DNA of 64,000 nucleotides from an uncultured Nitrospirales bacterium. Its GTDB lineage: Bacteria; Nitrospirota; Nitrospiria; Nitrospirales; UBA8639. Positions within the stretch are counted from its first letter, which is position 1; each line of letters begins with the position of its first letter. Made by a program: the position numbers and the translations under genes. The notes beneath the pieces were generated by a model. It did not search any database. It was not told the DNA's origin and was given only the letters and a program-made list of their open reading frames with translations. The stretch lies in NCBI GenBank assembly GCA_951812745.1, contig OX638327.1, forward strand, positions 62,001 through 126,000, in the 5' to 3' direction. This document shows positions 1 through 64,000 of the stretch, one piece after another.

Positions 1-47
1 CTTTTGCCGAAACAAAAGGACCTCGTCGGGCGGGGCGAAACCCCGCA
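1..47 (+). repeat. End of a dispersed two-hairpin repeat
   Basis: This stretch is the 3' end of the element seen complete at about 14090-14280. It shows the right part of a CTTTTG/CAAAAG stem followed by a GCGGGG/CCCCGC stem with loop CGAAA (30-46). In the other copy the second stem is GTGGGG/CCCCAC, so both sides changed together. The 5' part of the element lies outside the window. Confidence 0.7.
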
Positions 48-79
48 AGAAAACATCCTTTGGGGTCTCCTCCCGTGCC

Positions 80-108
80 TTGTCAGGGTTCGGGGTCCTC
101 GTTATAAT
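80..108 (+). promoter_or_regulatory. Sigma70-type promoter of tRNA-Cys
   Basis: TTGTCA at 80-85 and a perfect TATAAT at 103-108 are separated by 17 bases. The tRNA begins nine bases after the -10 box, as expected for a tRNA with a very short leader. Read directly from the sequence; promoter activity is inferred. Confidence 0.75.
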
Positions 109-116
109 GTCGCGCG

Positions 117-192
117 GGCGCCGTACCCAAGTGGCTAAGGGAGCAGTCTGCAAAACTGCGATTCAGCGGTTCGATCCCGCTCGGCGCCTCCA
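117..192 (+). tRNA. tRNA-Cys (anticodon GCA)
   Basis: The acceptor stem GGCGCCG pairs with CGGCGCC, followed by the discriminator T and an encoded CCA. The anticodon stem GCAGT/ACTGC encloses loop CTGCAAA, giving anticodon GCA for cysteine. The T-loop TTCGATC is present. The gene lies just upstream of hpnH and has its own promoter. Confidence 0.95.
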
Positions 193-238
193 TTTCGATT
201 TTATCCTGTGAGTCGAGTAAAAAGGACCTTGAAAAACC

Positions 239-1255
239 ATGGCTGTTCCTCTCTCCCAGATGCTGACGGTCGTCGGCTACGTGATGTCGCAAAAACTCAA
301 GGGCGTCGAACGCTATCCGCTGGTGTTGATGCTGGAGCCGCTCTTCCGGTGTAATCTGGCCTGCGCCGGTTGCGGAAAGATCCAGTATCCCGAGCACGTG
401 CTGGATCGGCGGTTGACGCCGGAACAATGTTGGGCGGCGGCTGAAGAATGCGGCGCGCCCATTATCAGCATTCCCGGCGGGGAACCGCTCATTCATCCGG
501 AGATGCCGGACATCGTTCGAGGACTGGTGCACCGCAACAAATTCGTCTATTTGTGCACGAATGCGATTCTGCTGGAACGCAAAATGGACGACTATGAACC
601 CTCCAACCGTTTGATCTTCAGTATTCACATGGACGGGTTGCGCGAGGAACATGACCTCGCGGTGTGCCGCGACGGGGTGTATGACGTGGCGACGAAAGCG
701 ATCAAGAGCGCCTTGAACAGAGGATTCAGGGTGACCACCAACACGACCCTGTTCAACGACGCGAATCCGCCGCGGGTCCGGGCCTTTTTCGACGAGATGA
801 TGGATCTCGGCGTGGAGGGGATGATGATCTCCCCCGGCTACAGTTACGAAAAGGCACCGGACCAACACGGCTTTTTAAAGCGACATCGGACGCAGGAACT
901 GTTTTCTCACGTACTCACGAAGCGGAAACGCCGGTGGCGGTTCAACCAGTCCCCCCTGTTTTTGGAATTTCTCATGGGCAAGCGTGAGTATCAATGCACG
1001 CCTTGGGGAAATCCCACCTATAATATTTTCGGCTGGCAGAAGCCCTGCTACCTCTTGCAGGACGGGTACGTGTCGAGTTTCAAGGAATTGCTCGAGACGA
1101 CGGCGTGGGAGCAGTACGGCGTCGGGCGCAATGAGAAATGTCGTGACTGCATGGTGCATTGCGGGTACGAAGCCTCAGCCGTGGCGGAAACGTTTGGGTC
1201 GTGGTCCGGGCTGACTGGAACCGTGAAGGCCATGCTGTTCCCCAACGCGACCTGA
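239..1255 (+). CDS. hpnH: HpnH, radical SAM adenosyl-hopene synthase
   Basis: This 338-residue protein joins a 5'-deoxyadenosyl group to diploptene (hopene) to give adenosylhopane, the first step of extended (C35) hopanoid side chains. The radical SAM cluster motif CNLACAGC (CX3CX2C) lies near residue 38, followed by the IPGGEPL stretch that binds SAM. The C-terminal cysteine set (CTPWGNPTYN, then CRDCMVHCGYE) is typical of HpnH. Length and overall pattern match the family along the whole chain. The ATG at 239 is preceded by AAGGA about eleven bases upstream. No other hopanoid gene is visible here, so the rest of the pathway must lie elsewhere. Confidence 0.92.
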   Translation: MAVPLSQMLTVVGYVMSQKLKGVERYPLVLMLEPLFRCNLACAGCGKIQYPEHVLDRRLTPEQCWAAAEECGAPIISIPGGEPLIHPEMPDIVRGLVHRNKFVYLCTNAILLERKMDDYEPSNRLIFSIHMDGLREEHDLAVCRDGVYDVATKAIKSALNRGFRVTTNTTLFNDANPPRVRAFFDEMMDLGVEGMMISPGYSYEKAPDQHGFLKRHRTQELFSHVLTKRKRRWRFNQSPLFLEFLMGKREYQCTPWGNPTYNIFGWQKPCYLLQDGYVSSFKELLETTAWEQYGVGRNEKCRDCMVHCGYEASAVAETFGSWSGLTGTVKAMLFPNAT

Positions 1256-1289
1256 CGGCCCTCTTGCCGGTTTCGATGTCACGGTGCCC

Positions 1290-1643
1290 ATGTCTCAGGA
1301 TGGACGTGAAGAGTCTTCTGACCAAAGCCTCCATGGAGCCGTGTTTCGTCCAAACTCTGAGCAAGAGTTGCTGAAGGTCATTGAATTGGCTTTTGGGTAC
1401 CGAGGTGATCTGACCCTGGAACTGAAGTCCCGGGAATCCGTCAACGGCTATCTCTTTAATCGCGTGTGGGATGGCCCGCATTCCTACGTGGAGTTGTTTC
1501 AACCTGATCATTCCGCTTCCCGAAGAATTCCCTGCAGCGAGATTCACGCTTTCCATTTTACGGGGCACGATACGGCTTCGGGAGAATCCTGGGAAGCCTG
1601 GGTTCGGAAACGCCAGGAGGAGAAGAAAAACGAAGGGCATTAG
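1290..1643 (+). CDS. Small conserved-looking protein downstream of hpnH
   Basis: This 117-residue soluble protein of unknown function starts 34 bases after hpnH, so co-transcription is likely. The middle of the chain has alternating beta-type segments (DLTLELKSRESVNGYLF, then YVELFQP) resembling a small beta-barrel of the Sm-like kind, and the tail GESWEAWVRKRQEEKK is charged and helical. No signal peptide or membrane segment is present. An in-frame GTG at 1284 is an alternative start. I do not recognise a named family with confidence; an accessory role to HpnH is only a guess from position. Confidence 0.7.
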   Translation: MSQDGREESSDQSLHGAVFRPNSEQELLKVIELAFGYRGDLTLELKSRESVNGYLFNRVWDGPHSYVELFQPDHSASRRIPCSEIHAFHFTGHDTASGESWEAWVRKRQEEKKNEGH

Positions 1644-2094
1644 CCCTTTTCAGGAGCCTGATTATTGACAGACGAAAGCCCCTTATGCTAGAAGTCACCG
1701 ACCTTTTGCCTAGAATTTTCCTTCCTGTAAAACGGTTGCTTAAGGATTGAGGTGTGGTCTCTCCAAAGGAAAAGTGGATCATCTGGAAAGGCTCTCCCAC
1801 GTGGCAAGTTCCGAACTCGATTCTAGGCAGCCCATCACACGCTATCCCGCCCCGTTACCACGTTGTGGCTCGTCGAGGGGGCCATGGCGCTTGAGACCAT
1901 GACCGTCGGTCATCCTGACCCCAAATTGTGTAGGCCGATAGGGAGAAGAAGACAAAGGGAAAAGTTTGTCCAAATTGATATGTATTGTGGAGAAAGGATT
2001 TCCCCTTGTGAGGCTGGGAACACGTTTCCTCAGGGGAAGAAAAACGAGCCGGCTTTTTGACGCTCAGATCGTTTATTGACAGACCAAAGCGAAG
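1644..2094. other. Intergenic leader region before the cytochrome locus
   Basis: No gene is supported in this 450-base stretch. TTATTGACAGAC followed by one variable base and AAAG occurs twice, at 1662-1677 and 2073-2088; both copies include a perfect TTGACA -35 hexamer, though no good -10 box lies at normal spacing. The second copy sits immediately before the first cytochrome gene. The region probably carries the promoter or operator of the locus. Confidence 0.45.
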
Positions 2095-2838
2095 ATGGGG
2101 GTTTTTATGCAGAAGGATACATACCAAAACGTGTTGGGTGCCGTTGCCGTGGTGGCAATGGGATTGATGTTATCAGCCTGTGGGGAGGCCAAGCCCCCGG
2201 CTCCTCCGCCCCCGGCGCCTCCGGAATATGCCGATATGCATATGCCGGAAGGCTATTGGAACAATCCTGAGATTCTCGAGCAAGGGAAGGCGATCTTTAC
2301 AGGTCTGGAAAACATTGACGTGAATTGCGCCAGTTGCCATGGGAAAGATGGGAAGCCCGTCAAGGCCGGGGCTCGCGATTTTCGTCAGGGTGAACACATG
2401 AAGTTGTTTTCTGATTCCCAATGGTTCTGGCGCGTTTCCGAAGGGGTCAAAGGCACCAAAATGAAAGCCTGGAAATCCAAGCTCTCCGAGGACGATCGGT
2501 GGAAAGTGATTGCCTATGAATCCACGTTCGGCTTGAAAGGCATGGAATACAGTGTTTCGCAAAAGAAATGGGTGCCTCAGGGAACCGCCGACGCCCCGGC
2601 GGCTGAAGAGGGAGCAGCTCCGGCGAATGGAGAGGCAGCGGCCCCGGCGAATGGAGAGGCAGCGGCTCCGGCGAATGGAGAGGCAGCGGCCCCGGCGAAT
2701 GGAGAGGCAGCGGCCCCGGCGAATGGAGAGGCAGCGGCCCCGGCGAATGGAGAGGCAGCGGCCCCGGCGGCTGAAGAAACCGCCGCTCCAAATGGGGAAA
2801 CGGCCGGAGGAGAACCTTCCGAAGGAACTCCGCAGTAA
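2095..2838 (+). CDS. Monohaem cytochrome c lipoprotein with AAPANGEA repeats
   Basis: First gene of the respiratory locus, 247 residues. The N-terminus has a lipoprotein signal with lipobox LSAC near residue 28, so the protein should be lipid-anchored on the periplasmic side. One haem c site, CASCH, lies near residue 79 in a class I cytochrome domain (residues about 55-150). The C-terminal third is low complexity: six PANGE units of eight residues, rich in Ala, Pro and Glu, a likely flexible spacer. ATG at 2107 is an alternative start preceded by GGGGG. A role as electron carrier to or from the bd-like and Rieske/b subunits downstream is inferred. Confidence 0.85.
   Translation: MGVFMQKDTYQNVLGAVAVVAMGLMLSACGEAKPPAPPPPAPPEYADMHMPEGYWNNPEILEQGKAIFTGLENIDVNCASCHGKDGKPVKAGARDFRQGEHMKLFSDSQWFWRVSEGVKGTKMKAWKSKLSEDDRWKVIAYESTFGLKGMEYSVSQKKWVPQGTADAPAAEEGAAPANGEAAAPANGEAAAPANGEAAAPANGEAAAPANGEAAAPANGEAAAPAAEETAAPNGETAGGEPSEGTPQ
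2611..2769 (+). repeat. 24-bp in-frame tandem repeat
   Basis: About six and a half copies of a 24-base unit (GGAGAGGCAGCGGCCCCGGC followed by GAAT) lie head to tail inside the cytochrome gene. Copies differ mainly by synonymous C/T changes (GCC or GCT). Because the unit is a multiple of three, copy-number changes lengthen or shorten the linker without breaking the frame. Confidence 0.9.
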
Positions 2839-2891
2839 CACGGGTGAGTTCCACGTTCTTTGCGGCATAAACCAGAAGGAGGCCACCACCC

Positions 2892-4604
2892 TTGAAAACC
2901 TCAACCCGCAGTCTTGTGATTTTGCTAGGACTTGTGTTCGGGGGACTTGCCGTCGCCTATGCCCAAGCTCCGGCTCCTCCACCCGTAGAGTTCCCTTATA
3001 CCGGGAATCGGACAGGGGTGTGGATCGTGGCCCAACTACACATTTTGTTTGCGGCTTTCATTCTGGGAGCCCCGATTTTTGCCGTGGTGTCGGAATGGTT
3101 GGGCTACAAAAACCAGGACCCGAAGTATGATCGACTGGCCAAGGAAGTCACCAAAGTCACGGTGATCTTATATAGTATGACCGCATTGACGGGCGGGCTG
3201 TTCATTTTTGTCCTGCTGGCGACCTATCCCGATTTCACCACCTGGCTCATTCAACATTTTTTCCTTGTTTTCGCCGTGATCTATCCGCTCCTGTTTATTC
3301 TCGAAACCATTATTCTGTACGCGTATTTTTACTCGTGGGATTCCCTGAAAGGCGAAAACAAAGCCCGGCATATTGCCCTGGGGGTCTTGTTGAATATCGT
3401 GGGAACGGTCACGTTGTTCGTGATTGACGGGCCTACGGCGTTTATGAACACGCCCGCCAAATCCGCGGAAGGGATCTCGTTGATTCAATTTGTCCAAAGC
3501 GCGGGCTTGTGGGACAAGATCGCCAATTACAGTTGGATGCCCTTGAATCTCCATCGGTTGGTCGGAAACGTGACGTTCGGTGGGTTTATTGCGGGACTGG
3601 TGGCGGCGTATATGTACATGGGATCCAAGACGGATGAAGAGCGTTCTTACTACGACTGGATGGGATTCGTGGGGAATATGATCGGCGTGGGCGCGCTCTT
3701 GTTTCTCCCCTTCATGGGCTATCTCCTGGCCTATGAACTGTGTGATTATGATGCTTCCATCTGCCCGTACATGATGGCGGATCAGCTTTCGATGTTTTTT
3801 GAAATGCAGGGAGCCATGGTCGGCCTGATCTTCCTGGCCAGCAACTATTACATCTGGCTGAGTATGAAGCGGATTCAAGGCGTGGAGCAGGTTCGGATGT
3901 CCGGGATGGTCATGCTCGCCGTCATCCTCATTCCGGTGGTCATGGGGATCGCCTGGAAAATGTTCCCGCCGCCGGAATGGCAGTCGCTGATCTTCCTGGC
4001 CTTGCTGATCGTTCTTCCGCCGATCCTGAGCAGGCTACCGGGTTTGCGATTCACCGTTTCGTGCTTCACCATGATCAAGGTCGGATTTCTGATGATCGTG
4101 GTTGCCAACGCCATCTGGATGACGCCTCACGGATTTGTGGCCACACAGGGGTTGGCTACTGAAGAGTTGGAACTTCCCTCCTGGGCAAGTGAATTGGCGC
4201 TGATGCCGGCCAAAAATGCGGCCGCGTTCACGTTGGTCTTTCTGACCGTCGTGAACTACATTCTCTATAACCGGGCCATCAGGAGCGGAACGATCATTTG
4301 GGGGAAGATCGACTTCACGTCCCAATTCGTGCTGATCTTCCTGGCGTTCAGCGCGATCTGGACCATGGGCCTGATGGGGACGGTTCGATCCCTCACGAGA
4401 AAATATTACCACGTGTACAACCTGGTGCCGGACTTTACCCCGGAAGCCTTTACGCCCACGCTGGCCTATTCCGCCTGGTGGATTACGGGTGTCACCCTGG
4501 TCTTTTATCTCGTCGTGAGTTTCGCCATTATCGTGACGTTAAGGAACACCGGCCAAAAGGCGGAGGCCCCACAAGGGGCTCCGGTGCCCGCCGGCGCGGA
4601 ATGA
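2892..4604 (+). CDS. Cytochrome bd-like membrane protein, copy 1
   Basis: A 570-residue protein with an N-terminal hydrophobic signal ending near AYAQA and about a dozen membrane helices. It resembles CydA in helix pattern: QLHILFAAFILGAP matches the region carrying the first CydA haem ligand (His50 here), and NLHRLVGNVTFGGF (His221) resembles the second. The quinol-site GRQPW motif of canonical CydA is absent. His413 (MTPHG) and His507 (YYHVY) are also conserved in the second copy at 8693. The TTG start is chosen because AAGGAGG lies nine bases upstream. Nitrospira genomes are known to carry such bd-like proteins, proposed as oxidase or quinol-reactive subunits; the true reaction is unproven. 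Confidence 0.82.
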   Translation: MKTSTRSLVILLGLVFGGLAVAYAQAPAPPPVEFPYTGNRTGVWIVAQLHILFAAFILGAPIFAVVSEWLGYKNQDPKYDRLAKEVTKVTVILYSMTALTGGLFIFVLLATYPDFTTWLIQHFFLVFAVIYPLLFILETIILYAYFYSWDSLKGENKARHIALGVLLNIVGTVTLFVIDGPTAFMNTPAKSAEGISLIQFVQSAGLWDKIANYSWMPLNLHRLVGNVTFGGFIAGLVAAYMYMGSKTDEERSYYDWMGFVGNMIGVGALLFLPFMGYLLAYELCDYDASICPYMMADQLSMFFEMQGAMVGLIFLASNYYIWLSMKRIQGVEQVRMSGMVMLAVILIPVVMGIAWKMFPPPEWQSLIFLALLIVLPPILSRLPGLRFTVSCFTMIKVGFLMIVVANAIWMTPHGFVATQGLATEELELPSWASELALMPAKNAAAFTLVFLTVVNYILYNRAIRSGTIIWGKIDFTSQFVLIFLAFSAIWTMGLMGTVRSLTRKYYHVYNLVPDFTPEAFTPTLAYSAWWITGVTLVFYLVVSFAIIVTLRNTGQKAEAPQGAPVPAGAE

Positions 4605-4622
4605 CGGAGGTGGAAAGCGAGT

Positions 4623-5429
4623 ATGGCTGAGCAAAGTTTGACCCGCAACATCATCAAAAAAGGCGTCGTGGGCGTCATCCTGGGGATTGTTCTGGTGGCG
4701 GTGGCAAGAGCCACGCATTTTCCCCTCGTCTTCCAGATCATGTTCTTCATTTATGCCATGCTCGGCGCCGCCGTGTTTATCCTGCTCGATGCCCCTTCCC
4801 TGAATCGTCTTGAGGGCATCAAGGCGATCGTCGGCCTGGTGTTGTTTTACCTGGTGCTGTCTGGCGTGTACATCGGCGGGGCGTCCGGTCTGCCGCAGTA
4901 CGATCCGGAAATCGAAAAAGGGAAAATTGAAAAGGTCCTGAAAGCGCGTCGAGCCAGGACCCAACAGGGAAAAGCCGAGGAACTGATCGCGCGAGCCAAA
5001 GCCCTGAATGCGCGAGCCGTCTCGATCGAGCAACAATTGAAAATTCTCGGCGGCGGCGTTCAGGTCGTGGAGGAAGCCGCGACTCCCGCTTCATCGGCCG
5101 CGGCGGGCGACCTGGTGGCGCTCGGCAAGGAGCAATGGGAACTGCAGGAGTGTTACAACTGTCACAAACTCTTTGGAAAAGGCGGAAAGAAGCGAGGGCC
5201 GGAGTTGGACAATATCGGCAACCTCATGACGCCTGAAGCCCTCCGGCAAAAAATCCTCTACCCCAAAAGCTGGAAGGCTGAAGGGTTCGACAAGCAGTAC
5301 AAGAAAGGCAAAATGCCGGACAAATATAAAGACTTGATGTTCGATGAGGAAGTCGATGCGCTGGTGGCCTTTTTGGCGACGTTGAAAGATACTTCGGTGA
5401 ACACACCGAAACCCATCAAAATGAAATAA
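4623..5429 (+). CDS. Membrane-anchored monohaem cytochrome c
   Basis: A 268-residue protein with three N-terminal membrane helices (about residues 12-29, 36-55 and 64-84), a charged helical stretch with coiled-coil character (97-142) and a C-terminal cytochrome c domain. The single haem site is CYNCH (177-181); the Met of KGKMPDK is a plausible axial ligand. GGAGGT lies 12 bases before the ATG. Its place just before the Rieske and cytochrome b genes suggests it accepts electrons from the Rieske centre, replacing cytochrome c1 or f; that is inference. Confidence 0.85.
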   Translation: MAEQSLTRNIIKKGVVGVILGIVLVAVARATHFPLVFQIMFFIYAMLGAAVFILLDAPSLNRLEGIKAIVGLVLFYLVLSGVYIGGASGLPQYDPEIEKGKIEKVLKARRARTQQGKAEELIARAKALNARAVSIEQQLKILGGGVQVVEEAATPASSAAAGDLVALGKEQWELQECYNCHKLFGKGGKKRGPELDNIGNLMTPEALRQKILYPKSWKAEGFDKQYKKGKMPDKYKDLMFDEEVDALVAFLATLKDTSVNTPKPIKMK

Positions 5430-5448
5430 CTTCATTTCAGGACCTTCG

Positions 5449-6393
5449 ATGCAACCGAAAATCAAGGCAAAAGCGAGGTGTGAAGACGGGGAAGCCGGCA
5501 GTATCTCCAAGGTCATTGTCGATCCGCTCTCGCTCGAGATCAGTCACGTGGTGGTCAGGGAGGGTGACGGGCAAGGCGTGGACCGGCAGGTCCCCATCGG
5601 TCAGGTCCTCGAAATCCCGAACGAGGAAGAAATCGTGCTGCGGGGTTCGCTGGAGGAATTCCGGACGTTCCCCGTGCTGGACCGCGACGCCTACGTCACG
5701 CATCATGACGTGGAAATCGCTCACCTGGAAGACCGTCTCCACGTGGAGCCCGGCGAAATTCTCGTGCCCTGCCCCCAACTCGAACAGGGGGTGCCCCGCC
5801 GCAACTTTTTCATGAACATGACGCACGCGATCGGCACGTTGATCGCCCTTCCCTTGGTCTTCCCCGTTTTGAAATACGTCATGAAGCCCATGTACAAGCC
5901 GTTCGACAATTCGTGGTTTTCCGTGGGCAACGTCCGCAAGATAAGAAAAGAAAACATCGGATACCAGTTCAAGTTTACGAAGGGCTTTAAAGAAGCGTTT
6001 ATGCCCGAACAGCAAATCGAAAAAAACATTTGGGTGGTGAAGGCAACGCCTGAAGTACAAAAAGCGGTCTACGGCGGGAAAGATAAAAAGTTTTATGACC
6101 ATAAAGGAGAACTGGTGTGGGTGAATAAAGCCAAGGCGCCCTACATCGGATTTTCCGGAAAATGTCCGCATCTGGGATGCGGGTACAAGTGGCGCAGGAC
6201 GAAGAATTTTCCCGACGGGGTCTTTTTGTGTCCCTGTCATTTGAGCATCTATGACGAGGCGGGCAAGGTGCTGGACGGCCCGGCGCCACGGGCGCTCGAC
6301 GTCCTGCCGATGCAAGTCAATGCCGCCGGGGAAGTGCAAATCATCGACGTCGAATACAAGGCCGGGGTCAAAGGCCAAATCCGACTGCTGTAA
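5449..6393 (+). CDS. Rieske iron-sulfur protein with N-terminal PRC-like domain
   Basis: A 314-residue [2Fe-2S] subunit of a bc-type complex. The cluster motifs are CPHLGC (239-244) and CPCH (261-264), one Cys and one His from each. A membrane helix (about 120-145) follows RRNFF (117-121), which looks like the twin-arginine signal of Rieske proteins. Unusually, about 115 residues precede that motif, and residues 1-105 resemble a PRC-barrel domain (GSISKVIVDPLSLEISHVVV). If the Tat signal works as usual, this domain stays in the cytoplasm while the cluster is periplasmic. The gene lies directly before the cytochrome b gene. Confidence 0.88.
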   Translation: MQPKIKAKARCEDGEAGSISKVIVDPLSLEISHVVVREGDGQGVDRQVPIGQVLEIPNEEEIVLRGSLEEFRTFPVLDRDAYVTHHDVEIAHLEDRLHVEPGEILVPCPQLEQGVPRRNFFMNMTHAIGTLIALPLVFPVLKYVMKPMYKPFDNSWFSVGNVRKIRKENIGYQFKFTKGFKEAFMPEQQIEKNIWVVKATPEVQKAVYGGKDKKFYDHKGELVWVNKAKAPYIGFSGKCPHLGCGYKWRRTKNFPDGVFLCPCHLSIYDEAGKVLDGPAPRALDVLPMQVNAAGEVQIIDVEYKAGVKGQIRLL

Positions 6394-6399
6394 CGCGTG

Positions 6400-7506
6400 A
6401 TGAACGGCGATACCACCAACCAACCCAATGCGTTCGAGAAAGTCGTCGACTTTGTCGATGAACGGGTCGGTCTGAAAACCATTCAGGCCAAAATGCTGAA
6501 CGAGCCCGTTCCCGGCGGGTCTCGATGGGCCTATGCGTTCGGATCGTGCTTGCTGTTCATCTTCATTATGCAGGTGGTGACGGGGATTCTGTTGATGTTT
6601 TACTACGTCCCGAGCACCGATCACGCGTATGCCAGCACGCAATACATCATTCATGAAGTGGATTACGGCTGGTTTCTGCTGAGTTACCATTTCTGGGGCT
6701 CCTCGGCCATGGTGGTGATGGTGTTTGCCCATATGTCCCAGGTGTTCCTGTGGGGAGCCTATAAAAAACCCAGGGAACTGATTTGGCTGGTCGGGCTGGC
6801 CCTCTTCGGACTGGTTATGGCATTCGGCTTTACGGGCTATCTGCTCCCGTGGGATCAACGGGCGTATTGGGCCACGGTCGTGGGTGTCGAGATTATGGAC
6901 AAGACCCCGGTCATCGGGGATTTCCTGAGTCGTTTTTTGAAAGGGGGACCGACTCCGGGGCAAATGACCTTGAGTCGGTTCTTTGTCATTCACGTGATGA
7001 TTTTGCCGGCTGGCTTAATGGGTCTGGCCGGTCTCCATCTCTTCCTGTTCCGGAAAGCCGGTCCCGCCGGTCCGTTCCGTGGAACCCCCGACCAAATCAA
7101 GGCGAAGACGGATTATTTCTTCCCCAGGCAGATCTGGAAGGATATCGTGGCCATGGCCACGGTCTTCCTGATTATTTGTACGTTGACGTTTATTGAGCCG
7201 GTCGTGTTGTTGGAAGAGGCGACACCGGATCCTGGGGACTATCATCCGGAACCTGAATGGTATTTCCTGTTTCTCTTTCAGCTGTTGCGCTTGAAAATCT
7301 TTGGCGGAGAATTCGGCCAGTTTTTAGGGGCCGTCGCGATCCCTGGAGCGTTTATGGGTTTCCTGGCGGCGTTGCCGTTTCTTGACAGGAATCCGGAACG
7401 GAATATTTTCAAACGGCCGATTGCGTTGATCGGCTGGATTGCCATTATGGCGGTGATTTTGATTTTCACCGTGTCCGCGATTCTGAACAGGGAATTTTTG
7501 GATTAA
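6400..7506 (+). CDS. Cytochrome b subunit (fused b6 plus subunit IV type)
   Basis: The quinol-oxidising core of the bc complex, 368 residues. The four-helix haem part holds the ligand pairs H-X13-H (near residues 97 and 111) and H-X14-H (near 198 and 213); the longer second spacing is the pattern of b6-type proteins. FTGYLLPWDQ and PEWYF (near 285) mark the Qo site. Subunit IV-like helices follow on the same chain. A GTG at 6397 could also serve as start. It follows the Rieske gene by a few bases and is followed within two bases by the next gene, so the three are surely one operon. Confidence 0.9.
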   Translation: MNGDTTNQPNAFEKVVDFVDERVGLKTIQAKMLNEPVPGGSRWAYAFGSCLLFIFIMQVVTGILLMFYYVPSTDHAYASTQYIIHEVDYGWFLLSYHFWGSSAMVVMVFAHMSQVFLWGAYKKPRELIWLVGLALFGLVMAFGFTGYLLPWDQRAYWATVVGVEIMDKTPVIGDFLSRFLKGGPTPGQMTLSRFFVIHVMILPAGLMGLAGLHLFLFRKAGPAGPFRGTPDQIKAKTDYFFPRQIWKDIVAMATVFLIICTLTFIEPVVLLEEATPDPGDYHPEPEWYFLFLFQLLRLKIFGGEFGQFLGAVAIPGAFMGFLAALPFLDRNPERNIFKRPIALIGWIAIMAVILIFTVSAILNREFLD

Positions 7507-7507
7507 T

Positions 7508-8431
7508 ATGTCGAACGCCAAACTCGGTCTGTTGGTCGCTTGGCCAACCTTCTGGACGGGTTTTCCTCTGAAGATGGTCCTGGCTGTGCTCATGTTGGCG
7601 GCCGGTGTCCATCCGTGGGAAGGTGTCGGTCTCGAGGCGTTGCTCGTTATGTCCATTCCCATTGACATTTGGGCGCTTGGCCTGTGCTCCCGAACCGTGT
7701 TTCTTGAACGGTTGAGCGTGGACCCCCCCAAGGGGACGGGGCTGCGCTTGTGGGGGCTGTGGGCGGTCTTTTCCGTGGTCTATCTGCCCCTGTTGTTTGT
7801 GGTCATGGGTGGAGCCAAGTCACTAGCCCAATCCGCGGTCCATGCCACGCTGCATTTTGTCGAAGAAAACGTCATCGTGATTCCCATTGCTGAAAAAATC
7901 AGTCTGGAATTGGTCATGTGGGGATTGCCGGTCACCATCGTCCTGATCGTCCTGGTGTATGGCTGGTTGTTCGGCTTGGGTGCCTTGGCTCAGCGCTTCG
8001 TTCGCGCGGCTGCGCCCGTCGACGGGGCGTTCCAGGATATCGTGTCGAAATGGGACCTCCTCCGGATTCCGCGGGACCAACCGCTCCTGCTGACGGCCTT
8101 TACGGGAACCGGCGTCGTGCTGATCTTTTTATTTTGGGGCTTGCTCCCCGTGAGCACCCCGCATCCCCATGAAGAATACGAATTCATTGACGCGAAAAAG
8201 ACGGAAGAAACGGTCGTTCCCAAAAAGGTCATCCAAAGCGCGGAACAGGTTCTGGCTCGCGCCGAAGCCACGTTGAAGGAGTTGGAGAAAGAGAATCCCG
8301 CGGGGGAAACGCCGAAAGCGGAGAAGCAGGCGGAGGCCCCGGCGAAGGCGGCTCCCAAGGCGAAGCCGGCGGCTTCGGCTGCCCCCGGTTCCTCCGGTCA
8401 GGAGCACAACCCCGCCGACCATACGCATTGA
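7508..8431 (+). CDS. Multi-helix membrane protein of the bc locus, unknown
   Basis: A 307-residue protein starting one base after the cytochrome b stop. It has about five membrane helices in the first 215 residues and a soluble tail (about 220-307) rich in Lys, Ala, Pro and Glu, with a helical segment (VIQSAEQVLARAEATLKELE) and a His-containing end (HNPADHTH). No haem c motif or known redox motif is visible. Its tight coupling to the cytochrome b gene suggests a structural subunit of the complex; no function can be assigned from sequence alone. Confidence 0.75.
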   Translation: MSNAKLGLLVAWPTFWTGFPLKMVLAVLMLAAGVHPWEGVGLEALLVMSIPIDIWALGLCSRTVFLERLSVDPPKGTGLRLWGLWAVFSVVYLPLLFVVMGGAKSLAQSAVHATLHFVEENVIVIPIAEKISLELVMWGLPVTIVLIVLVYGWLFGLGALAQRFVRAAAPVDGAFQDIVSKWDLLRIPRDQPLLLTAFTGTGVVLIFLFWGLLPVSTPHPHEEYEFIDAKKTEETVVPKKVIQSAEQVLARAEATLKELEKENPAGETPKAEKQAEAPAKAAPKAKPAASAAPGSSGQEHNPADHTH

Positions 8432-8457
8432 CGATCGGATATGTTTGAGGAAAAATC

Positions 8458-8619
8458 ATGAGACTGGCGGCGATGGGATTGGCGATGGCGGTGGCCGGGT
8501 GTGTGGGCAATCCGACGTTTGACGACCTGCACCTGATGGTCAACAGCGCGTTGGATGGAGCGTGCAATCAACCGTCGTTCAAGCGCCCGTTATACCGCCA
8601 GGAGTATGGGGCGTACTAG
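8458..8619 (+). CDS. 53-residue lipoprotein between the two halves of the locus
   Basis: A short gene with ATG at 8458 and TAG at 8617, preceded by GAGG eight bases upstream. The protein starts MRLAAMGLAMAVAGC, a compact lipoprotein signal with lipobox AVAGC at Cys15, so the mature chain is only about 39 residues. A second Cys lies near residue 36 (DGACNQ), followed by a basic and Tyr-rich tail (KRPLYRQEYGAY). It sits on the same strand between the membrane protein and the second bd-like gene. It could be a small accessory or assembly subunit. No family recognised. Confidence 0.65.
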   Translation: MRLAAMGLAMAVAGCVGNPTFDDLHLMVNSALDGACNQPSFKRPLYRQEYGAY

Positions 8620-8692
8620 CGGGGCCTGATGATCTTGCGGGCGACCTGTCAGACTGTCGCGCCGCTGTTACCACACAACTATTGAGGCAACG

Positions 8693-10576
8693 ATGAAACG
8701 GTTCAATGAGGGGTCTCACATGAAAAACCACGGCATAATCGAAAAGCTGAAATCCCTGGTGCCAACGGTGAAACCCTCGTCTCTCTTCGGATGGAGTGTC
8801 TTTTGGGCCCTGGTCCTCCTCCCGGCGATGGTCTGGGCCCAGGATGCGGCCTCGCAAGCGATGTCCGTCGAATATCGGGACATTCCCGGACTCGGCAGCC
8901 GGAACGTCGTCTGGGTCGTGGCCCAGCAGCATTTACTCCTGGCGGGGTTCGTGTTGGGCGTGCCCATCTTCGCCTGGGTCTGCGAAATCGTCGGATGGAA
9001 GACCAAGGAAGCCCGGTACGACAAGCTGGCAAAAGAGTTCACCAAGCTGTTGACGTCCGCCTATGCCACGACGGCGTTGTTCGGGGGTATCCTGCTCTTC
9101 CTTCTGATCGGGCTGTACCCGAAGCTCATGGCGTATTTGTCCGATATCTTTTTCCCGACCTTCATCGTGTACTGCCTGTTGTTCCTGTTGGAAACCGTCA
9201 CGCTGTACCTGTACTGGTATGGATGGGACTCCATGCAGGGGAACAGAAAGACGTTTCATCTTTTTCTGGGATTCCTGCTGAACGTTTTTGCCTTGTTTAT
9301 CATGATCGTCCCCAACGCCTGGGCGACGTTCCAGGCCAGCCCCGTCGTCGTGGGTGACGGGACGGCGATTGAGCGGGCATGGGCGGCCACGTGGAATCCC
9401 ACGTGGTGGCCGGTCAACATTCATCGCCTCATTGCGAACGTGGTCCTGGGCGGGTTTATTTGCGGCGCCTATGCCGGCATCCGGTATCTCCTGGCGGCCA
9501 GCCAGGAGGAACGGGAACATTATGATTGGATGGGCTACGTCGGAAACTTCATCGGCGTGTTCGGCATGCTCCCCCTTCCTTTCGCCGGGTATTGGCTCAT
9601 GCGGGAGATCTACCAATATAACCAGCAAATGGGCATTACCCTCATGGGAGGATTTCTGGCCTGGCTCTTTATCCTGCAGGCGATGCTCATCGGGGTGTTG
9701 TTCCTCGGGGCGAACTACTATTTCTGGATGGGCATTACCTACCGGATTCCGGGCTCCGAGCGAACTTACAGGCGACCGATCCTTGCCATGCTGGTTGTGC
9801 TCATGGTGTGTCTGGGCGTCTGGATGACCCCCCACTCCCTGGTGGCCAGTCTCGAGGAGGCCAGGAAGATGGGCGGGACCCATCATCCGCTGCTTGGGGT
9901 ATTCGGGGTGATGTCCGCAAAAATGACGGTGGCCAATCTCATGATTCTGGTCACGTTCATGAGTTTCATCATGTATTGGCGGGCCGGCAAGCAGGAAACG
10001 GCCGCCTGGGCGAAGATCGCCAAATCGGTGATGGGCGCGTTGTTGGTGATCGCGGGGATCGCGGTCATCGTGCTCGGGGTCTGGGGATATTTCGTTCCGG
10101 CCATTATCCGGATCAATTATTTCTCCGTCGCCCAGGTATTGATCGTCTTGTTTGTGATGGTGACGTTTACACCCTTGACGGCCATCCTGATGAAAAGCGC
10201 CAAAACCACGACGGAAATGATCTGGGGGCAAATGCCGATTCGGGCCGGCTATTCGTTGGTGTCCAATGCGGTGATGGTGATCCTGTTGATGTCGCTGATG
10301 GGCTATGCCCGCTCATCGTCCCGGGTGCACTGGCACGTGTACGGCGTGATAAGAGACACCTCGGACTACGCCTATTCTCCTGCGTTGGGATACGCGGCCG
10401 CGTTCATGTCCCTCAATACCTTTGTGTTTTGTTTGCTGGTGGCGTTTATCTTTTGGGTGGCCACGATGGGTGACAAGGGGAAGAAAAGCCCGGAGCAGGA
10501 ACAACCTGAACCGGCCAAGATCCCGGGAAGCGTGGCGCCGGCCATGGCCGGTGGAGCCCCACGGGAGAAGGCCTGA
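8693..10576 (+). CDS. Cytochrome bd-like membrane protein, copy 2
   Basis: A paralogue of the 2892-4604 product, 627 residues from this start or 618 from the ATG at 8720; both have a GAGG-type ribosome site. It has the same order of features: QQHLLLAGFVLGVP, NIHRLIANVVLGGF, YDWMGYVGN, GANYYFWMG, MTPHS and HWHVYG, giving four His shared with copy 1. The GRQPW motif of true CydA is missing here too. A C-terminal tail rich in Pro, Glu and Ala follows the last helix. Possible roles are terminal oxidase or a quinone-reactive module working with the haem c proteins that follow; unproven. Confidence 0.82.
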   Translation: MKRFNEGSHMKNHGIIEKLKSLVPTVKPSSLFGWSVFWALVLLPAMVWAQDAASQAMSVEYRDIPGLGSRNVVWVVAQQHLLLAGFVLGVPIFAWVCEIVGWKTKEARYDKLAKEFTKLLTSAYATTALFGGILLFLLIGLYPKLMAYLSDIFFPTFIVYCLLFLLETVTLYLYWYGWDSMQGNRKTFHLFLGFLLNVFALFIMIVPNAWATFQASPVVVGDGTAIERAWAATWNPTWWPVNIHRLIANVVLGGFICGAYAGIRYLLAASQEEREHYDWMGYVGNFIGVFGMLPLPFAGYWLMREIYQYNQQMGITLMGGFLAWLFILQAMLIGVLFLGANYYFWMGITYRIPGSERTYRRPILAMLVVLMVCLGVWMTPHSLVASLEEARKMGGTHHPLLGVFGVMSAKMTVANLMILVTFMSFIMYWRAGKQETAAWAKIAKSVMGALLVIAGIAVIVLGVWGYFVPAIIRINYFSVAQVLIVLFVMVTFTPLTAILMKSAKTTTEMIWGQMPIRAGYSLVSNAVMVILLMSLMGYARSSSRVHWHVYGVIRDTSDYAYSPALGYAAAFMSLNTFVFCLLVAFIFWVATMGDKGKKSPEQEQPEPAKIPGSVAPAMAGGAPREKA

Positions 10577-10649
10577 AAATGCAGGAGAGATCGGACGTCT
10601 TGCTTGAGAAACTATTGACGCTGGAATTACCGAACCGGAGCGAGGACCC

Positions 10650-11249
10650 ATGAGTGAAGTTGCATTACTCCAATTGATCGGTCTCACTGTCGTAGGAGTC
10701 GGAATCTGCATCCTGCTCTTCATCAAGTCGAAATTCCTCAGGGTGGTCGGCTTCGTGGTGATCGTCTTGGGGACGTTTACCTTGATTGCGTTGGGGGTGC
10801 CGCAGATGGCCTCTCTTCCTCCGGCCATCGAGACCTTCGATATTGCTGAAGTCAAAACCCCGGATGATTTGGCCTCGATCGGTCAAAAGATTTTCTTCAG
10901 CAAAGGGCAGTGCGCCTTGTGTCATTCCATCGGTCCGAGTGAATCAGCCAGATGTCCGGATTTAAAGGGAATCGGAGCCAAACTCGCTCCGGAGTTCATC
11001 TATGAAAGCCTCACAGAGCCTCAAGCCTATATTTATCTGGATTTCAGGCATGAAGGCTTGCCCAAGGAATATCCGGCCCGCATGCCCTATATTCACAAGA
11101 ATCCGATTGCCTTGTCGCAACAGGAGATTTATTCGGTGATTTCGTTTTTGCAGAAAATGAGCGGCGAACCCATTAGCGTCAAGGTCGAAGACGTGATGAA
11201 TATCGGCAAGGAAGGCGACATGAAGGTTGCTTCCATCGAAGCACCTTAG
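10650..11249 (+). CDS. Membrane-anchored monohaem cytochrome c
   Basis: A 199-residue protein with two N-terminal membrane helices (about 5-25 and 30-50) and a periplasmic class I cytochrome domain with haem site CALCH (88-92). A Met in ARMPYIH is a plausible second axial ligand. The ATG is preceded by GAGGACCC. It follows the second bd-like gene and precedes another cytochrome c by 15 bases, suggesting an electron relay dedicated to the bd-like protein; the partner assignment is inference. Confidence 0.85.
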   Translation: MSEVALLQLIGLTVVGVGICILLFIKSKFLRVVGFVVIVLGTFTLIALGVPQMASLPPAIETFDIAEVKTPDDLASIGQKIFFSKGQCALCHSIGPSESARCPDLKGIGAKLAPEFIYESLTEPQAYIYLDFRHEGLPKEYPARMPYIHKNPIALSQQEIYSVISFLQKMSGEPISVKVEDVMNIGKEGDMKVASIEAP

Positions 11250-11264
11250 CCAGAAGGGTGAAAT

Positions 11265-11990
11265 ATGAAAGGTTCCCTTACAAAAACAGTCATCCTGTTG
11301 GTGGGAATGTATGTGTTTCTCAAATTCATACTCCCGTTGTTCACCGCGCCGCTCCCGGCCAGTCTGATTTTCCTGTACCTGGCGCTCACCCTGGCCTCTG
11401 CGATGATTTTCTATACCATGAGCGGGGGAAGCCTCGACGAATTCATGGGACCCATCGGGCGGTTCCTCACCGGCACGGGACAGACGGGCATTGCCGGTAC
11501 CGCGCGTATTCTGGTGTTCGTGTTGTTCCCCTTGTTGGTGGGGTGGCAAACGTATACCAGACTCGCCCCAAGCGATGTGCCGCCGGCGGAAAATCGAACC
11601 ATTCATCCCGCGCCTCCGGGGGAGTTTGTCGGTCTGTCGAATCCTTATGAGAGAACGCAGAATAATGTCATGATGGGGAAAGGCCTTTATGCGGCATTTT
11701 GTTCTCCCTGTCACGGAGCCAATTTCGACGGGAAAGGCCCGGCGGCGGTCGGCTTCAACCCGCCTCCGGCGAATTTCAGCGATCCCGGCACCATCGCCCA
11801 ACTGCAGGAATCCTATCTGTTCTGGCGGATCAAAAAAGGCGGCGTCGGCCTTCCGGTCGAAGCGATGCCATGGAAATCAGCCATGCCGCGATGGGAAGTG
11901 GAATTGCCGGACGAATGGATCTGGAAAATCATCATGGGTGAATATGACGGCGCCGGCCAGTCTCCACGGACCTGGGAGGAAGAGGAATAA
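11265..11990 (+). CDS. Membrane-anchored monohaem cytochrome c
   Basis: A 241-residue protein with about three hydrophobic segments in the first 100 residues (10-27, 33-52, 78-96) and a C-terminal haem c domain with site CSPCH (146-150). The segments FDGKGPAAVGF and EAMPWKSAMPRW look like a class I cytochrome with a Met ligand. It is spaced closely after the preceding cytochrome gene. A role in the same electron chain is inferred from context. Confidence 0.85.
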   Translation: MKGSLTKTVILLVGMYVFLKFILPLFTAPLPASLIFLYLALTLASAMIFYTMSGGSLDEFMGPIGRFLTGTGQTGIAGTARILVFVLFPLLVGWQTYTRLAPSDVPPAENRTIHPAPPGEFVGLSNPYERTQNNVMMGKGLYAAFCSPCHGANFDGKGPAAVGFNPPPANFSDPGTIAQLQESYLFWRIKKGGVGLPVEAMPWKSAMPRWEVELPDEWIWKIIMGEYDGAGQSPRTWEEEE

Positions 11991-12069
11991 GGACTGAGGG
12001 GAGGTTGTGCCCTCGTAGAGTCCAACGATCGTTGGCTTTGTCGAAGAAAAGGATCCAAGGAGCAGGAAA

Positions 12070-12903
12070 ATGGGATATCAGAAGATCTTCAGCGTCGCGC
12101 TTGGACTCATCTTCACGGTGACGGGAGCCGGTGCTCCCTGCGTGTTCGCGAGCGACCCGCCCCCGGAAGACGGCGGCGGAAGCGTGGCCGTTCGGTTGCA
12201 TTTGACGGATGGACCGGTCCCTTCGGGAGATCCGAACGCCGCGGTGTGGGACACGATCCAGCCGGCGGAATTCAAATTGGCTCCACAGGTTCATTGGCCG
12301 GATCGCATTCAGGAAGTCACGGTGAAGTCCGTCAAGGTTCGCGGGATGCATAACGGCCAGGATCTGGCCATGCTGCTGGAATATGCCGACCCGTCGGAAG
12401 ATGCCGCCGATGCCGCCGCGATCGAGTTTATGGTCGGCGATAAAATGGCCCACTTTGCCCATGGGCAGGAAATGCTCCAGGTCGAAGGAGGGCCGGTCAA
12501 TATCTGGTACTGGAAAAAAGAAGACGGCAAAGGCACGGATATGAGTGCCAAGGGGTTCAAAACGATTCGGGCGCAGGACAACCAGAACGTCTCGGCAACG
12601 GGAGCATGGCAAGAAGGAACCTGGCGCGTCGTGTTTTCCCGGCCGTTGCAGACGGGTGACGACCATGACGTGCAGGTCACGCCCGGTGAATGGCGAAACG
12701 TGGCGTTCGCGTTTTGGGATGGGGAAATCGTGGACGGGGCGGTGAAGGAACAAGGTTCGCAGAAAGCCGTTTCGTCCTGGTGGTACTTCCGGGCCGAGCC
12801 ACCGCCGGACAATTCCATTTATGGATACGTCGTGTTGGGTATTGCGCTTGCCGCCGGCTTTGAGTTTTTCCTGTTGAGAAGAATTCGGAGGGGTAACGAA
12901 TGA
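12070..12903 (+). CDS. Ethylbenzene dehydrogenase gamma-like haem b protein
   Basis: A 277-residue exported protein: signal peptide (about 1-28), a beta-rich periplasmic domain (35-245) and one C-terminal membrane helix (252-270) ending in Arg. The domain layout (VRLHLTDGPV, WDTIQPAEF, VKSVKVRGMHNGQDLAMLLEY) matches the haem b-binding gamma subunits of DMSO-reductase-family enzymes such as ethylbenzene dehydrogenase and nitrite oxidoreductase. No molybdenum alpha or iron-sulfur beta subunit is encoded nearby, so it may have been recruited as a haem b carrier for this locus. AGGAG precedes the ATG; its stop overlaps the next start. Confidence 0.8.
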   Translation: MGYQKIFSVALGLIFTVTGAGAPCVFASDPPPEDGGGSVAVRLHLTDGPVPSGDPNAAVWDTIQPAEFKLAPQVHWPDRIQEVTVKSVKVRGMHNGQDLAMLLEYADPSEDAADAAAIEFMVGDKMAHFAHGQEMLQVEGGPVNIWYWKKEDGKGTDMSAKGFKTIRAQDNQNVSATGAWQEGTWRVVFSRPLQTGDDHDVQVTPGEWRNVAFAFWDGEIVDGAVKEQGSQKAVSSWWYFRAEPPPDNSIYGYVVLGIALAAGFEFFLLRRIRRGNE

Positions 12904-13985
12904 TGAAGGGAGAACGAGGCATGCAGCGGGTACTGGGCAAGATCGCCGTCGTGGTTGCCGCCGTGTTCGCGGTGACGAGCGGATGCGCCTTGTTTGAGGA
13001 TGAACGGACGGCGAAAGGCCGGAAGCTCTATCGTCATTACTGCATGCACTGTCACGGCGAAAACGGAATGCAGCAGGAAGGGTTCAATTGGGGACGCATG
13101 CCGGACCCCCGTCCCCGCGACCTGTCGGAAGACGCGGCGATGTCGACCTTTTCCGACAAGGAAATCTTCGACACGATCTCCCGGGACATGCGGGATACCT
13201 CGTTGCAGGAAGTGCTCGACGACGAAAATTATTTCGCGGTGTCCACGATGCCGACCTTCAAATATACCCTGTCCGAAGAGGAACTGTGGGCCGTGGTGGG
13301 ATACGTCCGGACGCTTCACGGCGGGTCGTTGACGTTCGACGTTGAGGGACGGAAAGCCGAACTGGAGTCCCGGTTGCAAGCGGCAACGGCGGAACATGAT
13401 CAAGCCAAACAGGTGATGGACGAAGCGCTGGCTAAACAGGAAGCCGAGGAAGCCGCCAGGGCCGCCGCCGAGGAAGAAGCCGAAGAAGACGACGAAGACA
13501 TGGACATGGAAGACGACGAGGACGATCTGGAGGACTACGACGAGGAAGAAGAGGAAATCGTGCTTCCCGAAGAAGAGGCCTATGAAAAAGTGGCGGAACA
13601 ATTCGAAGCCGCCAAGACCGCCCTCGAAAATTTCACCAAACGGCCGAGAATGAGTCGAATTTCTCGTCCGGACTTGACCATGGTTGACGAGGAAAGAGTC
13701 GCCCTGCAAGCAAAAGGGAAAAATCTCTACTACAACAAATATGGGTGTAACGGGTGTCACAGTATAGGAGACGTCGGTGGTCTGGTCGGACCGGCCTTGG
13801 ACCGTGCAGGGTTCCGTCTCAATGATACGTGGGTCTATCGCTGGGTCCGCTACCCGCAAGGCATGAAAAAGCACACGCGCATGCCGAACCTTGGCCTCGA
13901 TGATGGTGACGCACGGGCCGTGACGTCGTATCTCGAAACCTTGCGGGCGCCAAAACCCGACAAGCCCATCCTCCCGCCGGAATAA
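12900..13985 (+). CDS. Dihaem cytochrome c lipoprotein with acidic linker
   Basis: Last gene of the locus, 361 residues, overlapping the previous gene by ATGA (a second ATG follows at 12903). Lipobox TSGC at Cys29 predicts a lipid anchor. Two cytochrome c domains carry CMHCH (48-52) and CNGCH (283-287). Between them lies a long charged linker (about 150-250) whose core (185-225) is almost entirely Glu and Asp, a strong negative patch that could dock basic partners. A periplasmic shuttle or hub role for the locus is inferred from lipid anchoring and two haems. Confidence 0.85.
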   Translation: MMKGERGMQRVLGKIAVVVAAVFAVTSGCALFEDERTAKGRKLYRHYCMHCHGENGMQQEGFNWGRMPDPRPRDLSEDAAMSTFSDKEIFDTISRDMRDTSLQEVLDDENYFAVSTMPTFKYTLSEEELWAVVGYVRTLHGGSLTFDVEGRKAELESRLQAATAEHDQAKQVMDEALAKQEAEEAARAAAEEEAEEDDEDMDMEDDEDDLEDYDEEEEEIVLPEEEAYEKVAEQFEAAKTALENFTKRPRMSRISRPDLTMVDEERVALQAKGKNLYYNKYGCNGCHSIGDVGGLVGPALDRAGFRLNDTWVYRWVRYPQGMKKHTRMPNLGLDDGDARAVTSYLETLRAPKPDKPILPPE

Positions 13986-14015
13986 CGGCGTTTACGCCAT
14001 TGCTCCTTCTGTCAT

Positions 14016-14036
14016 CCTCGACATTCGTAATCGAGG
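14016..14036. repeat. Small hairpin repeat, copy A
   Basis: CCTCGA and TCGAGG enclose a nine-base loop ending in TAA, followed by ATC. The same design occurs at 18460-18480 with stem CCCCGA/TCGGGG, so the stem is preserved while bases differ. It lies just after the cytochrome locus and may aid transcript ending, though no T-run follows. Confidence 0.6.
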
Positions 14037-14089
14037 ATCCAGAGTCTTTGCCTTGTCCTTCGATACAAACCCTGGATTCCCGGCGCCTT

Positions 14090-14280
14090 CGGGCGTGGCT
14101 GCGCCCCGGTCCCGAAAATTCTATTGAGGGGCGAGGACTGTCTGAGCGAAGCGAGTTCCGCAGCCCAAGCAAACGGGACTGGGGTAAAGGAACCCGAAGG
14201 GCCGCGCCCGGGCGCCAATGGTTTTGGGTCCTTTTGTCGAAACAAAAGGACCTCGTCGTGTGGGGACGAAACCCCACAGG
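14090..14280 (+). repeat. Dispersed structured repeat, fullest copy
   Basis: A non-coding element of roughly 190 bases between the cytochrome locus and ubiA. Its end contains a perfect 10-bp stem GGTCCTTTTG/CAAAAGGACC with loop TCGAAA (14227-14252) and a second stem GTGGGG/CCCCAC with loop ACGAAA (14260-14277). The 3' 50 bases recur at window position 1-47. The earlier part (from about 14131) also has an inverted pattern around AGCGAAGCGAG. No coding potential was seen. Confidence 0.7.
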
Positions 14281-14285
14281 TACAC

Positions 14286-15179
14286 CTACAGCGTTCCCAC
14301 CCAGATCCCGATCAAAATAATAAGCCCGACAGCCGTGTGTTGTTTGAACATGGCGAATGCTTCCAGGGGGGAGACTTCGCCGCGCAGGCGCCGGACTTGC
14401 TGGCTCAAGAACCCCGCGACGCCGGCCAGTCCTCCATAGAAGGCGTAATTGAGATTCTCCAGCCAACCCGCCGTTGCCAACAGCGCCAGCATGGCCGTCT
14501 CGATGATTGCCACGGCAATCCACACGCGGGAACCGAAGAGAATCGCCGACGAGTTCACCCCGATACGCAGATCGTCCTCAACGTCCTGGAGCGCGTAGAT
14601 CGTATCGTAGGCCAGGGCCCAGCAGATCACGGCGGCATAGAGCAGCCAGACCGCAGGATCGAGCTGATCGCGAACCGCGGCCCAGGCCATCACGGCGCCC
14701 CACCCGAACGCCAGCCCCAGAAAGAGTTGCGGGACGCGAAAGAACCGTTTCGTGAAGGGATAGATCACGGCCAGGAGCAACGCGGCCGGGCCGAGGCGTA
14801 TGGCCAGCGGATTCAGGAACAGCAGCAGGTACACGGCCACCGCAAGAAGAACACCGAGGAAGAGAACGGCGTGCCAGGAGCGAAGGGCCCCGCTGGCGAG
14901 AGGACGGGTTTGGGTGCGGGTGACCTGTCTGTCGAATGAACGATCGGCCAAGTCGTTGATGATGACGCCGGCGCTTCGCATGATGAACGATCCCGCGATG
15001 AACAGGACGAGCAGCAGGCCGGAGGGACGGCCTTGCGAGGCCAGGACCAGGGCCCACAGGACCGGAAGCATGAGCAGGATCGTTCCCGTTTGACTCGTAA
15101 GCCTGATCAGGGAGCACAGTTGAGCAAACGAAGAACGGGGGATCGATGCCGAATTGGATCTGCCGGCCGGAGAGGACAT
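14286..15179 (-). CDS. ubiA: UbiA-family prenyltransferase
   Basis: A polytopic membrane enzyme, about 297 residues from the ATG at 15179; the open frame runs 28 codons further upstream without a better start. It carries the two Asp-rich motifs of the UbiA superfamily, NDLADRSFDRQVTRTQTRP (near residues 75-95) and YALQDVEDDLRIGVNS (near 195-210), which bind prenyl diphosphate through magnesium. The form, including RTQTRPLASG, is closest to 4-hydroxybenzoate polyprenyltransferase, the lipid-attaching step of ubiquinone synthesis, but the aromatic acceptor cannot be fixed from sequence. Stands alone, divergent from tRNA-Thr. Confidence 0.82.
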   Translation of the reverse strand: MSSPAGRSNSASIPRSSFAQLCSLIRLTSQTGTILLMLPVLWALVLASQGRPSGLLLVLFIAGSFIMRSAGVIINDLADRSFDRQVTRTQTRPLASGALRSWHAVLFLGVLLAVAVYLLLFLNPLAIRLGPAALLLAVIYPFTKRFFRVPQLFLGLAFGWGAVMAWAAVRDQLDPAVWLLYAAVICWALAYDTIYALQDVEDDLRIGVNSSAILFGSRVWIAVAIIETAMLALLATAGWLENLNYAFYGGLAGVAGFLSQQVRRLRGEVSPLEAFAMFKQHTAVGLIILIGIWVGTL

Positions 15180-15217
15180 CGTGTCACGGTAGCGGAGAAG
15201 AAAAAATGCTGTCAAAG

Positions 15218-15246
15218 TTGACACGACTCGTTTCAGAAAATAAGAT
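15218..15246 (+). promoter_or_regulatory. Promoter upstream of tRNA-Thr
   Basis: TTGACA (15218-15223) and TAAGAT (15241-15246) are 17 bases apart, about 60 bases before the tRNA. TGTCAA at 15210-15215 supplies a TTGACA on the opposite strand facing ubiA, so the two -35 elements form the inverted repeat GTCAA-AG-TTGAC. Shared or competing divergent control is possible. Confidence 0.55.
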
Positions 15247-15303
15247 GGCCGTCGGGTCGGCAACAGCAGTTTCCCGCCGAATTCACCACCCGTTCACTCC
15301 AAG

Positions 15304-15378
15304 GCCGGCGTAGCTCAGTGGTAGAGCAGCTGATTCGTAATCAGCAGGTCGGTGGTTCAATCCCACTCGCCGGCTCCA
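15304..15378 (+). tRNA. tRNA-Thr (anticodon CGT)
   Basis: The acceptor stem GCCGGCG pairs with CGCCGGC, followed by T and an encoded CCA. The anticodon stem GCTGA/TCAGC encloses loop TTCGTAA, so the anticodon is CGT, reading the threonine codon ACG. D-loop (AGCTCAGTGGTAGAG) and T-loop (GGTTCAATCCC) are canonical. Confidence 0.95.
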
Positions 15379-15523
15379 TTCACTTCACCCGTGGGGTGCC
15401 CCCCAACTGATTGTGGCCTGAAGAATAAGGTTTCCAATATACGGAAAATGTGGCATGATAAAATGAGGAACAGTTTAACGGTAACTCGGTGAACCCCTGT
15501 TCACCCTGGGTAAGGAGGTATCG

Positions 15524-15796
15524 ATGAAATTGAAAGCCGGCAATTTTGTCGTGTATCAGAAAGAGAAAACCTCGACCCACCCCAGCCCGCGAGCCGAGAA
15601 AATTTTCCCCGCCCAACACGGCGACACCTATTCTTACGTGATCAGGAAATTTTGGAAGGTGCTCCGGGTCTGTGAAGATGACACCATTGAAGTCGAAACC
15701 CGGCGCGGGAAACGGCGTACGTTGACGCCCGACGATCATCGCCTGCGCAAAGCAGGATTCTGGCAGCGGCTGTTGTTTAAAGACCGGTTTTTTTGA
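15524..15796 (+). CDS. Small basic protein, unknown
   Basis: A 90-residue soluble protein with an excellent ribosome site (AAGGAGGT, seven bases before ATG), which makes the gene convincing despite its size. It is rich in Lys and Arg. The first half reads like a small beta barrel (LKAGNFVVYQKEK, YSYVIRKFWKVLRVCEDDTIEVET), the second is basic (RRGKRRTLTPDDHRLRKAGFWQRLLF). Such a make-up fits binding to RNA or DNA, but no family is recognised. No partner genes on the same strand nearby. Confidence 0.75.
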   Translation: MKLKAGNFVVYQKEKTSTHPSPRAEKIFPAQHGDTYSYVIRKFWKVLRVCEDDTIEVETRRGKRRTLTPDDHRLRKAGFWQRLLFKDRFF

Positions 15797-15893
15797 AGTT
15801 CGCGCCCGTGTGGCGGGGGCTTCTTCCTTCCTTCTCTCTTCGAGAAAAAACTGCAATTCAAGCGACGTGAATCGAAGCGCCTTGGTGCCGCGG

Positions 15894-16148
15894 TCACGTG
15901 TCTGAGTTCTTTTTCCCGGAACCTAATGCGGAAAACAGGACGCCTCCGACCAACACACCGACCACGAACACCATACCGAAGGTCAGGCCTGTTTGCACTT
16001 CAGACCAGTTGCGCAGCAGGTTGGCTAAGGCCGGAGACGGAGGGAGATTGACGTGCCCCTCCCAACCCAGGGCTTCATCAATGGTGGGATTTTCCGCCGA
16101 CGAGTGATGGTCGGCATGATTCATCCCTCCTGAAGTATAAGACGTCAT
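15894..16148 (-). CDS. Single-helix small membrane protein, unknown
   Basis: An 84-residue protein. The first half is hydrophilic and His-rich (NHADHHSSAENP), residues about 55-75 form one membrane helix (FGMVFVVGVLVGGVLFSALG), and the end is short and basic, giving an N-out topology. It lies on the same strand as, and downstream of, the LapA-like gene, with 95 bases between. Function unknown. Confidence 0.6.
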   Translation of the reverse strand: MTSYTSGGMNHADHHSSAENPTIDEALGWEGHVNLPPSPALANLLRNWSEVQTGLTFGMVFVVGVLVGGVLFSALGSGKKNSDT

Positions 16149-16243
16149 GATAATCGCTCCATCGTGGCTGTGGGCATCGGGTGAAAGATGCCGGTATGGT
16201 GTCAGTCTCCCGGGTTTGTGTCAAGGCCTTCTCTCCGATGAGG

Positions 16244-16537
16244 TCAGTCGGGATACTGGTGAATCCGTGGAGGGGACACGTCGGATGGTTGCGTCCCTTC
16301 CAATTCCAGCACCCGTTTATTGAGTTCCGCGAGTTCTTTCGCCTTCCGGATGCGGGCCGGCATGGAAGCCAGGATGTGGATCACCATGCCCAGGCAAAGG
16401 GTCGTCAGCAAAACCAGGACGAGCGACCCTTCAAACGTCCACTTGAAAAATTTGATCGAAACCGTCTGGTCGTTCTGGAGAGAAAAGGCGACGGTAAAGA
16501 AGACGAGAACGAGGGTCGTAATTAATGGAATAGGCAT
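16244..16537 (-). CDS. LapA-domain (DUF1049) inner membrane protein
   Basis: A 97-residue protein with two hydrophobic segments (about 3-20 and 38-60) and a C-terminal cytoplasmic helix (RIRKAKELAELNKRVLELEG). The FSLQNDQTVSIKFFKW segment between the helices is the signature of the LapA/YciS family, small proteins of lipopolysaccharide assembly or regulation in Gram-negative bacteria. I chose the ATG at 16537; upstream codons in frame do not resemble the family. The precise role in this organism is unknown. Confidence 0.75.
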   Translation of the reverse strand: MPIPLITTLVLVFFTVAFSLQNDQTVSIKFFKWTFEGSLVLVLLTTLCLGMVIHILASMPARIRKAKELAELNKRVLELEGTQPSDVSPPRIHQYPD

Positions 16538-16776
16538 TGGTCGACACCCTTGGCCGTATCGATGAGTTGCTCTCAGTATATAACGATTCTGCCGCAGACG
16601 TACACCCCGAGGCGAAATAAACCCGATTTCAGAGGATGAACAACGCCGTTCGATCCCCGCTTCCAGGGGTATCCGCGGAAGTTTCGTTGATGCCGGCGAG
16701 ACGCATTTGGTAAGCTCAATTTCCACGTTCTCTTTTCCTTTCACTCACTATCGAATTGACTATCGAGGGGCGAACA

Positions 16777-18327
16777 ATGGGCAAGTTGAACCATGCGTTG
16801 ATCAGTGTGTCTGACAAGACGGGTGTCGTGGAGTTCGCCGCGGGATTGGTCGAACTCGGGGCCACCATTCTGTCCACGGGGGGCACAGCCGGCGCCGTCC
16901 GCGCCGCCGGAGTGCCGGTCACGGAAGTCTCCGCGCATACCGGGTCTCCGGAGATTCTGGGCGGGCGGGTCAAAACCCTGCATCCCAGGATTCACGGGGG
17001 CTTGCTGGGCCGGCGGGGGCGGGCCGAGGACGTCCGGCAGATGCAGGAACAGGGAATTGAGCCCATCGACGTGGTGGTCGTCAATCTCTACCCGTTCGAA
17101 TCGACCATTGCCAAACCGGACTGTACTTTCGAGGAAGCGGTTGAAAACATCGATATCGGGGGCCCGTCCATGCTGCGGTCGGCGGCCAAGAATCATCAGG
17201 ACGTCGTGGTGGTGGTCGACCCGGACGACTATGGCCGTGTGCTGGAGGCGTTGCGGTCCGGGACGGTCTCCTTGTCGCTTCGCCGTGAGTTGGCCCGGAA
17301 AGTGTTCCGGCACACGTCACGGTACGACGGCCTGATTGCCGATTATTTGGACCGGCCGGACGACACGGCCGAGAAATTTCCGGCCTCCCTGTCAATGACG
17401 TATGAGCGGGCGGAAATCCTGCGATACGGCGAAAACCCTCATCAAGAAGGAGCGTTTTATCGGGAGATCAGCAGTACGGAACCCTCGATTTCCTTGGGGC
17501 GCCAACTCCACGGCAAAGCCATGTCCTACAACAATTATCTGGATGCCAACTCGGCGCTGGAGTTGGCGAAAGAATTCACCGACGTGGCCGTGGTCATCAT
17601 CAAACACAATAATCCGTGTGGAGTGGCCCTCGGAGCGACTCCGGTCGAAACCTATCGGAAGGCCAGGGAAACCGACCCGGTCTCCGCCTTCGGAGGGGTG
17701 ATTGCCTGCAACCGGCCCGTGGATCTGGACATGGCGCGGGAAGTGACGTCGACGTTCGTCGAAGTCCTGATCGCTCCCGCGTTTACCGACGAGGCCCTGG
17801 CCGAGTTGCAACGGAAAAAGGATCTGCGGTTGTTGACGGTGGGTTCGCTCGAAAGCCCGACCCGTGAGGGCTTTGATTTGAAAAAACTGGTCGGGGGATT
17901 GATCCTGCAGGATCGTGACCTGGGTGCCCTGGCGGACGTGAAAACCCTGGCGGTGCCGACCAAACGAAAACCCACGGACGACGAATACGCGGCCTGCGCC
18001 TTTGCGTGGAAGGTGTGTAAACACGTGAAGTCCAACGCCATCGTGTTTGCCAATGCCTCACAAACCGTGGGCGTCGGGGCCGGCCAGATGAGTCGCGTTG
18101 ATTCCGTCAAATTGGCCGAGATGAAGGCCAATCTGCCGATCAAAGGCTGCGTCATGGCCTCGGACGCCTTTTTCCCGTTCCGGGACGGGCTCGATGCGGC
18201 CGTCAAGGCAGGCGTCACCGCAGTTATCCAACCGGGAGGCAGTATCCGGGATGAAGAGGTGGTCAAGGCTGCCGATGAGCAGGACGTGGCGATGGTATTG
18301 ACGGGCATGAGGCATTTCCGGCACTAA
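16777..18327 (+). CDS. purH: PurH, bifunctional AICAR transformylase/IMP cyclohydrolase
   Basis: Catalyses the last two steps of de novo IMP synthesis: formylation of AICAR with 10-formyl-tetrahydrofolate, then ring closure. The 516-residue length is normal. The N-terminal MGS-like cyclohydrolase domain (about 1-195) contains ILSTGGTAGAVRAAG and GGRVKTLHPRIHGG; the C-terminal transformylase domain has KHNNPCGVALG, and QPGGSIRDEEV near the end. The ATG at 16777 follows GAGGGG at good spacing. It is followed by purD on the same strand after a 183-base repeat-bearing gap. Confidence 0.96.
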   Translation: MGKLNHALISVSDKTGVVEFAAGLVELGATILSTGGTAGAVRAAGVPVTEVSAHTGSPEILGGRVKTLHPRIHGGLLGRRGRAEDVRQMQEQGIEPIDVVVVNLYPFESTIAKPDCTFEEAVENIDIGGPSMLRSAAKNHQDVVVVVDPDDYGRVLEALRSGTVSLSLRRELARKVFRHTSRYDGLIADYLDRPDDTAEKFPASLSMTYERAEILRYGENPHQEGAFYREISSTEPSISLGRQLHGKAMSYNNYLDANSALELAKEFTDVAVVIIKHNNPCGVALGATPVETYRKARETDPVSAFGGVIACNRPVDLDMAREVTSTFVEVLIAPAFTDEALAELQRKKDLRLLTVGSLESPTREGFDLKKLVGGLILQDRDLGALADVKTLAVPTKRKPTDDEYAACAFAWKVCKHVKSNAIVFANASQTVGVGAGQMSRVDSVKLAEMKANLPIKGCVMASDAFFPFRDGLDAAVKAGVTAVIQPGGSIRDEEVVKAADEQDVAMVLTGMRHFRH

Positions 18328-18459
18328 GGTTCATTTATTGCGCTATCGGGCGCATGGCGGCGTTGTGTCCTCGCTCAACCCTCGACTATCTGGTTTGATA
18401 TGTCTCGGGTCTCGCTGCGGGACGCCTTGCCCTGCATCCCGCTATCACAATAAACCTGT

Positions 18460-18480
18460 CCCCGACGTTCTTAATCGGGG
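18460..18480. repeat. Small hairpin repeat, copy B
   Basis: CCCCGA/TCGGGG with a nine-base loop ending in TAA, followed by ATC, matching copy A at 14016-14036 with compensating stem changes. It lies in the gap between purH and purD. The rest of the gap (18328-18459) shows no gene. Confidence 0.6.
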
Positions 18481-18510
18481 ATCAGAGGTTGTTTAAGGTT
18501 CCTTGAGGCT

Positions 18511-19791
18511 ATGGCGAACCCTATGAAGATCCTGGTGATCGGCAGCGGCGGGCGCGAGCATGCATTGATATGGAAACTCGCCTCGAGCCCCCGTGTGAGC
18601 AAGCTCTATTGCGCTCCCGGGAACGCGGGAATCAGCCAACTGGCCACGTGTGTGCCTATTCCGGCGACGGATTTGGCGAGCCTGAAAACGTTCGCCGAAC
18701 GGGAAGCCGTGGATCTCACCGTAGTAGGCCCCGAAGCGCCCTTGGCGCTGGGCATTGCGGATCTGTTTCGAGAAAGCAAACTCAAGGTCTTCGGTCCCAC
18801 CAAGAACGCCGCCAAGATCGAATCCAGTAAAGCGTTTGCCAAAAACCTGATGATGCGCCAGGGGATTCCGACGGCGGATGCCCGGACGTTCGAGAGCGTC
18901 CGGCTCGCGCTCGACTACCTGGAACAATGCTCGCTGCCCATCGTGGTCAAGGCGGACGGGTTGGCCCAGGGGAAGGGTGTGGTGGTGGCCAGGACCGTGC
19001 AGGATGCCAAGGATGCGGTGGTCAACATGCTGGAGCACCGAGCCTTCGGCGACGCCGGCCGGCGAGTGGTCATCGAAGATTGTCTTGAAGGGGAGGAATT
19101 GACCCTGATGGCCTTTGCCGACGGGAAAACCGTGGTGCCCATGCTGGCTGCCCAGGATCATAAGCGGCTGGGGGAAGGCGATACGGGCCCCAACACCGGC
19201 GGCATGGGGGCCTACGCGCCGGCACCGGTGGCCACGCCGGCGTTACGCTATGCGATCATGCGAGACGTGTTGCACCCCGCGATCGAAGGGCTGTCGCGCG
19301 TGGGCAGTCCGTTTTTTGGAGTCCTGTATGCGGGACTCATGGTCAAGGACGGGACGCCCTACGTCCTGGAATTCAATGCGCGGTTCGGAGACCCCGAGAC
19401 TCAAGTGGTGTTGCCGTTGTTGAAAACCGATCTCGCCGAGGTCCTTGAAGCAGTTGTGGAACATCGTTTGGATCAGATCCATCTCGAATGGTCCGAGGAA
19501 TCGGCCGTATGTGTGGTCCTGGCTTCGGGCGGGTACCCGGGCAAGTACGAGCAGGGCCTGCCGATCGCCGGACTCCAGGACGTTTCCGGCCAGGACAGGG
19601 TCGCAGTCTTTCACGCCGGGACGGCTTGGAAAGGTGAAGACGTCGTGACGGCCGGCGGCCGGGTGTTGGGGATCACGGCGTGGGGATCGTCTCTCAGAGC
19701 GGCGCATGACCGGGCCTATGAAGCGGGCAGATGCATCAAGTTTGAAGGGCAATATTGCCGAACCGATATTGCCGGTCGAGTGTTGACGTAA
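18511..19791 (+). CDS. purD: PurD, phosphoribosylamine-glycine ligase
   Basis: The ATP-grasp enzyme that makes glycinamide ribonucleotide (GAR), the second step of purine synthesis. Its 426 residues match the family length. The N-terminus ILVIGSGGREHAL, the GPEAPLALGI loop, the ATP-grasp segment VKADGLAQGKGVVVA, the central NTGGMGAYAPAP and the metal-binding GDPETQVVLPLL are all present. A second ATG at 18523 is a possible start. It belongs with purH as a purine pair, although a repeat-containing gap separates them. Confidence 0.96.
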   Translation: MANPMKILVIGSGGREHALIWKLASSPRVSKLYCAPGNAGISQLATCVPIPATDLASLKTFAEREAVDLTVVGPEAPLALGIADLFRESKLKVFGPTKNAAKIESSKAFAKNLMMRQGIPTADARTFESVRLALDYLEQCSLPIVVKADGLAQGKGVVVARTVQDAKDAVVNMLEHRAFGDAGRRVVIEDCLEGEELTLMAFADGKTVVPMLAAQDHKRLGEGDTGPNTGGMGAYAPAPVATPALRYAIMRDVLHPAIEGLSRVGSPFFGVLYAGLMVKDGTPYVLEFNARFGDPETQVVLPLLKTDLAEVLEAVVEHRLDQIHLEWSEESAVCVVLASGGYPGKYEQGLPIAGLQDVSGQDRVAVFHAGTAWKGEDVVTAGGRVLGITAWGSSLRAAHDRAYEAGRCIKFEGQYCRTDIAGRVLT

Positions 19792-19818
19792 GAAACCTCC
19801 CATTCGAGCAAAACGCGC

Positions 19819-20478
19819 GTGGCCAGGATCCTTCCAGTTCCTTCCGAGCCTCCTCCTTCCTTTTTTGTCCCGATTGTGGACCTAGTTCGTCGCGGCGGGC
19901 TGCTGGCAGTCGGAACGGAAAGCTCGTATGCATTGGCCGCATCGGTGTCTGTCCCTCATGCCCTGGACCGGGTGGTCGAGGCTAAAGGGCGGCCCTCCGG
20001 GAAACCCCTGCTCGTGCTGATCGGGGAACGAAGCCAACTCGATTTCCTGGCCGGGTCAGTTCCAACCTGGTTCCACCCGATGGTCAACGAATTCTGGCCA
20101 GGGCCGTTGACCGTGATTGTTCCCGCACAAACCGAGCTTTCTCCCGTGTTGACGGCCGGGACCGGGACGATTGGGGTTCGAGAACCCGCGTCAGCGTTCC
20201 TGCGGTCCCTATTACGACACACGGGTCCGTTGACCGGGACAAGCGCCAATCGATCCGGACAAGCCCCGTGCCTGACCGCCGAGGGGGTGGACGCAGCCTT
20301 GGGGCATGACGTCGATCTGATTCTGGATACCGGCCCGGCTCCGGGGAATCGACCTTCCACCCTGTTGAGCGTGGTGGATGAGCCGGCCGTCCTCCGGGCA
20401 GGCCCCGTTTCCGGCGAGGAGCTTCAACGGGTCTTGTCGAAAATCGGGCTTCTTGTCCCCGTCAGGGGACTGCCGTAG
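19819..20478 (+). CDS. TsaC/Sua5-type threonylcarbamoyl-AMP synthase
   Basis: A 219-residue protein of the YrdC/Sua5 family, which makes threonylcarbamoyl-AMP from threonine, bicarbonate and ATP for the t6A modification of ANN-reading tRNAs. Visible motifs are [31 protein letters not shown] (basic pocket), [10 protein letters not shown] and [12 protein letters not shown]. The C-terminal Sua5 domain is absent, as in TsaC. The start is GTG at 19819. It is followed by a threonine aldolase gene after 46 bases. Some YciO-like relatives lack the synthase activity, so function is likely but not certain. Confidence 0.85.
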
Positions 20479-20524
20479 AATAAAGAAAGGAAGGTTGAGC
20501 GCATCGGTCAGTGGAGAGCCGACG

Positions 20525-21556
20525 ATGATTGACTTGCGAAGCGATACCGTCACCAAACCGACTCCGGGTATGAGAGAAGCCATGGCTCAGGCCGAAGTCG
20601 GCGATGACGTGTATGGTGAAGATCCAACGGTTAATGCCCTGGAAGCCACGGCTGCCCGATTGTTGGGCAAAGACGCGGCCCTGTTCGTGCCCAGCGGAGT
20701 GATGGCGAATCAACTGTGCCTCCGTCTCCATACCCGTCCGGGCGACGAAGTGCTCGTGGAAGGCACGGCCCATATTATTCGTTATGAGGGCGGGTCGGCC
20801 TCGGCCTTGTCGCAAGTCCAATTATGTTGCATTGAAGGAGACCGGGGGCTGTTGACGGCGGACCGCGTGCTGGCGGCCATCCGGCCGAAAGACGTGCATA
20901 ATCCGCCGACGACGCTGCTCTGCCTGGAACAAACGCACAATTTCGGCGGAGGCTCGGTCTATCCGCTGTCCACGATCCTGGAGATCACGAAGTTGGCAGG
21001 AGACCAGGGTCTGGCGTTGCATTTGGACGGCGCACGATTGTTCAATGCAGCGGTGGCCTCCGGGGTGTCCGCCGCCGAATTTGCGCAGCCGTTCGATACC
21101 GTGTCGTTCTGCCTGTCCAAGGGGTTGGGGGCTCCGGTGGGCTCGTTGATCACGTCGACCAAAGATCGCATTGCCAAACTCCGGCGCTTGCGGAAGATGT
21201 TCGGCGGCGGCATGCGGCAAGCGGGCATTCTCGCGGCCGCGGGTATCTATGCCTTGGAGCACCACGTCAACCGGCTTCAGGAAGACCACGACAACGCCAA
21301 GAGTTTCGCGTTGCAACTGCAACAGATTCCGACGGTGTACGTGGACCCCGACCACGTCGAGACGAATATCGTCGTGTTTGAGGTCGTGCGAAGCGATCAC
21401 TCGACGCAGGATCTCCTGCAAGCGTTCAAGCATGCCGGGGTCTTGTTGAATGCCATTGGCGATCATCTGTTTCGTGCTGTGACCCATTTGGACGTATCGA
21501 ATGCGGACGTTGAGCAGGCGACGCATGCGATCGGCAAAGTGTTGGCAGACTCATAG
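20525..21556 (+). CDS. ltaE: Low-specificity L-threonine aldolase
   Basis: A 343-residue PLP enzyme that splits threonine or allo-threonine into glycine and acetaldehyde. The N-terminus [13 protein letters not shown] is the family signature; the fold type I domain shows [34 protein letters not shown] (PLP-binding Asp) and [14 protein letters not shown] with the Schiff-base Lys. The frame is open upstream, but ATG 20525 gives the family start and has GGAGA before it. Adjacent to the threonine-using tsaC gene, possibly co-transcribed. Confidence 0.92.
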
Positions 21557-21582
21557 GAAACTCAAACTCTTCAGGATTGCAG

Positions 21583-21608
21583 GTCGGGTTAGCGGAGCGT
21601 AACCCGAC
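21583..21608. terminator. Hairpin after threonine aldolase
   Basis: A perfect nine-base stem GTCGGGTTA/TAACCCGAC with an eight-base loop lies 27 bases after the aldolase stop. There is no T-run. Similar hairpins are common intergenic repeats in bacteria, so it may stabilise or end the transcript in either direction. Confidence 0.5.
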
Positions 21609-21627
21609 AGCCTCCCATTGTTTCGTT

Positions 21628-21834
21628 ATGGCAACGCGTGACCGGGATTGGCCGGGATATACGGTTTGGTTTTATTGCCCAGGCTGTGAGAGGCTCTGGA
21701 CGTATCAGGGTGCGGACGTGGTCGCGTTGGACCGGAACCTTGCCCTGGGGCCGGCTACGGCCAGTGAAGAGATTCGCAGCCAAACGTGTGTGAACTGTAA
21801 TGGGTCGAAAAAGACATCCGCAGCGGAGATTTGA
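21628..21834 (+). CDS. Small zinc-ribbon-like protein, unknown
   Basis: A 68-residue candidate from ATG 21628 with two Cys pairs, CPGC near residue 17 and CVNC near residue 56, a spacing that fits a zinc ribbon. Aromatic residues cluster before the first pair (WPGYTVWFY). The open frame extends back to 21577, but those codons overlap the hairpin repeat. No clear ribosome site was found. Function unknown; the Cys pattern is the main support. Confidence 0.5.
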   Translation: MATRDRDWPGYTVWFYCPGCERLWTYQGADVVALDRNLALGPATASEEIRSQTCVNCNGSKKTSAAEI

Positions 21835-21850
21835 ACGACCTGCCTGCCGG

Positions 21851-22273
21851 CTATTCCAGGGGAACGGCTTTCCCCTGAACGTCGGTTTCCCCTTCCTGTC
21901 CCGTTGAGTGTTCCACGGTCCATTCCGAGGGAGTAATCGTGACGGTGTGCCCCTTCAAGCTGGCGAACTCGCCCTGTGAGATTACGAGCCGCCCGTCCTC
22001 TTCAAGGGTCATGTGGAGGATTTCCTTGCCGCTGTCCTGATGCCGCAGTACCAGACTCGAAGGACTTTTTTCCAGTGAATAAGCTTGACCTTCATTGATC
22101 GCCAACGTGCTGTTGGTGAGTTTTGCGGGCATTTTCCCATTATCAAAGAGCGCGAAATTGACTTTCGGGAATCCGCCGGACCGACCCGGCTCAATGTCGA
22201 TCTGCGGTACTCCTTCGACTTCAATTGTGCCGTTGCTATTGCGGTAGAGATGAGCTCCGATTTGAATGTCCAT
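21851..22273 (-). CDS. Beta-rich protein, paralogue of the 45740 gene
   Basis: A 140-residue soluble protein starting MDIQIGAHLYRNSNGTIEV. It aligns along its whole length with the 142-residue product at 45740-46168: both begin MDI-IG, continue with RN-NG, hold a central (A)KL-N patch and end in a DV-G segment. The sequence is dominated by short beta-type stretches with Gly, Asn and Asp turns, without signal peptide, membrane helix or catalytic motif. It lies eight bases after comM on the same strand, so it may be read through from comM. Function unknown. Confidence 0.72.
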   Translation of the reverse strand: MDIQIGAHLYRNSNGTIEVEGVPQIDIEPGRSGGFPKVNFALFDNGKMPAKLTNSTLAINEGQAYSLEKSPSSLVLRHQDSGKEILHMTLEEDGRLVISQGEFASLKGHTVTITPSEWTVEHSTGQEGETDVQGKAVPLE

Positions 22274-22280
22274 GCTAGTC

Positions 22281-23804
22281 CTACGTGGTTGTGCGGTCCA
22301 GGTTACGATATTGAATGGCCTCGGCCAGATGTGACGGTTCGATAGTCTCGGAGTCTGCCAAATCCGCAATAGTTCGTGCAACACGAAGTATTCGCCCATA
22401 GGCCCGGGCCGAGAGTCCCAAGCGGGTGACGGCTTGATCCAGGAGTTGTTTTCCGGTTTGATCGACCCGGCAATGGGTTTTCATGTGTCTGGGTTTGAGT
22501 TGGGCGTTGGCAAACAGCTTGTCGGTTGTATAGCGGTTCGCTTGGATAAGACGGGCATCGGCCACGCGCTTTCGAATGGAGTCCGAGCATTCAGCCGATT
22601 GATCGTGCCCCAGATCTGCAACGGGAACCGCGGGCACTTCCACGTGAATGTCGAGCCGGTCCCGGAGCGGACCTGACAGCCGGCCCCGATACCGCCGGAT
22701 TTGGTGAGAACTGCAGATACATTCCCGCGTCCGGTCGCCGTGGTACCCGCAGGGGCAGGGGTTCATGGCGACAACCAACATGAATCTCGCCGGATATTGG
22801 AGTGACGCATTGACCCGCGTGACGGTCACGGTTCCCTCTTCGAGGGGCTGTCGTAATCCATCCAGTACCGACCGCTTGAATTCCAGAACTTCATCAAGAA
22901 ATAACACGCCGTTGTGAGCTAAAGAGACTTCGCCGGGTTTGGGAATGGTGCCGCCTCCAATGAGGCCCGCGTCCGAGACATTGTGGTGCGGGGCCCGAAA
23001 GGGTCTGGTGGTTATCAAGGACCGGTCTTTGGGCAAGGTCCCTGCCACGCTGTGGATCTGAGTGGTTTGCAGGGCTTCCTGCACGCTGAGGTTAGGCAGG
23101 ATGCCGGGAAGGCGTTGGGCCAACATGGTTTTCCCGGAACCCGGTGGGCCGATCAGAAGCACGTTGTGCCCGCCGGCTGCGGCGATTTCCAATGCGCGTT
23201 TCGCGTGAAACTGGCCGCGAACTTCCGCGAAATCTTCTTCCGGGGCGGTGGAGGTCCGGAAAAACGACTGCGGATCGACGACGAGCGGGACGAGAGGATG
23301 GTTTCCCGTTAAGGCCTCCACCACTTCGGGAAGCGTATGAACACCATAGACTTCAACTTGGTCGATGACGGCGGCCTCACGGGCGTTCTCGGCGGGGAGA
23401 ATCAGCGCATGGTGGTTCTGGCACAACATACCGATGGATAATCCTCCCTTGATGGGCTTGATCCGTCCGTCCAGGGACAGTTCACCCACCAGCACGTAGC
23501 GTTGAGCCGTTTCCTGAGCGATGATGCCTTCGGCCACCAGGATGCCGATCGCCATGCTCAATTCGAGTCCGGCCCCCTCCTTTTTCAAGTCGGCGGGTGC
23601 CAGGTTGACCGTGATTTTTTTGGGAGGAAAGGCAAAGCCGATATTTTTCAGGGCCGCGCGGATCCGGTCCCGGCTTTCCTTGACGGTTGCATCAGGCAGG
23701 CCGACGATGGAAAATTGAGGAAGGCCGCCCCCGATATCGACTTCGACCTCGATCAAATGGGCGTCTAATCCGAGCAGTCCAGCACTGAAGATCTTTGCGA
23801 GCAC
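22281..23804 (-). CDS. comM: ComM/YifB-type magnesium chelatase-like AAA+ ATPase
   Basis: A 507-residue protein of the YifB family; ComM is a hexameric helicase that promotes branch migration when transformed DNA is integrated. The N-terminal Lon-protease-like fold (about 1-165, VEVDIGGGLPQFSIVGLPD) is followed by the AAA+ domain with Walker A GPPGSGKTM (near 218) and Walker B VLFLDEVLEF, then a small zinc-like Cys set CPCGY...CICS and the C-terminal Mg-chelatase segment. Start ATG is 45 bases downstream of a clear minus-strand promoter. Presence does not prove competence; other competence genes are not in view. Confidence 0.92.
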   Translation of the reverse strand: MLAKIFSAGLLGLDAHLIEVEVDIGGGLPQFSIVGLPDATVKESRDRIRAALKNIGFAFPPKKITVNLAPADLKKEGAGLELSMAIGILVAEGIIAQETAQRYVLVGELSLDGRIKPIKGGLSIGMLCQNHHALILPAENAREAAVIDQVEVYGVHTLPEVVEALTGNHPLVPLVVDPQSFFRTSTAPEEDFAEVRGQFHAKRALEIAAAGGHNVLLIGPPGSGKTMLAQRLPGILPNLSVQEALQTTQIHSVAGTLPKDRSLITTRPFRAPHHNVSDAGLIGGGTIPKPGEVSLAHNGVLFLDEVLEFKRSVLDGLRQPLEEGTVTVTRVNASLQYPARFMLVVAMNPCPCGYHGDRTRECICSSHQIRRYRGRLSGPLRDRLDIHVEVPAVPVADLGHDQSAECSDSIRKRVADARLIQANRYTTDKLFANAQLKPRHMKTHCRVDQTGKQLLDQAVTRLGLSARAYGRILRVARTIADLADSETIEPSHLAEAIQYRNLDRTTT

Positions 23805-23848
23805 GGCTGCCTCGTGAGGGGGGGTGAACAGGATATCGAGTGTACGGG

Positions 23849-23878
23849 ATTATAGTGGCGGATTTCGATCATTTTCAA
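23849..23878 (-). promoter_or_regulatory. Sigma70-type promoter of comM
   Basis: Reading the minus strand, TTGAAA (23878-23873) and a perfect TATAAT (23854-23849) are separated by 18 bases, placing a start about 37 bases before the comM ATG. The kelch gene diverges from the same region. Confidence 0.65.
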
Positions 23879-23915
23879 CCGAACGGTCTATTTCAGCGTG
23901 CTTGAGAGACGTGTG

Positions 23916-25460
23916 ATGACGACCCGGCGGCTTCGAAGACCTGAAAGGTGTGTGTGGTTGTACACCCTCATTCTGGTGCTTTCGTGCGTACTGTGCGGGG
24001 CCGCAACGCAGGTCACGGCTGAGGACGTGCCTCATACGGCCGGCGAAGCCGGTTCGGGCCATTGGATGACGGGAGCGCCGGCGCCGACGGCAAGGACCGA
24101 AGTGGCCGTGGCTGCGTTGGATGGACTGATTTACGTGGTCGGAGGGTTTGAACGACCGAGTTCGTGGAAGATCTGGCGATCGTCCGTCAGCACCAGAGTC
24201 GAGGCGTATGATCCGATGACCAATCGCTGGTCTTCAAAACCCGATCTTCCCGTCGGGTTGCATCACGCCGGTGCCGCGGTACTCGATGGAGCCCTGTACG
24301 TCGTCGGTGGGTTTACCGAATCGGATGATACGATCTGGAGTCCGTCCGACCGGGTGTTTCGGTTCGACCCGGCCGGCGAAACGTGGACGGAACGGGCTCC
24401 GCTCCCCACGGCTCGCGGCGGCTTGGCCGTAACGACCTTACAGGGGAAGCTGTTTGCCGTCAGCGGCTATGATGGACAGGAGAATCCTGCGGCTGTCGAG
24501 GTCTATGATCCTGCCCTCGATCAATGGTCCCCGGTGGCGCCGTTGCCCACTCCCCGCGATCATCTGGCTGCGGGAGCGATTGGCGAGACCCTCTATGCGA
24601 TCGGAGGCCGGGTGCGACTGAACTATCGGCAAAACCTGTCCACGGTAGAAGCGTATGATGCGGAGTCGAATCAATGGATTCCCAAGGACGGCATGCCGAC
24701 GCCCAGGAGTGGCATCGCCGCCAGCGTGGTGAACGGGTGGATCTACGTCTTTGGGGGAGAATCCGGGGAAGGGACTTTTCAGCAGAACGAACGGTATAGC
24801 GCGGAATTGGATCGTTGGCAGACCATGGCGCCCATGCCCACGGCACGTCATGGTTTGGGAGCCGCAGCAGTGGATGGATACATCTACGTGTTGAGTGGCG
24901 GCCCTCGACCGGGAGGATCGTATAGCCGGCTCAATGAGATTTTTATTCCCCCTTCCCCGTCTCGCCCGATTCGATCCGGACGGACGCCGGCTGCATATAT
25001 CGGGTCGGTTATGGCGATCCTGGCCACCTTTCACGAGGCCGGAGTGTTACCGCCGGAGTCCAGTCCTGAAGCCGATCGACTCATCCATACCCTGATCCAG
25101 TCGCAGTCGGTGTTTCTCAAGAGTTCTGACCCCGTCGTGCGGAAAATGTTTTCATCCGCACTGGCGGAGAAATTCAACGCGAAGAAAGCGGCATCGTTGA
25201 CGCAGGCGTTTGCCTCGACTGGTTGGACTTCGGAGACGCTTGAAGCGCTGGTGGACTATTCTGCACAACGGCCGCCGGCGGATGAACCGCGTTTGGCGGA
25301 CGTATTCCACGACTATAACGTCACCACGACCGATTGGAAGTTCGTTGAGCAAGTTTTCACACAGGCGCGGGAACGGCTTCTCAAACAGGGAAAGAAGGTG
25401 CATGCGGTGTTCGGCGCCCAACGTGCATCCATGCCCGGTGCAACGCAGACTCCGCCTTGA
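23916..25460 (+). CDS. Exported kelch-repeat beta-propeller protein
   Basis: A 514-residue protein from ATG 23916 (GTG 23898 is an alternative). A basic N-terminus and hydrophobic stretch (LYTLILVLSCVLCGAATQV) form a signal peptide. Residues about 50-340 contain six kelch units, each with a GG pair (YVVGGF, YVVGGFTE, FAVSGYDG, YAIGGR, YVFGGE, YVLSGG), enough for one six-bladed propeller. The last 170 residues are a separate helical domain rich in charged residues. Kelch propellers bind proteins or sugars; no enzyme motif is visible. The stop codon touches a dispersed repeat. Confidence 0.85.
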   Translation: MTTRRLRRPERCVWLYTLILVLSCVLCGAATQVTAEDVPHTAGEAGSGHWMTGAPAPTARTEVAVAALDGLIYVVGGFERPSSWKIWRSSVSTRVEAYDPMTNRWSSKPDLPVGLHHAGAAVLDGALYVVGGFTESDDTIWSPSDRVFRFDPAGETWTERAPLPTARGGLAVTTLQGKLFAVSGYDGQENPAAVEVYDPALDQWSPVAPLPTPRDHLAAGAIGETLYAIGGRVRLNYRQNLSTVEAYDAESNQWIPKDGMPTPRSGIAASVVNGWIYVFGGESGEGTFQQNERYSAELDRWQTMAPMPTARHGLGAAAVDGYIYVLSGGPRPGGSYSRLNEIFIPPSPSRPIRSGRTPAAYIGSVMAILATFHEAGVLPPESSPEADRLIHTLIQSQSVFLKSSDPVVRKMFSSALAEKFNAKKAASLTQAFASTGWTSETLEALVDYSAQRPPADEPRLADVFHDYNVTTTDWKFVEQVFTQARERLLKQGKKVHAVFGAQRASMPGATQTPP

Positions 25461-25496
25461 CTCCCTCGCCCTTGGCGGGAGAGGGCTGGGGTGAGG
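25461..25496 (+). repeat. Dispersed CCCTC/GAGGG hairpin repeat
   Basis: Starts directly after the kelch stop codon: CTCCC, then GCC-CTT-GGC, then GGGAG, followed by AGGGCTGGGGTGAGG. The same element type occurs at 57701-57734 in the DDAH gene. This is a common intergenic repeat in many bacteria. Confidence 0.6.
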
Positions 25497-25559
25497 TGGG
25501 CAAAAGAACGGGGTCCCTGCTGGTCCGCAATGTCGGATTACGCTCCGCTATAATCGGAC

Positions 25560-26279
25560 CTACGCCGGCTCAAGGTGTATGAAGCAAAGCGGGTCGCCGA
25601 CGATGGCGGTCGGGTAGAGTTGTTCTTCGACGTGAAACGGGATCCGGTTACGGGTAAGCCAATCCGTCATCCACGGCACTTCTTCAATTGAAGTGGAGAG
25701 GAGTCCAGGGCGTGCGAGTTTGGATAAACACGAATCCAACAGCCCCTGGATATGTGTCCGCTCCCGTTGAAAGACCACGGGATCGAATCGCATGGGGTCG
25801 GTCCGCCCATAGGACAACGCCGAGGTTTCCGGAAAGCATTCAGGATCATTGAGTACGCTGGCGATCCAAAGGTGATCAAAGGTGCCCCGGGCCGTTTGGG
25901 CACGGCTCGCCTGAATAGCAAATGGCAAGCCGTGACACGCCTGGTTGAGAATGCCCACTTCCCGTTCCCGAAGGTTATAGGCCTCGACGGTCCGATTCAT
26001 GTCAAGGGTTTCCAGCACCAGCATGGGCAGTTCAGCCACCCCGGCGCCCACGTAGAGGCTTCTTCCCTTTTGGGAGAGGTGCCGTTTGAGCGCTTCGGCG
26101 ATTTTGATTCCCATGGTTTGGCATTTTTTCTTATGGGCTTTCCAAAAGGCCTCGCCGCCTTCCTCGCAATAAATGTCGCCAAGGCCGCCATAGTCCAGTT
26201 TGGAAAAGACGTCACGAATCGCTTGCTTCGTTCGGATTCGGAGGGCTTGGTCGTTGGGATTTCGCGGGTTCGGCGGCAT
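25560..26279 (-). CDS. Possible SAM-methyltransferase-like protein, unknown
   Basis: A 239-residue soluble protein. SLYVGAGVAELPMLVLE (near 74-90) resembles methyltransferase motif I at the end of the first Rossmann strand, and FDHLWIASVLND (near 133) resembles motif IV. The N-terminal 60 residues are charged and helical, with CEEGGEAFWKAHKKKC. The match is weak: the normal acidic residue after strand 2 is not clear (VEAYNLRE is a candidate). It is transcribed opposite to kdsD. Family not recognised. Confidence 0.6.
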   Translation of the reverse strand: MPPNPRNPNDQALRIRTKQAIRDVFSKLDYGGLGDIYCEEGGEAFWKAHKKKCQTMGIKIAEALKRHLSQKGRSLYVGAGVAELPMLVLETLDMNRTVEAYNLREREVGILNQACHGLPFAIQASRAQTARGTFDHLWIASVLNDPECFPETSALSYGRTDPMRFDPVVFQRERTHIQGLLDSCLSKLARPGLLSTSIEEVPWMTDWLTRNRIPFHVEEQLYPTAIVGDPLCFIHLEPA

Positions 26280-26438
26280 GCTGCAAGTTGCCCTTTGGGC
26301 TTCACTATCGGCGGAATCGGTTGCTGATGTTCAAAGGCCGATATGGCGTTGACTCCTATTCGGGGAATATGATGAAGTGATTCGCTTGTTACACATCAAG
26401 AAGGCAATCTCAAGCCTCTTTTCCTGAGTGAGTTTCTC

Positions 26439-27404
26439 GTGGACGTCCTGGCTGAAATTCAGCGTGTCATTGATCTGGAGACCCGGACCATCAACGCGCT
26501 CAAGCCGACCCTGGGTCCGGCGTACGAAGAAGCCGTGCGATGGATCTTCGACTGTCAAGGGAAAGTCGTGGTCACGGGGGTGGGAAAATCCGGCGTGATC
26601 GCCCAGAAAATCGCGGCGACGATGGTGTCCACGGGGACGCCGGCATTGTTCCTGCACAGCGCAGATGGGCTGCATGGCGGGGTCGGGATCATCAAGAAAG
26701 ACGACATTGTGCTGGCTGTCGGCAAATCGGGCGAGAGTGATGAATTGCTCGCAATTCTCCCCGTGGCCAGGAAAATCGGTGCGAAGGTCATTTCGATAAC
26801 AGCTCAACCGCATTCGTCGATGGCCAAACATTCCGATTTGGTCCTGCCTACGCCGATAGAAGAAGAAGCGTGCCCGCTCAACATGGCCCCGACGTGCAGC
26901 ACGACAGCGGCACTGGTGGTGGGCGACGCCCTGGCCGTGACGCTCATGAAATTACGAGATTTTCAACCCGATGATTTTGCCATCAATCATCCCGGGGGAC
27001 AACTGGGGAAGCGGTTACTCCTGACGGTCGGCGATCTCATGCGCTCCAGTGAGGCCAACCCGGTGGTGCATGGGGCACGCGACGTGCGCTTCATGTTGAC
27101 GGAAATGACACGACAACGGGCAGGGGCCGTGTCCATCATCGATGATGAACACCGGTTGCTGGGCCTGGTGACCGACTATGACGTTCGTCGTGTGTTGGAG
27201 GCACAAAAAGACGTATTCGCACTGACGATTCAGGACATTATGAACGCGACCCCGGAGTTTGTGTTTGAGGACGAGAACGCGTACGCGGCCCTGGAGAAAA
27301 TGGAAAAACGGGAGAAACCCATTTCCGTATTACCGGTCTTGAATCGTCAAGAAAAAGTCGTCGGGATGATCCATCTCCATGACCTCGTGGCCCGCGGGCT
27401 GTAA
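26439..27404 (+). CDS. kdsD: KdsD/KpsF-type arabinose-5-phosphate isomerase
   Basis: Interconverts ribulose 5-phosphate and arabinose 5-phosphate, the first step to Kdo of lipopolysaccharide. The 321 residues are the normal length. The SIS domain (about 30-170) has VVVTGVGKSGVIAQKIAATMVSTGTP and AVGKSGESDELL; NHPGGQLGKRLL (near 186) is diagnostic of the family. Two CBS domains follow (about 205-321), the first with RAGAVSIIDDEHRLLGLVTDYD. The start is GTG. The gene ends convergently with metG, with a hairpin in between. Confidence 0.94.
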   Translation: MDVLAEIQRVIDLETRTINALKPTLGPAYEEAVRWIFDCQGKVVVTGVGKSGVIAQKIAATMVSTGTPALFLHSADGLHGGVGIIKKDDIVLAVGKSGESDELLAILPVARKIGAKVISITAQPHSSMAKHSDLVLPTPIEEEACPLNMAPTCSTTAALVVGDALAVTLMKLRDFQPDDFAINHPGGQLGKRLLLTVGDLMRSSEANPVVHGARDVRFMLTEMTRQRAGAVSIIDDEHRLLGLVTDYDVRRVLEAQKDVFALTIQDIMNATPEFVFEDENAYAALEKMEKREKPISVLPVLNRQEKVVGMIHLHDLVARGL

Positions 27405-27413
27405 GGACGGCAG

Positions 27414-27441
27414 GTTGGGTTACCCGAAGGCGTCACCCAAC
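27414..27441. terminator. Hairpin between convergent kdsD and metG
   Basis: GTTGGGT (27414-27420) and ACCCAAC (27435-27441) form a seven-base perfect stem. Its position in the 52-base gap between convergent genes suits a bidirectional transcription barrier, although no T-run is present. Confidence 0.55.
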
Positions 27442-27456
27442 ATCTGACTGGTTCCC

Positions 27457-29400
27457 CTATTTCACTTTCGTGCCCGGCTGAGGGTCAACGTCCTTGAACG
27501 TGACCAGCCCTTCGACGTCTTCATCACCGGCCGCCAGGACCATGCCCTGAGATTCCACGCCCATCAGTTTCGCCGGTTTGAGATTCGCCACGACCACAAT
27601 CGTCTTCCCGACGACGTCTTCCGGGCCGTATTTTTTCCCGATGCCCGCCACGATCTGTCGTTGTTCGGTCCCGAGGTCCACCTGGAGTTTCAAGAGCTTG
27701 TTTGACTTGGGGACGCGTTCGGCCGTCAGGATTTTGGCGACTTTCAACTCGACTTTTTGAAAGTCCTGTATGTTGATCCGGCTGTTCTCATCCGTCGGGG
27801 AAGAAGCCGATGCCCCGGCTTGGGGCTGTGCGGGAGATGGCGTTGCAGGCGCGTCGACTCGGGGGAATAAGGCTTTCCCTTTGACCACGGTCGTGCCGGA
27901 TCCCCCATCGCCCCAGGCGATGGGATCTTTGAGGAGCGCTTGGGAAAAATTATAGGGCAATCCGAGCTGCCGGGCCATTTCCCGTGCGGTATCCGGCATG
28001 AAGGGATACGTGGCCAGGCAGAGAAATCTGAGAGTTTCCGCGGCATGAAAAAGCACGGTCTGAAGCCGTGCCGAGCATGCAGGGTCTTTGGCCAGGACCC
28101 ACGGCGCGGTTTTGTCGATGTATTGATTGCCGAGTTGTACCAATCCCCAAATCGCTTCGAGTGCGCGATTGAATGCTATTCGATCTGAACGCAAGTGTGT
28201 GGGCAGGTGATCGTGAAGGAGGGATTCTGCCGTGGTTTGAAGTTCTGTTTCCAGTTCGGTTGAGGCTGAAGCAACGGGCGCAGGAACGTTTCCATCCGAA
28301 AATCGCTGAATCAGTGTAATGGTCCGGCTGAGCAAGTTGCCCAGGCCGTTGGCCAGGTCGCTGTTGATCCGTCCGATGAAGGATTCGAAGGCAAAATCCC
28401 CATCCTGTCCAAAAGGGACTTCGCGGAGCAGAAAATAGCGAAACGCATCCGTACCGAATTGGTCGACCATGGCATGAGGATCCAGCACGTTGCCACGACT
28501 TTTAGACATTTTTTCTCCGTCCACTGTCCACCACCCATGCGCAAAAATGGTGTGGGGTAAGGGAACCTCCAACGCCATCAGCATGGTCGACCAATACACC
28601 GCATGCGTCGTCAAAATGTCTTTGCCGACCAAGTGCACGGTCGCCGGCCACAGGCGCTCGACCGAGGGTTGGGAAGGCAGGTATTCCAGCGCCGACATGT
28701 AATTCACCAACGCGTCGAACCACACGTACGTGACGTAGTCCGCATCGAAGGGCAGTTCAATGCCCCACGACAAGCGGGATTTGGGACGGGAAATCGAAAG
28801 GTCCTCCAGCGGCTTTTGCAAAAAGCCCGCCACTTCGTTGCGGCGGGATTCCGGCCGGATGAAGGTGGGATTGGCTTCAAGATGGTCAAGCAGCCGTTGT
28901 TGGAATTGGCTCATGCGGAAGAAGTAATTGCTCTCGCTGAGTTGTTCGACCGGCCGTTGACAGTCGGGACAGCGGCCATCGTTTACGTCCTTCTCCGTCC
29001 AGAAGCGTTCGTCGAACGTGCAATACCAGCCGGTATATTCCGCGCGATAGATGAGTTGGTTGTCGTACAGTTCCTGCAGGAACCGTTGGACCACGGCCTG
29101 ATGCCGGGCATCCGTCGTGCGAATGAACCCGTCGTTGGAGATGCCGAGTTTCTGCCAAAGGGTTTGAAATTGCAGGGTCAGCCGGTCGCAATGTTCCTGC
29201 GGTGAAATCCCGGCTTTGGCCGCGGCCTGCTGGACTTTTTGCCCGTGTTCGTCGAGACCGGTCAGAAAAAAGACCTCGTGCCCAAGCAGGCGATGCCATC
29301 GTGCCTGCACGTCCGCGGCGATGGTGGTGTACGCATGCCCGACGTGCGGCACATCGTTCACATAGTAAATGGGCGTGGTGATGTAAAAGGGCTGAGGCAT
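27457..29400 (-). CDS. metG: MetG, methionyl-tRNA synthetase
   Basis: Charges tRNA-Met; 647 residues. The class I signature HVGH (PHVGHAYTT) lies near residue 19 and KMSKSRG near 300. The connective domain has the CPDC zinc knuckle. After the anticodon-binding helices and a Pro/Ala linker, residues about 540-647 form a Trbp111-like tRNA-binding OB domain (INIQDFQKVELKVAKIL, then GIGKKYGPEDVVG). The 27480-27560 region encodes the terminal VESQGMVLAAGDEDVEGLV. Full length and intact. Confidence 0.96.
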   Translation of the reverse strand: MPQPFYITTPIYYVNDVPHVGHAYTTIAADVQARWHRLLGHEVFFLTGLDEHGQKVQQAAAKAGISPQEHCDRLTLQFQTLWQKLGISNDGFIRTTDARHQAVVQRFLQELYDNQLIYRAEYTGWYCTFDERFWTEKDVNDGRCPDCQRPVEQLSESNYFFRMSQFQQRLLDHLEANPTFIRPESRRNEVAGFLQKPLEDLSISRPKSRLSWGIELPFDADYVTYVWFDALVNYMSALEYLPSQPSVERLWPATVHLVGKDILTTHAVYWSTMLMALEVPLPHTIFAHGWWTVDGEKMSKSRGNVLDPHAMVDQFGTDAFRYFLLREVPFGQDGDFAFESFIGRINSDLANGLGNLLSRTITLIQRFSDGNVPAPVASASTELETELQTTAESLLHDHLPTHLRSDRIAFNRALEAIWGLVQLGNQYIDKTAPWVLAKDPACSARLQTVLFHAAETLRFLCLATYPFMPDTAREMARQLGLPYNFSQALLKDPIAWGDGGSGTTVVKGKALFPRVDAPATPSPAQPQAGASASSPTDENSRINIQDFQKVELKVAKILTAERVPKSNKLLKLQVDLGTEQRQIVAGIGKKYGPEDVVGKTIVVVANLKPAKLMGVESQGMVLAAGDEDVEGLVTFKDVDPQPGTKVK

Positions 29401-29775
29401 AGTATCCTATGTTCGTTGGCGGTTGTTGTCTCGTCGTCCTTGTCTCTGTTCAGTCATTCGTTGACGCGATTCATTCATTGGGTTGGAGAGCTGCGGTGGC
29501 TGAGGGACGCGGACCTCATTGTGAAGCTTTTCACGGCCCGGCACCGTCAGGCGCTAGGGCTTTCACCCACCTCGGCCCAGGCCAAGCGGGGTCACGCATC
29601 GATCATCACCACCAGAAAGCAGTGTCTCACCTAGCAGGTGTCGTTGCAACTGCGACGGCATCACGGACAACAAAGGAGGAGAACAGGAATGGCGGCTTGA
29701 GTGAGGGTATTTGCATTCCCGCCGGATGTTCCGGCATGTTTCAAACTTCACCCCCATCGGCGAGACTCGTCAAGC
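29401..29775. other. Leader region before the antiporter gene
   Basis: No convincing gene. The strongest ribosome site nearby, AAAGGAGGAG at about 29672-29681, serves a three-codon frame ATG-GCG-GCT-TGA (29689-29700). The next codons, starting GTG at 29701, are in the same frame and stay open into the antiporter. A regulatory leader or a nonsense change of an earlier start could explain this. Confidence 0.45.
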
Positions 29776-31398
29776 ATGATTGAAGAAGCGTTGTTGTCCA
29801 TCGGTCTGGTTATTGTTCTTGCCAAACTGGTCGAGGGCCTTCTCCGGCATTTCCGGCTGAACGCCATTGTGGCCTACACGGCCACGGGAATCCTGCTGGG
29901 ACCGGTGGCCGGAATCGTCGAGCCCACCGGCGAAATGCAGATCCTGCTGGGCATCGGCATCTTCCTCTTCTTCTTCCTCATCGGCCTGGACGAACTCGAT
30001 ATTTCCGGCTTCATTGCCGCCATCCGCGGCCGGTTCTTCGTCGCCGCGATGATATCAGTTCTCCTCTCTTTGGTCGTCGCTCTGACCGTCACTTCCGATG
30101 TGCTCTACGACTTCGGGCTGGGCCTTACGTTCGCCGGGTCGCTGGCTCTTGCCGGGATTCTTTCTTTGACCAGTCTGGGCGTGGTGGCCAAGGTTCTGGT
30201 TGATGAAGGTCGCCTCAAGGAACCCATCGGAATCCAAATATTCACCACCGCGCTCATTGCCGAGTTACTGACCCTGTTGTTGGTAGGATTCACCATCGGC
30301 GAGCACGTTCACCACTTGAGCTGGGAAAGCCTGCTCATCCTGCCGGCAAAGATTGCCGTCTTTACCGTGGTGACTTGGGTGTTGGCCAGCCGGGTGCTGC
30401 CACCCCTGATCGTTTTGCTGAAGCGCTTCCTGCACGTGCCGCAACTCTCCTTCGGACTGATCTTGGGCGGACTGTTCCTGACGGTCGTCGGCGCCGAGCA
30501 TATGGGGCTCCACGGCTCCCTGGGTGCGCTGCTGTTTGGGGTCGCTCTGTCGAAACTCCCGTATCACGTGCGGCGGGACATCATCCCCGGCATGAGAAGC
30601 ACCGCCGAGGGGCTGTTCGTGCCCCTTTTTTTCGCTTCGGCGGGGTTACACCTGAGCTTGGCCTTCACCGAGTTACCGGTGTGGACCATTGCGGCGTTGG
30701 TGTTCATTCCCCTGGTGGGAAAATTTGCCGCCGCTTACATCGGTGCCGTTGCGGCCCGTCTGGACATGCCGTCTGCGCTTGCCACGGGGCTGATGGCCAA
30801 AGGCGTTGCCGAAATGGCCCTCCTGCTGGTGCTTCTTGAGATCGACATGATCGGGCACGCCGTCTTCTCATTGCTCGTGCTCATCATGCTCGCCTACATC
30901 CTGCTCACGCCGCTGGCCATCCGCGCCGTTGTCAACCGGGTGAAGCCGTCGGACACAGTCATGTTGCCGGAATCGCTCCCGCCGTCGCTGGCCCGCTTTG
31001 CACTGGACGACATTACCGTGAGCGACATCCTCGACCGGACACGCACCTATCCCGACCCGGCGATGTCGGTCCGGGCCTTTGCCGACCAGTGGATTGTCCC
31101 CCACCAGCAGGACTACGCAGTCGTGGATCAAGGCGAGCTTTCCGGGATTGTGTCGTTGAGCATGCTGCGATACCTGCCCAAGGAGTCATGGTCCCAGACG
31201 CCGTTGCGCAAACTTGCGCGTCCCAGGACGCTGTACGCTTGGCCCGATGAGCCGGTGGAAGACGCGCTGCAGCGAATGACGGAGCACTCGTTGACGGTGA
31301 TACCGGTGAGGGACCGGGAGTCCCGGAAATTTCTGGGTGTGGTCAACATCCGGCAGATCCTGGAACTCATCACCCGAGAAGCCACCGGCGAATATTGA
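29776..31398 (+). CDS. CPA2-family cation/proton antiporter with CBS domains
   Basis: A 540-residue inner-membrane protein of the KefB/Na+:H+ antiporter type. About twelve helices fill residues 1-390, starting LLSIGLVIVLAKLVEGLLRHF and including IFLFFFLIGLDELDISGF and the TGLMAKGVAEMALLLVLLEID segment typical of CPA2 proteins. A pair of CBS-type modules follows (about 415-535, VSDILDRTRTYPDPAMSVRAFA, then LTVIPVRDRESRKFLGVVNI), suggesting adenine-nucleotide control. ATG 29776 gives the family start; the frame is open back to GTG 29701. Ion specificity cannot be read. Confidence 0.88.
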   Translation: MIEEALLSIGLVIVLAKLVEGLLRHFRLNAIVAYTATGILLGPVAGIVEPTGEMQILLGIGIFLFFFLIGLDELDISGFIAAIRGRFFVAAMISVLLSLVVALTVTSDVLYDFGLGLTFAGSLALAGILSLTSLGVVAKVLVDEGRLKEPIGIQIFTTALIAELLTLLLVGFTIGEHVHHLSWESLLILPAKIAVFTVVTWVLASRVLPPLIVLLKRFLHVPQLSFGLILGGLFLTVVGAEHMGLHGSLGALLFGVALSKLPYHVRRDIIPGMRSTAEGLFVPLFFASAGLHLSLAFTELPVWTIAALVFIPLVGKFAAAYIGAVAARLDMPSALATGLMAKGVAEMALLLVLLEIDMIGHAVFSLLVLIMLAYILLTPLAIRAVVNRVKPSDTVMLPESLPPSLARFALDDITVSDILDRTRTYPDPAMSVRAFADQWIVPHQQDYAVVDQGELSGIVSLSMLRYLPKESWSQTPLRKLARPRTLYAWPDEPVEDALQRMTEHSLTVIPVRDRESRKFLGVVNIRQILELITREATGEY

Positions 31399-31443
31399 CA
31401 ACAAACACCTCGCGTTTCCGGGTACAACGGGCCATCACTGGAC

Positions 31444-31463
31444 TTGACGCCTCGATTCGTCAA
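31444..31463. promoter_or_regulatory. Inverted repeat, possible operator
   Basis: TTGACG and CGTCAA are separated by eight bases, about 100 bases before the small peptide gene. A second weak stem GAAAGG/CCTTTC (31527-31547) lies just before it. The dyad could be a regulator site; no partner is known. Confidence 0.35.
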
Positions 31464-31564
31464 AAGACAGTTGGCAATTCCGTGGCGATCAGAAACAATG
31501 CAATGTATAGAATTAAATAACGACAGGAAAGGCTTTCAATTCCTTTCGGATCATAGAGTGCGCT

Positions 31565-31705
31565 ATGGGTGAAAAAACAAATAAGGAGGTAGAGGCCGAG
31601 AAGGCGGAGGTCAAGCCCCTGGATGACGACGAGAAGGAAAAGATCGCCGGCGGCAATGCGCCCTATGGTTACGCGCCTGATGGCAAGATTTTGCCCGCCA
31701 GCTAG
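31565..31705 (+). CDS. 46-residue peptide with double-glycine leader (RiPP-like precursor candidate)
   Basis: A 46-residue frame with an acidic, Lys/Glu-rich leader ending LDDDEKEKIAGG and a tail NAPYGYAPDGKILPAS. Counting back from the last Gly, Leu-12, Glu-8, Ile-4, Gly-2 and Gly-1 match the consensus of double-glycine leaders cut by C39-type peptidases; Lys at -7 departs from it. The predicted core has two Tyr, one Lys and no Cys, so lanthipeptide or disulfide chemistry is excluded. The ribosome site is weak (GAGTG). It lies upstream of an oxygenase, transporter and FAD enzyme on the same strand. No C39 peptidase is visible. It may instead be a small unmodified peptide. Confidence 0.55.
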   Translation: MGEKTNKEVEAEKAEVKPLDDDEKEKIAGGNAPYGYAPDGKILPAS

Positions 31706-32083
31706 CGGGAATAGCGGCCCCGCCCCCTCATCCCGGGCCTTGCCGAGGCCTTCAGGAGGACGGGGAGGAACCTGAACAGGTCTTCACGTCCAGAGTGACG
31801 ACACCTCCGGTCGGCGCCCATCTTCAGGTCGGATTCGCCAGGCAGGTGTGACGCTCGCCGGTTTGAACCCGTGACATGAAACCCTCGGTCGGCTTCAAGC
31901 GTACCCCCGACCTTCCTGCTGCTCCATCATTGCTTTAGCCGGTCATTTACCCTATATTTGTGATTCAACGTCAGTACGAAAACCTCTTCTCGACGCTGCC
32001 TGTGCCCGATCCTCGGTCGAGTCCAGGGCAAGATCTATCGAGAATCTATTAGAGTGAGGCACCCTGATGGAGCTCCTCCCCCG
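31706..32083. other. Intergenic region between peptide gene and oxygenase
   Basis: No gene is supported. A GGCCT/AGGCC stem lies shortly after the peptide stop codon (about 31737-31752). An AT-richer stretch at about 31944-31965 (TTTACCCTATATTTGTG) could hold a promoter for the operon that follows, but no consensus pair is clear. Confidence 0.4.
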
Positions 32084-33238
32084 ATGCTAGAACCACCATC
32101 AGCCTATGTCGAAGGGTATGCGAAGGCCCGTCTTTGGGATCAGTTACAAGCCGACAACTATATCAGGCACACCACCATTGGTGATCCCGTCCTGGACCCG
32201 GTGCTGGAGGAGATCTCCTCGTTGCCTCCGGCCGACCTGTACCGGTTCGTCGAGGCTGGGATAGAGCAGCATGACGAGGTTCTACGCAATGCCCCGCAGG
32301 CCCTGCGGGAGTTCTTCAAAAATCTCGAAGAGCCTCCCTGGCTCGACTACGAAGCCTTTCGCCCAGGCGTTCGCGCGTTCAACGCAAACGTCGACCTCAT
32401 GCTCATCGCATTTGTGACGGGCGTGCTGGTGGAAGGGTTTTCGACGCTGATCGCCAAATCTTTCAACATGACCGGGCGAGTGGCGGCGACCCCAAGGCGC
32501 CTTCGGCAGAATAATCGCCAATTGCTGGAAATCTTTTACCCCGGTGGCCTGTTTAGAGACGGCGACGGCTGGAAGCTCTCCCTGCGCGTGCGCTTCGTCC
32601 ATGCTCGCATCAGGAGCCTGTTGGCGAAATCCGACGAGTGGAATCACAATGCGTGGGGCACGCCGCTCAGCGCGGCGCACTTGGGTTTTGCCATCTCCGT
32701 CTTTTCCCAACGCCTGTTGGAATACTCGTCGTTGGTGGGCGCTCGTTTCAACAAGGAAGAAAGAGAGAGCGTGCTTGCCGTGTGGCGTTACACCGGCTAT
32801 CTTATGGGGATCCCTGAAACCATCCTCTATACCAACAGCGCGGAAGCGAAAAAAATATACGGGATCACCCCTATGTGCGAGCCGCCGCCGGATGCCGATT
32901 CGATAGCCATGGCGAATGCGTTGATCAATTCCATTCCGGCAATTGCGAATATAAAAAATCAGGATGAAGAGAAACAAGTGCTCACGTTGGCCTACCGCCT
33001 GTCACGGGCTCTCCTTGGCAACCGACTCGCTGATCAGTTCCAGTATCCAAAGAGCTTTACCCTAGGAACCCTGTTTCTATACCGGAGCAAACAACGCTTT
33101 GTCCGATTTGCGAAGAACCAACAGATCATCAGATCACAAAATTTTTCTCAGCTTCTTCAAATCTCGGTGTACGACGAGGGTGGAGTGAGCTACAAGATGC
33201 CCGACCACGTCCACGCATCAAAATCAAGCGACTGGTAA
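32084..33238 (+). CDS. MpaB/DUF2236-type haem oxygenase-like protein
   Basis: A 384-residue mostly helical protein of the DUF2236 family, which includes the rubber oxygenase Lcp and the fungal MpaB enzyme, haem b proteins that cleave isoprenoid chains. The core segment has R132-X3-T136 (GRVAATPRR) and His173 (RVRFVHARIRSLL), matching the Arg-X3-Thr and axial His of Lcp as I recall them. W-N-H-N-AWGTPLS and AVWRYTGYLMGIPE are further family features. No signal peptide is clear. ATG 32084 is preferred because GGAG lies upstream; a GTG at 32054 is in frame. First gene of a five-gene run; substrate unknown. Confidence 0.8.
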   Translation: MLEPPSAYVEGYAKARLWDQLQADNYIRHTTIGDPVLDPVLEEISSLPPADLYRFVEAGIEQHDEVLRNAPQALREFFKNLEEPPWLDYEAFRPGVRAFNANVDLMLIAFVTGVLVEGFSTLIAKSFNMTGRVAATPRRLRQNNRQLLEIFYPGGLFRDGDGWKLSLRVRFVHARIRSLLAKSDEWNHNAWGTPLSAAHLGFAISVFSQRLLEYSSLVGARFNKEERESVLAVWRYTGYLMGIPETILYTNSAEAKKIYGITPMCEPPPDADSIAMANALINSIPAIANIKNQDEEKQVLTLAYRLSRALLGNRLADQFQYPKSFTLGTLFLYRSKQRFVRFAKNQQIIRSQNFSQLLQISVYDEGGVSYKMPDHVHASKSSDW

Positions 33239-33300
33239 GCGATGTTCGTGAGCACACGAAAGCTTGGACAGGGTGCGTTTGTCGTCGCTCCCACCCGGTG

Positions 33301-35598
33301 ATGGTCACGGCGATGACTCATTTGGACCGCTATATCGCCGGGATTCTGCACCGCCGGTGGCTGGTCGTGGTACTTGCGACGCTGGGCATGCTGGTCATGA
33401 CGTCGGGTGCCCGCTTCATTACCGTTTCGAATGATTATCGCATTCTGTTCAGCGAAGACAATCCGCAGCTCCTCGCGTTCGACGCGCTGGAGAACACCTA
33501 CTCCGCGTCGAATACGGCACTGATCGCCATCGCGCCCCGAGAAGGGTCGGTGTTCACCCGGGAGACGCTCGGCGCGGTTGAGGAACTGACCGAAGCCGCA
33601 TGGCGTATGCCGTATTCCGCTCGGGTCGATTCGCTCACCAACTATTCCCATAGCGAGGCGTTCGGCGACGATCTGGTTGTCGCCCCGCTCGTGGATGACG
33701 CCCAATCGAAGAGCGACGAAGAACTGGCGCGAATCGAGGAGGTCGCGTTGAGCGCGCCCCAGATAGCCGGGCGGCTGGTCGCCCATGACGGGCGTGTGGC
33801 CGGACTGGCCATCAATTTCGTCCTGCCGGAAAACCCGGACCAGGCAGTGTTCGAAATTACCGATTATCTCAATTCGCTCCTGGAGCAGGCCCGCGTAAAC
33901 CATCCGGACATCGACTATTACATGACCGGTACCGTCGTCATCAACCGGGCTTTCGCCGACGTCACCCAGGATGAACTGGAGACCCTGGTGCCGATCGTGT
34001 TTCTTCTCATCATAGGCTTGACGGTTATTCTCCTGCGCTCGGTCCTCGGCACGGTAGCCATCGTCGCCATTCTCCTGTTCGCCATCAATACCACCATGGG
34101 GTTCGCCGGCTGGGGCGGCCTGGTGATCAGCCCCACCAACTCCGGCGTGCCGATCATCGTCATGGTGATAGCCATTGCGGATTCCATCCACGTCGTCACG
34201 AGTGTTCTCCTGGGTATGAGGCGTGGTCTGGACAGAAACGCGGCGATTGCCGAATCGATTCGCATCAATACCTACCCGGTCTTTCTCACCTCGGTCACCA
34301 CCGCAATCGGGTTCCTTAGCCTGAACGCCTCGGATTCGCCGCCTTTTCACGTCCTGGGTAATCTCGTGGCATTCGGCGTATTCTGCGCCTTCGTGTACAC
34401 CATGACGCTCCTGCCGGCCTTGCTCTCGATTCTCCCATTGCGTGCGCCCCGTGTCCGGTCGGAGGGAACCGCCTTTTTCGACCGTTTTGCCGACTTTGTC
34501 ATCGCCCGGCGTACATTCGTGCTTTGGTCCCTCACCGTGGTGGTCGTTATCCTGATAACCGGCATTCCCCGTATTGAGCTGGGCGATAACCTGACGAAGT
34601 TTTTTGACGAACGTTACAAGGTCCGGCGCGATGCCGATTACATCGTTGAAAACCTGACCGGCATCGAGAAGCTGGAATATTCCCTAAACGCAGGGAGCGA
34701 AAGCGGCATCACCGATCCCGATTCCCTGCGTAAGGTCGAGGCTTTCGCCGAATGGTATCGCCGGCAACCCGAAGTGACCCACGTCCAGGCCTTTTCGGAC
34801 ATCATGAAACGTCTGAACAAAAATATGCACGGCGACGATCCGGCTTTCTATCGCCTGCCTGAAAGCCAGAATCTCGCCGCGCAGTACCTGTTGTTGTACG
34901 AGCTTTCGCTGCCGTTCGGCAGCGATCTCAACGACCGCATCGATATCGCCAAATCCGCGACGCGCATGACCGTCGTGCTCAAGAATGCGACGTCTCGAGA
35001 CCTGCGTGAACTCGATAAGCGCGCACAGGTCTGGCTCCGCGCCAATGCCCCCGCTTTTGCGCACGAAGCATCAGGGCTGAGCGTCGTCATGGCGCATGTG
35101 TCAGAACGAAACATCGACAGCATGTTGGGCAGTACGATCTTCGCCATGGCTCTTATATCGTTCATCCTGATCTGGGTGTTCAAGAGCATCCGGATCGGAC
35201 TCCTCAGTCTTCTCCCCAATTTCATCCCTGCGCTCATGACTTTCGGCCTGTGGGGCCATCTCGTCGGCCACATGGGCATGGTTTCCTCGGTGGTCGTCGC
35301 CGTCGTTTTCGGAATCGTCGTGGACGATACGATTCATTTTCTGAGCAAATATCTGAAGGCCCGCCGCGAGGGGCTCACGGCGCCCGAGGCCGTGCGCTCC
35401 GTCTTTCACACCGTGGGCCATGCGCTATGGACCACAACCGCGGTCCTATCGGCGGGCTTTCTGGTTTTCACCGCATCGGGATTCGAGCTCAGTTGGGTGC
35501 TCGGGCTTTTGGTCACGATCACGATCATCTTCGCGTTGGCCGCCGATTTTCTGCTCCTTCCGACTCTGCTGATTGCCATCGACCGGAGAAATCCATGA
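33301..35598 (+). CDS. MMPL-type RND transporter
   Basis: A 765-residue inner-membrane exporter with two similar halves, each one helix, a large periplasmic loop and five clustered helices. The first loop spans about residues 35-215 and the second about 420-600. Family features include the Gly-Asp rich segments TNSGVPIIVMVIAIADSIHV and VVAVVFGIVVDDTIHFLSKY with the proton-relay Asp residues. This class moves lipids and other hydrophobic molecules, HpnN for hopanoids being an example. It lies 60 bases after the oxygenase gene and upstream of LolA-like and barrel genes, so it likely exports the product of the cluster. A GTG at 33298 and an ATG at 33313 are alternative starts. Confidence 0.88.
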   Translation: MVTAMTHLDRYIAGILHRRWLVVVLATLGMLVMTSGARFITVSNDYRILFSEDNPQLLAFDALENTYSASNTALIAIAPREGSVFTRETLGAVEELTEAAWRMPYSARVDSLTNYSHSEAFGDDLVVAPLVDDAQSKSDEELARIEEVALSAPQIAGRLVAHDGRVAGLAINFVLPENPDQAVFEITDYLNSLLEQARVNHPDIDYYMTGTVVINRAFADVTQDELETLVPIVFLLIIGLTVILLRSVLGTVAIVAILLFAINTTMGFAGWGGLVISPTNSGVPIIVMVIAIADSIHVVTSVLLGMRRGLDRNAAIAESIRINTYPVFLTSVTTAIGFLSLNASDSPPFHVLGNLVAFGVFCAFVYTMTLLPALLSILPLRAPRVRSEGTAFFDRFADFVIARRTFVLWSLTVVVVILITGIPRIELGDNLTKFFDERYKVRRDADYIVENLTGIEKLEYSLNAGSESGITDPDSLRKVEAFAEWYRRQPEVTHVQAFSDIMKRLNKNMHGDDPAFYRLPESQNLAAQYLLLYELSLPFGSDLNDRIDIAKSATRMTVVLKNATSRDLRELDKRAQVWLRANAPAFAHEASGLSVVMAHVSERNIDSMLGSTIFAMALISFILIWVFKSIRIGLLSLLPNFIPALMTFGLWGHLVGHMGMVSSVVVAVVFGIVVDDTIHFLSKYLKARREGLTAPEAVRSVFHTVGHALWTTTAVLSAGFLVFTASGFELSWVLGLLVTITIIFALAADFLLLPTLLIAIDRRNP

Positions 35599-35672
35599 TT
35601 CCCATCCGCGGAGAAGGGGCCGGCAGTTTGACGGCTTGGCAGACCACGTGACCTCCTGACTAGGAGAATACA

Positions 35673-37022
35673 ATGAAAGCAAAAAGAGTCGTCGTTATTG
35701 GCGGAGGAGCGGCCGGACTGAGCGCCGCCTGGACCCTCAAGAAGCGCGGCATCAACGTCATCTTGCTTGAAGCCAACGACCGGGTCGGCGGACGCTTGGG
35801 CGGCGACCGGGTGGACGGCTTTTCCATCGACGAGGGTGCCGACTTCTTCACTCCCTCTTACGACATTGCTTTTCGCTTGTGCGAGGAGTTGGAATTGCCA
35901 CTGATTTGCTCAAGAATGAACCTCGGCTGGTATAGAAGCGGCCGGTGGTTTGCGACGACCCCGGTCGTATCCCTTCGCACCTTCATCCAGAACCTGTCAG
36001 CTTTTTGGAGGTTGGGAATGTTGTCCCCTGGAGCCATGAGGTTTGTCAAGATGGTCAAGGATCAATCGGAGTACCTGAATTTCCACAGCGACTGCAGGAT
36101 CGTCGAGTTGGACGGGGAGGAGAACGCCCATGACTACATGGAAAAGATCGGTGTGCCCGAACACCTGAGGGTGACGTTGCAGGGATTTCTGGAGATGACC
36201 ATGGGCACGCTTGAACAAATGGGTGCTGCCTACGCCCTGACGTATTTGTCCGATATCATGATGAAGGCCGATAAGCTACTTGTGCCAGAGAAGGGAGTCG
36301 GTGCCCTGTCACACGCCCTGGCCGACAAATTAGGAGACATGATTCGCGTCTCCACACCCGTCAGAGGAGTGGTCATCAAGGATGGGGTTGTGACCGGCGT
36401 GATCGTGGATGACGGCTCCATCAAAGCGGATGCGGTCATCTGTGCCACCTCTGCCTCGAAGGTGGCGGAAATCATTCCTGACCTGCCCGACGGAATTCAC
36501 CAGGTGCTCAGCAAGGTAAGCTATTCCAAGGGATGTCGAGTGGTGATCGGCTTGGACCATCCCCCTCTTCCCCTCGGATGGCACGGAGCGTTGTACCCGG
36601 AGGACGAAACTCCATTGCTACTGGACCGCTCCATCAACCTGCCCGCCTGTGTGCCGCCGGGCAAGAGCACGCTCGACCTGCTCGTCGGTCGTGACCGCGC
36701 GGAGGAGTTGTTTCCACTGGACGACGAAGAAATTAAGCGCCGGATGCTTCGCGATGCGCGCCGGAATCCCCCGCCTGGTTCCAACCTTCCCGGCGACGAC
36801 GAGGGATTGTTTACTCGCGTGTACCGCTGGCGGGAGGCGGTGTGCATGGGATCGCCCGGCATGTTCAAGGCAGTGGCCCAGATGCGCCAACGCGACCGGG
36901 AGGTGAAGAACCTCTTCCTGGCAGGTGACTATATGCGGGTGCCCTGTGTGAACGGCGCTTTGGCCAGCGGCGTCGATGCGGCCGAGGAGGTTGCGAAGTT
37001 GCTGGGGGCCCGTCCATTATAA
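35673..37022 (+). CDS. FAD-dependent amine-oxidase/PPOX-like oxidoreductase
   Basis: A 449-residue flavoprotein. The N-terminal dinucleotide fold VVVIGGGAAGLSAAWTL with the following LLEANDRVGGRLGG is classical for the amine oxidase, protoporphyrinogen oxidase and phytoene desaturase superfamily. The C-terminal FAD segment LAGDYMRVPCVNGALASGVDAAEEV is also typical. AGGAGA precedes the ATG. Protoporphyrinogen oxidase itself is less likely since neighbours are not haem genes. Acting on the same substrate as the DUF2236 protein is plausible. Substrate unknown. Confidence 0.85.
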   Translation: MKAKRVVVIGGGAAGLSAAWTLKKRGINVILLEANDRVGGRLGGDRVDGFSIDEGADFFTPSYDIAFRLCEELELPLICSRMNLGWYRSGRWFATTPVVSLRTFIQNLSAFWRLGMLSPGAMRFVKMVKDQSEYLNFHSDCRIVELDGEENAHDYMEKIGVPEHLRVTLQGFLEMTMGTLEQMGAAYALTYLSDIMMKADKLLVPEKGVGALSHALADKLGDMIRVSTPVRGVVIKDGVVTGVIVDDGSIKADAVICATSASKVAEIIPDLPDGIHQVLSKVSYSKGCRVVIGLDHPPLPLGWHGALYPEDETPLLLDRSINLPACVPPGKSTLDLLVGRDRAEELFPLDDEEIKRRMLRDARRNPPPGSNLPGDDEGLFTRVYRWREAVCMGSPGMFKAVAQMRQRDREVKNLFLAGDYMRVPCVNGALASGVDAAEEVAKLLGARPL

Positions 37023-37082
37023 GACCATTATAAGAGCGGCCGCCCGGTGCTTTTTCGATCTTTATATCGATAGGAGAAAAAC

Positions 37083-37910
37083 ATGAGAATGATCCCTGCT
37101 TATCCCGTCAGATCGGTGCTTGTGCTGCTCGCGCCGTGCCTGGTCTTGTCGTTGTGGCTGGGGATGCCGTCCCTCGTGCACCCGGCCACCCCAGAGGAAA
37201 TCGGGCTCAAGATCGCCACTGAAGCCAGCGCCCGTGATGACGGCTTTGGCAATTTCACGGCCACTCAAGCCATGGTGCTGCGCAACAAGCAGGGGCAGGA
37301 GAGCCGGCGCCAGCTCCGCGTCAAGGTGCTGGAGGTAACCGATGACGGCGACAAGAGCCTGATGGTGTTCGACGAGCCACGGGACGTCAAGGGGACCGCG
37401 CTGCTCACCCACGCCCATAAGCAGGAGGCGGACGACCAATGGCTCTATCTCCCGGCGCTGAAACGGGTCAAGCGGATCAGTTCGTCGAACCGGTCCGGCT
37501 CCTTCATGGGCAGCGAATTCTCCTATGAGGACCTGAGTGCCCCGGAGGTGGAAAAATACACCTATCGGTACCTGCGGGACGAGCCGTGCGGGAAATTGAC
37601 GTGCACGGTCTGCGAACGCTTCCCGGTGGACAAGAAAGCCTCGGGCTACAGCCGCCAAGTGGTCTGGCAGGACAAGGACGAGCTGCGCACCTGGAAAGTC
37701 GAGTACTACGACCGCAAGGACTCGCACCTGAAAACGCTCACCATTGGGAACTACACGCAACACCTGGACCGGTACTGGCGCGCCGGTGAGATGACCATGG
37801 TCAATCATCTGACGGGCAAGAGTACCGTATTGAACTGGGCGGCTTATCAGTTTCGTACCAAACTCAAAGAGCGTGATTTCAGCAAGACCGGATTAAAACG
37901 GGCCCGGTGA
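37083..37910 (+). CDS. LolA-like outer membrane lipoprotein-sorting family protein
   Basis: A 275-residue exported protein with signal peptide (about 1-35), preceded by AGGAG. It belongs to the LolA-like family often encoded beside MMPL transporters; the visible segments are SLMVFDEPRDVKGTALLTHAHK, DDQWLYLPALKRVKRISSSNRSGSF and MGSEFSYEDLS, the last two very typical. LolA-fold proteins carry lipid chains across the periplasm. Its stop overlaps the start of the barrel gene, so the pair is translationally coupled. The cargo is unknown. Confidence 0.88.
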   Translation: MRMIPAYPVRSVLVLLAPCLVLSLWLGMPSLVHPATPEEIGLKIATEASARDDGFGNFTATQAMVLRNKQGQESRRQLRVKVLEVTDDGDKSLMVFDEPRDVKGTALLTHAHKQEADDQWLYLPALKRVKRISSSNRSGSFMGSEFSYEDLSAPEVEKYTYRYLRDEPCGKLTCTVCERFPVDKKASGYSRQVVWQDKDELRTWKVEYYDRKDSHLKTLTIGNYTQHLDRYWRAGEMTMVNHLTGKSTVLNWAAYQFRTKLKERDFSKTGLKRAR

Positions 37911-39271
37911 TGCGAGACGGTGCCGCTCGTTATGCCTTGGCCCTCACGACGATCTGGCTGGCGGCATCGGTTCTTGCCGTCGAAGCCCATGCGGAAATCG
38001 AGTTCGCGGCCTGGGAGTTGTCCGGGCGCGTGAGCCTCGAAAGCCGTTACTTTCCGAGAACCGGCATTGACCCCAGCCATCAGAGTTCGAATACGAACGG
38101 CTTTGTGCTGGAGCCCAAACTCTACGTTGAAGACGTCGAGGGAAGAAGCGTGACCGTGTTGCCGTTCTTTCGCTACGACAGCGCGGACCCAGTCCGCACC
38201 CACTGGGATCTGCGTGAAGCGTATGTTCTGCTGTTCGGCGAACTCGGCGAGAACGAATGGGAAGTCCGGCTGGGCGCGGACCGGGTGTTCTGGGGCGTGA
38301 CCGAATCGCAACACCTGGTCGATATCGTCAACCAGATCGACTTCCTCGAACATCCCAATGGTAAGGTGAAGTTGGGGCAACCCATGGTGCACGTGACGTG
38401 GACCGCCGATTGGGGCGTCTTGGAATTCTTCGGGCTGCCGTATCACCGCCCGCGTATCTTCCCGGGCCAAGGCGGTCGCCTGCGCTTCGCAGGACTCTTG
38501 GACAACGAGCGGGTGGAGTATCAGAGCGGGGCCGAGGAGTGGCATCCGGATTTCGCGGCCCGCTACAGTCACAGCTTCGGACCCCTGGATATCGGCGTGA
38601 GTGTATTCGATGGCACGAGCCGGGAAGCGACCCTGGTTTGTGTGCCGCCTGCTTGTAACCCGAGGGAGATCAGTGACCTCTCCAATGTCTTGATTCCGTA
38701 CTATGCGCAGATCCGTCAGTTCGGGCTGGACGCGCAACTGACGCTCGGCGCTTGGTTGTTCAAGCTGGAGGCGATGCATCGCTCGGGCGAACGCAATGCG
38801 CTCGGTCTCCAACAGGAGTCCAATGCTACCGAGTTGCGGGGAATTGGGTTTGAAGATATTCTTGGTCTGTATCGGGAAGAGGAGTACGTGGCCGCCGTGG
38901 TGGGGGGCGAATACACGTTCTATTCCGTCTTCGGCTCTACGGCCGACATCGGCCTGCTGGCCGAATGGAATTATGATGAGCGTGGCCGGCAAGCGCTTCC
39001 CAGGCGGCAGCCCCTGACGCTCGACAACGATTTTTTCTTCGGCGCGCTTCTGGCGTTCAACGACGTCGAGAGCACCGAGATCAAAGTCGCGTTTTTGACG
39101 GACGCGAGCCGTGCGACCCGCACCCTGGCTGCCGAATTCGACCGGCGGCTCTCCGATCAATGGTCTCTGCACGTGGAGTCGAGTTCGATTCTCAGCATGG
39201 ACCCAGACGACATTCAATGGGTGGGACGGCGTGACAGCTTCTTCGAGTTCCACCTGGAGTACAATTTCTAG
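37910..39271 (+). CDS. Outer-membrane beta-barrel protein
   Basis: A 453-residue protein with signal peptide (cut near AHAEIEF), then alternating amphipathic beta segments with aromatic girdles (LSGRVSLESRYF, VTVLPFFRYDS, REAYVLLFG, WEVRLGADRVFWG) and a C-terminal strand ending in Phe (FFEFHLEYNF), the usual BAM signal. The pattern resembles DUF1302-like barrels that accompany MMPL and LolA-like genes. The start overlaps the upstream stop (TGATG; GTG at 37907 is an alternative). Likely the outer-membrane end of the export path. Confidence 0.82.
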   Translation: MRDGAARYALALTTIWLAASVLAVEAHAEIEFAAWELSGRVSLESRYFPRTGIDPSHQSSNTNGFVLEPKLYVEDVEGRSVTVLPFFRYDSADPVRTHWDLREAYVLLFGELGENEWEVRLGADRVFWGVTESQHLVDIVNQIDFLEHPNGKVKLGQPMVHVTWTADWGVLEFFGLPYHRPRIFPGQGGRLRFAGLLDNERVEYQSGAEEWHPDFAARYSHSFGPLDIGVSVFDGTSREATLVCVPPACNPREISDLSNVLIPYYAQIRQFGLDAQLTLGAWLFKLEAMHRSGERNALGLQQESNATELRGIGFEDILGLYREEEYVAAVVGGEYTFYSVFGSTADIGLLAEWNYDERGRQALPRRQPLTLDNDFFFGALLAFNDVESTEIKVAFLTDASRATRTLAAEFDRRLSDQWSLHVESSSILSMDPDDIQWVGRRDSFFEFHLEYNF

Positions 39272-39278
39272 TCCCACG

Positions 39279-39294
39279 TGTCCGTGAACGGACA
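39279..39294. terminator. Hairpin between convergent barrel and kinase genes
   Basis: TGTCCG-TGAA-CGGACA forms a tight six-base stem with a GNRA-like tetraloop in the 65-base gap between convergent genes. A second stem of GGGGG and CCCCC (about 39300-39316) follows. No T-run, so terminator function is uncertain. Confidence 0.45.
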
Positions 39295-39336
39295 ACCACG
39301 GGGGGTGTCCCTCCCCCAATCATGTCCACGTCTACC

Positions 39337-41631
39337 TTATTCTGTTTCGATTCCCGTACTGCTGTGGGCTTCCGCAGGCGGTTCCAGCGGTAACAAGACA
39401 CGCATCTCAGTGAAGTTGCCGACCTCGGTGTCCACATGGATGGACCCGCCATGACGAAGCAGGATGTCGGTGGTCAGGGAGAGTCCCAGGCCGGTGCCCT
39501 TCCCGGGTTCCTTGGTGGTCACGAAAGGCTCAAAAATTTTGTCACGTACTTCATCCGGGATGCCGGGACCATTGTCCCGGATGCAGAACTCCACGTGATC
39601 CTCCAACAGCCGGCTGGAGATCGTCAGTTCAGGCAGGTAGTCGCCACCGACCTTTTTTAGCTTTTCGTTCATCGCCTGAAAGGCGTTGGTGACCAGGTTG
39701 AGGAACACGCGACAGATGTCCTGGGGGACGACGGTGATTTCTTCCATGTTTTGGTCAAGATTCTCCTTCATCTCCGCGTTGAAGGAGTTGTCTTCGGCGC
39801 GTAACGCGTGATAGGACAGGTCTACGTACTGTTTCAAGAGGGCGTTCAGGTTTGTCTTCCGCCATTCTCCTTCTTTGCTGCGGGAATGTTCCAGCATGCT
39901 GCGGACGATGTTGTCGGCTCGATTCCCATGCTCTTTGATTTTCCCGAGGCTTGTCCGCATCTCATCCAAAATCGACTTGATCTCCTCAAGGTCGAGGTTT
40001 TCGTCCTGCTTCATCAACTCCTCGATCTCATCCGCGAGTTCGATCGAGACGTTGGCGAAATTGCTGACGAAGTTGAGCGGATTCTTGATTTCGTGTGCCA
40101 CCCCGGCGGTGAGTTGACCCAAAGAGGCGAGTTTTTGCTCGGCAATGACCTGCTCCTGGGCGGCTTTCAGATTCTCCAGTGCCTGCTCCAGGTTTTCATT
40201 TTTGGCATCCAGTTCTTTCGCCAATTTTTCCACAAGATTCAGCCGTTGGACCTCATAGGCGTAACGCCGGAATACTTCCAACGCCCTGGCCATGTCCGTG
40301 ACCTCATCATTCCAGATGAGATACTTCATGTTCCGTGTCAAGTAATGGGCTGATCCCTTCACCGGCTTGACGATGTCATGCCCCTCGACCTGGACCGGGA
40401 CCTCCAGGTCGCCACTGGCCATCTCGCGCATCGTGCTGGCCAGACCCACCAGACGGCGTACCAGGTAGCGCCTCACAAACAGCGAGCCTAACACAAAAGC
40501 GCCTACGGTACCGGACACGTTGAGGAGAATCAGGAGAAGGATCCCCGTCTGCGCGGCGGCCCGGGCCGCCGCGCTGGATTGAATGGCTTCCTCGTTGATT
40601 TGCGCAACCAGATTGTTGACCTCCGACACCAGCGCTTCCGAGGTGGTTCGCGCCTTTGTCAAGGTGTCCTGCTCCTGTTCCAGCCTGAGCAACGCTTCCT
40701 GGCGCAACACAAGGACCCCTTCCGGTCCTTCCCCGATTTCACCCAGACGGGTCAGGTTTTCTTCAAGCCGGTCATCCTGCATGGAATCCGGCAGATTCGC
40801 ATAGGCGTGCATGAAATTCCGGACGGCACTGTCGAATCGTTCCTCCAGGGGAGTAAGAAACTGGCGATCCGCCAGAACCAGGACCTCATCCAACAGTAAC
40901 ACGGCCAGATTTGCGGACTGGTTCACGGTAATCAGATTGCGGTAGGCGGTCAGTTCGTCTTCCGAAGCCCGCTTATTGATAGGGCGGGCCTTGTCATCCA
41001 ACTCCCGCAATCCTGAGACCAGGTAAAAGGCCTGATCGTCAATGGCTTGGACCAGCAACCGTTCCACACGCCTGGAGGTTTCGCCCAGTTCTTCAATGAA
41101 GACGGTGAGGGCTCGGGCAATGTCCAGACGCCGGGCGGAGGATTGCTTGATCACGTCCAGATGCGTGCCGAGTTCCTCCAGGTGCGACCTGATCAATCGG
41201 GTTTGTTCGCCGAAGGCGGAGCGGGCTTCCAGTTCCAGGATGATGTTTTCGAGGGAGGCTATTTCTCGAGCCGTGGCTTCCACCACGGCCGTATGTTCGT
41301 CCTTTGAGGACACCGACACCAGACGAAAGGCGCCGTTGACCACGATGGCGCTTTTCCGGGCCACGTCTACCGAGTTGATCAGGTTGGGCATGCTGTATTC
41401 TGACAGCCGGATTTCATGCCTCAGGGTTTCATTGAAGGAATAATAGGCCAGCACCGTGGCTCCCCCCATGAGGACAACGGCGCCAAAGAGCATGAAATAC
41501 AGCCTGGAACCGACCCCCACCCGAAATGTTCGTTCGGATCCCGGCTCTTCAATGATAAGCGGTTTCGCCTGCGTCGCGGGTGCGTTGGATTCGGTCACGT
41601 CCTGGGACTCGGTGGAAGGGGATTCGTTCAT
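39337..41631 (-). CDS. Transmembrane sensor histidine kinase
   Basis: A 764-residue kinase. One helix near residues 43-65, a long mainly helical periplasmic region (about 66-362), a second helix (363-386), a HAMP region, a coiled coil (470-500), then HisKA with [12 protein letters not shown] (phospho-acceptor His513) and an HATPase domain with [14 protein letters not shown] and [10 protein letters not shown]. The start overlaps the upstream binding-protein gene by ATGA, so the two are made together. It likely senses through that periplasmic protein and signals to the receiver-phosphatase encoded two genes upstream. Confidence 0.92.
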
Positions 41632-42785
41632 GGTGCCGACATCTTGTCTACCGGCTGGAAGCGCCCTCTTCGATCGATGCGGGTCAGGTACACTCGGTCC
41701 GACCCCTGATTGTCATCGACGCCGTAGCGTAGATGAAACCCGCCCAGATCAATGTCTCCCGCTTGTATCAACGCCTGCAGGAAGCTTTCTCTGGTAGCAG
41801 CCGGTCCGGCCAGTTTCAGACCTTCGATGGCGATGCGGCCAGCGAGGTAGCCTTCCAGCGAGACGAAGCTCGGTTTGCTGTGGGCATCGATGGCCTTCAG
41901 AGCCTCCTGGTATTGCGAGACGATCGGCAGAGTGGTATCCCGCGGAAACGGCACAACCTGGGTCACGTACACCCCGGTCCCGTCTGGCCCCAATGCTTTG
42001 GCCAGGGCCTTGCTGCCGATGAATGAAATGTTGATGAAGTACGGATTGAAGTTGAGTCGTCTCGCCCACCGGATCATGGTCGCGGCCGGCTTATAGGCAC
42101 CCACGATGACGACGGCCTCGGCGTTGGCGCGGCGCAAATCGAGCAGGGCGATTTTGACGGCCTCGGTGTTGCGGGTATAGTACACTTCTTCAATCAGGTT
42201 CAGGCCATGGCGATTGACCGCGCGGCGCAGACCGTTCAGCCCGGCCTGCCCGAAGGAGTCGTTCTGGTAGAAAATGCTGATCCGGTCTATGCCCAGATCG
42301 TCGTGAAGGCGGACCACCATTTCCTCGGTTTCCTGGTAGTAGGAGGCCCGCACGTTCACCACGTTGGGACGCTGCTTCGCGTCCCGAAGAAATTCAGCGC
42401 CGGTGAAGGGGGCAATATACGGAACTCCCGCCTCCGTGGCGATGGGTTCGGCCGATTTTGACGTTGGAGTCCCAACGGCGCCGATCAGGGCAAAAACCTT
42501 GTGCTGTTCAATCAGGGCGAGGGTATTGGCAATTGCGGCTTCCGGTTCGTATCGGTCGTCCAGCGATTCGAGGCGCAGCCGGTAGTCATGTACGCCGCCT
42601 TCACGATTGACCTCGGAAAATGCCGCGAGGAGGCCAAGGCGCATGCCGATACCCAGTTCGCGGGCCGGGCCGGTGAGTGCCGCGGACTGACCGAACACAA
42701 TGGTTTGTTGATCGGCTTCCGCCCAAGCCGGTGCCCACGGCATGACCATAACCACCACCAGGAGTAGGATCATCCGTATCATCAT
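41628..42785 (-). CDS. Periplasmic binding protein of Leu/Ile/Val (ABC) type
   Basis: A 385-residue exported protein with a clear signal peptide (MIRMILLLVVVMVMPWAPAWA). The type I binding fold is evident: IVFGQSAALTGPARELGIGMRLGLLAAFSEVN, then AVGTPTSKSAEPIATEAGVPYIAPF. No permease or ATPase gene is adjacent; instead its stop overlaps the start of the histidine kinase, which suggests ligand sensing rather than uptake. Ligand unknown; amide, amino acid or small organic anion are usual for the family. Confidence 0.88.
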   Translation of the reverse strand: MMIRMILLLVVVMVMPWAPAWAEADQQTIVFGQSAALTGPARELGIGMRLGLLAAFSEVNREGGVHDYRLRLESLDDRYEPEAAIANTLALIEQHKVFALIGAVGTPTSKSAEPIATEAGVPYIAPFTGAEFLRDAKQRPNVVNVRASYYQETEEMVVRLHDDLGIDRISIFYQNDSFGQAGLNGLRRAVNRHGLNLIEEVYYTRNTEAVKIALLDLRRANAEAVVIVGAYKPAATMIRWARRLNFNPYFINISFIGSKALAKALGPDGTGVYVTQVVPFPRDTTLPIVSQYQEALKAIDAHSKPSFVSLEGYLAGRIAIEGLKLAGPAATRESFLQALIQAGDIDLGGFHLRYGVDDNQGSDRVYLTRIDRRGRFQPVDKMSAP

Positions 42786-42805
42786 GGGAAAAGCAGGGTC
42801 GTCTA

Positions 42806-43987
42806 TTATGAGGGAACCGGAAGAGGGGCCAGAAAACGTGCCGCCACGCAGGTGATGTCGTCCGATTGTGGGGCTTCTCCGACAAATTCCTGCACGGCGT
42901 CCACAATCTCCGTCGCTACCCGTTCCGAACTCGTACCGGCAAGTTCGGCCAACTTCTCGTCGAGTCGCGACTCAGTGAACTCTTCACTCTTGCTGTCTTC
43001 CGCTTCCGTGATACCGTCCGTGTACAGGAACAGGGTGTCACCCGGCCTCAGCTCAATCTGCTTATTGTGATACGTGTGACCGGGTTGAATCCCCAGCACC
43101 AGATTACCGGTTTTCGGCACCACCTCAACCTTGGAATCCGTTTTCAGGATTCTGGGGGGATTGTGCCCGGCGTTGGAATAGCTCAACTCGCCGGTCCGCA
43201 GATCAAGCACCCCGAAAAACAGCGTGATGAAGATACAGGACGGGTTGCTCTCACAGAGCAGATCATTGACCAACGTCAGGCAATCGCTTGGTGAGGAGTA
43301 GTCCCTTGAAACGTCCGCTCGCAGGAGGGCCCGGGTCACGGTCGTGAACAACGCCGCAGGCACTCCTTTGCCGGACACGTCCGCAATCACCAATCCGAGG
43401 CGTGACTCATCAATGAAAAAGAAATCGTACAGGTCCCCGCCGACTTCCTTGGCCGGGATGATGACCGCCTTCACGTCGTGGTGCTCGTTGGCCGTCAACG
43501 CCTTTGGCTGAATGGACATCTGGACTTCTCGGGCCATCTCAAGTTCTTGATTGAGGGCTACCAGCCGATCACGGGTTTCCAGGGCAATTTGCAGGGCTTG
43601 CACGTGTTTGATGCCCTTTTCGATGGTCGTTTCAAGATCGTTGAAATCAATCGGTTTGGTCAGAAAGTCAAACGCCCCGCGGTTCATGGCGATGCGAATG
43701 TTCTTCATATCACCGTAGGCGGATACGATCACCGCCTGCACGTCCTGTTCGGAATCTGCAAGCTGACCCAGTAAGGTGAGACCATCCATGACCGGCATGT
43801 TGATGTCGGAGAGGACCAGGTACACCTCAGGGTTTTGCTCCAGCACCTCAAGCGCCTCTTTGCCATTGTGGGCGAACAGGAACTTGAGATCGCCCTCGCG
43901 GATCCGGCGGCGGAATTTCTGACGTACCAGTAATTCGAGATCTTCTTCGTCGTCGACGACAAGCACCTGAGTCGGGGGTTTACCCAT
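42806..43987 (-). CDS. Response regulator with PP2C/SpoIIE phosphatase domain
   Basis: A 393-residue two-domain protein. The receiver domain (about 5-125) has VDDEED, phospho-acceptor Asp61 (VLSDINMPVMDG) and the Lys of FLTKPIDF. After a coiled linker the PP2C domain (about 175-390) shows VGGDLYDFFFID and LVIADVSGKGVPAALF, with metal-binding Asp. Such proteins dephosphorylate STAS antagonists in partner switching; the STAS gene lies 68 bases upstream. Regulated by phosphorylation from the neighbouring kinase, by inference. Confidence 0.92.
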   Translation of the reverse strand: MGKPPTQVLVVDDEEDLELLVRQKFRRRIREGDLKFLFAHNGKEALEVLEQNPEVYLVLSDINMPVMDGLTLLGQLADSEQDVQAVIVSAYGDMKNIRIAMNRGAFDFLTKPIDFNDLETTIEKGIKHVQALQIALETRDRLVALNQELEMAREVQMSIQPKALTANEHHDVKAVIIPAKEVGGDLYDFFFIDESRLGLVIADVSGKGVPAALFTTVTRALLRADVSRDYSSPSDCLTLVNDLLCESNPSCIFITLFFGVLDLRTGELSYSNAGHNPPRILKTDSKVEVVPKTGNLVLGIQPGHTYHNKQIELRPGDTLFLYTDGITEAEDSKSEEFTESRLDEKLAELAGTSSERVATEIVDAVQEFVGEAPQSDDITCVAARFLAPLPVPS

Positions 43988-44055
43988 GTCTCGAATATCC
44001 TGTTAGTTTTCTAGATGTGTATTCATTGATTGAGCCTGCCGGCATGCGCCGTCGC

Positions 44056-44406
44056 TCACAGCGCACCAAGGGCATCGGTCCGGGTGGCGCGAATGTCCAG
44101 AATTTCATTGAATCCGCTGATCTCGAAGATTTCAGCGATATGATCGGCAAGGGCGCAGAACAGGGCCTTGCCGCCTTCTTTCTGGGTCAGACGAGCAGCG
44201 ATGAGCAACGCACGTAAGCCGGCACTGCTGATATAACTGAGATCTTGAAAATCAAAGATCAGGGTTTTATGGCCGGCATCGATCTGTTCCTGTACGGCAC
44301 TCTCCAGTATTCCCACACTGGAACCGTCAACCCGCCCGACCACGATAAGGATCGTGGCCTTGTCACTCTGCTCAGCTTCCACGGATAGCTTAGATCTTTC
44401 CTCCAT
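44056..44406 (-). CDS. STAS-domain anti-sigma factor antagonist
   Basis: A 116-residue single-domain protein of the SpoIIAA/RsbV class. The segment FDFQDLSYISSAGLRALL has Ser60-Ser61 at the usual phosphorylation position. ATG 44406 is chosen because GGAGG lies eight bases upstream. First gene of the signalling operon. The matching anti-sigma kinase (RsbW-like) is not in this window, so the downstream target, sigma factor or other, is unknown. Confidence 0.9.
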   Translation of the reverse strand: MEERSKLSVEAEQSDKATILIVVGRVDGSSVGILESAVQEQIDAGHKTLIFDFQDLSYISSAGLRALLIAARLTQKEGGKALFCALADHIAEIFEISGFNEILDIRATRTDALGAL

Positions 44407-44833
44407 AATCCTTTCCTCCAATCCGGCCTCACTTGAAAGTCATTAAAGTCATACTTATCGTTTTTCATTCAGTATTTTTTAATCAACGGTCCTGGCCACC
44501 TACCATCCGTCGTTGAGGTCAATCAGAGCAAGAATAGCATTCCCCCGATTTTGCTTCAAGCAGGGCATGTCTTTATGCCATATTTAGGGTCAATAGCCAT
44601 AGACACCCATCCATCAGGTGGTGAGGATGGCTGACTGTACTCCATTGAGGGCGGGGCGCCAACCCCATCAAGGTGGTTCAGGCGGGCGTGACGTTGATGG
44701 CCGAACCAGATCATCGCCTCGCTTGAGGGTTTCCCCAATCACAGAAGGCACGAGTGCTCCGATTTCTGTCGTGGTCTTCTCGCCCTAAACCGGCGCTCGG
44801 AGCAACGAGAAGAAGGAGAACACCGGCGTTCCG
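44407..44833. other. Intergenic region, no gene seen
   Basis: The part next to the STAS gene (44440-44480) is AT-rich and probably holds its promoter on the minus strand. The rest has no supported gene. Two interleaved seven-base complementary pairs (TGCTCCG 44755-44761 with CGGAGCA 44798-44804, and CTTCTCG 44776-44782 with CGAGAAG 44806-44812) could fold as a pseudoknot, or be chance. Confidence 0.4.
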
Positions 44834-45160
44834 TTACAGGCTGATGAAGCGATCGCAGCCTGTCATGATTTGGGAGAGGACCATTAATCCGCAGAACGTC
44901 ACTTCCTGACCGTATCCTTCCGTGGACACCTTGTGCTGCTGGCATCCGTACGCACAGACGCTCAATTTGACGCCTGCCGAGGCCAGACTGAGGATCGCCG
45001 GGTTTTCCAGGTTTTTCACGCCCTCATCGATGAGATACAAGTACACGTTCACGTGAGAGCGCAGGGCTTCACGGCTCAATCCGGCGACCACGTCCGCATT
45101 GGGATGAGAAGGCGGGGTCGACAGAAGCAGTCCGAGTTTTTTGCCTGTCAAATCGTTCAT
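44834..45160 (-). CDS. DsrE-family protein
   Basis: A 108-residue small protein of the DsrE/DsrF-like sulfur-relay fold: KLGLLLSTPPSHPNADVVAGLSREALRSHVNVYLYLIDEGV is the usual first half with paired strand and helix, followed by GVKLSVCAYGCQQHKV with two Cys near residues 69 and 73, and a third Cys in VTFCGL. The Cys in CAYGC sits where DsrE proteins carry their reactive Cys. Whether it transfers sulfur is untested. ATG 45160 preferred over a TTG at 45175. Confidence 0.78.
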   Translation of the reverse strand: MNDLTGKKLGLLLSTPPSHPNADVVAGLSREALRSHVNVYLYLIDEGVKNLENPAILSLASAGVKLSVCAYGCQQHKVSTEGYGQEVTFCGLMVLSQIMTGCDRFISL

Positions 45161-45247
45161 GGGAACAAGGTCCAAAGAAAACGTACGACTCCGACTATAC
45201 TGTCGGGCAAAGAGGCGGTCAAGAGAGTCGCAGGCATCGCGGAAGCC

Positions 45248-45640
45248 TTATGAGCGTTGCATGGATTGATGACGTTGGCTAAACACGAGCAGGTAGACGC
45301 CGCAGTTCAGGAGCAGCACCAGAAGACCGAGAACGACTTGGATCTGACCGGTCAACGCTGCCGGATAAAGCAGAGGCAGAAGGTAATATTCAATGAAACC
45401 GGATTGATAGCCCCGGCCTCCACCCGTTTCCCGGAGCCAATGCTCCAGGGGCGTGAGCGGGCAGATCCAGCCGGTGAATTCAATCACGGCTCCCCAACAC
45501 GCCGCAGGAAGGTGGAGCCACATCACCCACCGCCATTTCAGAATCAGGAGTCCGCCGAACAGGACAAACAGAACGAAGGTGAAATGGAGAAGAACGAGGA
45601 GATCAGCCAGCCGGTGATAGAAAAGCGTAGACATGCCCAA
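45248..45640 (-). CDS. DUF2784 family membrane protein
   Basis: A 130-residue inner-membrane protein with four hydrophobic segments (about 12-35, 37-55, 83-95 and 97-120). The signature of the family is seen: LADLLVLLHFTFVLFVLFGG, then WRWVMWLHLPAACWGAVIEFTGWICPLTPLE and HWLRETGGGRGYQSGFIEYYLLPLLYP. These proteins are widespread in Gram-negative bacteria and of unknown function. ATG 45634 is an alternative start. Confidence 0.85.
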   Translation of the reverse strand: MGMSTLFYHRLADLLVLLHFTFVLFVLFGGLLILKWRWVMWLHLPAACWGAVIEFTGWICPLTPLEHWLRETGGGRGYQSGFIEYYLLPLLYPAALTGQIQVVLGLLVLLLNCGVYLLVFSQRHQSMQRS

Positions 45641-45739
45641 TCACCTTGTCCAACCGAGAGACGTGGAGAGCCAACGGGAGGAGGGAAGGGCCGCCGGCCC
45701 GGAATTCAGAACGACAACGTCGAGACGGCCTGAGAGAAC

Positions 45740-46168
45740 TTATTGAATCTCAATCCCGCCCCCTTGCAGATCGACGTCCGCGTCTTTCAGTTCCATCTTG
45801 TTCCCGATGTGCCACTGTTCGGACGTCACCTCGGACACCGTCCCGCCCGGCAAGTAAAATTTGGCTTGTGGGATCTGGATACCACGTTCCCCATTTTTTT
45901 TGACGAGGAGCACCACGCCTTTCAGCGTGTTATCGATCACCGTCACCGATTCGGGATCGGTCCGGAGCTCGAAGCGGTCTTGGTCATTGGACGTCCATTT
46001 GTTGCGTTCCAGCTTGGCAACCTGCGACCCGGCGGGATTATAGAGGTCCATGCTGAGGAGGAGGCTTCCGTCTTCAGCCTTCTGCTCCACTTTGAGCAGG
46101 TCTTGATCCTGTGCCACAAAAATTCCATTCGTATTACGAAGTTGATTTGAACCGATTGTGATATCCAT
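45740..46168 (-). CDS. Beta-rich protein, paralogue of the 21851 gene
   Basis: A 142-residue soluble protein beginning MDITIGSNQLRNTNGIFVA. It is a full-length relative of the 21851-22273 product; shared features include the MDI-IG start, RN-NG, the AKL-N centre, and a DV-containing end. Segments such as KLERNKWTSNDQDRFEL and ITV-type strands suggest a beta-helix or beta-sandwich of short strands. No signal or membrane helix. It is divergent from the dehydrogenase gene. Function unknown. Confidence 0.75.
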   Translation of the reverse strand: MDITIGSNQLRNTNGIFVAQDQDLLKVEQKAEDGSLLLSMDLYNPAGSQVAKLERNKWTSNDQDRFELRTDPESVTVIDNTLKGVVLLVKKNGERGIQIPQAKFYLPGGTVSEVTSEQWHIGNKMELKDADVDLQGGGIEIQ

Positions 46169-46379
46169 GGTTGACCGCGTTCCGTTGGTCGATGTGAGTG
46201 TGGATTCACTTTGGCCGGAGGCCCTTTCCCATCCCGATGCCAGAGACGAAGATACCGATTTGAAAAGCAAGGGTCAACCGGCAGTGACACGGTCACGACC
46301 GGTCCTGTCGTTTGATTTCCTCACGGCCCTGCGATAAACCTACCACCTCAACCAACTTTTTCTTAGGCGAGAGGGAACG

Positions 46380-47243
46380 ATGCAAGTTTCATTGATAGGC
46401 ACGGGCTTGATGGGGACAGCCATGGCCGAACGGCTCATGACGCTCGGCCATGACGTCGTGGTGTCCAACCGAACGGAAGAGAAATGTACGGCCCTTCAAC
46501 AACAGGGCGCCCTCAAGGCACGATCCGCTAGGGAGGCGATCGAGGCTTCGAAGTGCACCATTCTCACGTTGGCCGATTCACCGGCCATACGGGAAGCCTT
46601 GTTCGCTTCGGGGAAACCCAACCTTCAAAATCGGACGATTATTCAGATGGGGACCATTGCTCCGGCTGAAAGTATCGCACTCGGTCAGGAAATTCGAACG
46701 GGTATCGGGGACTATTTCGAGGCACCGGTCCTCGGCAGCCTTGCCGAAGCAAAGGCCGGCCGCCTCCTCGTCATGGTCGGGGGAACAGTCGAACACGTCG
46801 AACGATGGCACGAGGTCCTAAAATGCTTTTGCGAAGAACCCTTGCTTGTGGGGCCGATCGGGCAGGCGGCTGCCCTGAAGCTGGCCTTGAATCAACTCAT
46901 TGCGGCCCATATCACGGCCTTTTCCTTGAGTCTGGGCTTGGTGCAGCGAGCGGGCGTCGAAGTCGAGACGTTCATGAACGTCCTGAGAGGAAGCGCCTTG
47001 ATGGCGCCCATGTTCGAGAAAAAATTGCCACGCTTGTTGAACCGAGACTACGCCCGCCCCAACTTCTCGACCAGGCATCTTTTAAAGGACGTCGACTTAT
47101 GTCTGAACGCGGCGCGGGATGCGAACGTGGCAACCTCGGTCCTCGCCGCCATTCGCGAGATCCTGGAAGAGACGGTCGGGCAAGGCCTGCAAGACGCCGA
47201 TTATTCGTCAGTCTTCGAAACCGTGGTCCCGGAGAAACGGTAG
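46380..47243 (+). CDS. Beta-hydroxyacid dehydrogenase family (NAD(P)-dependent)
   Basis: A 287-residue enzyme of the 3-hydroxyisobutyrate/GLYR family. The N-terminal Rossmann motif SLIGTGLMGTAMAERL is followed by VVSNRTEEKC, where Arg after strand 2 favours NADPH. FEAPVLGSLAEAKAGRLLVMVGG matches the substrate motif (APV-GS--A--G), and the catalytic Lys lies in GQAAALKLALNQL. The helical C-terminal domain is complete. Known members act on hydroxyisobutyrate, tartronate semialdehyde, glyoxylate or succinic semialdehyde; substrate here is not assignable. Stand-alone gene. Confidence 0.9.
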   Translation: MQVSLIGTGLMGTAMAERLMTLGHDVVVSNRTEEKCTALQQQGALKARSAREAIEASKCTILTLADSPAIREALFASGKPNLQNRTIIQMGTIAPAESIALGQEIRTGIGDYFEAPVLGSLAEAKAGRLLVMVGGTVEHVERWHEVLKCFCEEPLLVGPIGQAAALKLALNQLIAAHITAFSLSLGLVQRAGVEVETFMNVLRGSALMAPMFEKKLPRLLNRDYARPNFSTRHLLKDVDLCLNAARDANVATSVLAAIREILEETVGQGLQDADYSSVFETVVPEKR

Positions 47244-47266
47244 GGCTCGAAGACCTGTTCCACAGA

Positions 47267-47959
47267 CTAATCCGCAACGGATCGAAGAAAGTACCGTACC
47301 CCGTCAACCTGCACCACGGGCATGATCAGCCCCTGTTTCGTGCCGTCATGAGAAAAGGCATAAATGATGGATTCCCAGGGAATCAATGTGCCGGTAAAAA
47401 GGATTTCGATTTCCACCGGTTCTCCCTTTGCGTGACGGTCCCGGAGCGTCAAAAGCCAGGCCGCTGAGGGGATGGCGACCATTTCGTTTGGCCATTGTAG
47501 CGGTTTGAATCTGACAAGGCCCCAGGTCGTTCGGGTGAGCTCGGGTCCCATGACCACGGTGAATCCTCGATGAGCTTCATGGTATTCGCCCAGAACGCCC
47601 GACCACCAAAACGCCACGCGCTGGCTCAATAGTGGATGTCCCTCCCGTGCTGCATCCCGCTGCCGGTTGAAGTCAAAGAGCTTGGTTCCGAGTTCTTCAC
47701 CGGGCCGGTCGTGCAATTGATCCCAGTCCGGTGGCTGCTTGTCCAATTCGTTGAGAAACAATTCCTGGTCCGCGGACGTGAGAAGGGCGCGAATGGATGC
47801 GTCGGTGAAAAGGGCGCGAGCGTGAGGGAGTTGCTCCAACGGTTGAATGCCCGATGGAGGGTCGGCCCCGGCGATACAGTCGATGGAGAGTACAAGAGAA
47901 AAGACAATCGAAGGGAGAACGTAAAACGCGGCAGGGGGGGGAAACGTTCGGCGATTCAT
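47267..47959 (-). CDS. Secreted protein at the end of the sugar ABC operon, unknown
   Basis: A 230-residue protein with signal peptide (about 1-30) whose start overlaps the ATPase stop by four bases, so it belongs to the ABC operon. No known domain is recognised; the chain mixes helices (LTSADQELFLNELDKQPPDWDQL) with a beta-rich second half (FTVVMGPELTRTTWGLVRFKP, VEIEILFTG, KQGLIMPVVQVDGVRYFL). A run of eight C on the coding strand (G at 47934-47941) encodes the Pro residues at positions 7-9 and could slip. Possibly a cargo-binding or regulatory periplasmic protein. Confidence 0.7.
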   Translation of the reverse strand: MNRRTFPPPAAFYVLPSIVFSLVLSIDCIAGADPPSGIQPLEQLPHARALFTDASIRALLTSADQELFLNELDKQPPDWDQLHDRPGEELGTKLFDFNRQRDAAREGHPLLSQRVAFWWSGVLGEYHEAHRGFTVVMGPELTRTTWGLVRFKPLQWPNEMVAIPSAAWLLTLRDRHAKGEPVEIEILFTGTLIPWESIIYAFSHDGTKQGLIMPVVQVDGVRYFLRSVAD

Positions 47960-49044
47960 GACGACGGCAATGGAACCCGGTTCTCGTTGATGAACAGGTG
48001 AAAGTTTTTCATGTAGGCCGTGACGGAATCTCCCGCGTGTTGCCGAAGAGCTGGAGAGGTACGGGCCACCAGAGGCTGTCCTTTGACGCTGAGATACACC
48101 ACGGCATCACCGCCGAGGCTTTCAATCAGATCGATGGTTCCGATGACCGCCACGTGTCCCGACCCCGGAGGAGCGAATATCACGTCTTCAGGCCGGATCC
48201 CCAAGGTCGCGGTCCCGGAGTCTGCGCCTACCAGGTCGTGAGCCTGAAACGGCACCCTGAGCGTCAAATCTCCCGCGCGCAATTCGAGATCCCGTTGATG
48301 GAGCCGATAGGAACCCTCGAACAAATTCATCGGAGGGTTGCCGATGAACCCGGCGACAAAGGGATTACCGGGTTCATGATAAATCTGATCGGGCCGGCCG
48401 ATCTGCTGGATCCTGCCGTGATTCATGACTGCAATGGTGTCCCCCAGCGTCATGGCTTCGGCTTGGTCATGCGTCACGTAGACCATGGAGGTGCCCAAGC
48501 GCCGGTGCAATTTCTTCAATTCCACCCGCATGGAGGCCCGAAGACGGGCGTCCAAATTCGAAAGGGGTTCATCAAAGAGAAACAATTGGGGCTTCCGAAC
48601 GATGGCGCGACCCATGGCAACGCGTTGCTGTTGACCGCCCGAGAGTTCCTTGGGCTTCCGGTCAAGCAGGTCGTGAATTTCCAATAATGCGGCGGTTTCG
48701 ACGATACGCTCTTCGATGATTGGCTTGGGCTTCCCGCGCATTTTCAATCCGAAGGCCAAATTTTCTCTGACCGTCAGGTGCGGGTAGAGGGCGTAGTGTT
48801 GAAAGACCATGGCGATGTCACGGTCCGAAGGAGGCAGGGCATCGACGCACCGTCCTCCGATGTTCACCGAGCCACGGGTTTGAGGTTCGAGCCCGGCGAT
48901 AATGCGAAGCAACGTGGATTTGCCGCACCCCGACGGGCCCAGCAACACGACGAATTCACCATCACCGGCTTCGAGGGACACGTCATGCAGGACCCTGGTC
49001 CGGCCGAACGTTTTCTCGATGTGTCGCAAAACAAGTCCGGCCAT
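47956..49044 (-). CDS. CUT1-type sugar ABC transporter ATPase
   Basis: A 362-residue MalK/UgpC-like ATPase. Walker A GPSGCGKSTLLRI (near 36), Q-loop, signature LSGGQQQRVAMGRA (near 135), Walker B LFLFDEPLSNLDA and the switch His in VTHDQAEAMT are all intact. The C-terminal TOBE/MalK regulatory domain (about 240-362) is present. It pairs with the two permeases and the binding protein encoded upstream. Sugar specificity is not readable; UgpC-like ATPases often serve several transporters. Confidence 0.94.
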   Translation of the reverse strand: MAGLVLRHIEKTFGRTRVLHDVSLEAGDGEFVVLLGPSGCGKSTLLRIIAGLEPQTRGSVNIGGRCVDALPPSDRDIAMVFQHYALYPHLTVRENLAFGLKMRGKPKPIIEERIVETAALLEIHDLLDRKPKELSGGQQQRVAMGRAIVRKPQLFLFDEPLSNLDARLRASMRVELKKLHRRLGTSMVYVTHDQAEAMTLGDTIAVMNHGRIQQIGRPDQIYHEPGNPFVAGFIGNPPMNLFEGSYRLHQRDLELRAGDLTLRVPFQAHDLVGADSGTATLGIRPEDVIFAPPGSGHVAVIGTIDLIESLGGDAVVYLSVKGQPLVARTSPALRQHAGDSVTAYMKNFHLFINENRVPLPSS

Positions 49045-49047
49045 GCT

Positions 49048-49869
49048 TTACCCTTTCACCGCACCGGCGGACAGGCCGCTGATGATCCCGCGTTGAAACA
49101 GGAGGACGATGACGATTAACGGCAACGTGGCGATCACGGAGGCGGCTGCTATTTCTCCCCACGGCATGATGAATTCTCCCTGGAACAGGGCAATGCCCAC
49201 CGGCAGGGTTTGGCGTCCAGGATCGGTGAGAATCAGCAGGGCAAAGAAAAATTCATTCCACGCAAAGACAAGCGTGAGAATGGCCGTGGTAAACAGCCCG
49301 GGAGCCGCGAGGGGGAGCAGGATTCTGTACAACGCTTGCCATGCCGTGCAGCCGTCGATCCGTGCGGCTTCTTCCAACTCGAAAGGCAGTTCTTGAAAAA
49401 ACGTGGTCAGGATCCACACCGCAAGAGGAAGGGTCAGTGAGACGTAGGGCAGGACCAGTCCCCAATGGGTATTCAGCCCGCCGAGGCGTTCCAGGATTTG
49501 CCAGACCGGTCCCGCAATGACGATGTGCGGGAACATGGCGACACAAAGGAGCCCACCCAGGATCCACGCTTTCCCCGCCATCCGCAGCCGCGCCAGGGCA
49601 TAGGCGGCCGGAGTCGCGACGACCAGCGCGATGACGGTGGTGGCACCGGCAACGATCACGCTGTTCCGGATGTAGTGTAACAAACGATGCTCGATGAGCG
49701 CCGACGTATAAAAGCCGAGGCTACCGTCCGGCCACCAGGTCGGGGGGATTGCTTCGACCTGGATTTGTGATTTAAACGAGGTGAGGACAAACCAAAGAAA
49801 AGGACACAGGCTGCCCAGGACGGCCAGGAGAATCCCACCAAGCAACGCCGGACGTAACGGTTTCGTCAT
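49048..49869 (-). CDS. MalG-type sugar ABC permease
   Basis: A 273-residue inner-membrane permease with six helices. The EAA loop that docks on the ATPase reads EAARIDGCTAWQALYRILLPLAAPG (near 190). The N-terminal helix is followed by a periplasmic stretch (QIQVEAIPPTWWPDGSLGFY), as usual for MalG-like proteins. Its start overlaps the MalF-type gene stop (49866-49869), showing tight coupling. Confidence 0.94.
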   Translation of the reverse strand: MTKPLRPALLGGILLAVLGSLCPFLWFVLTSFKSQIQVEAIPPTWWPDGSLGFYTSALIEHRLLHYIRNSVIVAGATTVIALVVATPAAYALARLRMAGKAWILGGLLCVAMFPHIVIAGPVWQILERLGGLNTHWGLVLPYVSLTLPLAVWILTTFFQELPFELEEAARIDGCTAWQALYRILLPLAAPGLFTTAILTLVFAWNEFFFALLILTDPGRQTLPVGIALFQGEFIMPWGEIAAASVIATLPLIVIVLLFQRGIISGLSAGAVKG

Positions 49870-50753
49870 GCCGGCTCCCGTTGCAGGAGTTTGGATCCGA
49901 CGGTACGGACGTAGAACAGGGAAAGAATCGCCAGCGCGACGAAGACCGTGACCGAGATCGTGGTCCCGTAGCCCACGCGTCCTTCGGTGAAGAGGGTTTT
50001 ATAGCCGTAAAATTGAATCACTTGCGTAGCGTCACCCGGGCCGCCCTGCGTCATGACGAATACGAGATCGAATGCCCGAAACGCATCGATGGTCCGAAAC
50101 AACAGCGCCGTGAGGAGCGCGGGTTTCAGCAGGGGGAAGGTGATATGCCAAAACCGCTGCCATGCCGTCGCTCCATCGATGCGCGCGGCGTCATAGGTCT
50201 CATCGGGAATGACTTGTAGCCCCGCCAGGATCAGGAGGCCGGCAAACGACGACGTTTTCCAGACGTCGGCCAGGACAATGGCGCCAAAGGCCATCCACGG
50301 ATCGGCCAGCCACGGAACGTAGGCGTCCACCTGATCGCCGAAGAGAATCGCGTTGACGGCGCCGTATTGATCGTTCAACAGAAATCGCCACATCTGTGCA
50401 GCCACGACCGTGGGAATCGCCCACGGAATCAGCACGGCCGCCCGGGTCCATCCTCGCCCTTTGAAGCGTTCGTGAATGACCAGCGCAATGCCCGTGCCTA
50501 AGAGCAGTTCCAGGGTGGTCGAGAGCAGGACGAAGCCCAGCGTGACGATGAACGCTTGATGGGCGACGGGGTCACGGAACAGTTCCGCGTAATTGCCGAA
50601 TCCGATAAAGGACCGTTCCGACCCGGGAAATTCCGAGTAAAGGCTCAGCAAAAACGAATCCATTGCCGGATAGAGCGAGAAGACGGTAACGAACGTCAGT
50701 GCCGGAAAGACCATCAACCAGCCGGTGGTGCGATCTCGGGTCGATGGCGTCAT
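49866..50753 (-). CDS. MalF-type sugar ABC permease
   Basis: A 295-residue inner-membrane permease with six helices, EAA loop YDAARIDGATAWQRFWHITFPLLKPAL (near 200), and the typical start WLMVFPALTFVTVFSLYPAMDSF. ATG 50753 has GAGAG upstream; the ATG at 50774 would overlap the binding-protein gene by 17 bases. It forms the heterodimeric channel with the MalG-type protein. Confidence 0.92.
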   Translation of the reverse strand: MTPSTRDRTTGWLMVFPALTFVTVFSLYPAMDSFLLSLYSEFPGSERSFIGFGNYAELFRDPVAHQAFIVTLGFVLLSTTLELLLGTGIALVIHERFKGRGWTRAAVLIPWAIPTVVAAQMWRFLLNDQYGAVNAILFGDQVDAYVPWLADPWMAFGAIVLADVWKTSSFAGLLILAGLQVIPDETYDAARIDGATAWQRFWHITFPLLKPALLTALLFRTIDAFRAFDLVFVMTQGGPGDATQVIQFYGYKTLFTEGRVGYGTTISVTVFVALAILSLFYVRTVGSKLLQREPA

Positions 50754-50757
50754 CGCA

Positions 50758-52122
50758 TCATTCTCTCGCATCACGCATCAAGGCCAAAAACCGATTGATC
50801 TTCCGATCGGCTTCGTGGGCTTCTTCTATAATATCCGTCTCGGGAAAAGCCAGCACGCGACTGAAATATCGCTGGAGAATATGCGAAACAATCGGATACA
50901 CGGGTGTGCGGGGTCGTGGCCGGGCGGTTTGAAAAACCGGGAGCAGGTTCTTGTACTGGGGGTTGGCCCGGAGTACCTCCGGGTCGGCGTACAGCGCAAG
51001 ACGCGAAGGAGCCAATGAAGCATGGATCGCAAAGTGTTTTTGCATTTCAGGATTCGTCATAAACTCGATGAAGGCCCACGCCTCATCGGGATGTGGCGAA
51101 TAGGCGCTGATGCCGTAGAGCCATCCGCCCAAGGCGGACGTGCTCTTGCCCCCGGAGAAACGTGGAAGGGGGGTCACGCCGACCTTCCCCACGATCTTCG
51201 AATGCCGGGGGTCATTCGCCAATCCCCACGCATAGGGCCAATTGCGATGAAACACCGTTTTCCCCTGGACGAATACGGCGAGGGATTCGGGCTCCTGATA
51301 GGTCAGCGCGGCCGGGGTCGCCAGTCGTTGAATGATCTGCTCCCGGACGAACCGCACGGCTTGCGTGGACTCGGGCGCCGTCAAATTCGAGCGCCTGCCG
51401 TCTTCCGTCAGAAACGAGCCGTTGTGACTACCCACGAACTCCAGCATGTCGCACACCAGCCCTTCATATTGCTTGAACTGGCCGCTGTAGCCCCTGAGGA
51501 GTGGCTGTGCGATTCGTTCTCCTTGCAGAATCGTCTGTGCCTGATGCACCAATGCATTCCACGTCGAGGGTGGTGAAAATCCGTATTTCCCCAAAAGATC
51601 CTTGCGGTAATACAGCATGCCGCTATCGATACGGGAAGGTACCCCGTAGATCCGATGCCGATACACGCCCGAGGAGATCGTGGCCGGCAAAAACTTCTCG
51701 CGTTCGTTTTGGGGAAAATACTCGTCAAGCGGGAGCGCCCAGCCCGCGGCGGCAAATTCCGCCGGCCAGATCACGTCCAAAAAGAACAGGTCGAGTGAAA
51801 CGTCGCGATTCCTCAACTTCTGCGTCAGTAAGTCGTGATAGGCCGTTGAGGAATGCGGCGCAATTTCCCGTTTGACTCGGATGCGTGGGTGGGCTTTCTC
51901 AAACCGCCGAATAGCTTCGTTCCACGCTTGGGGATGATCCGCTTTCCACGTAACGAAATGAAGGGTAATCGGCGGTGAATCAGGACGCTCGGCAGGCAAG
52001 TCTTGGCCGTGCGTGAGGGGGACGCTGCACAGGAGTGCCGCGGCAAAAAACCCGGCTGCCCACGGCGAGAGGTGACGAAGCGGTGAGTGTGCCGCAATGG
52101 AGGAGACGTGGAGGCCGTTCAC
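50758..52122 (-). CDS. Sugar ABC transporter solute-binding protein
   Basis: A family 1 extracellular binding protein, about 454 residues from a GTG at 52122 (a TTG frame start at 52167 would overlap the PIN gene). A long basic leader and hydrophobic segment (WAAGFFAAALLCSVPLTHG) act as signal. The family pattern is clear: LHFVTWKADHPQAWNEAIRRFEKAHPRIRVK, DLFFLDVIWPAEFAAAGWALPLDEYF, and KVGVTPLPRFSGGKSTSALGGWLYGIS. First gene of the transporter operon. Similar sugar-binding proteins take trehalose, maltose or glycerol-3-phosphate; ligand unknown. Confidence 0.9.
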   Translation of the reverse strand: MNGLHVSSIAAHSPLRHLSPWAAGFFAAALLCSVPLTHGQDLPAERPDSPPITLHFVTWKADHPQAWNEAIRRFEKAHPRIRVKREIAPHSSTAYHDLLTQKLRNRDVSLDLFFLDVIWPAEFAAAGWALPLDEYFPQNEREKFLPATISSGVYRHRIYGVPSRIDSGMLYYRKDLLGKYGFSPPSTWNALVHQAQTILQGERIAQPLLRGYSGQFKQYEGLVCDMLEFVGSHNGSFLTEDGRRSNLTAPESTQAVRFVREQIIQRLATPAALTYQEPESLAVFVQGKTVFHRNWPYAWGLANDPRHSKIVGKVGVTPLPRFSGGKSTSALGGWLYGISAYSPHPDEAWAFIEFMTNPEMQKHFAIHASLAPSRLALYADPEVLRANPQYKNLLPVFQTARPRPRTPVYPIVSHILQRYFSRVLAFPETDIIEEAHEADRKINRFLALMRDARE

Positions 52123-52138
52123 GTAAAATCGAGAGAGG

Positions 52139-52564
52139 TCAAATCGGAACAATCTGAATGTTTTCAAAACGCTTCAGCCCGCGATCTTCTGAAATCAAAA
52201 AGTCGATTCCATGTTCCAGGCAGACTGCAACAATCTGGGCGTCAAACACAACGTTGCCGGTCGCTTGGCCTTGAGAAATCACGTTATGAAAGCAAGACCA
52301 ATACCGATCACCCGGGAGCAAAAGTCTTACGGTCGGGCTTTGAAGTAAACCATCTAATGCCGCAAGAGCGTTTTGTATCGTGGTAGGAGGGGTAAACACG
52401 CGGTGGTTCGTCACGACGCGAAGAAACTCACCCAGGCAAAAAACAGGCAGTCCCCATGGCTTTGTCCCCTCCGCAAGGTTGCGAAGGAGTTGACCGGCCT
52501 CCGCGTGTTTCGCCATTTCCTTCCGATGGGCGTGAATGAGGACGTTGGTGTCAAGAGCTCTCAT
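52139..52564 (-). CDS. PIN-domain toxin (VapC-like RNase)
   Basis: A 141-residue PIN protein. Acidic active-site residues are visible: Asp5 (ALDTNVLIHAH), Glu in FCLGEFLRVV, Asp in NVVFDAQIVA and the ED pair in DFLISEDRGLKRF. It overlaps the upstream antitoxin gene by ATGA (52561-52564), the standard layout for toxin-antitoxin pairs. Target RNA unknown. Confidence 0.88.
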   Translation of the reverse strand: MRALDTNVLIHAHRKEMAKHAEAGQLLRNLAEGTKPWGLPVFCLGEFLRVVTNHRVFTPPTTIQNALAALDGLLQSPTVRLLLPGDRYWSCFHNVISQGQATGNVVFDAQIVAVCLEHGIDFLISEDRGLKRFENIQIVPI

Positions 52565-52800
52565 TCCCTGCCGTCCATGGCGTCATAGAGGGAAGTGCGA
52601 TCGTCGGGGTTCACCCCAGGGAGGAGTCGTCCCTTTTGGGTGGGCCAGCGAAGTTTGTACTTGGAGCGTGTCTGGTTCGGTCGATGAAGGAATTCTTTCA
52701 AGGCATCTTGGATGACTTGCGTGACGGTCGTTCCTTCCGACGTGGCCTTCATTTTTGCAGCCTGGTAAAGGCGATCATCGAGATTGAGAGTTGTACGCAT
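52561..52800 (-). CDS. Ribbon-helix-helix antitoxin (VapB-like)
   Basis: A 79-residue protein starting MRTTLNLDDRLYQAAKMKA, a classic RHH beta strand plus helix, followed by TTVTQVIQDALKEFL. The C-terminal part (PTQKGRLLPGVNPDDRTSLYDAMDGR) would bind and neutralise the PIN partner and often controls its own promoter. An ATG at 52812 is an alternative start. The frame is open far upstream but that part looks non-coding. Confidence 0.85.
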   Translation of the reverse strand: MRTTLNLDDRLYQAAKMKATSEGTTVTQVIQDALKEFLHRPNQTRSKYKLRWPTQKGRLLPGVNPDDRTSLYDAMDGRE

Positions 52801-53292
52801 GCAGAGAAGCATACTGCTGAAGCAGAAATCTGTCAATAAAGTTTTCCTTTTTGACTCTGAGCTTTGGAACGTCTTGAAATGTTGCACACTATTTGAGGAT
52901 TCCAACCGTCTGATCAGGGTCTCAAATGAGTGGCAGGTCTTGCAGTAACACATTAGATCAGAAACAGAGTACAATCTTCCCGAATCAACCGGGCTGGAAA
53001 TAGGGAAAGCCGAATCCCGACAGACCTCGGCCACGTCGATGCCGGCGTGCTGTCCGCCACCGTGAAAGTATTGACACGTATTCCCGAAAAGCGCTAAATA
53101 CATTTCACCCCTCTACATTGACCACCAATCCGCTTGGCCCTGCGAGAACGATCCTGGGAAGCTGGGTGCCTATCCCGAGATCCAGGGAATGTCAGCTTTT
53201 CTCACAGGTCAGTATCATGGAGTTCAGTGGCTGGACTGCGAAGGGACGTATGAACCGTCATCGTGCAAACCCTGATGGAGAAGGATTTTGCC
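52801..53292. other. Intergenic region upstream of VapB-like and inositol genes
   Basis: Nearly 500 bases between divergent genes. The half near the antitoxin is AT-richer and could hold the TA promoter. The minus-strand frame through 53103 has no family-like content. GGAG and GAAGG sites at 53276-53284 serve the inositol-phosphate synthase start. No further gene seen. Confidence 0.4.
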
Positions 53293-54399
53293 ATGAGTAA
53301 AATCAAAGTTGCCATTGTCGGTGTGGGCAATTGTGCAAGTTCCCTCATTCAGGGGATCTACTACTACAGTGACAAGAAGCCCGATGATGCCATCGGGTTG
53401 ATGCATTGGGAGATAGGCGGGTATCGACCGTCGGATATCGAGGTCGTGGCTGCCTATGATATCGACAGACGCAAGGTCGGGACGGACGTCAATCAAGCCA
53501 TCTTTGCCGAACCCAATTGTACGACGGTCTTTCATGCCAATGTGCCGGAAACGGCCGTACGAGTCAGAATGGGGAAAATCCTGGATGGGTTTTCCGACCA
53601 TATGAGGGAGTACCCCGATCAGTACACCTTTGTTGTCGGGAAGGACCCCGAGCCCACAAAGGACGACGTCGTCAGGATATTACAGGAGTCCGGCGCCGAG
53701 GTGCTCCTGAACTATCTGCCGGTGGGCTCGGAGAAGGCCACGCGGTTTTATGCCGAATGTGCCTTGGAGGCCGGCGTGGCCCTTGTCAACAATATCCCGG
53801 TGTTTATTGCCAGCGATTCGCTGTGGGCGAAGCGGTTTGAGGAGAAAAATCTGCCCCTTATCGGCGACGACATCAAGGCGCAACTGGGGGCCACCATTAC
53901 CCACCGTATGCTGACGGACCTTTTCAACAAGCGAGGGGTCAAACTGGAAAGAACCTATCAGTTGAATACGGGAGGGAACACGGACTTCCTGAACATGCTC
54001 AATCACAGCCGGTTGGCCTCGAAAAAGGAATCCAAAACGGAAGCCGTGCAATCCGTTGCAGCCAAGCGGATAGACCATGAAAATATCCATATCGGTCCCA
54101 GTGATTACGTCGCGTGGCAAAAGGATAACAAGGTCTGTTTTCTCCGCATGGAAGGAAAGCTGTTTGGCGACGTGCCGATGAACCTCGAGTTGCGGCTGTC
54201 CGTGGAGGATTCCCCGAATTCCGCGGGCGTGGCCATCGACTCCATCCGGTGCGCCAAGCTTGCGCTCGAACGCGGGCAAGGTGGCGTGTTAATCGCGCCG
54301 TCCGCCTATTTTTGCAAACACCCGCCAGAGCAGTTCAGCGATAGCGAAGCCCATCACATGACCCAGGAATTTATTGAGGGTGGGGGGGGTGCTGAATGA
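53293..54399 (+). CDS. ino1: Myo-inositol-1(3)-phosphate synthase
   Basis: Converts glucose 6-phosphate to inositol phosphate with NAD+; 368 residues, the short prokaryotic form. The NAD-binding start KVAIVGVGNCASSLIQGI, the NYLPVGSEKATRFYAECAL segment, GDDIKAQLGATITHR and LNTGGNTDFLNML are all diagnostic. ATG 53293 fits this start, with GGAG upstream. A run of eight G at 54382-54389 near the end encodes the Gly-rich tail. A methyltransferase and a HAD/phosphodiesterase fusion gene follow. Inositol lipids or inositol solutes are plausible products in this organism. Confidence 0.93.
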   Translation: MSKIKVAIVGVGNCASSLIQGIYYYSDKKPDDAIGLMHWEIGGYRPSDIEVVAAYDIDRRKVGTDVNQAIFAEPNCTTVFHANVPETAVRVRMGKILDGFSDHMREYPDQYTFVVGKDPEPTKDDVVRILQESGAEVLLNYLPVGSEKATRFYAECALEAGVALVNNIPVFIASDSLWAKRFEEKNLPLIGDDIKAQLGATITHRMLTDLFNKRGVKLERTYQLNTGGNTDFLNMLNHSRLASKKESKTEAVQSVAAKRIDHENIHIGPSDYVAWQKDNKVCFLRMEGKLFGDVPMNLELRLSVEDSPNSAGVAIDSIRCAKLALERGQGGVLIAPSAYFCKHPPEQFSDSEAHHMTQEFIEGGGGAE

Positions 54400-54482
54400 T
54401 TCGACGAACTGCTTGGCCACCTCGTGGACGATGAGGAACGAATTCCGTTCATGCGCGGCAAGCCGCAACTAAGAGGTCGATC

Positions 54483-55259
54483 ATGGCCGGCAATCCCACG
54501 ATGGACGACCATTTTTCCCACGTCGCGTCTTCGTATCGACAAATTCGGCAAACCGATGCCGAGCCCATCCTTTTCATCAGTGAACGCTTGAAAGACCTCC
54601 CTCACGTCCAGGCCGCGGACGTGGGATGCGGCGCCGGACGCTATGACTTGCTGCTCTTCCGACACGTCAAAAACCTGCATTTGACGTGCATCGACCTGAA
54701 TGAGTCGATGTTGCAACAAGTCTCCGATTACCTCACGCGTCATCACGTTTCACGATTCGAGACCCTCAGGGCGAACGGCAATGAGATTCCCCTCGACGAC
54801 CAATCGATGGATTGTGTGCTGACCTTCAACGCCGTTCATCATTTCGATTTGGTCGGGTTTCTGGAAAATGCCGTGAGGGTGAGTAAACCCGGTGGAAAAA
54901 TTTTCATCTACACCCGGTTGAGAAGTCAAAATGCGAGAAACGTCTGGGGACGACATTTTCCGTCATTCACAAAAAAGGAAACCCGACTCTACGAACTGGA
55001 TGAGCTTGATGCGGCGATACGGGCCGTCGAGGGCGTGCGGCTGGAACGGGTCGAACCGTTTCACTATCGACGAAAGGCGACCGTGGCACAATTGGTGGAA
55101 CGGGTTCGGGCGAGGCATTACTCCACCTTTTCTCTCTATGCCGAGGATGAATTGAACAGCGCCCTGGAACGCTTTCAAGCGAGTCTCAAACGCGAACGCC
55201 ACGAGATCGTTGAATGGGTTGATGAAAATACGTTGCTGGTGCTTGACAGGGCGAACTGA
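54483..55259 (+). CDS. Class I SAM-dependent methyltransferase
   Basis: A 258-residue soluble enzyme. Motif I AADVGCGAGRYDLLLF (near 43), motif II CIDLNESMLQQV, motif III and the DCVLTFNAVHHFDLVGFL segment (motif IV) identify a class I methyltransferase of the type that modifies small molecules. Its own ribosome site (GAGGTCG) precedes ATG 54483, 83 bases after the inositol-phosphate synthase gene. Substrate unknown; an inositol or lipid substrate is suggested only by position. Confidence 0.85.
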   Translation: MAGNPTMDDHFSHVASSYRQIRQTDAEPILFISERLKDLPHVQAADVGCGAGRYDLLLFRHVKNLHLTCIDLNESMLQQVSDYLTRHHVSRFETLRANGNEIPLDDQSMDCVLTFNAVHHFDLVGFLENAVRVSKPGGKIFIYTRLRSQNARNVWGRHFPSFTKKETRLYELDELDAAIRAVEGVRLERVEPFHYRRKATVAQLVERVRARHYSTFSLYAEDELNSALERFQASLKRERHEIVEWVDENTLLVLDRAN

Positions 55260-55285
55260 CCTTCAGGCTCGTGGCCGTAAATGAA

Positions 55286-56764
55286 TCAGGAACGCATCAG
55301 ATACTCGTAATGCTTCCGGTTCTCTCCCGATCCCCGGCCGAAATAGTGCCATTTCGGAAAGTTGAAGTCGGACGTGATGGATTTGGGCTGGAGAAGCACG
55401 GCTCTTAAGAATGATTCCAGGTCGGGCACGTTGTAAATATTCACGTCGAAATCCCATTGATCGAGCTGATTCAACAGGCCGGTCATGCCCGGTGTTTTCC
55501 AGCCCAGCGAGAAGCGGTTGATGCCCCATTCGCAAAACAGTTCGAGGGTCTCCCGGGTTTTTTCAGGAAGACTGATGATCATGGGGGCGAGAAAGTCGAT
55601 GGGGCATTGGATGACGGCCTCGGGATAGGCCGCGAACAATGCGGTAAACCCGTCTTTTTGCAGCACGTCCACGTTTCCGTTAAACCATAAGTCCGTACTC
55701 TCGACCTTGTGCCGGCCGAGCAGGGAAAGCACTTTCTCCAGGAGGACGGCGCTTTCTTTGAGATCGAGTTTGATGGATTTCCCCAGTTGCAGAAGGGTGC
55801 CCAGGGCATCGTCCAAAAGGATGAATTCCTCACCTTCAACCGGAGGCGTCTTGGCAAAAGAATCATGGCGGAGGATCACGTGCTGGTGCATCGGATCGAG
55901 GCGCACGTCCAGTTCGGCCCATTGGACGTTGGACGTGGCAAATTGCCGTAAGTTCGCCTCGTCGTTCACTCCATGCCAGACAAACTGCACGTGTCGGGGC
56001 AGGGTGCTTTCAGGAATCAACTCCGTGATATCATATTTGGTGCCTCGCACCGAATGGGAGGGTAATTGTTTACGTTTGGATTCAAAAATGGTATTGGCAT
56101 GGAGTAGGAGAATCTCTTGCAGACGATCCTGTTCCGAGACGGCCAGAAGATTTTCCGGTTCGTTATCGATGTATCCGAAGATGCGATAGCCTTTTCGCTG
56201 AAAGTCCCTGATCCCTTCCGCCTTGGACGCACTGACGTTCGTTTCCCAACCATGAGGGTTCATGTACAGCAGATCATTCGAAAACGTGACTTTGTATTCC
56301 TTGCCTAACGCGTTCAGGGAACGCAGGGTATCTGTTCGCAGGTGCTCGGGTCGTCCGGTATTGAGGCCCACCCAGGTCTTCGGTTGCATCTGAAACCACC
56401 GGATGACCTCCATTACGCCTTCAAAGGGTCGGTGTGATTCCAGGACGGCATCCGAGGACCAGCGATAGGTGACGTACCAGTCGATCACTTCTTCCCTCCG
56501 TCTTTGGGAAGGCACGAAGGTCCCGACTAAAGGATCGATCTGGTTTTCGTGCACCTTGACATCCGAAATCGTCAACGTGTTGAAAAAACCGGTGGAATGC
56601 CGCCGGTCGAAAGACTTGAGAACGTGCAAAATCATGTATCGCATATCCAAAATCGTTCCATCGATATCGAAGATGACCATCAATTGATCGGCAGGATGGA
56701 GACTCCTTGTCTTTTCGTAATGCAAGGAAAGCTTTTTCATCCAATTTTTTTCTTTGACCATCAT
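55286..56764 (-). CDS. HAD phosphatase fused to a phosphodiesterase-like domain
   Basis: A 492-residue two-part protein. The first half is a HAD hydrolase: FDIDGTILD (Asp33 and Asp35), NTGRPEH (Thr135 region), SKAEGIRDF (Lys181) and GYIDNEPENLL (Asp200). The second half (about 255-470) resembles the FAM151/menorin and glycerophosphodiesterase TIM-barrel class: VQFVWHGVNDEANLRQF (His264), QWAELDVRLD (Glu284, Asp286), HVILRHD (His300) and IKLDLKE. This suggests paired cleavage of a phosphodiester and the released phosphate ester. Convergent with the methyltransferase gene. Substrate unknown. Confidence 0.75.
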   Translation of the reverse strand: MMVKEKNWMKKLSLHYEKTRSLHPADQLMVIFDIDGTILDMRYMILHVLKSFDRRHSTGFFNTLTISDVKVHENQIDPLVGTFVPSQRRREEVIDWYVTYRWSSDAVLESHRPFEGVMEVIRWFQMQPKTWVGLNTGRPEHLRTDTLRSLNALGKEYKVTFSNDLLYMNPHGWETNVSASKAEGIRDFQRKGYRIFGYIDNEPENLLAVSEQDRLQEILLLHANTIFESKRKQLPSHSVRGTKYDITELIPESTLPRHVQFVWHGVNDEANLRQFATSNVQWAELDVRLDPMHQHVILRHDSFAKTPPVEGEEFILLDDALGTLLQLGKSIKLDLKESAVLLEKVLSLLGRHKVESTDLWFNGNVDVLQKDGFTALFAAYPEAVIQCPIDFLAPMIISLPEKTRETLELFCEWGINRFSLGWKTPGMTGLLNQLDQWDFDVNIYNVPDLESFLRAVLLQPKSITSDFNFPKWHYFGRGSGENRKHYEYLMRS

Positions 56765-56944
56765 GGCAATCGTGACACCTCTTCTGGGAATAGCCGGGAA
56801 ACTCTGCTGAGTTAAATACCTAAGGTCCTTATGCTAATAGTAGATCCACAGTATTAAGTTCATATGAAATGAGTATTAATACGGTGTAAAGATGAAGGCC
56901 GGCCTTGACGAACCACGAGATGACAACGGGGAGAAGCCGTCGCG

Positions 56945-57730
56945 ATGATTGCTCTCACTCGCCGGCCTGCGTCCTCGCTCGTGAATTGTGAAGTCGAGTA
57001 TGTTCCCCGCGAAGGGATAGACCTGCCCCTGGCTTTTCAACAACATGCCGCATATTGCCAAGCCTTGCAGCAACTGGGTGTGGCGGTGGAAGTGCTTTCA
57101 CCCGAAGAAGCGTTTCCTGATAGTGTCTTTATCGAGGATAACGCCATCATCCTTGACGAACTGGCGGTGGTGGCGTCGATGGGGACGACGTCTCGGCAGG
57201 GCGAACCCACGTTGCTGTTTCCCGTTCTGGCCCGGCACCGTCGTCTCGTGACGATATCGCCGCCTGCAACGATTGAAGGCGGGGACGTGTTGCGTATGGA
57301 GAAACGATTGTACGTCGGTGTATCGACACGAACGAATCGTGCGGGCGTGGAAGCCTTCCGGGCGATCGTGGAACCCTTGGGATACGCAGTGACGCCCATC
57401 AAGACGCGGGCGTGCCTCCATCTGAAGACGGCTTGCACGTCTCTCGACAATGAGACGTTGTTGGTGAACCCGGCCTGGCTCGATTCGGATGCCCTGGGGT
57501 CGTTCCGGTTGTTGCACGTTCCTGTCGAAGAACCGTTCGGAGCGAACGTCTTACGTTTACCCGGAGGGCTGCTGATTCAAGCATCCTCCCCATTGACGCG
57601 CGACTTGCTCGAGGCGCGGGGGTATGCCGCCTCATGCGTTGAACTGGGCGAGTTTGCCAAAGCCGACGCGGGCCCCACGTGTTTGAGCCTTCTCATTGCT
57701 CCCTCTCCCTCTGGGAGAGGGCCGGGGTGA
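56945..57730 (+). CDS. Dimethylarginine dimethylaminohydrolase (DDAH) family
   Basis: A 261-residue enzyme of the amidinotransferase fold that hydrolyses methylated arginines or related guanidines. Active-site parts are clear: FIEDNAI (62-68), EGGDVLRM (111-118), His159 in CLHLKTAC, and the nucleophile Cys246 in DAGPTCLSLL. The gene ends unusually: residues 253-261 and the stop codon come from a dispersed hairpin repeat (57701-57734), so the original C-terminus was probably a few residues different. Activity is likely kept because Cys246 precedes the repeat. Confidence 0.88.
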   Translation: MIALTRRPASSLVNCEVEYVPREGIDLPLAFQQHAAYCQALQQLGVAVEVLSPEEAFPDSVFIEDNAIILDELAVVASMGTTSRQGEPTLLFPVLARHRRLVTISPPATIEGGDVLRMEKRLYVGVSTRTNRAGVEAFRAIVEPLGYAVTPIKTRACLHLKTACTSLDNETLLVNPAWLDSDALGSFRLLHVPVEEPFGANVLRLPGGLLIQASSPLTRDLLEARGYAASCVELGEFAKADAGPTCLSLLIAPSPSGRGPG

Positions 57731-57734
57731 GGGG
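57701..57734 (+). repeat. Dispersed CCCTC/GAGGG hairpin repeat
   Basis: CCCTCTCCC (57701-57709) and GGGAGAGGG (57713-57721) form a perfect nine-base stem with loop TCT, followed by CCGGGGTGAGGGG. It overlaps the end of the DDAH gene, whose stop TGA is inside it. A related copy follows the kelch gene at 25461. Confidence 0.8.
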
Positions 57735-57842
57735 TCCCCCTTAGCATCCCGCACAAAACACCAACTGGTCATCCTGTCGAAGACATTGACAATTCCCGCT
57801 TGCATTGGGCCTGCCTCCCTACCTACAATCCGGGCACGGCCC

Positions 57843-58553
57843 ATGACGCGTCCAGCCAAGACTTCCAAGAAATCCAAATCAAATCCGTCTTCCCCAACCA
57901 AGCTCGATCGGGGCACCAAACGTCGTTTCCAGATTCGGTTGCTGAAATGGTACGACGAATGCGGACGCGACCTGCCGTGGCGGCGGACTGCGGACCCCTA
58001 CAGAATTCTCGTCTCGGAAGTGATGCTTCAGCAAACGCAGGTGGACCGGGTCATTCCCAAGTACCACGAGTTCCTGGAAAAGTATCCGACGCTCAAGGAT
58101 TTGGCCGCGGCCGAACCGGACGACGTCCGCGAGACGTGGTACCCCCTCGGGTATAACGTGCGTCCCTACCGTCTCCACAGCATTGCGTGTGAGGCCGTGG
58201 CCCATTACGGCGGGAAGATTCCGCGAGATTCTGAACAATTGCAGTCCATGAAAGGCATTGGCCGTTACACCGCCGGAGCGGTTCGGGCCTTTGCCTTTCA
58301 AGAAGATGCTCCGATTCTCGATACGAACGTGATGCGGGTGCTGCATCGAGTCTTCGTGGGCCAGGGCGACCCGAAGACGCAAAAATCGAAACTCTGGGCC
58401 CTGTCGGAAGCCCTCATTCCCAAAGGCAAGGGCTATGACTTTAATCAGGCCCTCATGGATTTCGGCGCGGTGGTCTGTACCGCGCGAAATCCTTACTGCC
58501 TGTATTGCCCGATGCGGGAATTCTGTAAGGCGTATCCCGTGGACACGAAATAG
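57843..58553 (+). CDS. mutY: Short MutY-type A/G adenine glycosylase
   Basis: Removes adenine mispaired with 8-oxoguanine. From ATG 57843 the protein is 236 residues and contains the full catalytic core: Glu59 (VSEVMLQQTQVDRV), the helix-hairpin-helix MKGIGRYTAGAVRAF, Asp160 (ILDTNVMRVL) and the iron-sulfur Cys set C-X6-C-X2-C-X5-C (212, 219, 222, 228). It ends right after the cluster, so the C-terminal MutT-like domain of a usual 350-residue MutY is missing. A Nudix gene begins 11 bases later and may supply or replace that function. The longer frame from 57696 includes repeat sequence and is unlikely. Confidence 0.88.
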   Translation: MTRPAKTSKKSKSNPSSPTKLDRGTKRRFQIRLLKWYDECGRDLPWRRTADPYRILVSEVMLQQTQVDRVIPKYHEFLEKYPTLKDLAAAEPDDVRETWYPLGYNVRPYRLHSIACEAVAHYGGKIPRDSEQLQSMKGIGRYTAGAVRAFAFQEDAPILDTNVMRVLHRVFVGQGDPKTQKSKLWALSEALIPKGKGYDFNQALMDFGAVVCTARNPYCLYCPMREFCKAYPVDTK

Positions 58554-58564
58554 TTGTGCAGGAA

Positions 58565-58978
58565 ATGACCGAGAAGAAGGTTCTCCAAGTCGCCGCTACC
58601 GTGATTGAACACCGCGGGCGGTATTTGATCACGTGCCGGGAATCCGGCGTGCATTTAGCGGGCTATTGGGAGTTTCCCGGCGGGAAGCGCGAGGCGGATG
58701 AAACGTTCGAGGCCTGTGCCCGCCGTGAGGTGTTCGAGGAAGTGGGCATTGAAATAACGGCGCCGAAACCGTTGATGGTGACGCGTTATGACTATCCGGA
58801 CAAGAGCGTGGAATTGCACTTTTTCACGTGTTCTCTGTACCAGGGTGACCCGCAACCATTGGGTTGCGTGGATTTCCGCTGGGTCAGACCCGAGGAGTTG
58901 GCCGAGTATGCGTTTCCTCCCGCGGATGGGCCGGTCGTGGCTCATCTGATGAAACCGGCCGGGAGCCGGGACGCATGA
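58565..58978 (+). CDS. Nudix hydrolase (MutT-type)
   Basis: A 137-residue enzyme with an intact Nudix box: GKREADE, then REVFEEVGIE, giving G-X5-E-X7-REV-X-EE-X-G-I. The length and EHRGRYLITCRESGVHLAGYWEFPGG fit MutT-type 8-oxo-dGTP diphosphatases. It starts 11 bases after mutY (a GTG at 58556 is an alternative start), so the two form an oxidative-damage defence pair. Specificity beyond the Nudix fold is inferred. Confidence 0.88.
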   Translation: MTEKKVLQVAATVIEHRGRYLITCRESGVHLAGYWEFPGGKREADETFEACARREVFEEVGIEITAPKPLMVTRYDYPDKSVELHFFTCSLYQGDPQPLGCVDFRWVRPEELAEYAFPPADGPVVAHLMKPAGSRDA

Positions 58979-59003
58979 GAGAGCCGCATTCGGTTTGCCG
59001 CTC

Positions 59004-59720
59004 ATGAAGGTCGTACTGGACATTGAAACGATTCAAGCGCCTCGGGAAGAATGGGCGCGTTTGGTCGGGCTCGATTCGGTTGCCCTTGAGTCCTGCGAAG
59101 GGGGTGACGCGGATGATTTATTCACGCAAGCCGAGGCTCGGGAGCAAAGGAAAAAAGAAGATGAAAAGTACGAGCAGTCGGCGTTTGACGGAACGTTCAG
59201 CCGGATCGTGTGCATCGGGCTTCTGGTATTCTCCGACGCCATGGAGTACCACGGTGCGGTGAGTTGGTATGGCACGCATGAGCAGGAACTCCTTCGTCTG
59301 TTCTGGGCTCGCCTGGGCGAACTGCGGCCCTCGCTGTTCATTACCCATAATGGATTGGGCTTTGATCTCCCTTTTCTGAAAAAGCGTTCGATCATTCACC
59401 GTGTCAAACCGTCGATGGAGATCAGTTTGGCCAGATTCCGCACGGAGCCCGTCTACGATACGATGGCGATCTGGAGTAACTGGGACACGCGGGGATGGGT
59501 CAAACTGGACGTGTTGGCCCGTGCGTTACAGGTCGAAACCAAATCCGGAAGCGGCAAGCAAGTGGCTGACATGTGGGCCCAAGGACGCAGACGGGAAATA
59601 GCCGAATATTGCCTGCGCGACACGTACGTCACCTATGCCTGTTACCAGCGCATGACGTTCAGGGCCCCGCTGGGCAGTGACGTCATCCTCAAGAATCCTC
59701 AACTGATCGAGGTGAATTGA
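59004..59720 (+). CDS. PolB-like 3'-5' exonuclease
   Basis: A 238-residue protein of the predicted exonuclease group related to DNA polymerase B proofreading domains (RNase H fold). The DEDD-type residues are visible: VVLDIET at the start (Asp and Glu), HNGLGFDLPFLKKRS (Asp), and EYCLRDTYVTYACYQRM (Asp). ATG 59004 fits the family; the TTG at 58995 is less likely. Its place after mutY and the Nudix gene suggests a repair role, but the true substrate is unknown. Confidence 0.85.
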   Translation: MKVVLDIETIQAPREEWARLVGLDSVALESCEGGDADDLFTQAEAREQRKKEDEKYEQSAFDGTFSRIVCIGLLVFSDAMEYHGAVSWYGTHEQELLRLFWARLGELRPSLFITHNGLGFDLPFLKKRSIIHRVKPSMEISLARFRTEPVYDTMAIWSNWDTRGWVKLDVLARALQVETKSGSGKQVADMWAQGRRREIAEYCLRDTYVTYACYQRMTFRAPLGSDVILKNPQLIEVN

Positions 59721-59726
59721 CCCGGG

Positions 59727-60557
59727 TTACGGAGCGTTCGATTTTCGCTTTTTCAAGCGTTCGATTTCTTGTTTCTGCCTGGACAATTCTCGCCGCAAGG
59801 ATCGAATTTCTTCCAGGAGAGCCTCGGACGGAGGGGATTCCAACCGGATAATGGGGCGATCCGGAGGAATGATTAGCGGTGCAACAGGGCGCGGAGCGGC
59901 GTCGGAGGGTGTTTTGGGGCCGTCCTTTGAAACCGGTCCCTCAGGCCTGGTGAGCAAGGCCGTATTAATGGTGAGGTTCGCGTACGTTCCCTGATCCCAG
60001 GACGTTTTGACGGCGCTCTTGGGCAGGAACGTGACGGTGGGCTTTGTGACCCCCAAGGCATCGGAAGACCTGGGTTTGGTTTTGGATCGAGGCCCTTGAC
60101 CCGACAAACCCGATAACGTCAGGGCCATGGACAGGTCGTTTTCCTTGAAGGACAGAATGCCGCTCAGGGACTCCGATGCCGACTGTAGGGGGATACGTAT
60201 GAAGACCTGTTCTTCAGCCGTCACTTTCAGAAAGGCCTGCCGCAAATGAGGGGCCCAAAATGCGACTTGAGTCGAGGAAAGCAGGGGAGACGATTTTGCC
60301 CCGCTGTCCAAGAGTCGTTGAAGCCACCTGCCGGGGGACCGTCGATAGTGGATGCCGGTTAAAACCCGTTCAAAGGTTTCGACCGAGACGTCGGCCGGAT
60401 GGGAAGGGCGGTACGACGCGTCCGAGAAAGTTTTCAGCACGATGGAGCCGTTCGGGCCCTCGTAAACGGCAGTCTCGATTCGAGGGGGTCCCAAACAGCC
60501 GCTGAGGAGCAATGTCCCCAGAAAGGCAATCGGCACAATCCACGGGCGAGTATTCAT
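59727..60557 (-). CDS. Lipoprotein with C-terminal coiled coil, unknown
   Basis: A 276-residue protein from ATG 60557 with lipobox LLSGC near residue 21. The middle region (about 30-150) is mixed alpha/beta with no known domain, followed by a Pro/Lys-rich linker and a C-terminal helix (SPPSEALLEEIRSLRRELSRQKQEIERLKKRK region) with coiled-coil spacing. It faces the exonuclease gene convergently. No function known. Confidence 0.72.
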   Translation of the reverse strand: MNTRPWIVPIAFLGTLLLSGCLGPPRIETAVYEGPNGSIVLKTFSDASYRPSHPADVSVETFERVLTGIHYRRSPGRWLQRLLDSGAKSSPLLSSTQVAFWAPHLRQAFLKVTAEEQVFIRIPLQSASESLSGILSFKENDLSMALTLSGLSGQGPRSKTKPRSSDALGVTKPTVTFLPKSAVKTSWDQGTYANLTINTALLTRPEGPVSKDGPKTPSDAAPRPVAPLIIPPDRPIIRLESPPSEALLEEIRSLRRELSRQKQEIERLKKRKSNAP

Positions 60558-60686
60558 GGCATAATGACCATCCAAATTGCTACCATATCAAAAATTTGAG
60601 AAGGTTGAAATGCCCTATTCCCCGTAAGCCTCGGCGCCTCCATCGGGTTGTGCGGGTTTTGAACGCTTGGGCTTGATGGAGAAAAC

Positions 60687-61046
60687 ATGGAACTGAGTGC
60701 AAAAACGCTATGGCCCTTGTTTCCCTTGCTCTTGTTAGTGGTGGTCGTGTGTTTGACAACGGCCTTGGTGGCGGTCGTGCGTTGGAAAATGGATCGGACC
60801 ACCATCCGGATTCAAGCCGGAGCCCTCATGTGTTATGGCTTGGCGGCCGTCACGGCGATTGCAAGTGAAGGTGGCGGAATGTCGGCGCACGTTCATCGGC
60901 CTTTTTCGATTTTAACACAAGTGCTGATCGTGTGGGCGATTGCCCGATGTTGGGGGAAACAACGGCGTTCCCTTGTTGCCTTGAACGTTACGGCGTGGGC
61001 AGCGATTCTGGGAGATACCGCTTTGCATTATCTCCTCGTGCGGTGA
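60687..61046 (+). CDS. Small polytopic membrane protein, unknown
   Basis: A 119-residue protein with four hydrophobic stretches (about 8-32, 42-62, 71-88 and 95-117) and GGAG before the ATG. A His in MSAHVHRP and Arg/Lys-rich loops mark the cytoplasmic sides. No motif recognised. Neighbours are on the other strand. Confidence 0.6.
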   Translation: MELSAKTLWPLFPLLLLVVVVCLTTALVAVVRWKMDRTTIRIQAGALMCYGLAAVTAIASEGGGMSAHVHRPFSILTQVLIVWAIARCWGKQRRSLVALNVTAWAAILGDTALHYLLVR

Positions 61047-61089
61047 AACGCGCGGACCGCGCCGGAAATGACACGCAGGCAAGAGATTG

Positions 61090-61839
61090 TTACGGCTGCC
61101 TGAGTCCGCAGGCCCTGGCGATTCCGTCGCGGTATTGGAGCCACACGTTCAACCCCGCTTCCAATTTTTCCAGGATGATGGTTTTGGTGTCGGATTCGGC
61201 GGCTTCTTTGGCGATCAGGTCATAGACAACGGATCGGTTGCAGGGTTCGATCATCTCTCTGGCTCGAACGAGGTCCAGGTGTTCCGGAGAGAGCCCGTGG
61301 TAGACCACGAGGGGATGTTTCTTCACAATGTCTTCAACGTCCACTTTGGGTTTGGGTTTTTTCTGATTCAAGACCTCTTCCCGGTCGTGGATGGAGCCTT
61401 CCACAAATATGGTGAGGACCGCCGCGCCCACGATCCAGTCTTCCCGATCGCAGATTTCATCAAGCCACTCCCGATACGCATAACTTCTTGAGAGCAACTC
61501 GACGTCCCGAAATTCAGCCCGCTTGTACCCCAGGCCCATCATCATTTGAAGGAAGAGTTCCTGGTGTGGTTTGCCCAACGAAAGCCCCCCGGTTTCTTCT
61601 TCATAAATCGTCGTGGCCAAGTGACGGCGAATCTGCCACGGGGGATTTTTCCCGACGACCCTCGCAAGCAGGACGGCAAAATCCCGGAGATAGACCGCGT
61701 ATTCCTGACGGAAGTGAACGTTCAGTTGCGCCTTGGTGGCGGTGCTTCCGTTGAAGTGGGCTGTCGACCAATGCTGCTTACGGCTAAGAATGTCGAAAAT
61801 TCTGTCGCGGAATTGTTCAGCCGAAAGCTTCCACATCAT
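61090..61839 (-). CDS. TenA/PqqC-fold (haem-oxygenase-like) protein
   Basis: A 249-residue helical protein. It has the arrangement of the iron-containing redox group of the haem-oxygenase-like fold (CADD/TenA/PqqC): AVYLRDFAVLLARVVG, then IYEEETGGLSLGKPHQELFLQMM with Glu and His spaced as metal ligands, and AVLTIFVEGSIHDREEV with another Glu. In Chlamydia and Nitrosomonas such proteins (CADD and NE1434) provide p-aminobenzoate for folate. By eye the full ligand set cannot be confirmed, so the role is open. A MetMet start leaves 61836 possible. Confidence 0.72.
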   Translation of the reverse strand: MMWKLSAEQFRDRIFDILSRKQHWSTAHFNGSTATKAQLNVHFRQEYAVYLRDFAVLLARVVGKNPPWQIRRHLATTIYEEETGGLSLGKPHQELFLQMMMGLGYKRAEFRDVELLSRSYAYREWLDEICDREDWIVGAAVLTIFVEGSIHDREEVLNQKKPKPKVDVEDIVKKHPLVVYHGLSPEHLDLVRAREMIEPCNRSVVYDLIAKEAAESDTKTIILEKLEAGLNVWLQYRDGIARACGLRQP

Positions 61840-61999
61840 GGAGCGAGAGAGAGGATTGATCTCTGATGGAATGAAGGTGTAGTTTGAACGTTATCGGTAC
61901 ACGAGTGAAGAAGCGTGTGGCGCTCCTATTTGCGATTCTCGTTTTTGTCACCCTACAATGCCGTTTCCGACAGCATACCATAACTGAGGGAAAAACAAT

Positions 62000-62290
62000 A
62001 TGGCTTTTGATCCAGTCTCGCTGGCGGATCCGGACGAAATCCTGACCTTTTTGTCGCACGTGGCCTTACGGGGGAAAGGGATGACAACCGAAAACCTGAT
62101 GGATTACGTCTTGGATGAAGGGTTTACGGAGCCGACCTATCTGAACGCCAAGGGAGAAGATGCGCAAGCGTTTTTTCAAGGGCAGCCGAATGCCTGGGCT
62201 GTCTATCAAATTCGTGAATGGAAACGGGTACTCGTGGTGAGTGGGGGAGACGAGCGGGAGCGAAGGGTTCAGATTACGGAAACCCCTTAG
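62000..62290 (+). CDS. Small acidic protein, unknown
   Basis: A 96-residue soluble protein with GAGGG about ten bases before the ATG. The first part is helical (LADPDEILTFLSHVALRGKGM), the second half has strands ending in a charged tail (RVLVVSGGDERERRVQI). No known family or transmembrane segment. Confidence 0.6.
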   Translation: MAFDPVSLADPDEILTFLSHVALRGKGMTTENLMDYVLDEGFTEPTYLNAKGEDAQAFFQGQPNAWAVYQIREWKRVLVVSGGDERERRVQITETP

Positions 62291-62372
62291 GTTCCCTGGG
62301 CAGAAGCGGGCGTCAAGGGACAGACCGGCAACCCGGCGGAGCAGCAACCGGAATGAGGCCGAGCGAAGGGGG

Positions 62373-62789
62373 TTATTTCCACCCTCCCACTAGAACGCCT
62401 TCTTCAAAATACAGATAGCGGTGCTTGACGGAGCCCGCGTCGATCCAATCTTCATAGACCCACTCTTCCCGGCGAACGCCACGGTCGGTATAGGTGATGT
62501 TCATTTGGTAGGGTGAGCCCCAGGCTTCAATGGCTTGCTCCCGCGTCATGCCGACGATCACGTCCTTGTCCTGGATGTGGCGTTCAAAAGTCGGGTCCAG
62601 GATTCCCGGCAGAAATCCCCATGCAAGCATGAAGACGGCAAAGGCGCCCAGTAAGACAGCGACGGTAATCCGGACGGGGCGACGGCAGGGGAAGGGAACC
62701 GATGGCCCTTGTGAACCGTCGTTCTGAAGAGCCGAATCGTGAGGAGTATCCGGGGAACCTGAAGTGGGGAGGGATTCTGGAGGTTGCAT
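62373..62789 (-). CDS. Membrane-anchored SmpA/OmlA-like protein
   Basis: A 138-residue protein from ATG 62789: a polar N-terminus, one membrane helix (about residues 45-65, ITVAVLLGAFAVFMLAWGF) and a domain resembling the SmpA/OmlA (BamE) fold, VGMTREQAIEAWGSPYQMNITYTDRG, followed by the RREEWVYEDW strand pair. The fold is a common protein-docking module in the cell envelope. Longer BamE proteins are lipoproteins; this one has a helix anchor instead. Exact role unknown. Confidence 0.68.
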   Translation of the reverse strand: MQPPESLPTSGSPDTPHDSALQNDGSQGPSVPFPCRRPVRITVAVLLGAFAVFMLAWGFLPGILDPTFERHIQDKDVIVGMTREQAIEAWGSPYQMNITYTDRGVRREEWVYEDWIDAGSVKHRYLYFEEGVLVGGWK

Positions 62790-62845
62790 GGGACGTGTTC
62801 CGAGTCTAGCAACCGTGAACAAAGGCCGTCAATAGAGGGGCGACG

Positions 62846-63208
62846 ATGTTTATCGAGGTAGAAGAAAACCCCAACTGTGAGACGTCCGTCTTTCTCCGGT
62901 TCAAGGAATTAGGCCCGGCGCAGCGTCTTCGACAGGTCAAGAGTTACGAACGTTCTTCGCGGGGTGAATGGTGTGACGTCGTGGGGTGGACCGATAATGA
63001 AGACCGTCCGGAATGCCAAGCCATGGTGCAGCCCGTTGAAGAATCCGGACGCGGGGCGGCGTACGTGGTGTTTGGCGGAGTGTGGGGGGTGCGCTTGAAA
63101 CAAGAGGGAGTTCGGGAGGCCTGGAGCCTGGTTAGTCCCAACCAGTGGGGTGAAGCCTACATGCTGTTAACGGATGCGCACGACCTTCGATTGGAAGAAG
63201 GAGCCTGA
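62846..63208 (+). CDS. Small protein of unknown function
   Basis: A 120-residue soluble protein starting MFIEVEENPNCETSVFLRFKEL, with GAGGGGCGACG upstream of the ATG. It contains Cys and Trp-rich stretches (RGEWCDVVGWTD, VFGGVWGVRL, ISPNQWGEAY type) that read as beta strands. No recognised motif; convergent with the last gene of the window. Confidence 0.6.
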   Translation: MFIEVEENPNCETSVFLRFKELGPAQRLRQVKSYERSSRGEWCDVVGWTDNEDRPECQAMVQPVEESGRGAAYVVFGGVWGVRLKQEGVREAWSLVSPNQWGEAYMLLTDAHDLRLEEGA

Positions 63209-63226
63209 GGGAGACCGCGGGAGCGG

Positions 63227-64000
63227 CTATTCCGCGTAGACCGGAACCGGAATGGTTTTCTTGGGTTTGGGCGGTTCGGGAGGCCGTTGGGCAAATGCCG
63301 GGGAGTACGGGTTCACCATGGGTTCATGGGTATGCCGGCCGATTTGATGAATCCGCGACAGGCTTTGAACGGTAAATTCCAAGCGATCGATGGAGGAATC
63401 GACGGTCAAGTAGTCCGGAAGACCGTTCACGGAAAATAATTGATACGCCAGCGACCAATTCCCGTCCTCCTTATCCCATTCCTCAACCACGAGTTCCGCG
63501 TCCTTGGACGGAGGACCCTTGAACAAGAGGACCCACAGATTCGATCGAAACGCCGGGTCCTTCTGGCGGATCGAAGGGTTGAATTCGCGGACTAACGCAG
63601 GAACGGCCTTCAAGGGGATACTGGGCGTGAATTCGACTTCAACGCGTTTGACGTGCAACGTGGGAAAATCCACGGCCTCGCGGAAATCCGGTTTATAGAC
63701 AAACGAATAGCGAACCTGCACACCGTCGCGCGAATAGGTGTACACGTCCTCGCCATTCTGAGGAGACACGAGCTTACTGAAATATTTTTTCCAGTCTTTG
63801 GGCGAATAATAGCTGAACACGCGAAGGGCGGACTTCCTCGACCGGATAGCGTGAGGAATGCCAAGCTTATCATGGACTTCCTGTTGCGTGAGCCCGAGAA
63901 ATCCGTCCTCGAAAAAGGGTTTAGCCTGAAGGGAAGCCGTCGGAAGCACGACCGTCAGGCCGACGGTTAAGAGCAAAAACAGGGGACTTTGCTGGAAACA
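63227..64000 (-). CDS. Exported SmpA/OmlA-like protein, start beyond the window
   Basis: At least 257 residues; the frame is open to the window end, and only a TTG is visible as start at 63976, so the true N-terminus likely lies past 64000. The hydrophobic stretch SPLFLLLTVGLTVVLPTASLQA is a signal peptide. FLGLTQQEVHDKLGIPHAIRSRKSALRVFSYY resembles the OmlA/BamE module, as in the 62373 gene. The rest is mixed alpha/beta with a Pro-rich end (PEPPKPKKTIPVPVYAE). Envelope function, otherwise unknown. Confidence 0.68.
   Translation of the reverse strand, partial: CFQQSPLFLLLTVGLTVVLPTASLQAKPFFEDGFLGLTQQEVHDKLGIPHAIRSRKSALRVFSYYSPKDWKKYFSKLVSPQNGEDVYTYSRDGVQVRYSFVYKPDFREAVDFPTLHVKRVEVEFTPSIPLKAVPALVREFNPSIRQKDPAFRSNLWVLLFKGPPSKDAELVVEEWDKEDGNWSLAYQLFSVNGLPDYLTVDSSIDRLEFTVQSLSRIHQIGRHTHEPMVNPYSPAFAQRPPEPPKPKKTIPVPVYAE

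What the first reader, a model, noticed from the sequence alone, without database searches (positions are those of the whole stretch)
31565..31705. A 46-residue peptide gene with a textbook double-glycine leader in front of an oxygenase-transporter operon
Counting back from IAGG, Leu-12, Glu-8, Ile-4, Gly-2 and Gly-1 all match the consensus of leaders cleaved by C39-type peptidases, while Lys at -7 departs from it. The predicted core NAPYGYAPDGKILPAS has two Tyr, a Lys and three Pro but no Cys, so known thioether chemistry is ruled out. Downstream lie a haem oxygenase-like protein, an FAD oxidase-like protein and an exporter, any of which could modify or move a peptide. The weak ribosome site and missing C39 peptidase are arguments against.
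Basis: partly seen in the sequence, partly recalled or inferred. Interest (0 to 1): 0.75.

Follow-up and report, generated by a model that had tools for sequence, protein, structure and literature searches.

The report
Sponge-symbiont secreted peptide gene, distant exporter
A tiny gene found only in one group of nitrite-oxidising bacteria, most of whose genomes come from marine sponges, encodes a 46-residue precursor that is very probably cut after a Gly-Gly signal and secreted by a dedicated exporter encoded elsewhere in the genome, giving a short, strongly conserved peptide of unknown job.

Summary
Confirmed as a gene. The 46-codon ORF at 31565-31705 has an orthologue at the same place in 9 other genomes of its genus (GTDB "bin75", Ca. 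Nitrosymbion; mostly sponge symbionts). None was found elsewhere in 396 sampled Nitrospirota genomes or in 84,980 GTDB species. All insertions are multiples of three; pooled pN/pS is about 0.5. The leader ends LDxDELEKIAGG; the core ends YAPDGxILP.

The "missing" C39 peptidase exists. All ten carriers have an NHLM-type peptidase-ABC exporter, here about 233 kb away in a YcaO/NHLP RiPP cluster, whose own NHLP leader ends EEEQLEAIAAG, matching at the positions this peptidase family reads. Best reading: an unlinked substrate of that exporter, giving a secreted 16-20-residue peptide, possibly unmodified.

The operon link is weaker. MpaB, RND and FAD each have a paralogue in the RiPP cluster (the FAD gene's only one). 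But conserved promoters separate peptide from operon, the FAD gene is at 2 of 9 readable loci, and the peptide survives where MpaB (G188) or MpaB and RND (G191) are deleted. In this genome position -7 is Lys, a change that strongly impaired a related peptidase. Function (signal, microcin or RiPP) remains open.

The parts
31471..31499 (+). promoter of the peptide gene: -35 TTGGCA (31471-31476), 17-bp spacer, -10 AACAAT (31494-31499)
   Evidence: TTGACA (TTGGCA in this genome) -17- AAYAAT upstream of the gene in 10 of 10 orthologous loci (alignment of five loci)
31565..31705 (+). 46-codon peptide precursor gene
   Evidence: orthologues in 10 genomes of the genus, codon-wise constraint
31565..31654 (+). 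leader, residues 1-30, ending LDDDEKEKIAGG; cut expected after Gly30
   Evidence: alignment A1; match to the C39 leader motif (PMC6363468) and to the genome's own NHLP leader EMEEEQLEAIAAG
31655..31702 (+). predicted core NAPYGYAPDGKILPAS; conserved APDGxILP
   Evidence: alignment A1
31930..31958 (+). separate promoter of the MpaB operon: TTGCTT -17- TATATT
   Evidence: TTGYYT-17-TATAKT in 9 of 10 loci
32054..33238 (+). MpaB/Lcp-family (DUF2236, PF09995) oxygenase; true start possibly ATG 32084
   Evidence: Pfam E 4.7e-19; 57-residue C-terminal remnant in G188 and short N-terminal remnant in G191
33298..35598 (+). RND (HAE3/MMPL) exporter
   Evidence: paralogue at 46% identity in the RiPP cluster
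35673..37022 (+). FAD amine-oxidase-type flavoprotein; present at this locus only here and in G193
   Evidence: its only paralogue in the genome borders the RiPP cluster
37083..37910 (+). LolA-like outer-membrane lipoprotein-sorting protein (PF17131)
   Evidence: kept in the nine loci that reach it (frameshifted in G195)
37907..39274 (+). DUF1302-like outer-membrane protein
   Evidence: weak Pfam match; kept in the nine loci that reach it (frameshifted in G195)
29701..31398 (+). CPA2 cation/proton antiporter, upstream syntenic neighbour

Best explanation
The gene encodes the precursor of a small secreted peptide. It is transcribed from its own sigma-70-type promoter. The 30-residue double-glycine leader is recognised through its last ~12 residues and cut after Gly30 by the C39 domain of the NHLM-type peptidase-ABC exporter (with its HlyD and second ABC subunit) encoded about 233 kb away in a YcaO/NHLP RiPP cluster, and the 16-20-residue core ending YAPDGxILP is exported. 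Shown here: the gene, its conservation, its conserved promoter sequence, the leader/core pattern, the exporter's presence in every carrier with an intact catalytic triad, and the similarity of the two leader ends. Inferred: that this exporter is the one used, that the core leaves the cell, and that a core this conserved acts as a signal or symbiosis factor rather than as a diversifying bacteriocin. Modification by the neighbouring operon is possible but not needed.
For: Orthologues at one syntenic locus in 10 genomes, 46-78% identity; in-frame indels and pN/pS about 0.5 pooled, dN/dS 0.2-0.5 for most pairs; conserved promoter 10/10. A C39 exporter is found in 10/10 carriers; it exceeds the TIGR03796 cut-off (880 vs 853 bits), and its partners match TIGR03797 and TIGR03794, below their cut-offs. 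The exporter sits next to nth in nine carriers at 79-89% identity and, more divergent at 61%, in G193. Of the non-carriers, G200 and G194 keep nth-pntB-ald with no exporter beside nth, and G189 and G194 have no C39 hit at all. Catalytic Cys31, His104 and Asp120 are invariant in ten C39 domains, and the closest solved structure is LahT147, 6mpz, E 7e-38. LahT150 needs only the last 13 leader residues and cleaves NHLP, Nif11 and short leaders alike (PMC6363468). The genome's NHLP leader ends M-12, acidic -9 to -11, Q-8, L-7, E-6, I-4, A-3, A-2, G-1, the same pattern. Precursors encoded far from their modification and export genes are documented for this system (PMC2887384).
Against: This genome's copy has Lys at -7; Leu-7 to Lys strongly impaired LahT150 (PMC6363468), so cleavage here may be poor. 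The carriers form one clade on a four-gene tree, so exporter and peptide may co-occur through a single event; G197, the one non-carrier with a full-length exporter (a different one), lacks both marker loci and may be incomplete. No family model hits the peptide. No transcript or peptide data.
Confidence: 0.7

Rival explanations
1. The peptide is a RiPP precursor tailored by the adjacent operon: the MpaB/Lcp-type oxygenase and the FAD enzyme oxidise core residues, and the RND pump exports the product or gives immunity.
For: Each of the three operon families has a paralogue in the 21-kb YcaO/NHLP RiPP cluster: MpaB 40%, RND 46%, FAD 40%, and the FAD copy is the only other one in the genome. In G199 the RiPP cluster also has MpaB, RND and an FAD homologue. 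The core has invariant Asp-Gly and a nearly invariant Tyr.
Against: Separate conserved promoters. FAD gene at 2 of 9 readable loci; MpaB reduced to a remnant in G188; MpaB and most of RND deleted in G191, which has no MpaB homologue at E 1e-20 anywhere, yet the peptide is intact. MpaB homologues elsewhere have no such short peptide within 1.5 kb. The core Lys is not conserved (Thr or Arg in others). The paper library gave no DUF2236-RiPP link.
Confidence: 0.15
2. An unmodified class II microcin-like bacteriocin cut by the same exporter (same processing as the best explanation, but a killing function).
For: Class II microcins use double-glycine leaders and C39 exporters (PMC9746304, listed).
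Against: No immunity gene recognised beside it; the core is short (16-20 aa) and conserved rather than diversifying; not found on plasmids.
Confidence: 0.2
3. A cytoplasmic or regulatory small protein, or a cis-acting leader ORF for the operon, whose Gly-Gly is coincidental.
For: Lys-7 in this genome; the N-terminus is highly charged; it lies upstream of an operon.
Against: Leader positions -12, -4, -2 and -1 are kept across orthologues with Leu/Met at -7 in 9 of 10, and length variation lies before Leu-12 and just after Gly-Gly, as in leader/core precursors. The MpaB operon has its own conserved promoter 225 bp downstream of the peptide stop, so attenuation by a leader ORF has little to act on.
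Confidence: 0.1

Closest known systems
NHLP/NHLM RiPP export system (Haft 2010, PMC2887384; TIGR03793, 03794, 03796, 03797)
   Same: Leader end and Gly-Gly site match; the same genome holds one NHLM exporter; NHLP precursors are known to lie far from exporter genes
   Different: No nitrile-hydratase-like leader body: 30-residue leader instead of ~80; core without heterocyclisable Cys
Short double-glycine peptides of class II bacteriocins and ComC-type pheromones (TIGR01847-like leaders)
   Same: Leader of about 24-30 residues with L-12, E-8, L-7, I/V-4, GG; short core
   Different: No family-model hit; no kinase/regulator pair or immunity gene recognised directly beside it; exporter of NHLM type
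EbfG peptides with the PteB C39 transporter of Synechococcus elongatus (PMC4997328)
   Same: Small GG-motif peptides of a Gram-negative-type cell whose secretion needs a C39 peptidase transporter; role in group behaviour, not killing
   Different: Sequence relation not tested; different phylum; the family here is single-copy and genus-restricted

Membership tests
C39-processed double-glycine leader peptides | leader motif L-12, E-8, L-7, I/V-4, G-2 (or A), G-1 | tested here: met
   Met by the ten orthologues as a family, with exceptions: Lys-7 in the window copy, Lys-8 and Ala-2 in G188, Val-8 in G198
C39-processed double-glycine leader peptides | a C39 peptidase-ABC exporter in the same genome with intact Cys/His/Asp | tested here: met
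   10 of 10 carriers; triad invariant
C39-processed double-glycine leader peptides | cleavage after Gly-Gly and export | not testable with these tools
   needs biochemistry
NHLP precursor family (TIGR03793) | nitrile-hydratase-like leader above the model cut-off | tested here: not met
   no NCBIfam hit for the peptide; in this genome the model finds only the separate precursor at C1:2202819
TOMM / thiazole-oxazole peptides | core rich in Cys/Ser/Thr and a YcaO enzyme beside the precursor | tested here: not met
   core has no Cys; the YcaO gene is in the distant cluster
RiPP made by the MpaB/FAD operon | enzyme genes kept wherever the precursor is kept | tested here: not met
   FAD gene at 2 of 9 readable loci; MpaB or MpaB+RND deleted in G188 and G191
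Class II microcin | antibacterial activity and immunity gene | not testable with these tools
   no activity data; no immunity gene recognised next to the peptide
TIGR01847 bacteriocin-type signal sequence | model hit | tested here: inconclusive
   no NCBIfam family at E<=1; I did not check that this old model is still in release 20

The most novel reading that the evidence does not exclude
A new RiPP class of sponge symbionts in which a Cys-free core (YAPDGxILP) is oxidised by an MpaB/Lcp-type oxygenase module that duplicated out of a YcaO/NHLP cluster, and is exported by that cluster's NHLM system in trans, serving as a conserved symbiosis or population signal.
Probability: 0.12. Interest if true: 0.8.

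Novelty: new member of a known kind. Interest (0 to 1): 0.45.

Why it matters
It shows a double-glycine peptide, unlinked from its likely exporter, in a genus of nitrite oxidisers found mostly in sponges and for which I found no reported secreted peptide. A core conserved across ten species looks more like a message than like a weapon, and would give a concrete candidate for signalling inside the sponge holobiont. It also warns that genome-mining rules that require the peptidase beside the precursor miss such genes. The MpaB-RND-FAD set shared by two peptide loci hints at an uncharacterised tailoring or transport module.

Tried and rejected
Rfam: nothing (one chance hit). Pfam/NCBIfam on the peptide: no real hit. 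Wider homologues: none significant in Nitrospirota beyond the genus (weak matches at E 0.01-0.1 only), none in plasmids, no solved relative. Degenerate-codon search for other short double-glycine peptides in this genome: no convincing candidate, but the pattern demands a hydrophobic -7 codon and a final GG, so it misses the finding itself and the genome's NHLP. Haem-oxygenase reading of the first operon gene: it is MpaB/Lcp family. First guess that the exporter is irrelevant because non-adjacent: dropped. The methionyl-tRNA synthetase tree puts G197 and G200 inside the carriers, which would mean two co-losses of peptide and exporter; the four-gene tree puts G200 outside, so I do not use that argument.

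Full report
What was checked. The ORF at 31565-31705 reads as stated. The window lies at C1:62001-126000 of a single-contig genome of 2.35 Mb. Named relatives carrying the gene are Nitrospira/Nitrospirales MAGs, among them "bin75", the name of the GTDB genus now called Ca. Nitrosymbion, whose MAGs come predominantly from marine sponges (PMC11812461). That the window's genus is this one is inferred from those record names.

Is it a gene? Yes. Ten of 14 genomes of the genus hold it, the other nine 46-78% identical to this copy, always between the CPA2 antiporter and the MpaB operon wherever the contig allows a look. Gaps in the coding part are multiples of three; most pairwise dN/dS values are 0.2-0.5, pooled pN/pS about 0.5, similar for leader and core. 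Nothing significant was found in 396 Nitrospirota genomes or in the GTDB collection beyond such MAGs. A motif scan of about 755 kb of fetched DNA returned only this family and NHLP precursors.

Anatomy. Consensus leader MDEKxNKExxxEKxxxxxPLDxDELEKIAGG, core xGPxxxPYYAPDGTILPxx. Invariant: Leu-12, Asp-11, Ile-4, Gly-1, and in the core P33, A37, D39, G40. Position -7 is Leu in eight genomes, Met in one and Lys here. G193 has an altered end (PDGTPWKPQ). The start is ATG, or GTG in G195 and G196.

Transcription. TTGACA-17-AAYAAT lies 94-172 bp upstream of the start in 10/10 loci (TTGGCA here, 31471-31499). A second promoter, TTGYYT-17-TATAKT, lies between peptide and MpaB in 9/10 loci (31930-31958 here). 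So peptide and operon look like separate units, though read-through is not excluded.

The exporter. PF03412 finds one in 12 of 14 genomes of the genus, including all ten carriers. In this genome it belongs to an NHLM exporter (C39-ABC over its TIGR03796 cut-off; second ABC and HlyD subunits below theirs) at C1:2.203-2.209 Mb, about 233 kb away if the contig is circular. It sits beside nth-pntB-ald in nine carriers at 79-89% identity and, more divergent at 61%, beside nth in G193. G200 and G194, without the peptide, keep nth-pntB-ald with no exporter there. Its C39 domain keeps Cys/His/Asp and is closest to LahT (6mpz). LahT needs only the last 13 leader residues and cuts very different leaders (PMC6363468). 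The genome's own NHLP precursor ends EMEEEQLEAIAAG|RCCC, aligning position by position with the family's LDDDELEKIAGG.

The RiPP cluster and the operon. From 2.188 to 2.209 Mb lie an FAD enzyme, a desaturase-GlnE-like protein, a YcaO/SagD protein, an MpaB paralogue, a methyltransferase, an RND pump, the NHLP precursor and the exporter. The window operon's MpaB, RND and FAD each have a paralogue there; the FAD gene has no other paralogue in the genome. This makes a functional link between the window operon and peptide biosynthesis plausible. But the FAD gene is at only 2 of the 9 loci that can be read, G188 has only a 57-residue MpaB remnant, and G191 has lost MpaB and most of RND without N runs at the junctions, while the peptide is intact. 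Assembly collapse is not fully excluded. So the operon does not seem to be needed for whatever keeps the peptide under selection.

Limits. Carriers form one clade on a four-gene tree, so exporter-peptide co-occurrence may rest on one event. Lys-7 in this genome is the type of change that strongly impaired LahT; the peptide may be poorly processed here, or its exporter may tolerate it. Nothing here shows export, modification or activity.

Verdict. A real, new, genus-restricted double-glycine peptide, most likely a substrate in trans of an NHLM exporter.

Noticed in passing
L038:2805-3050 (-), G000:C1:2202804-2203049; also L043, L048, L085, L088, L090, L091, L094: NHLP precursors of the genus with tiny cores, RCCC, LCCCW or LCCCGI after an AG site; several lie beside YcaO genes. 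A conserved 4-6-residue tri-cysteine core would be an unusually small thiazole peptide.
   Followed up: partly
L083:20-2131 and L087:1156-3600: A single ORF joins a fatty-acid desaturase domain to a GlnE/GlnD-like nucleotidyltransferase domain, next to the YcaO gene.
   Followed up: no
L013:7872-8449 and L017:357-1251: Clean deletions of MpaB (G188) and of MpaB plus most of RND (G191) beside an intact peptide gene.
   Followed up: partly
window 31705-31830, L013, L021: A conserved non-coding stretch GAGGAACCTGAACAGG...CAGAGTGACG lies just downstream of the peptide stop in three genomes.
   Followed up: no
G000:C1:2294484-2295413: An RND gene with an internal deletion (residues ~144-588 missing), about 4-6 kb from an intact copy 64% identical to the window RND.
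   Followed up: no
L164-L177: The methionyl-tRNA synthetase tree places G200 with G195 and G197 with G198, in conflict for G200 with the four-gene tree: possible gene transfer.
   Followed up: partly
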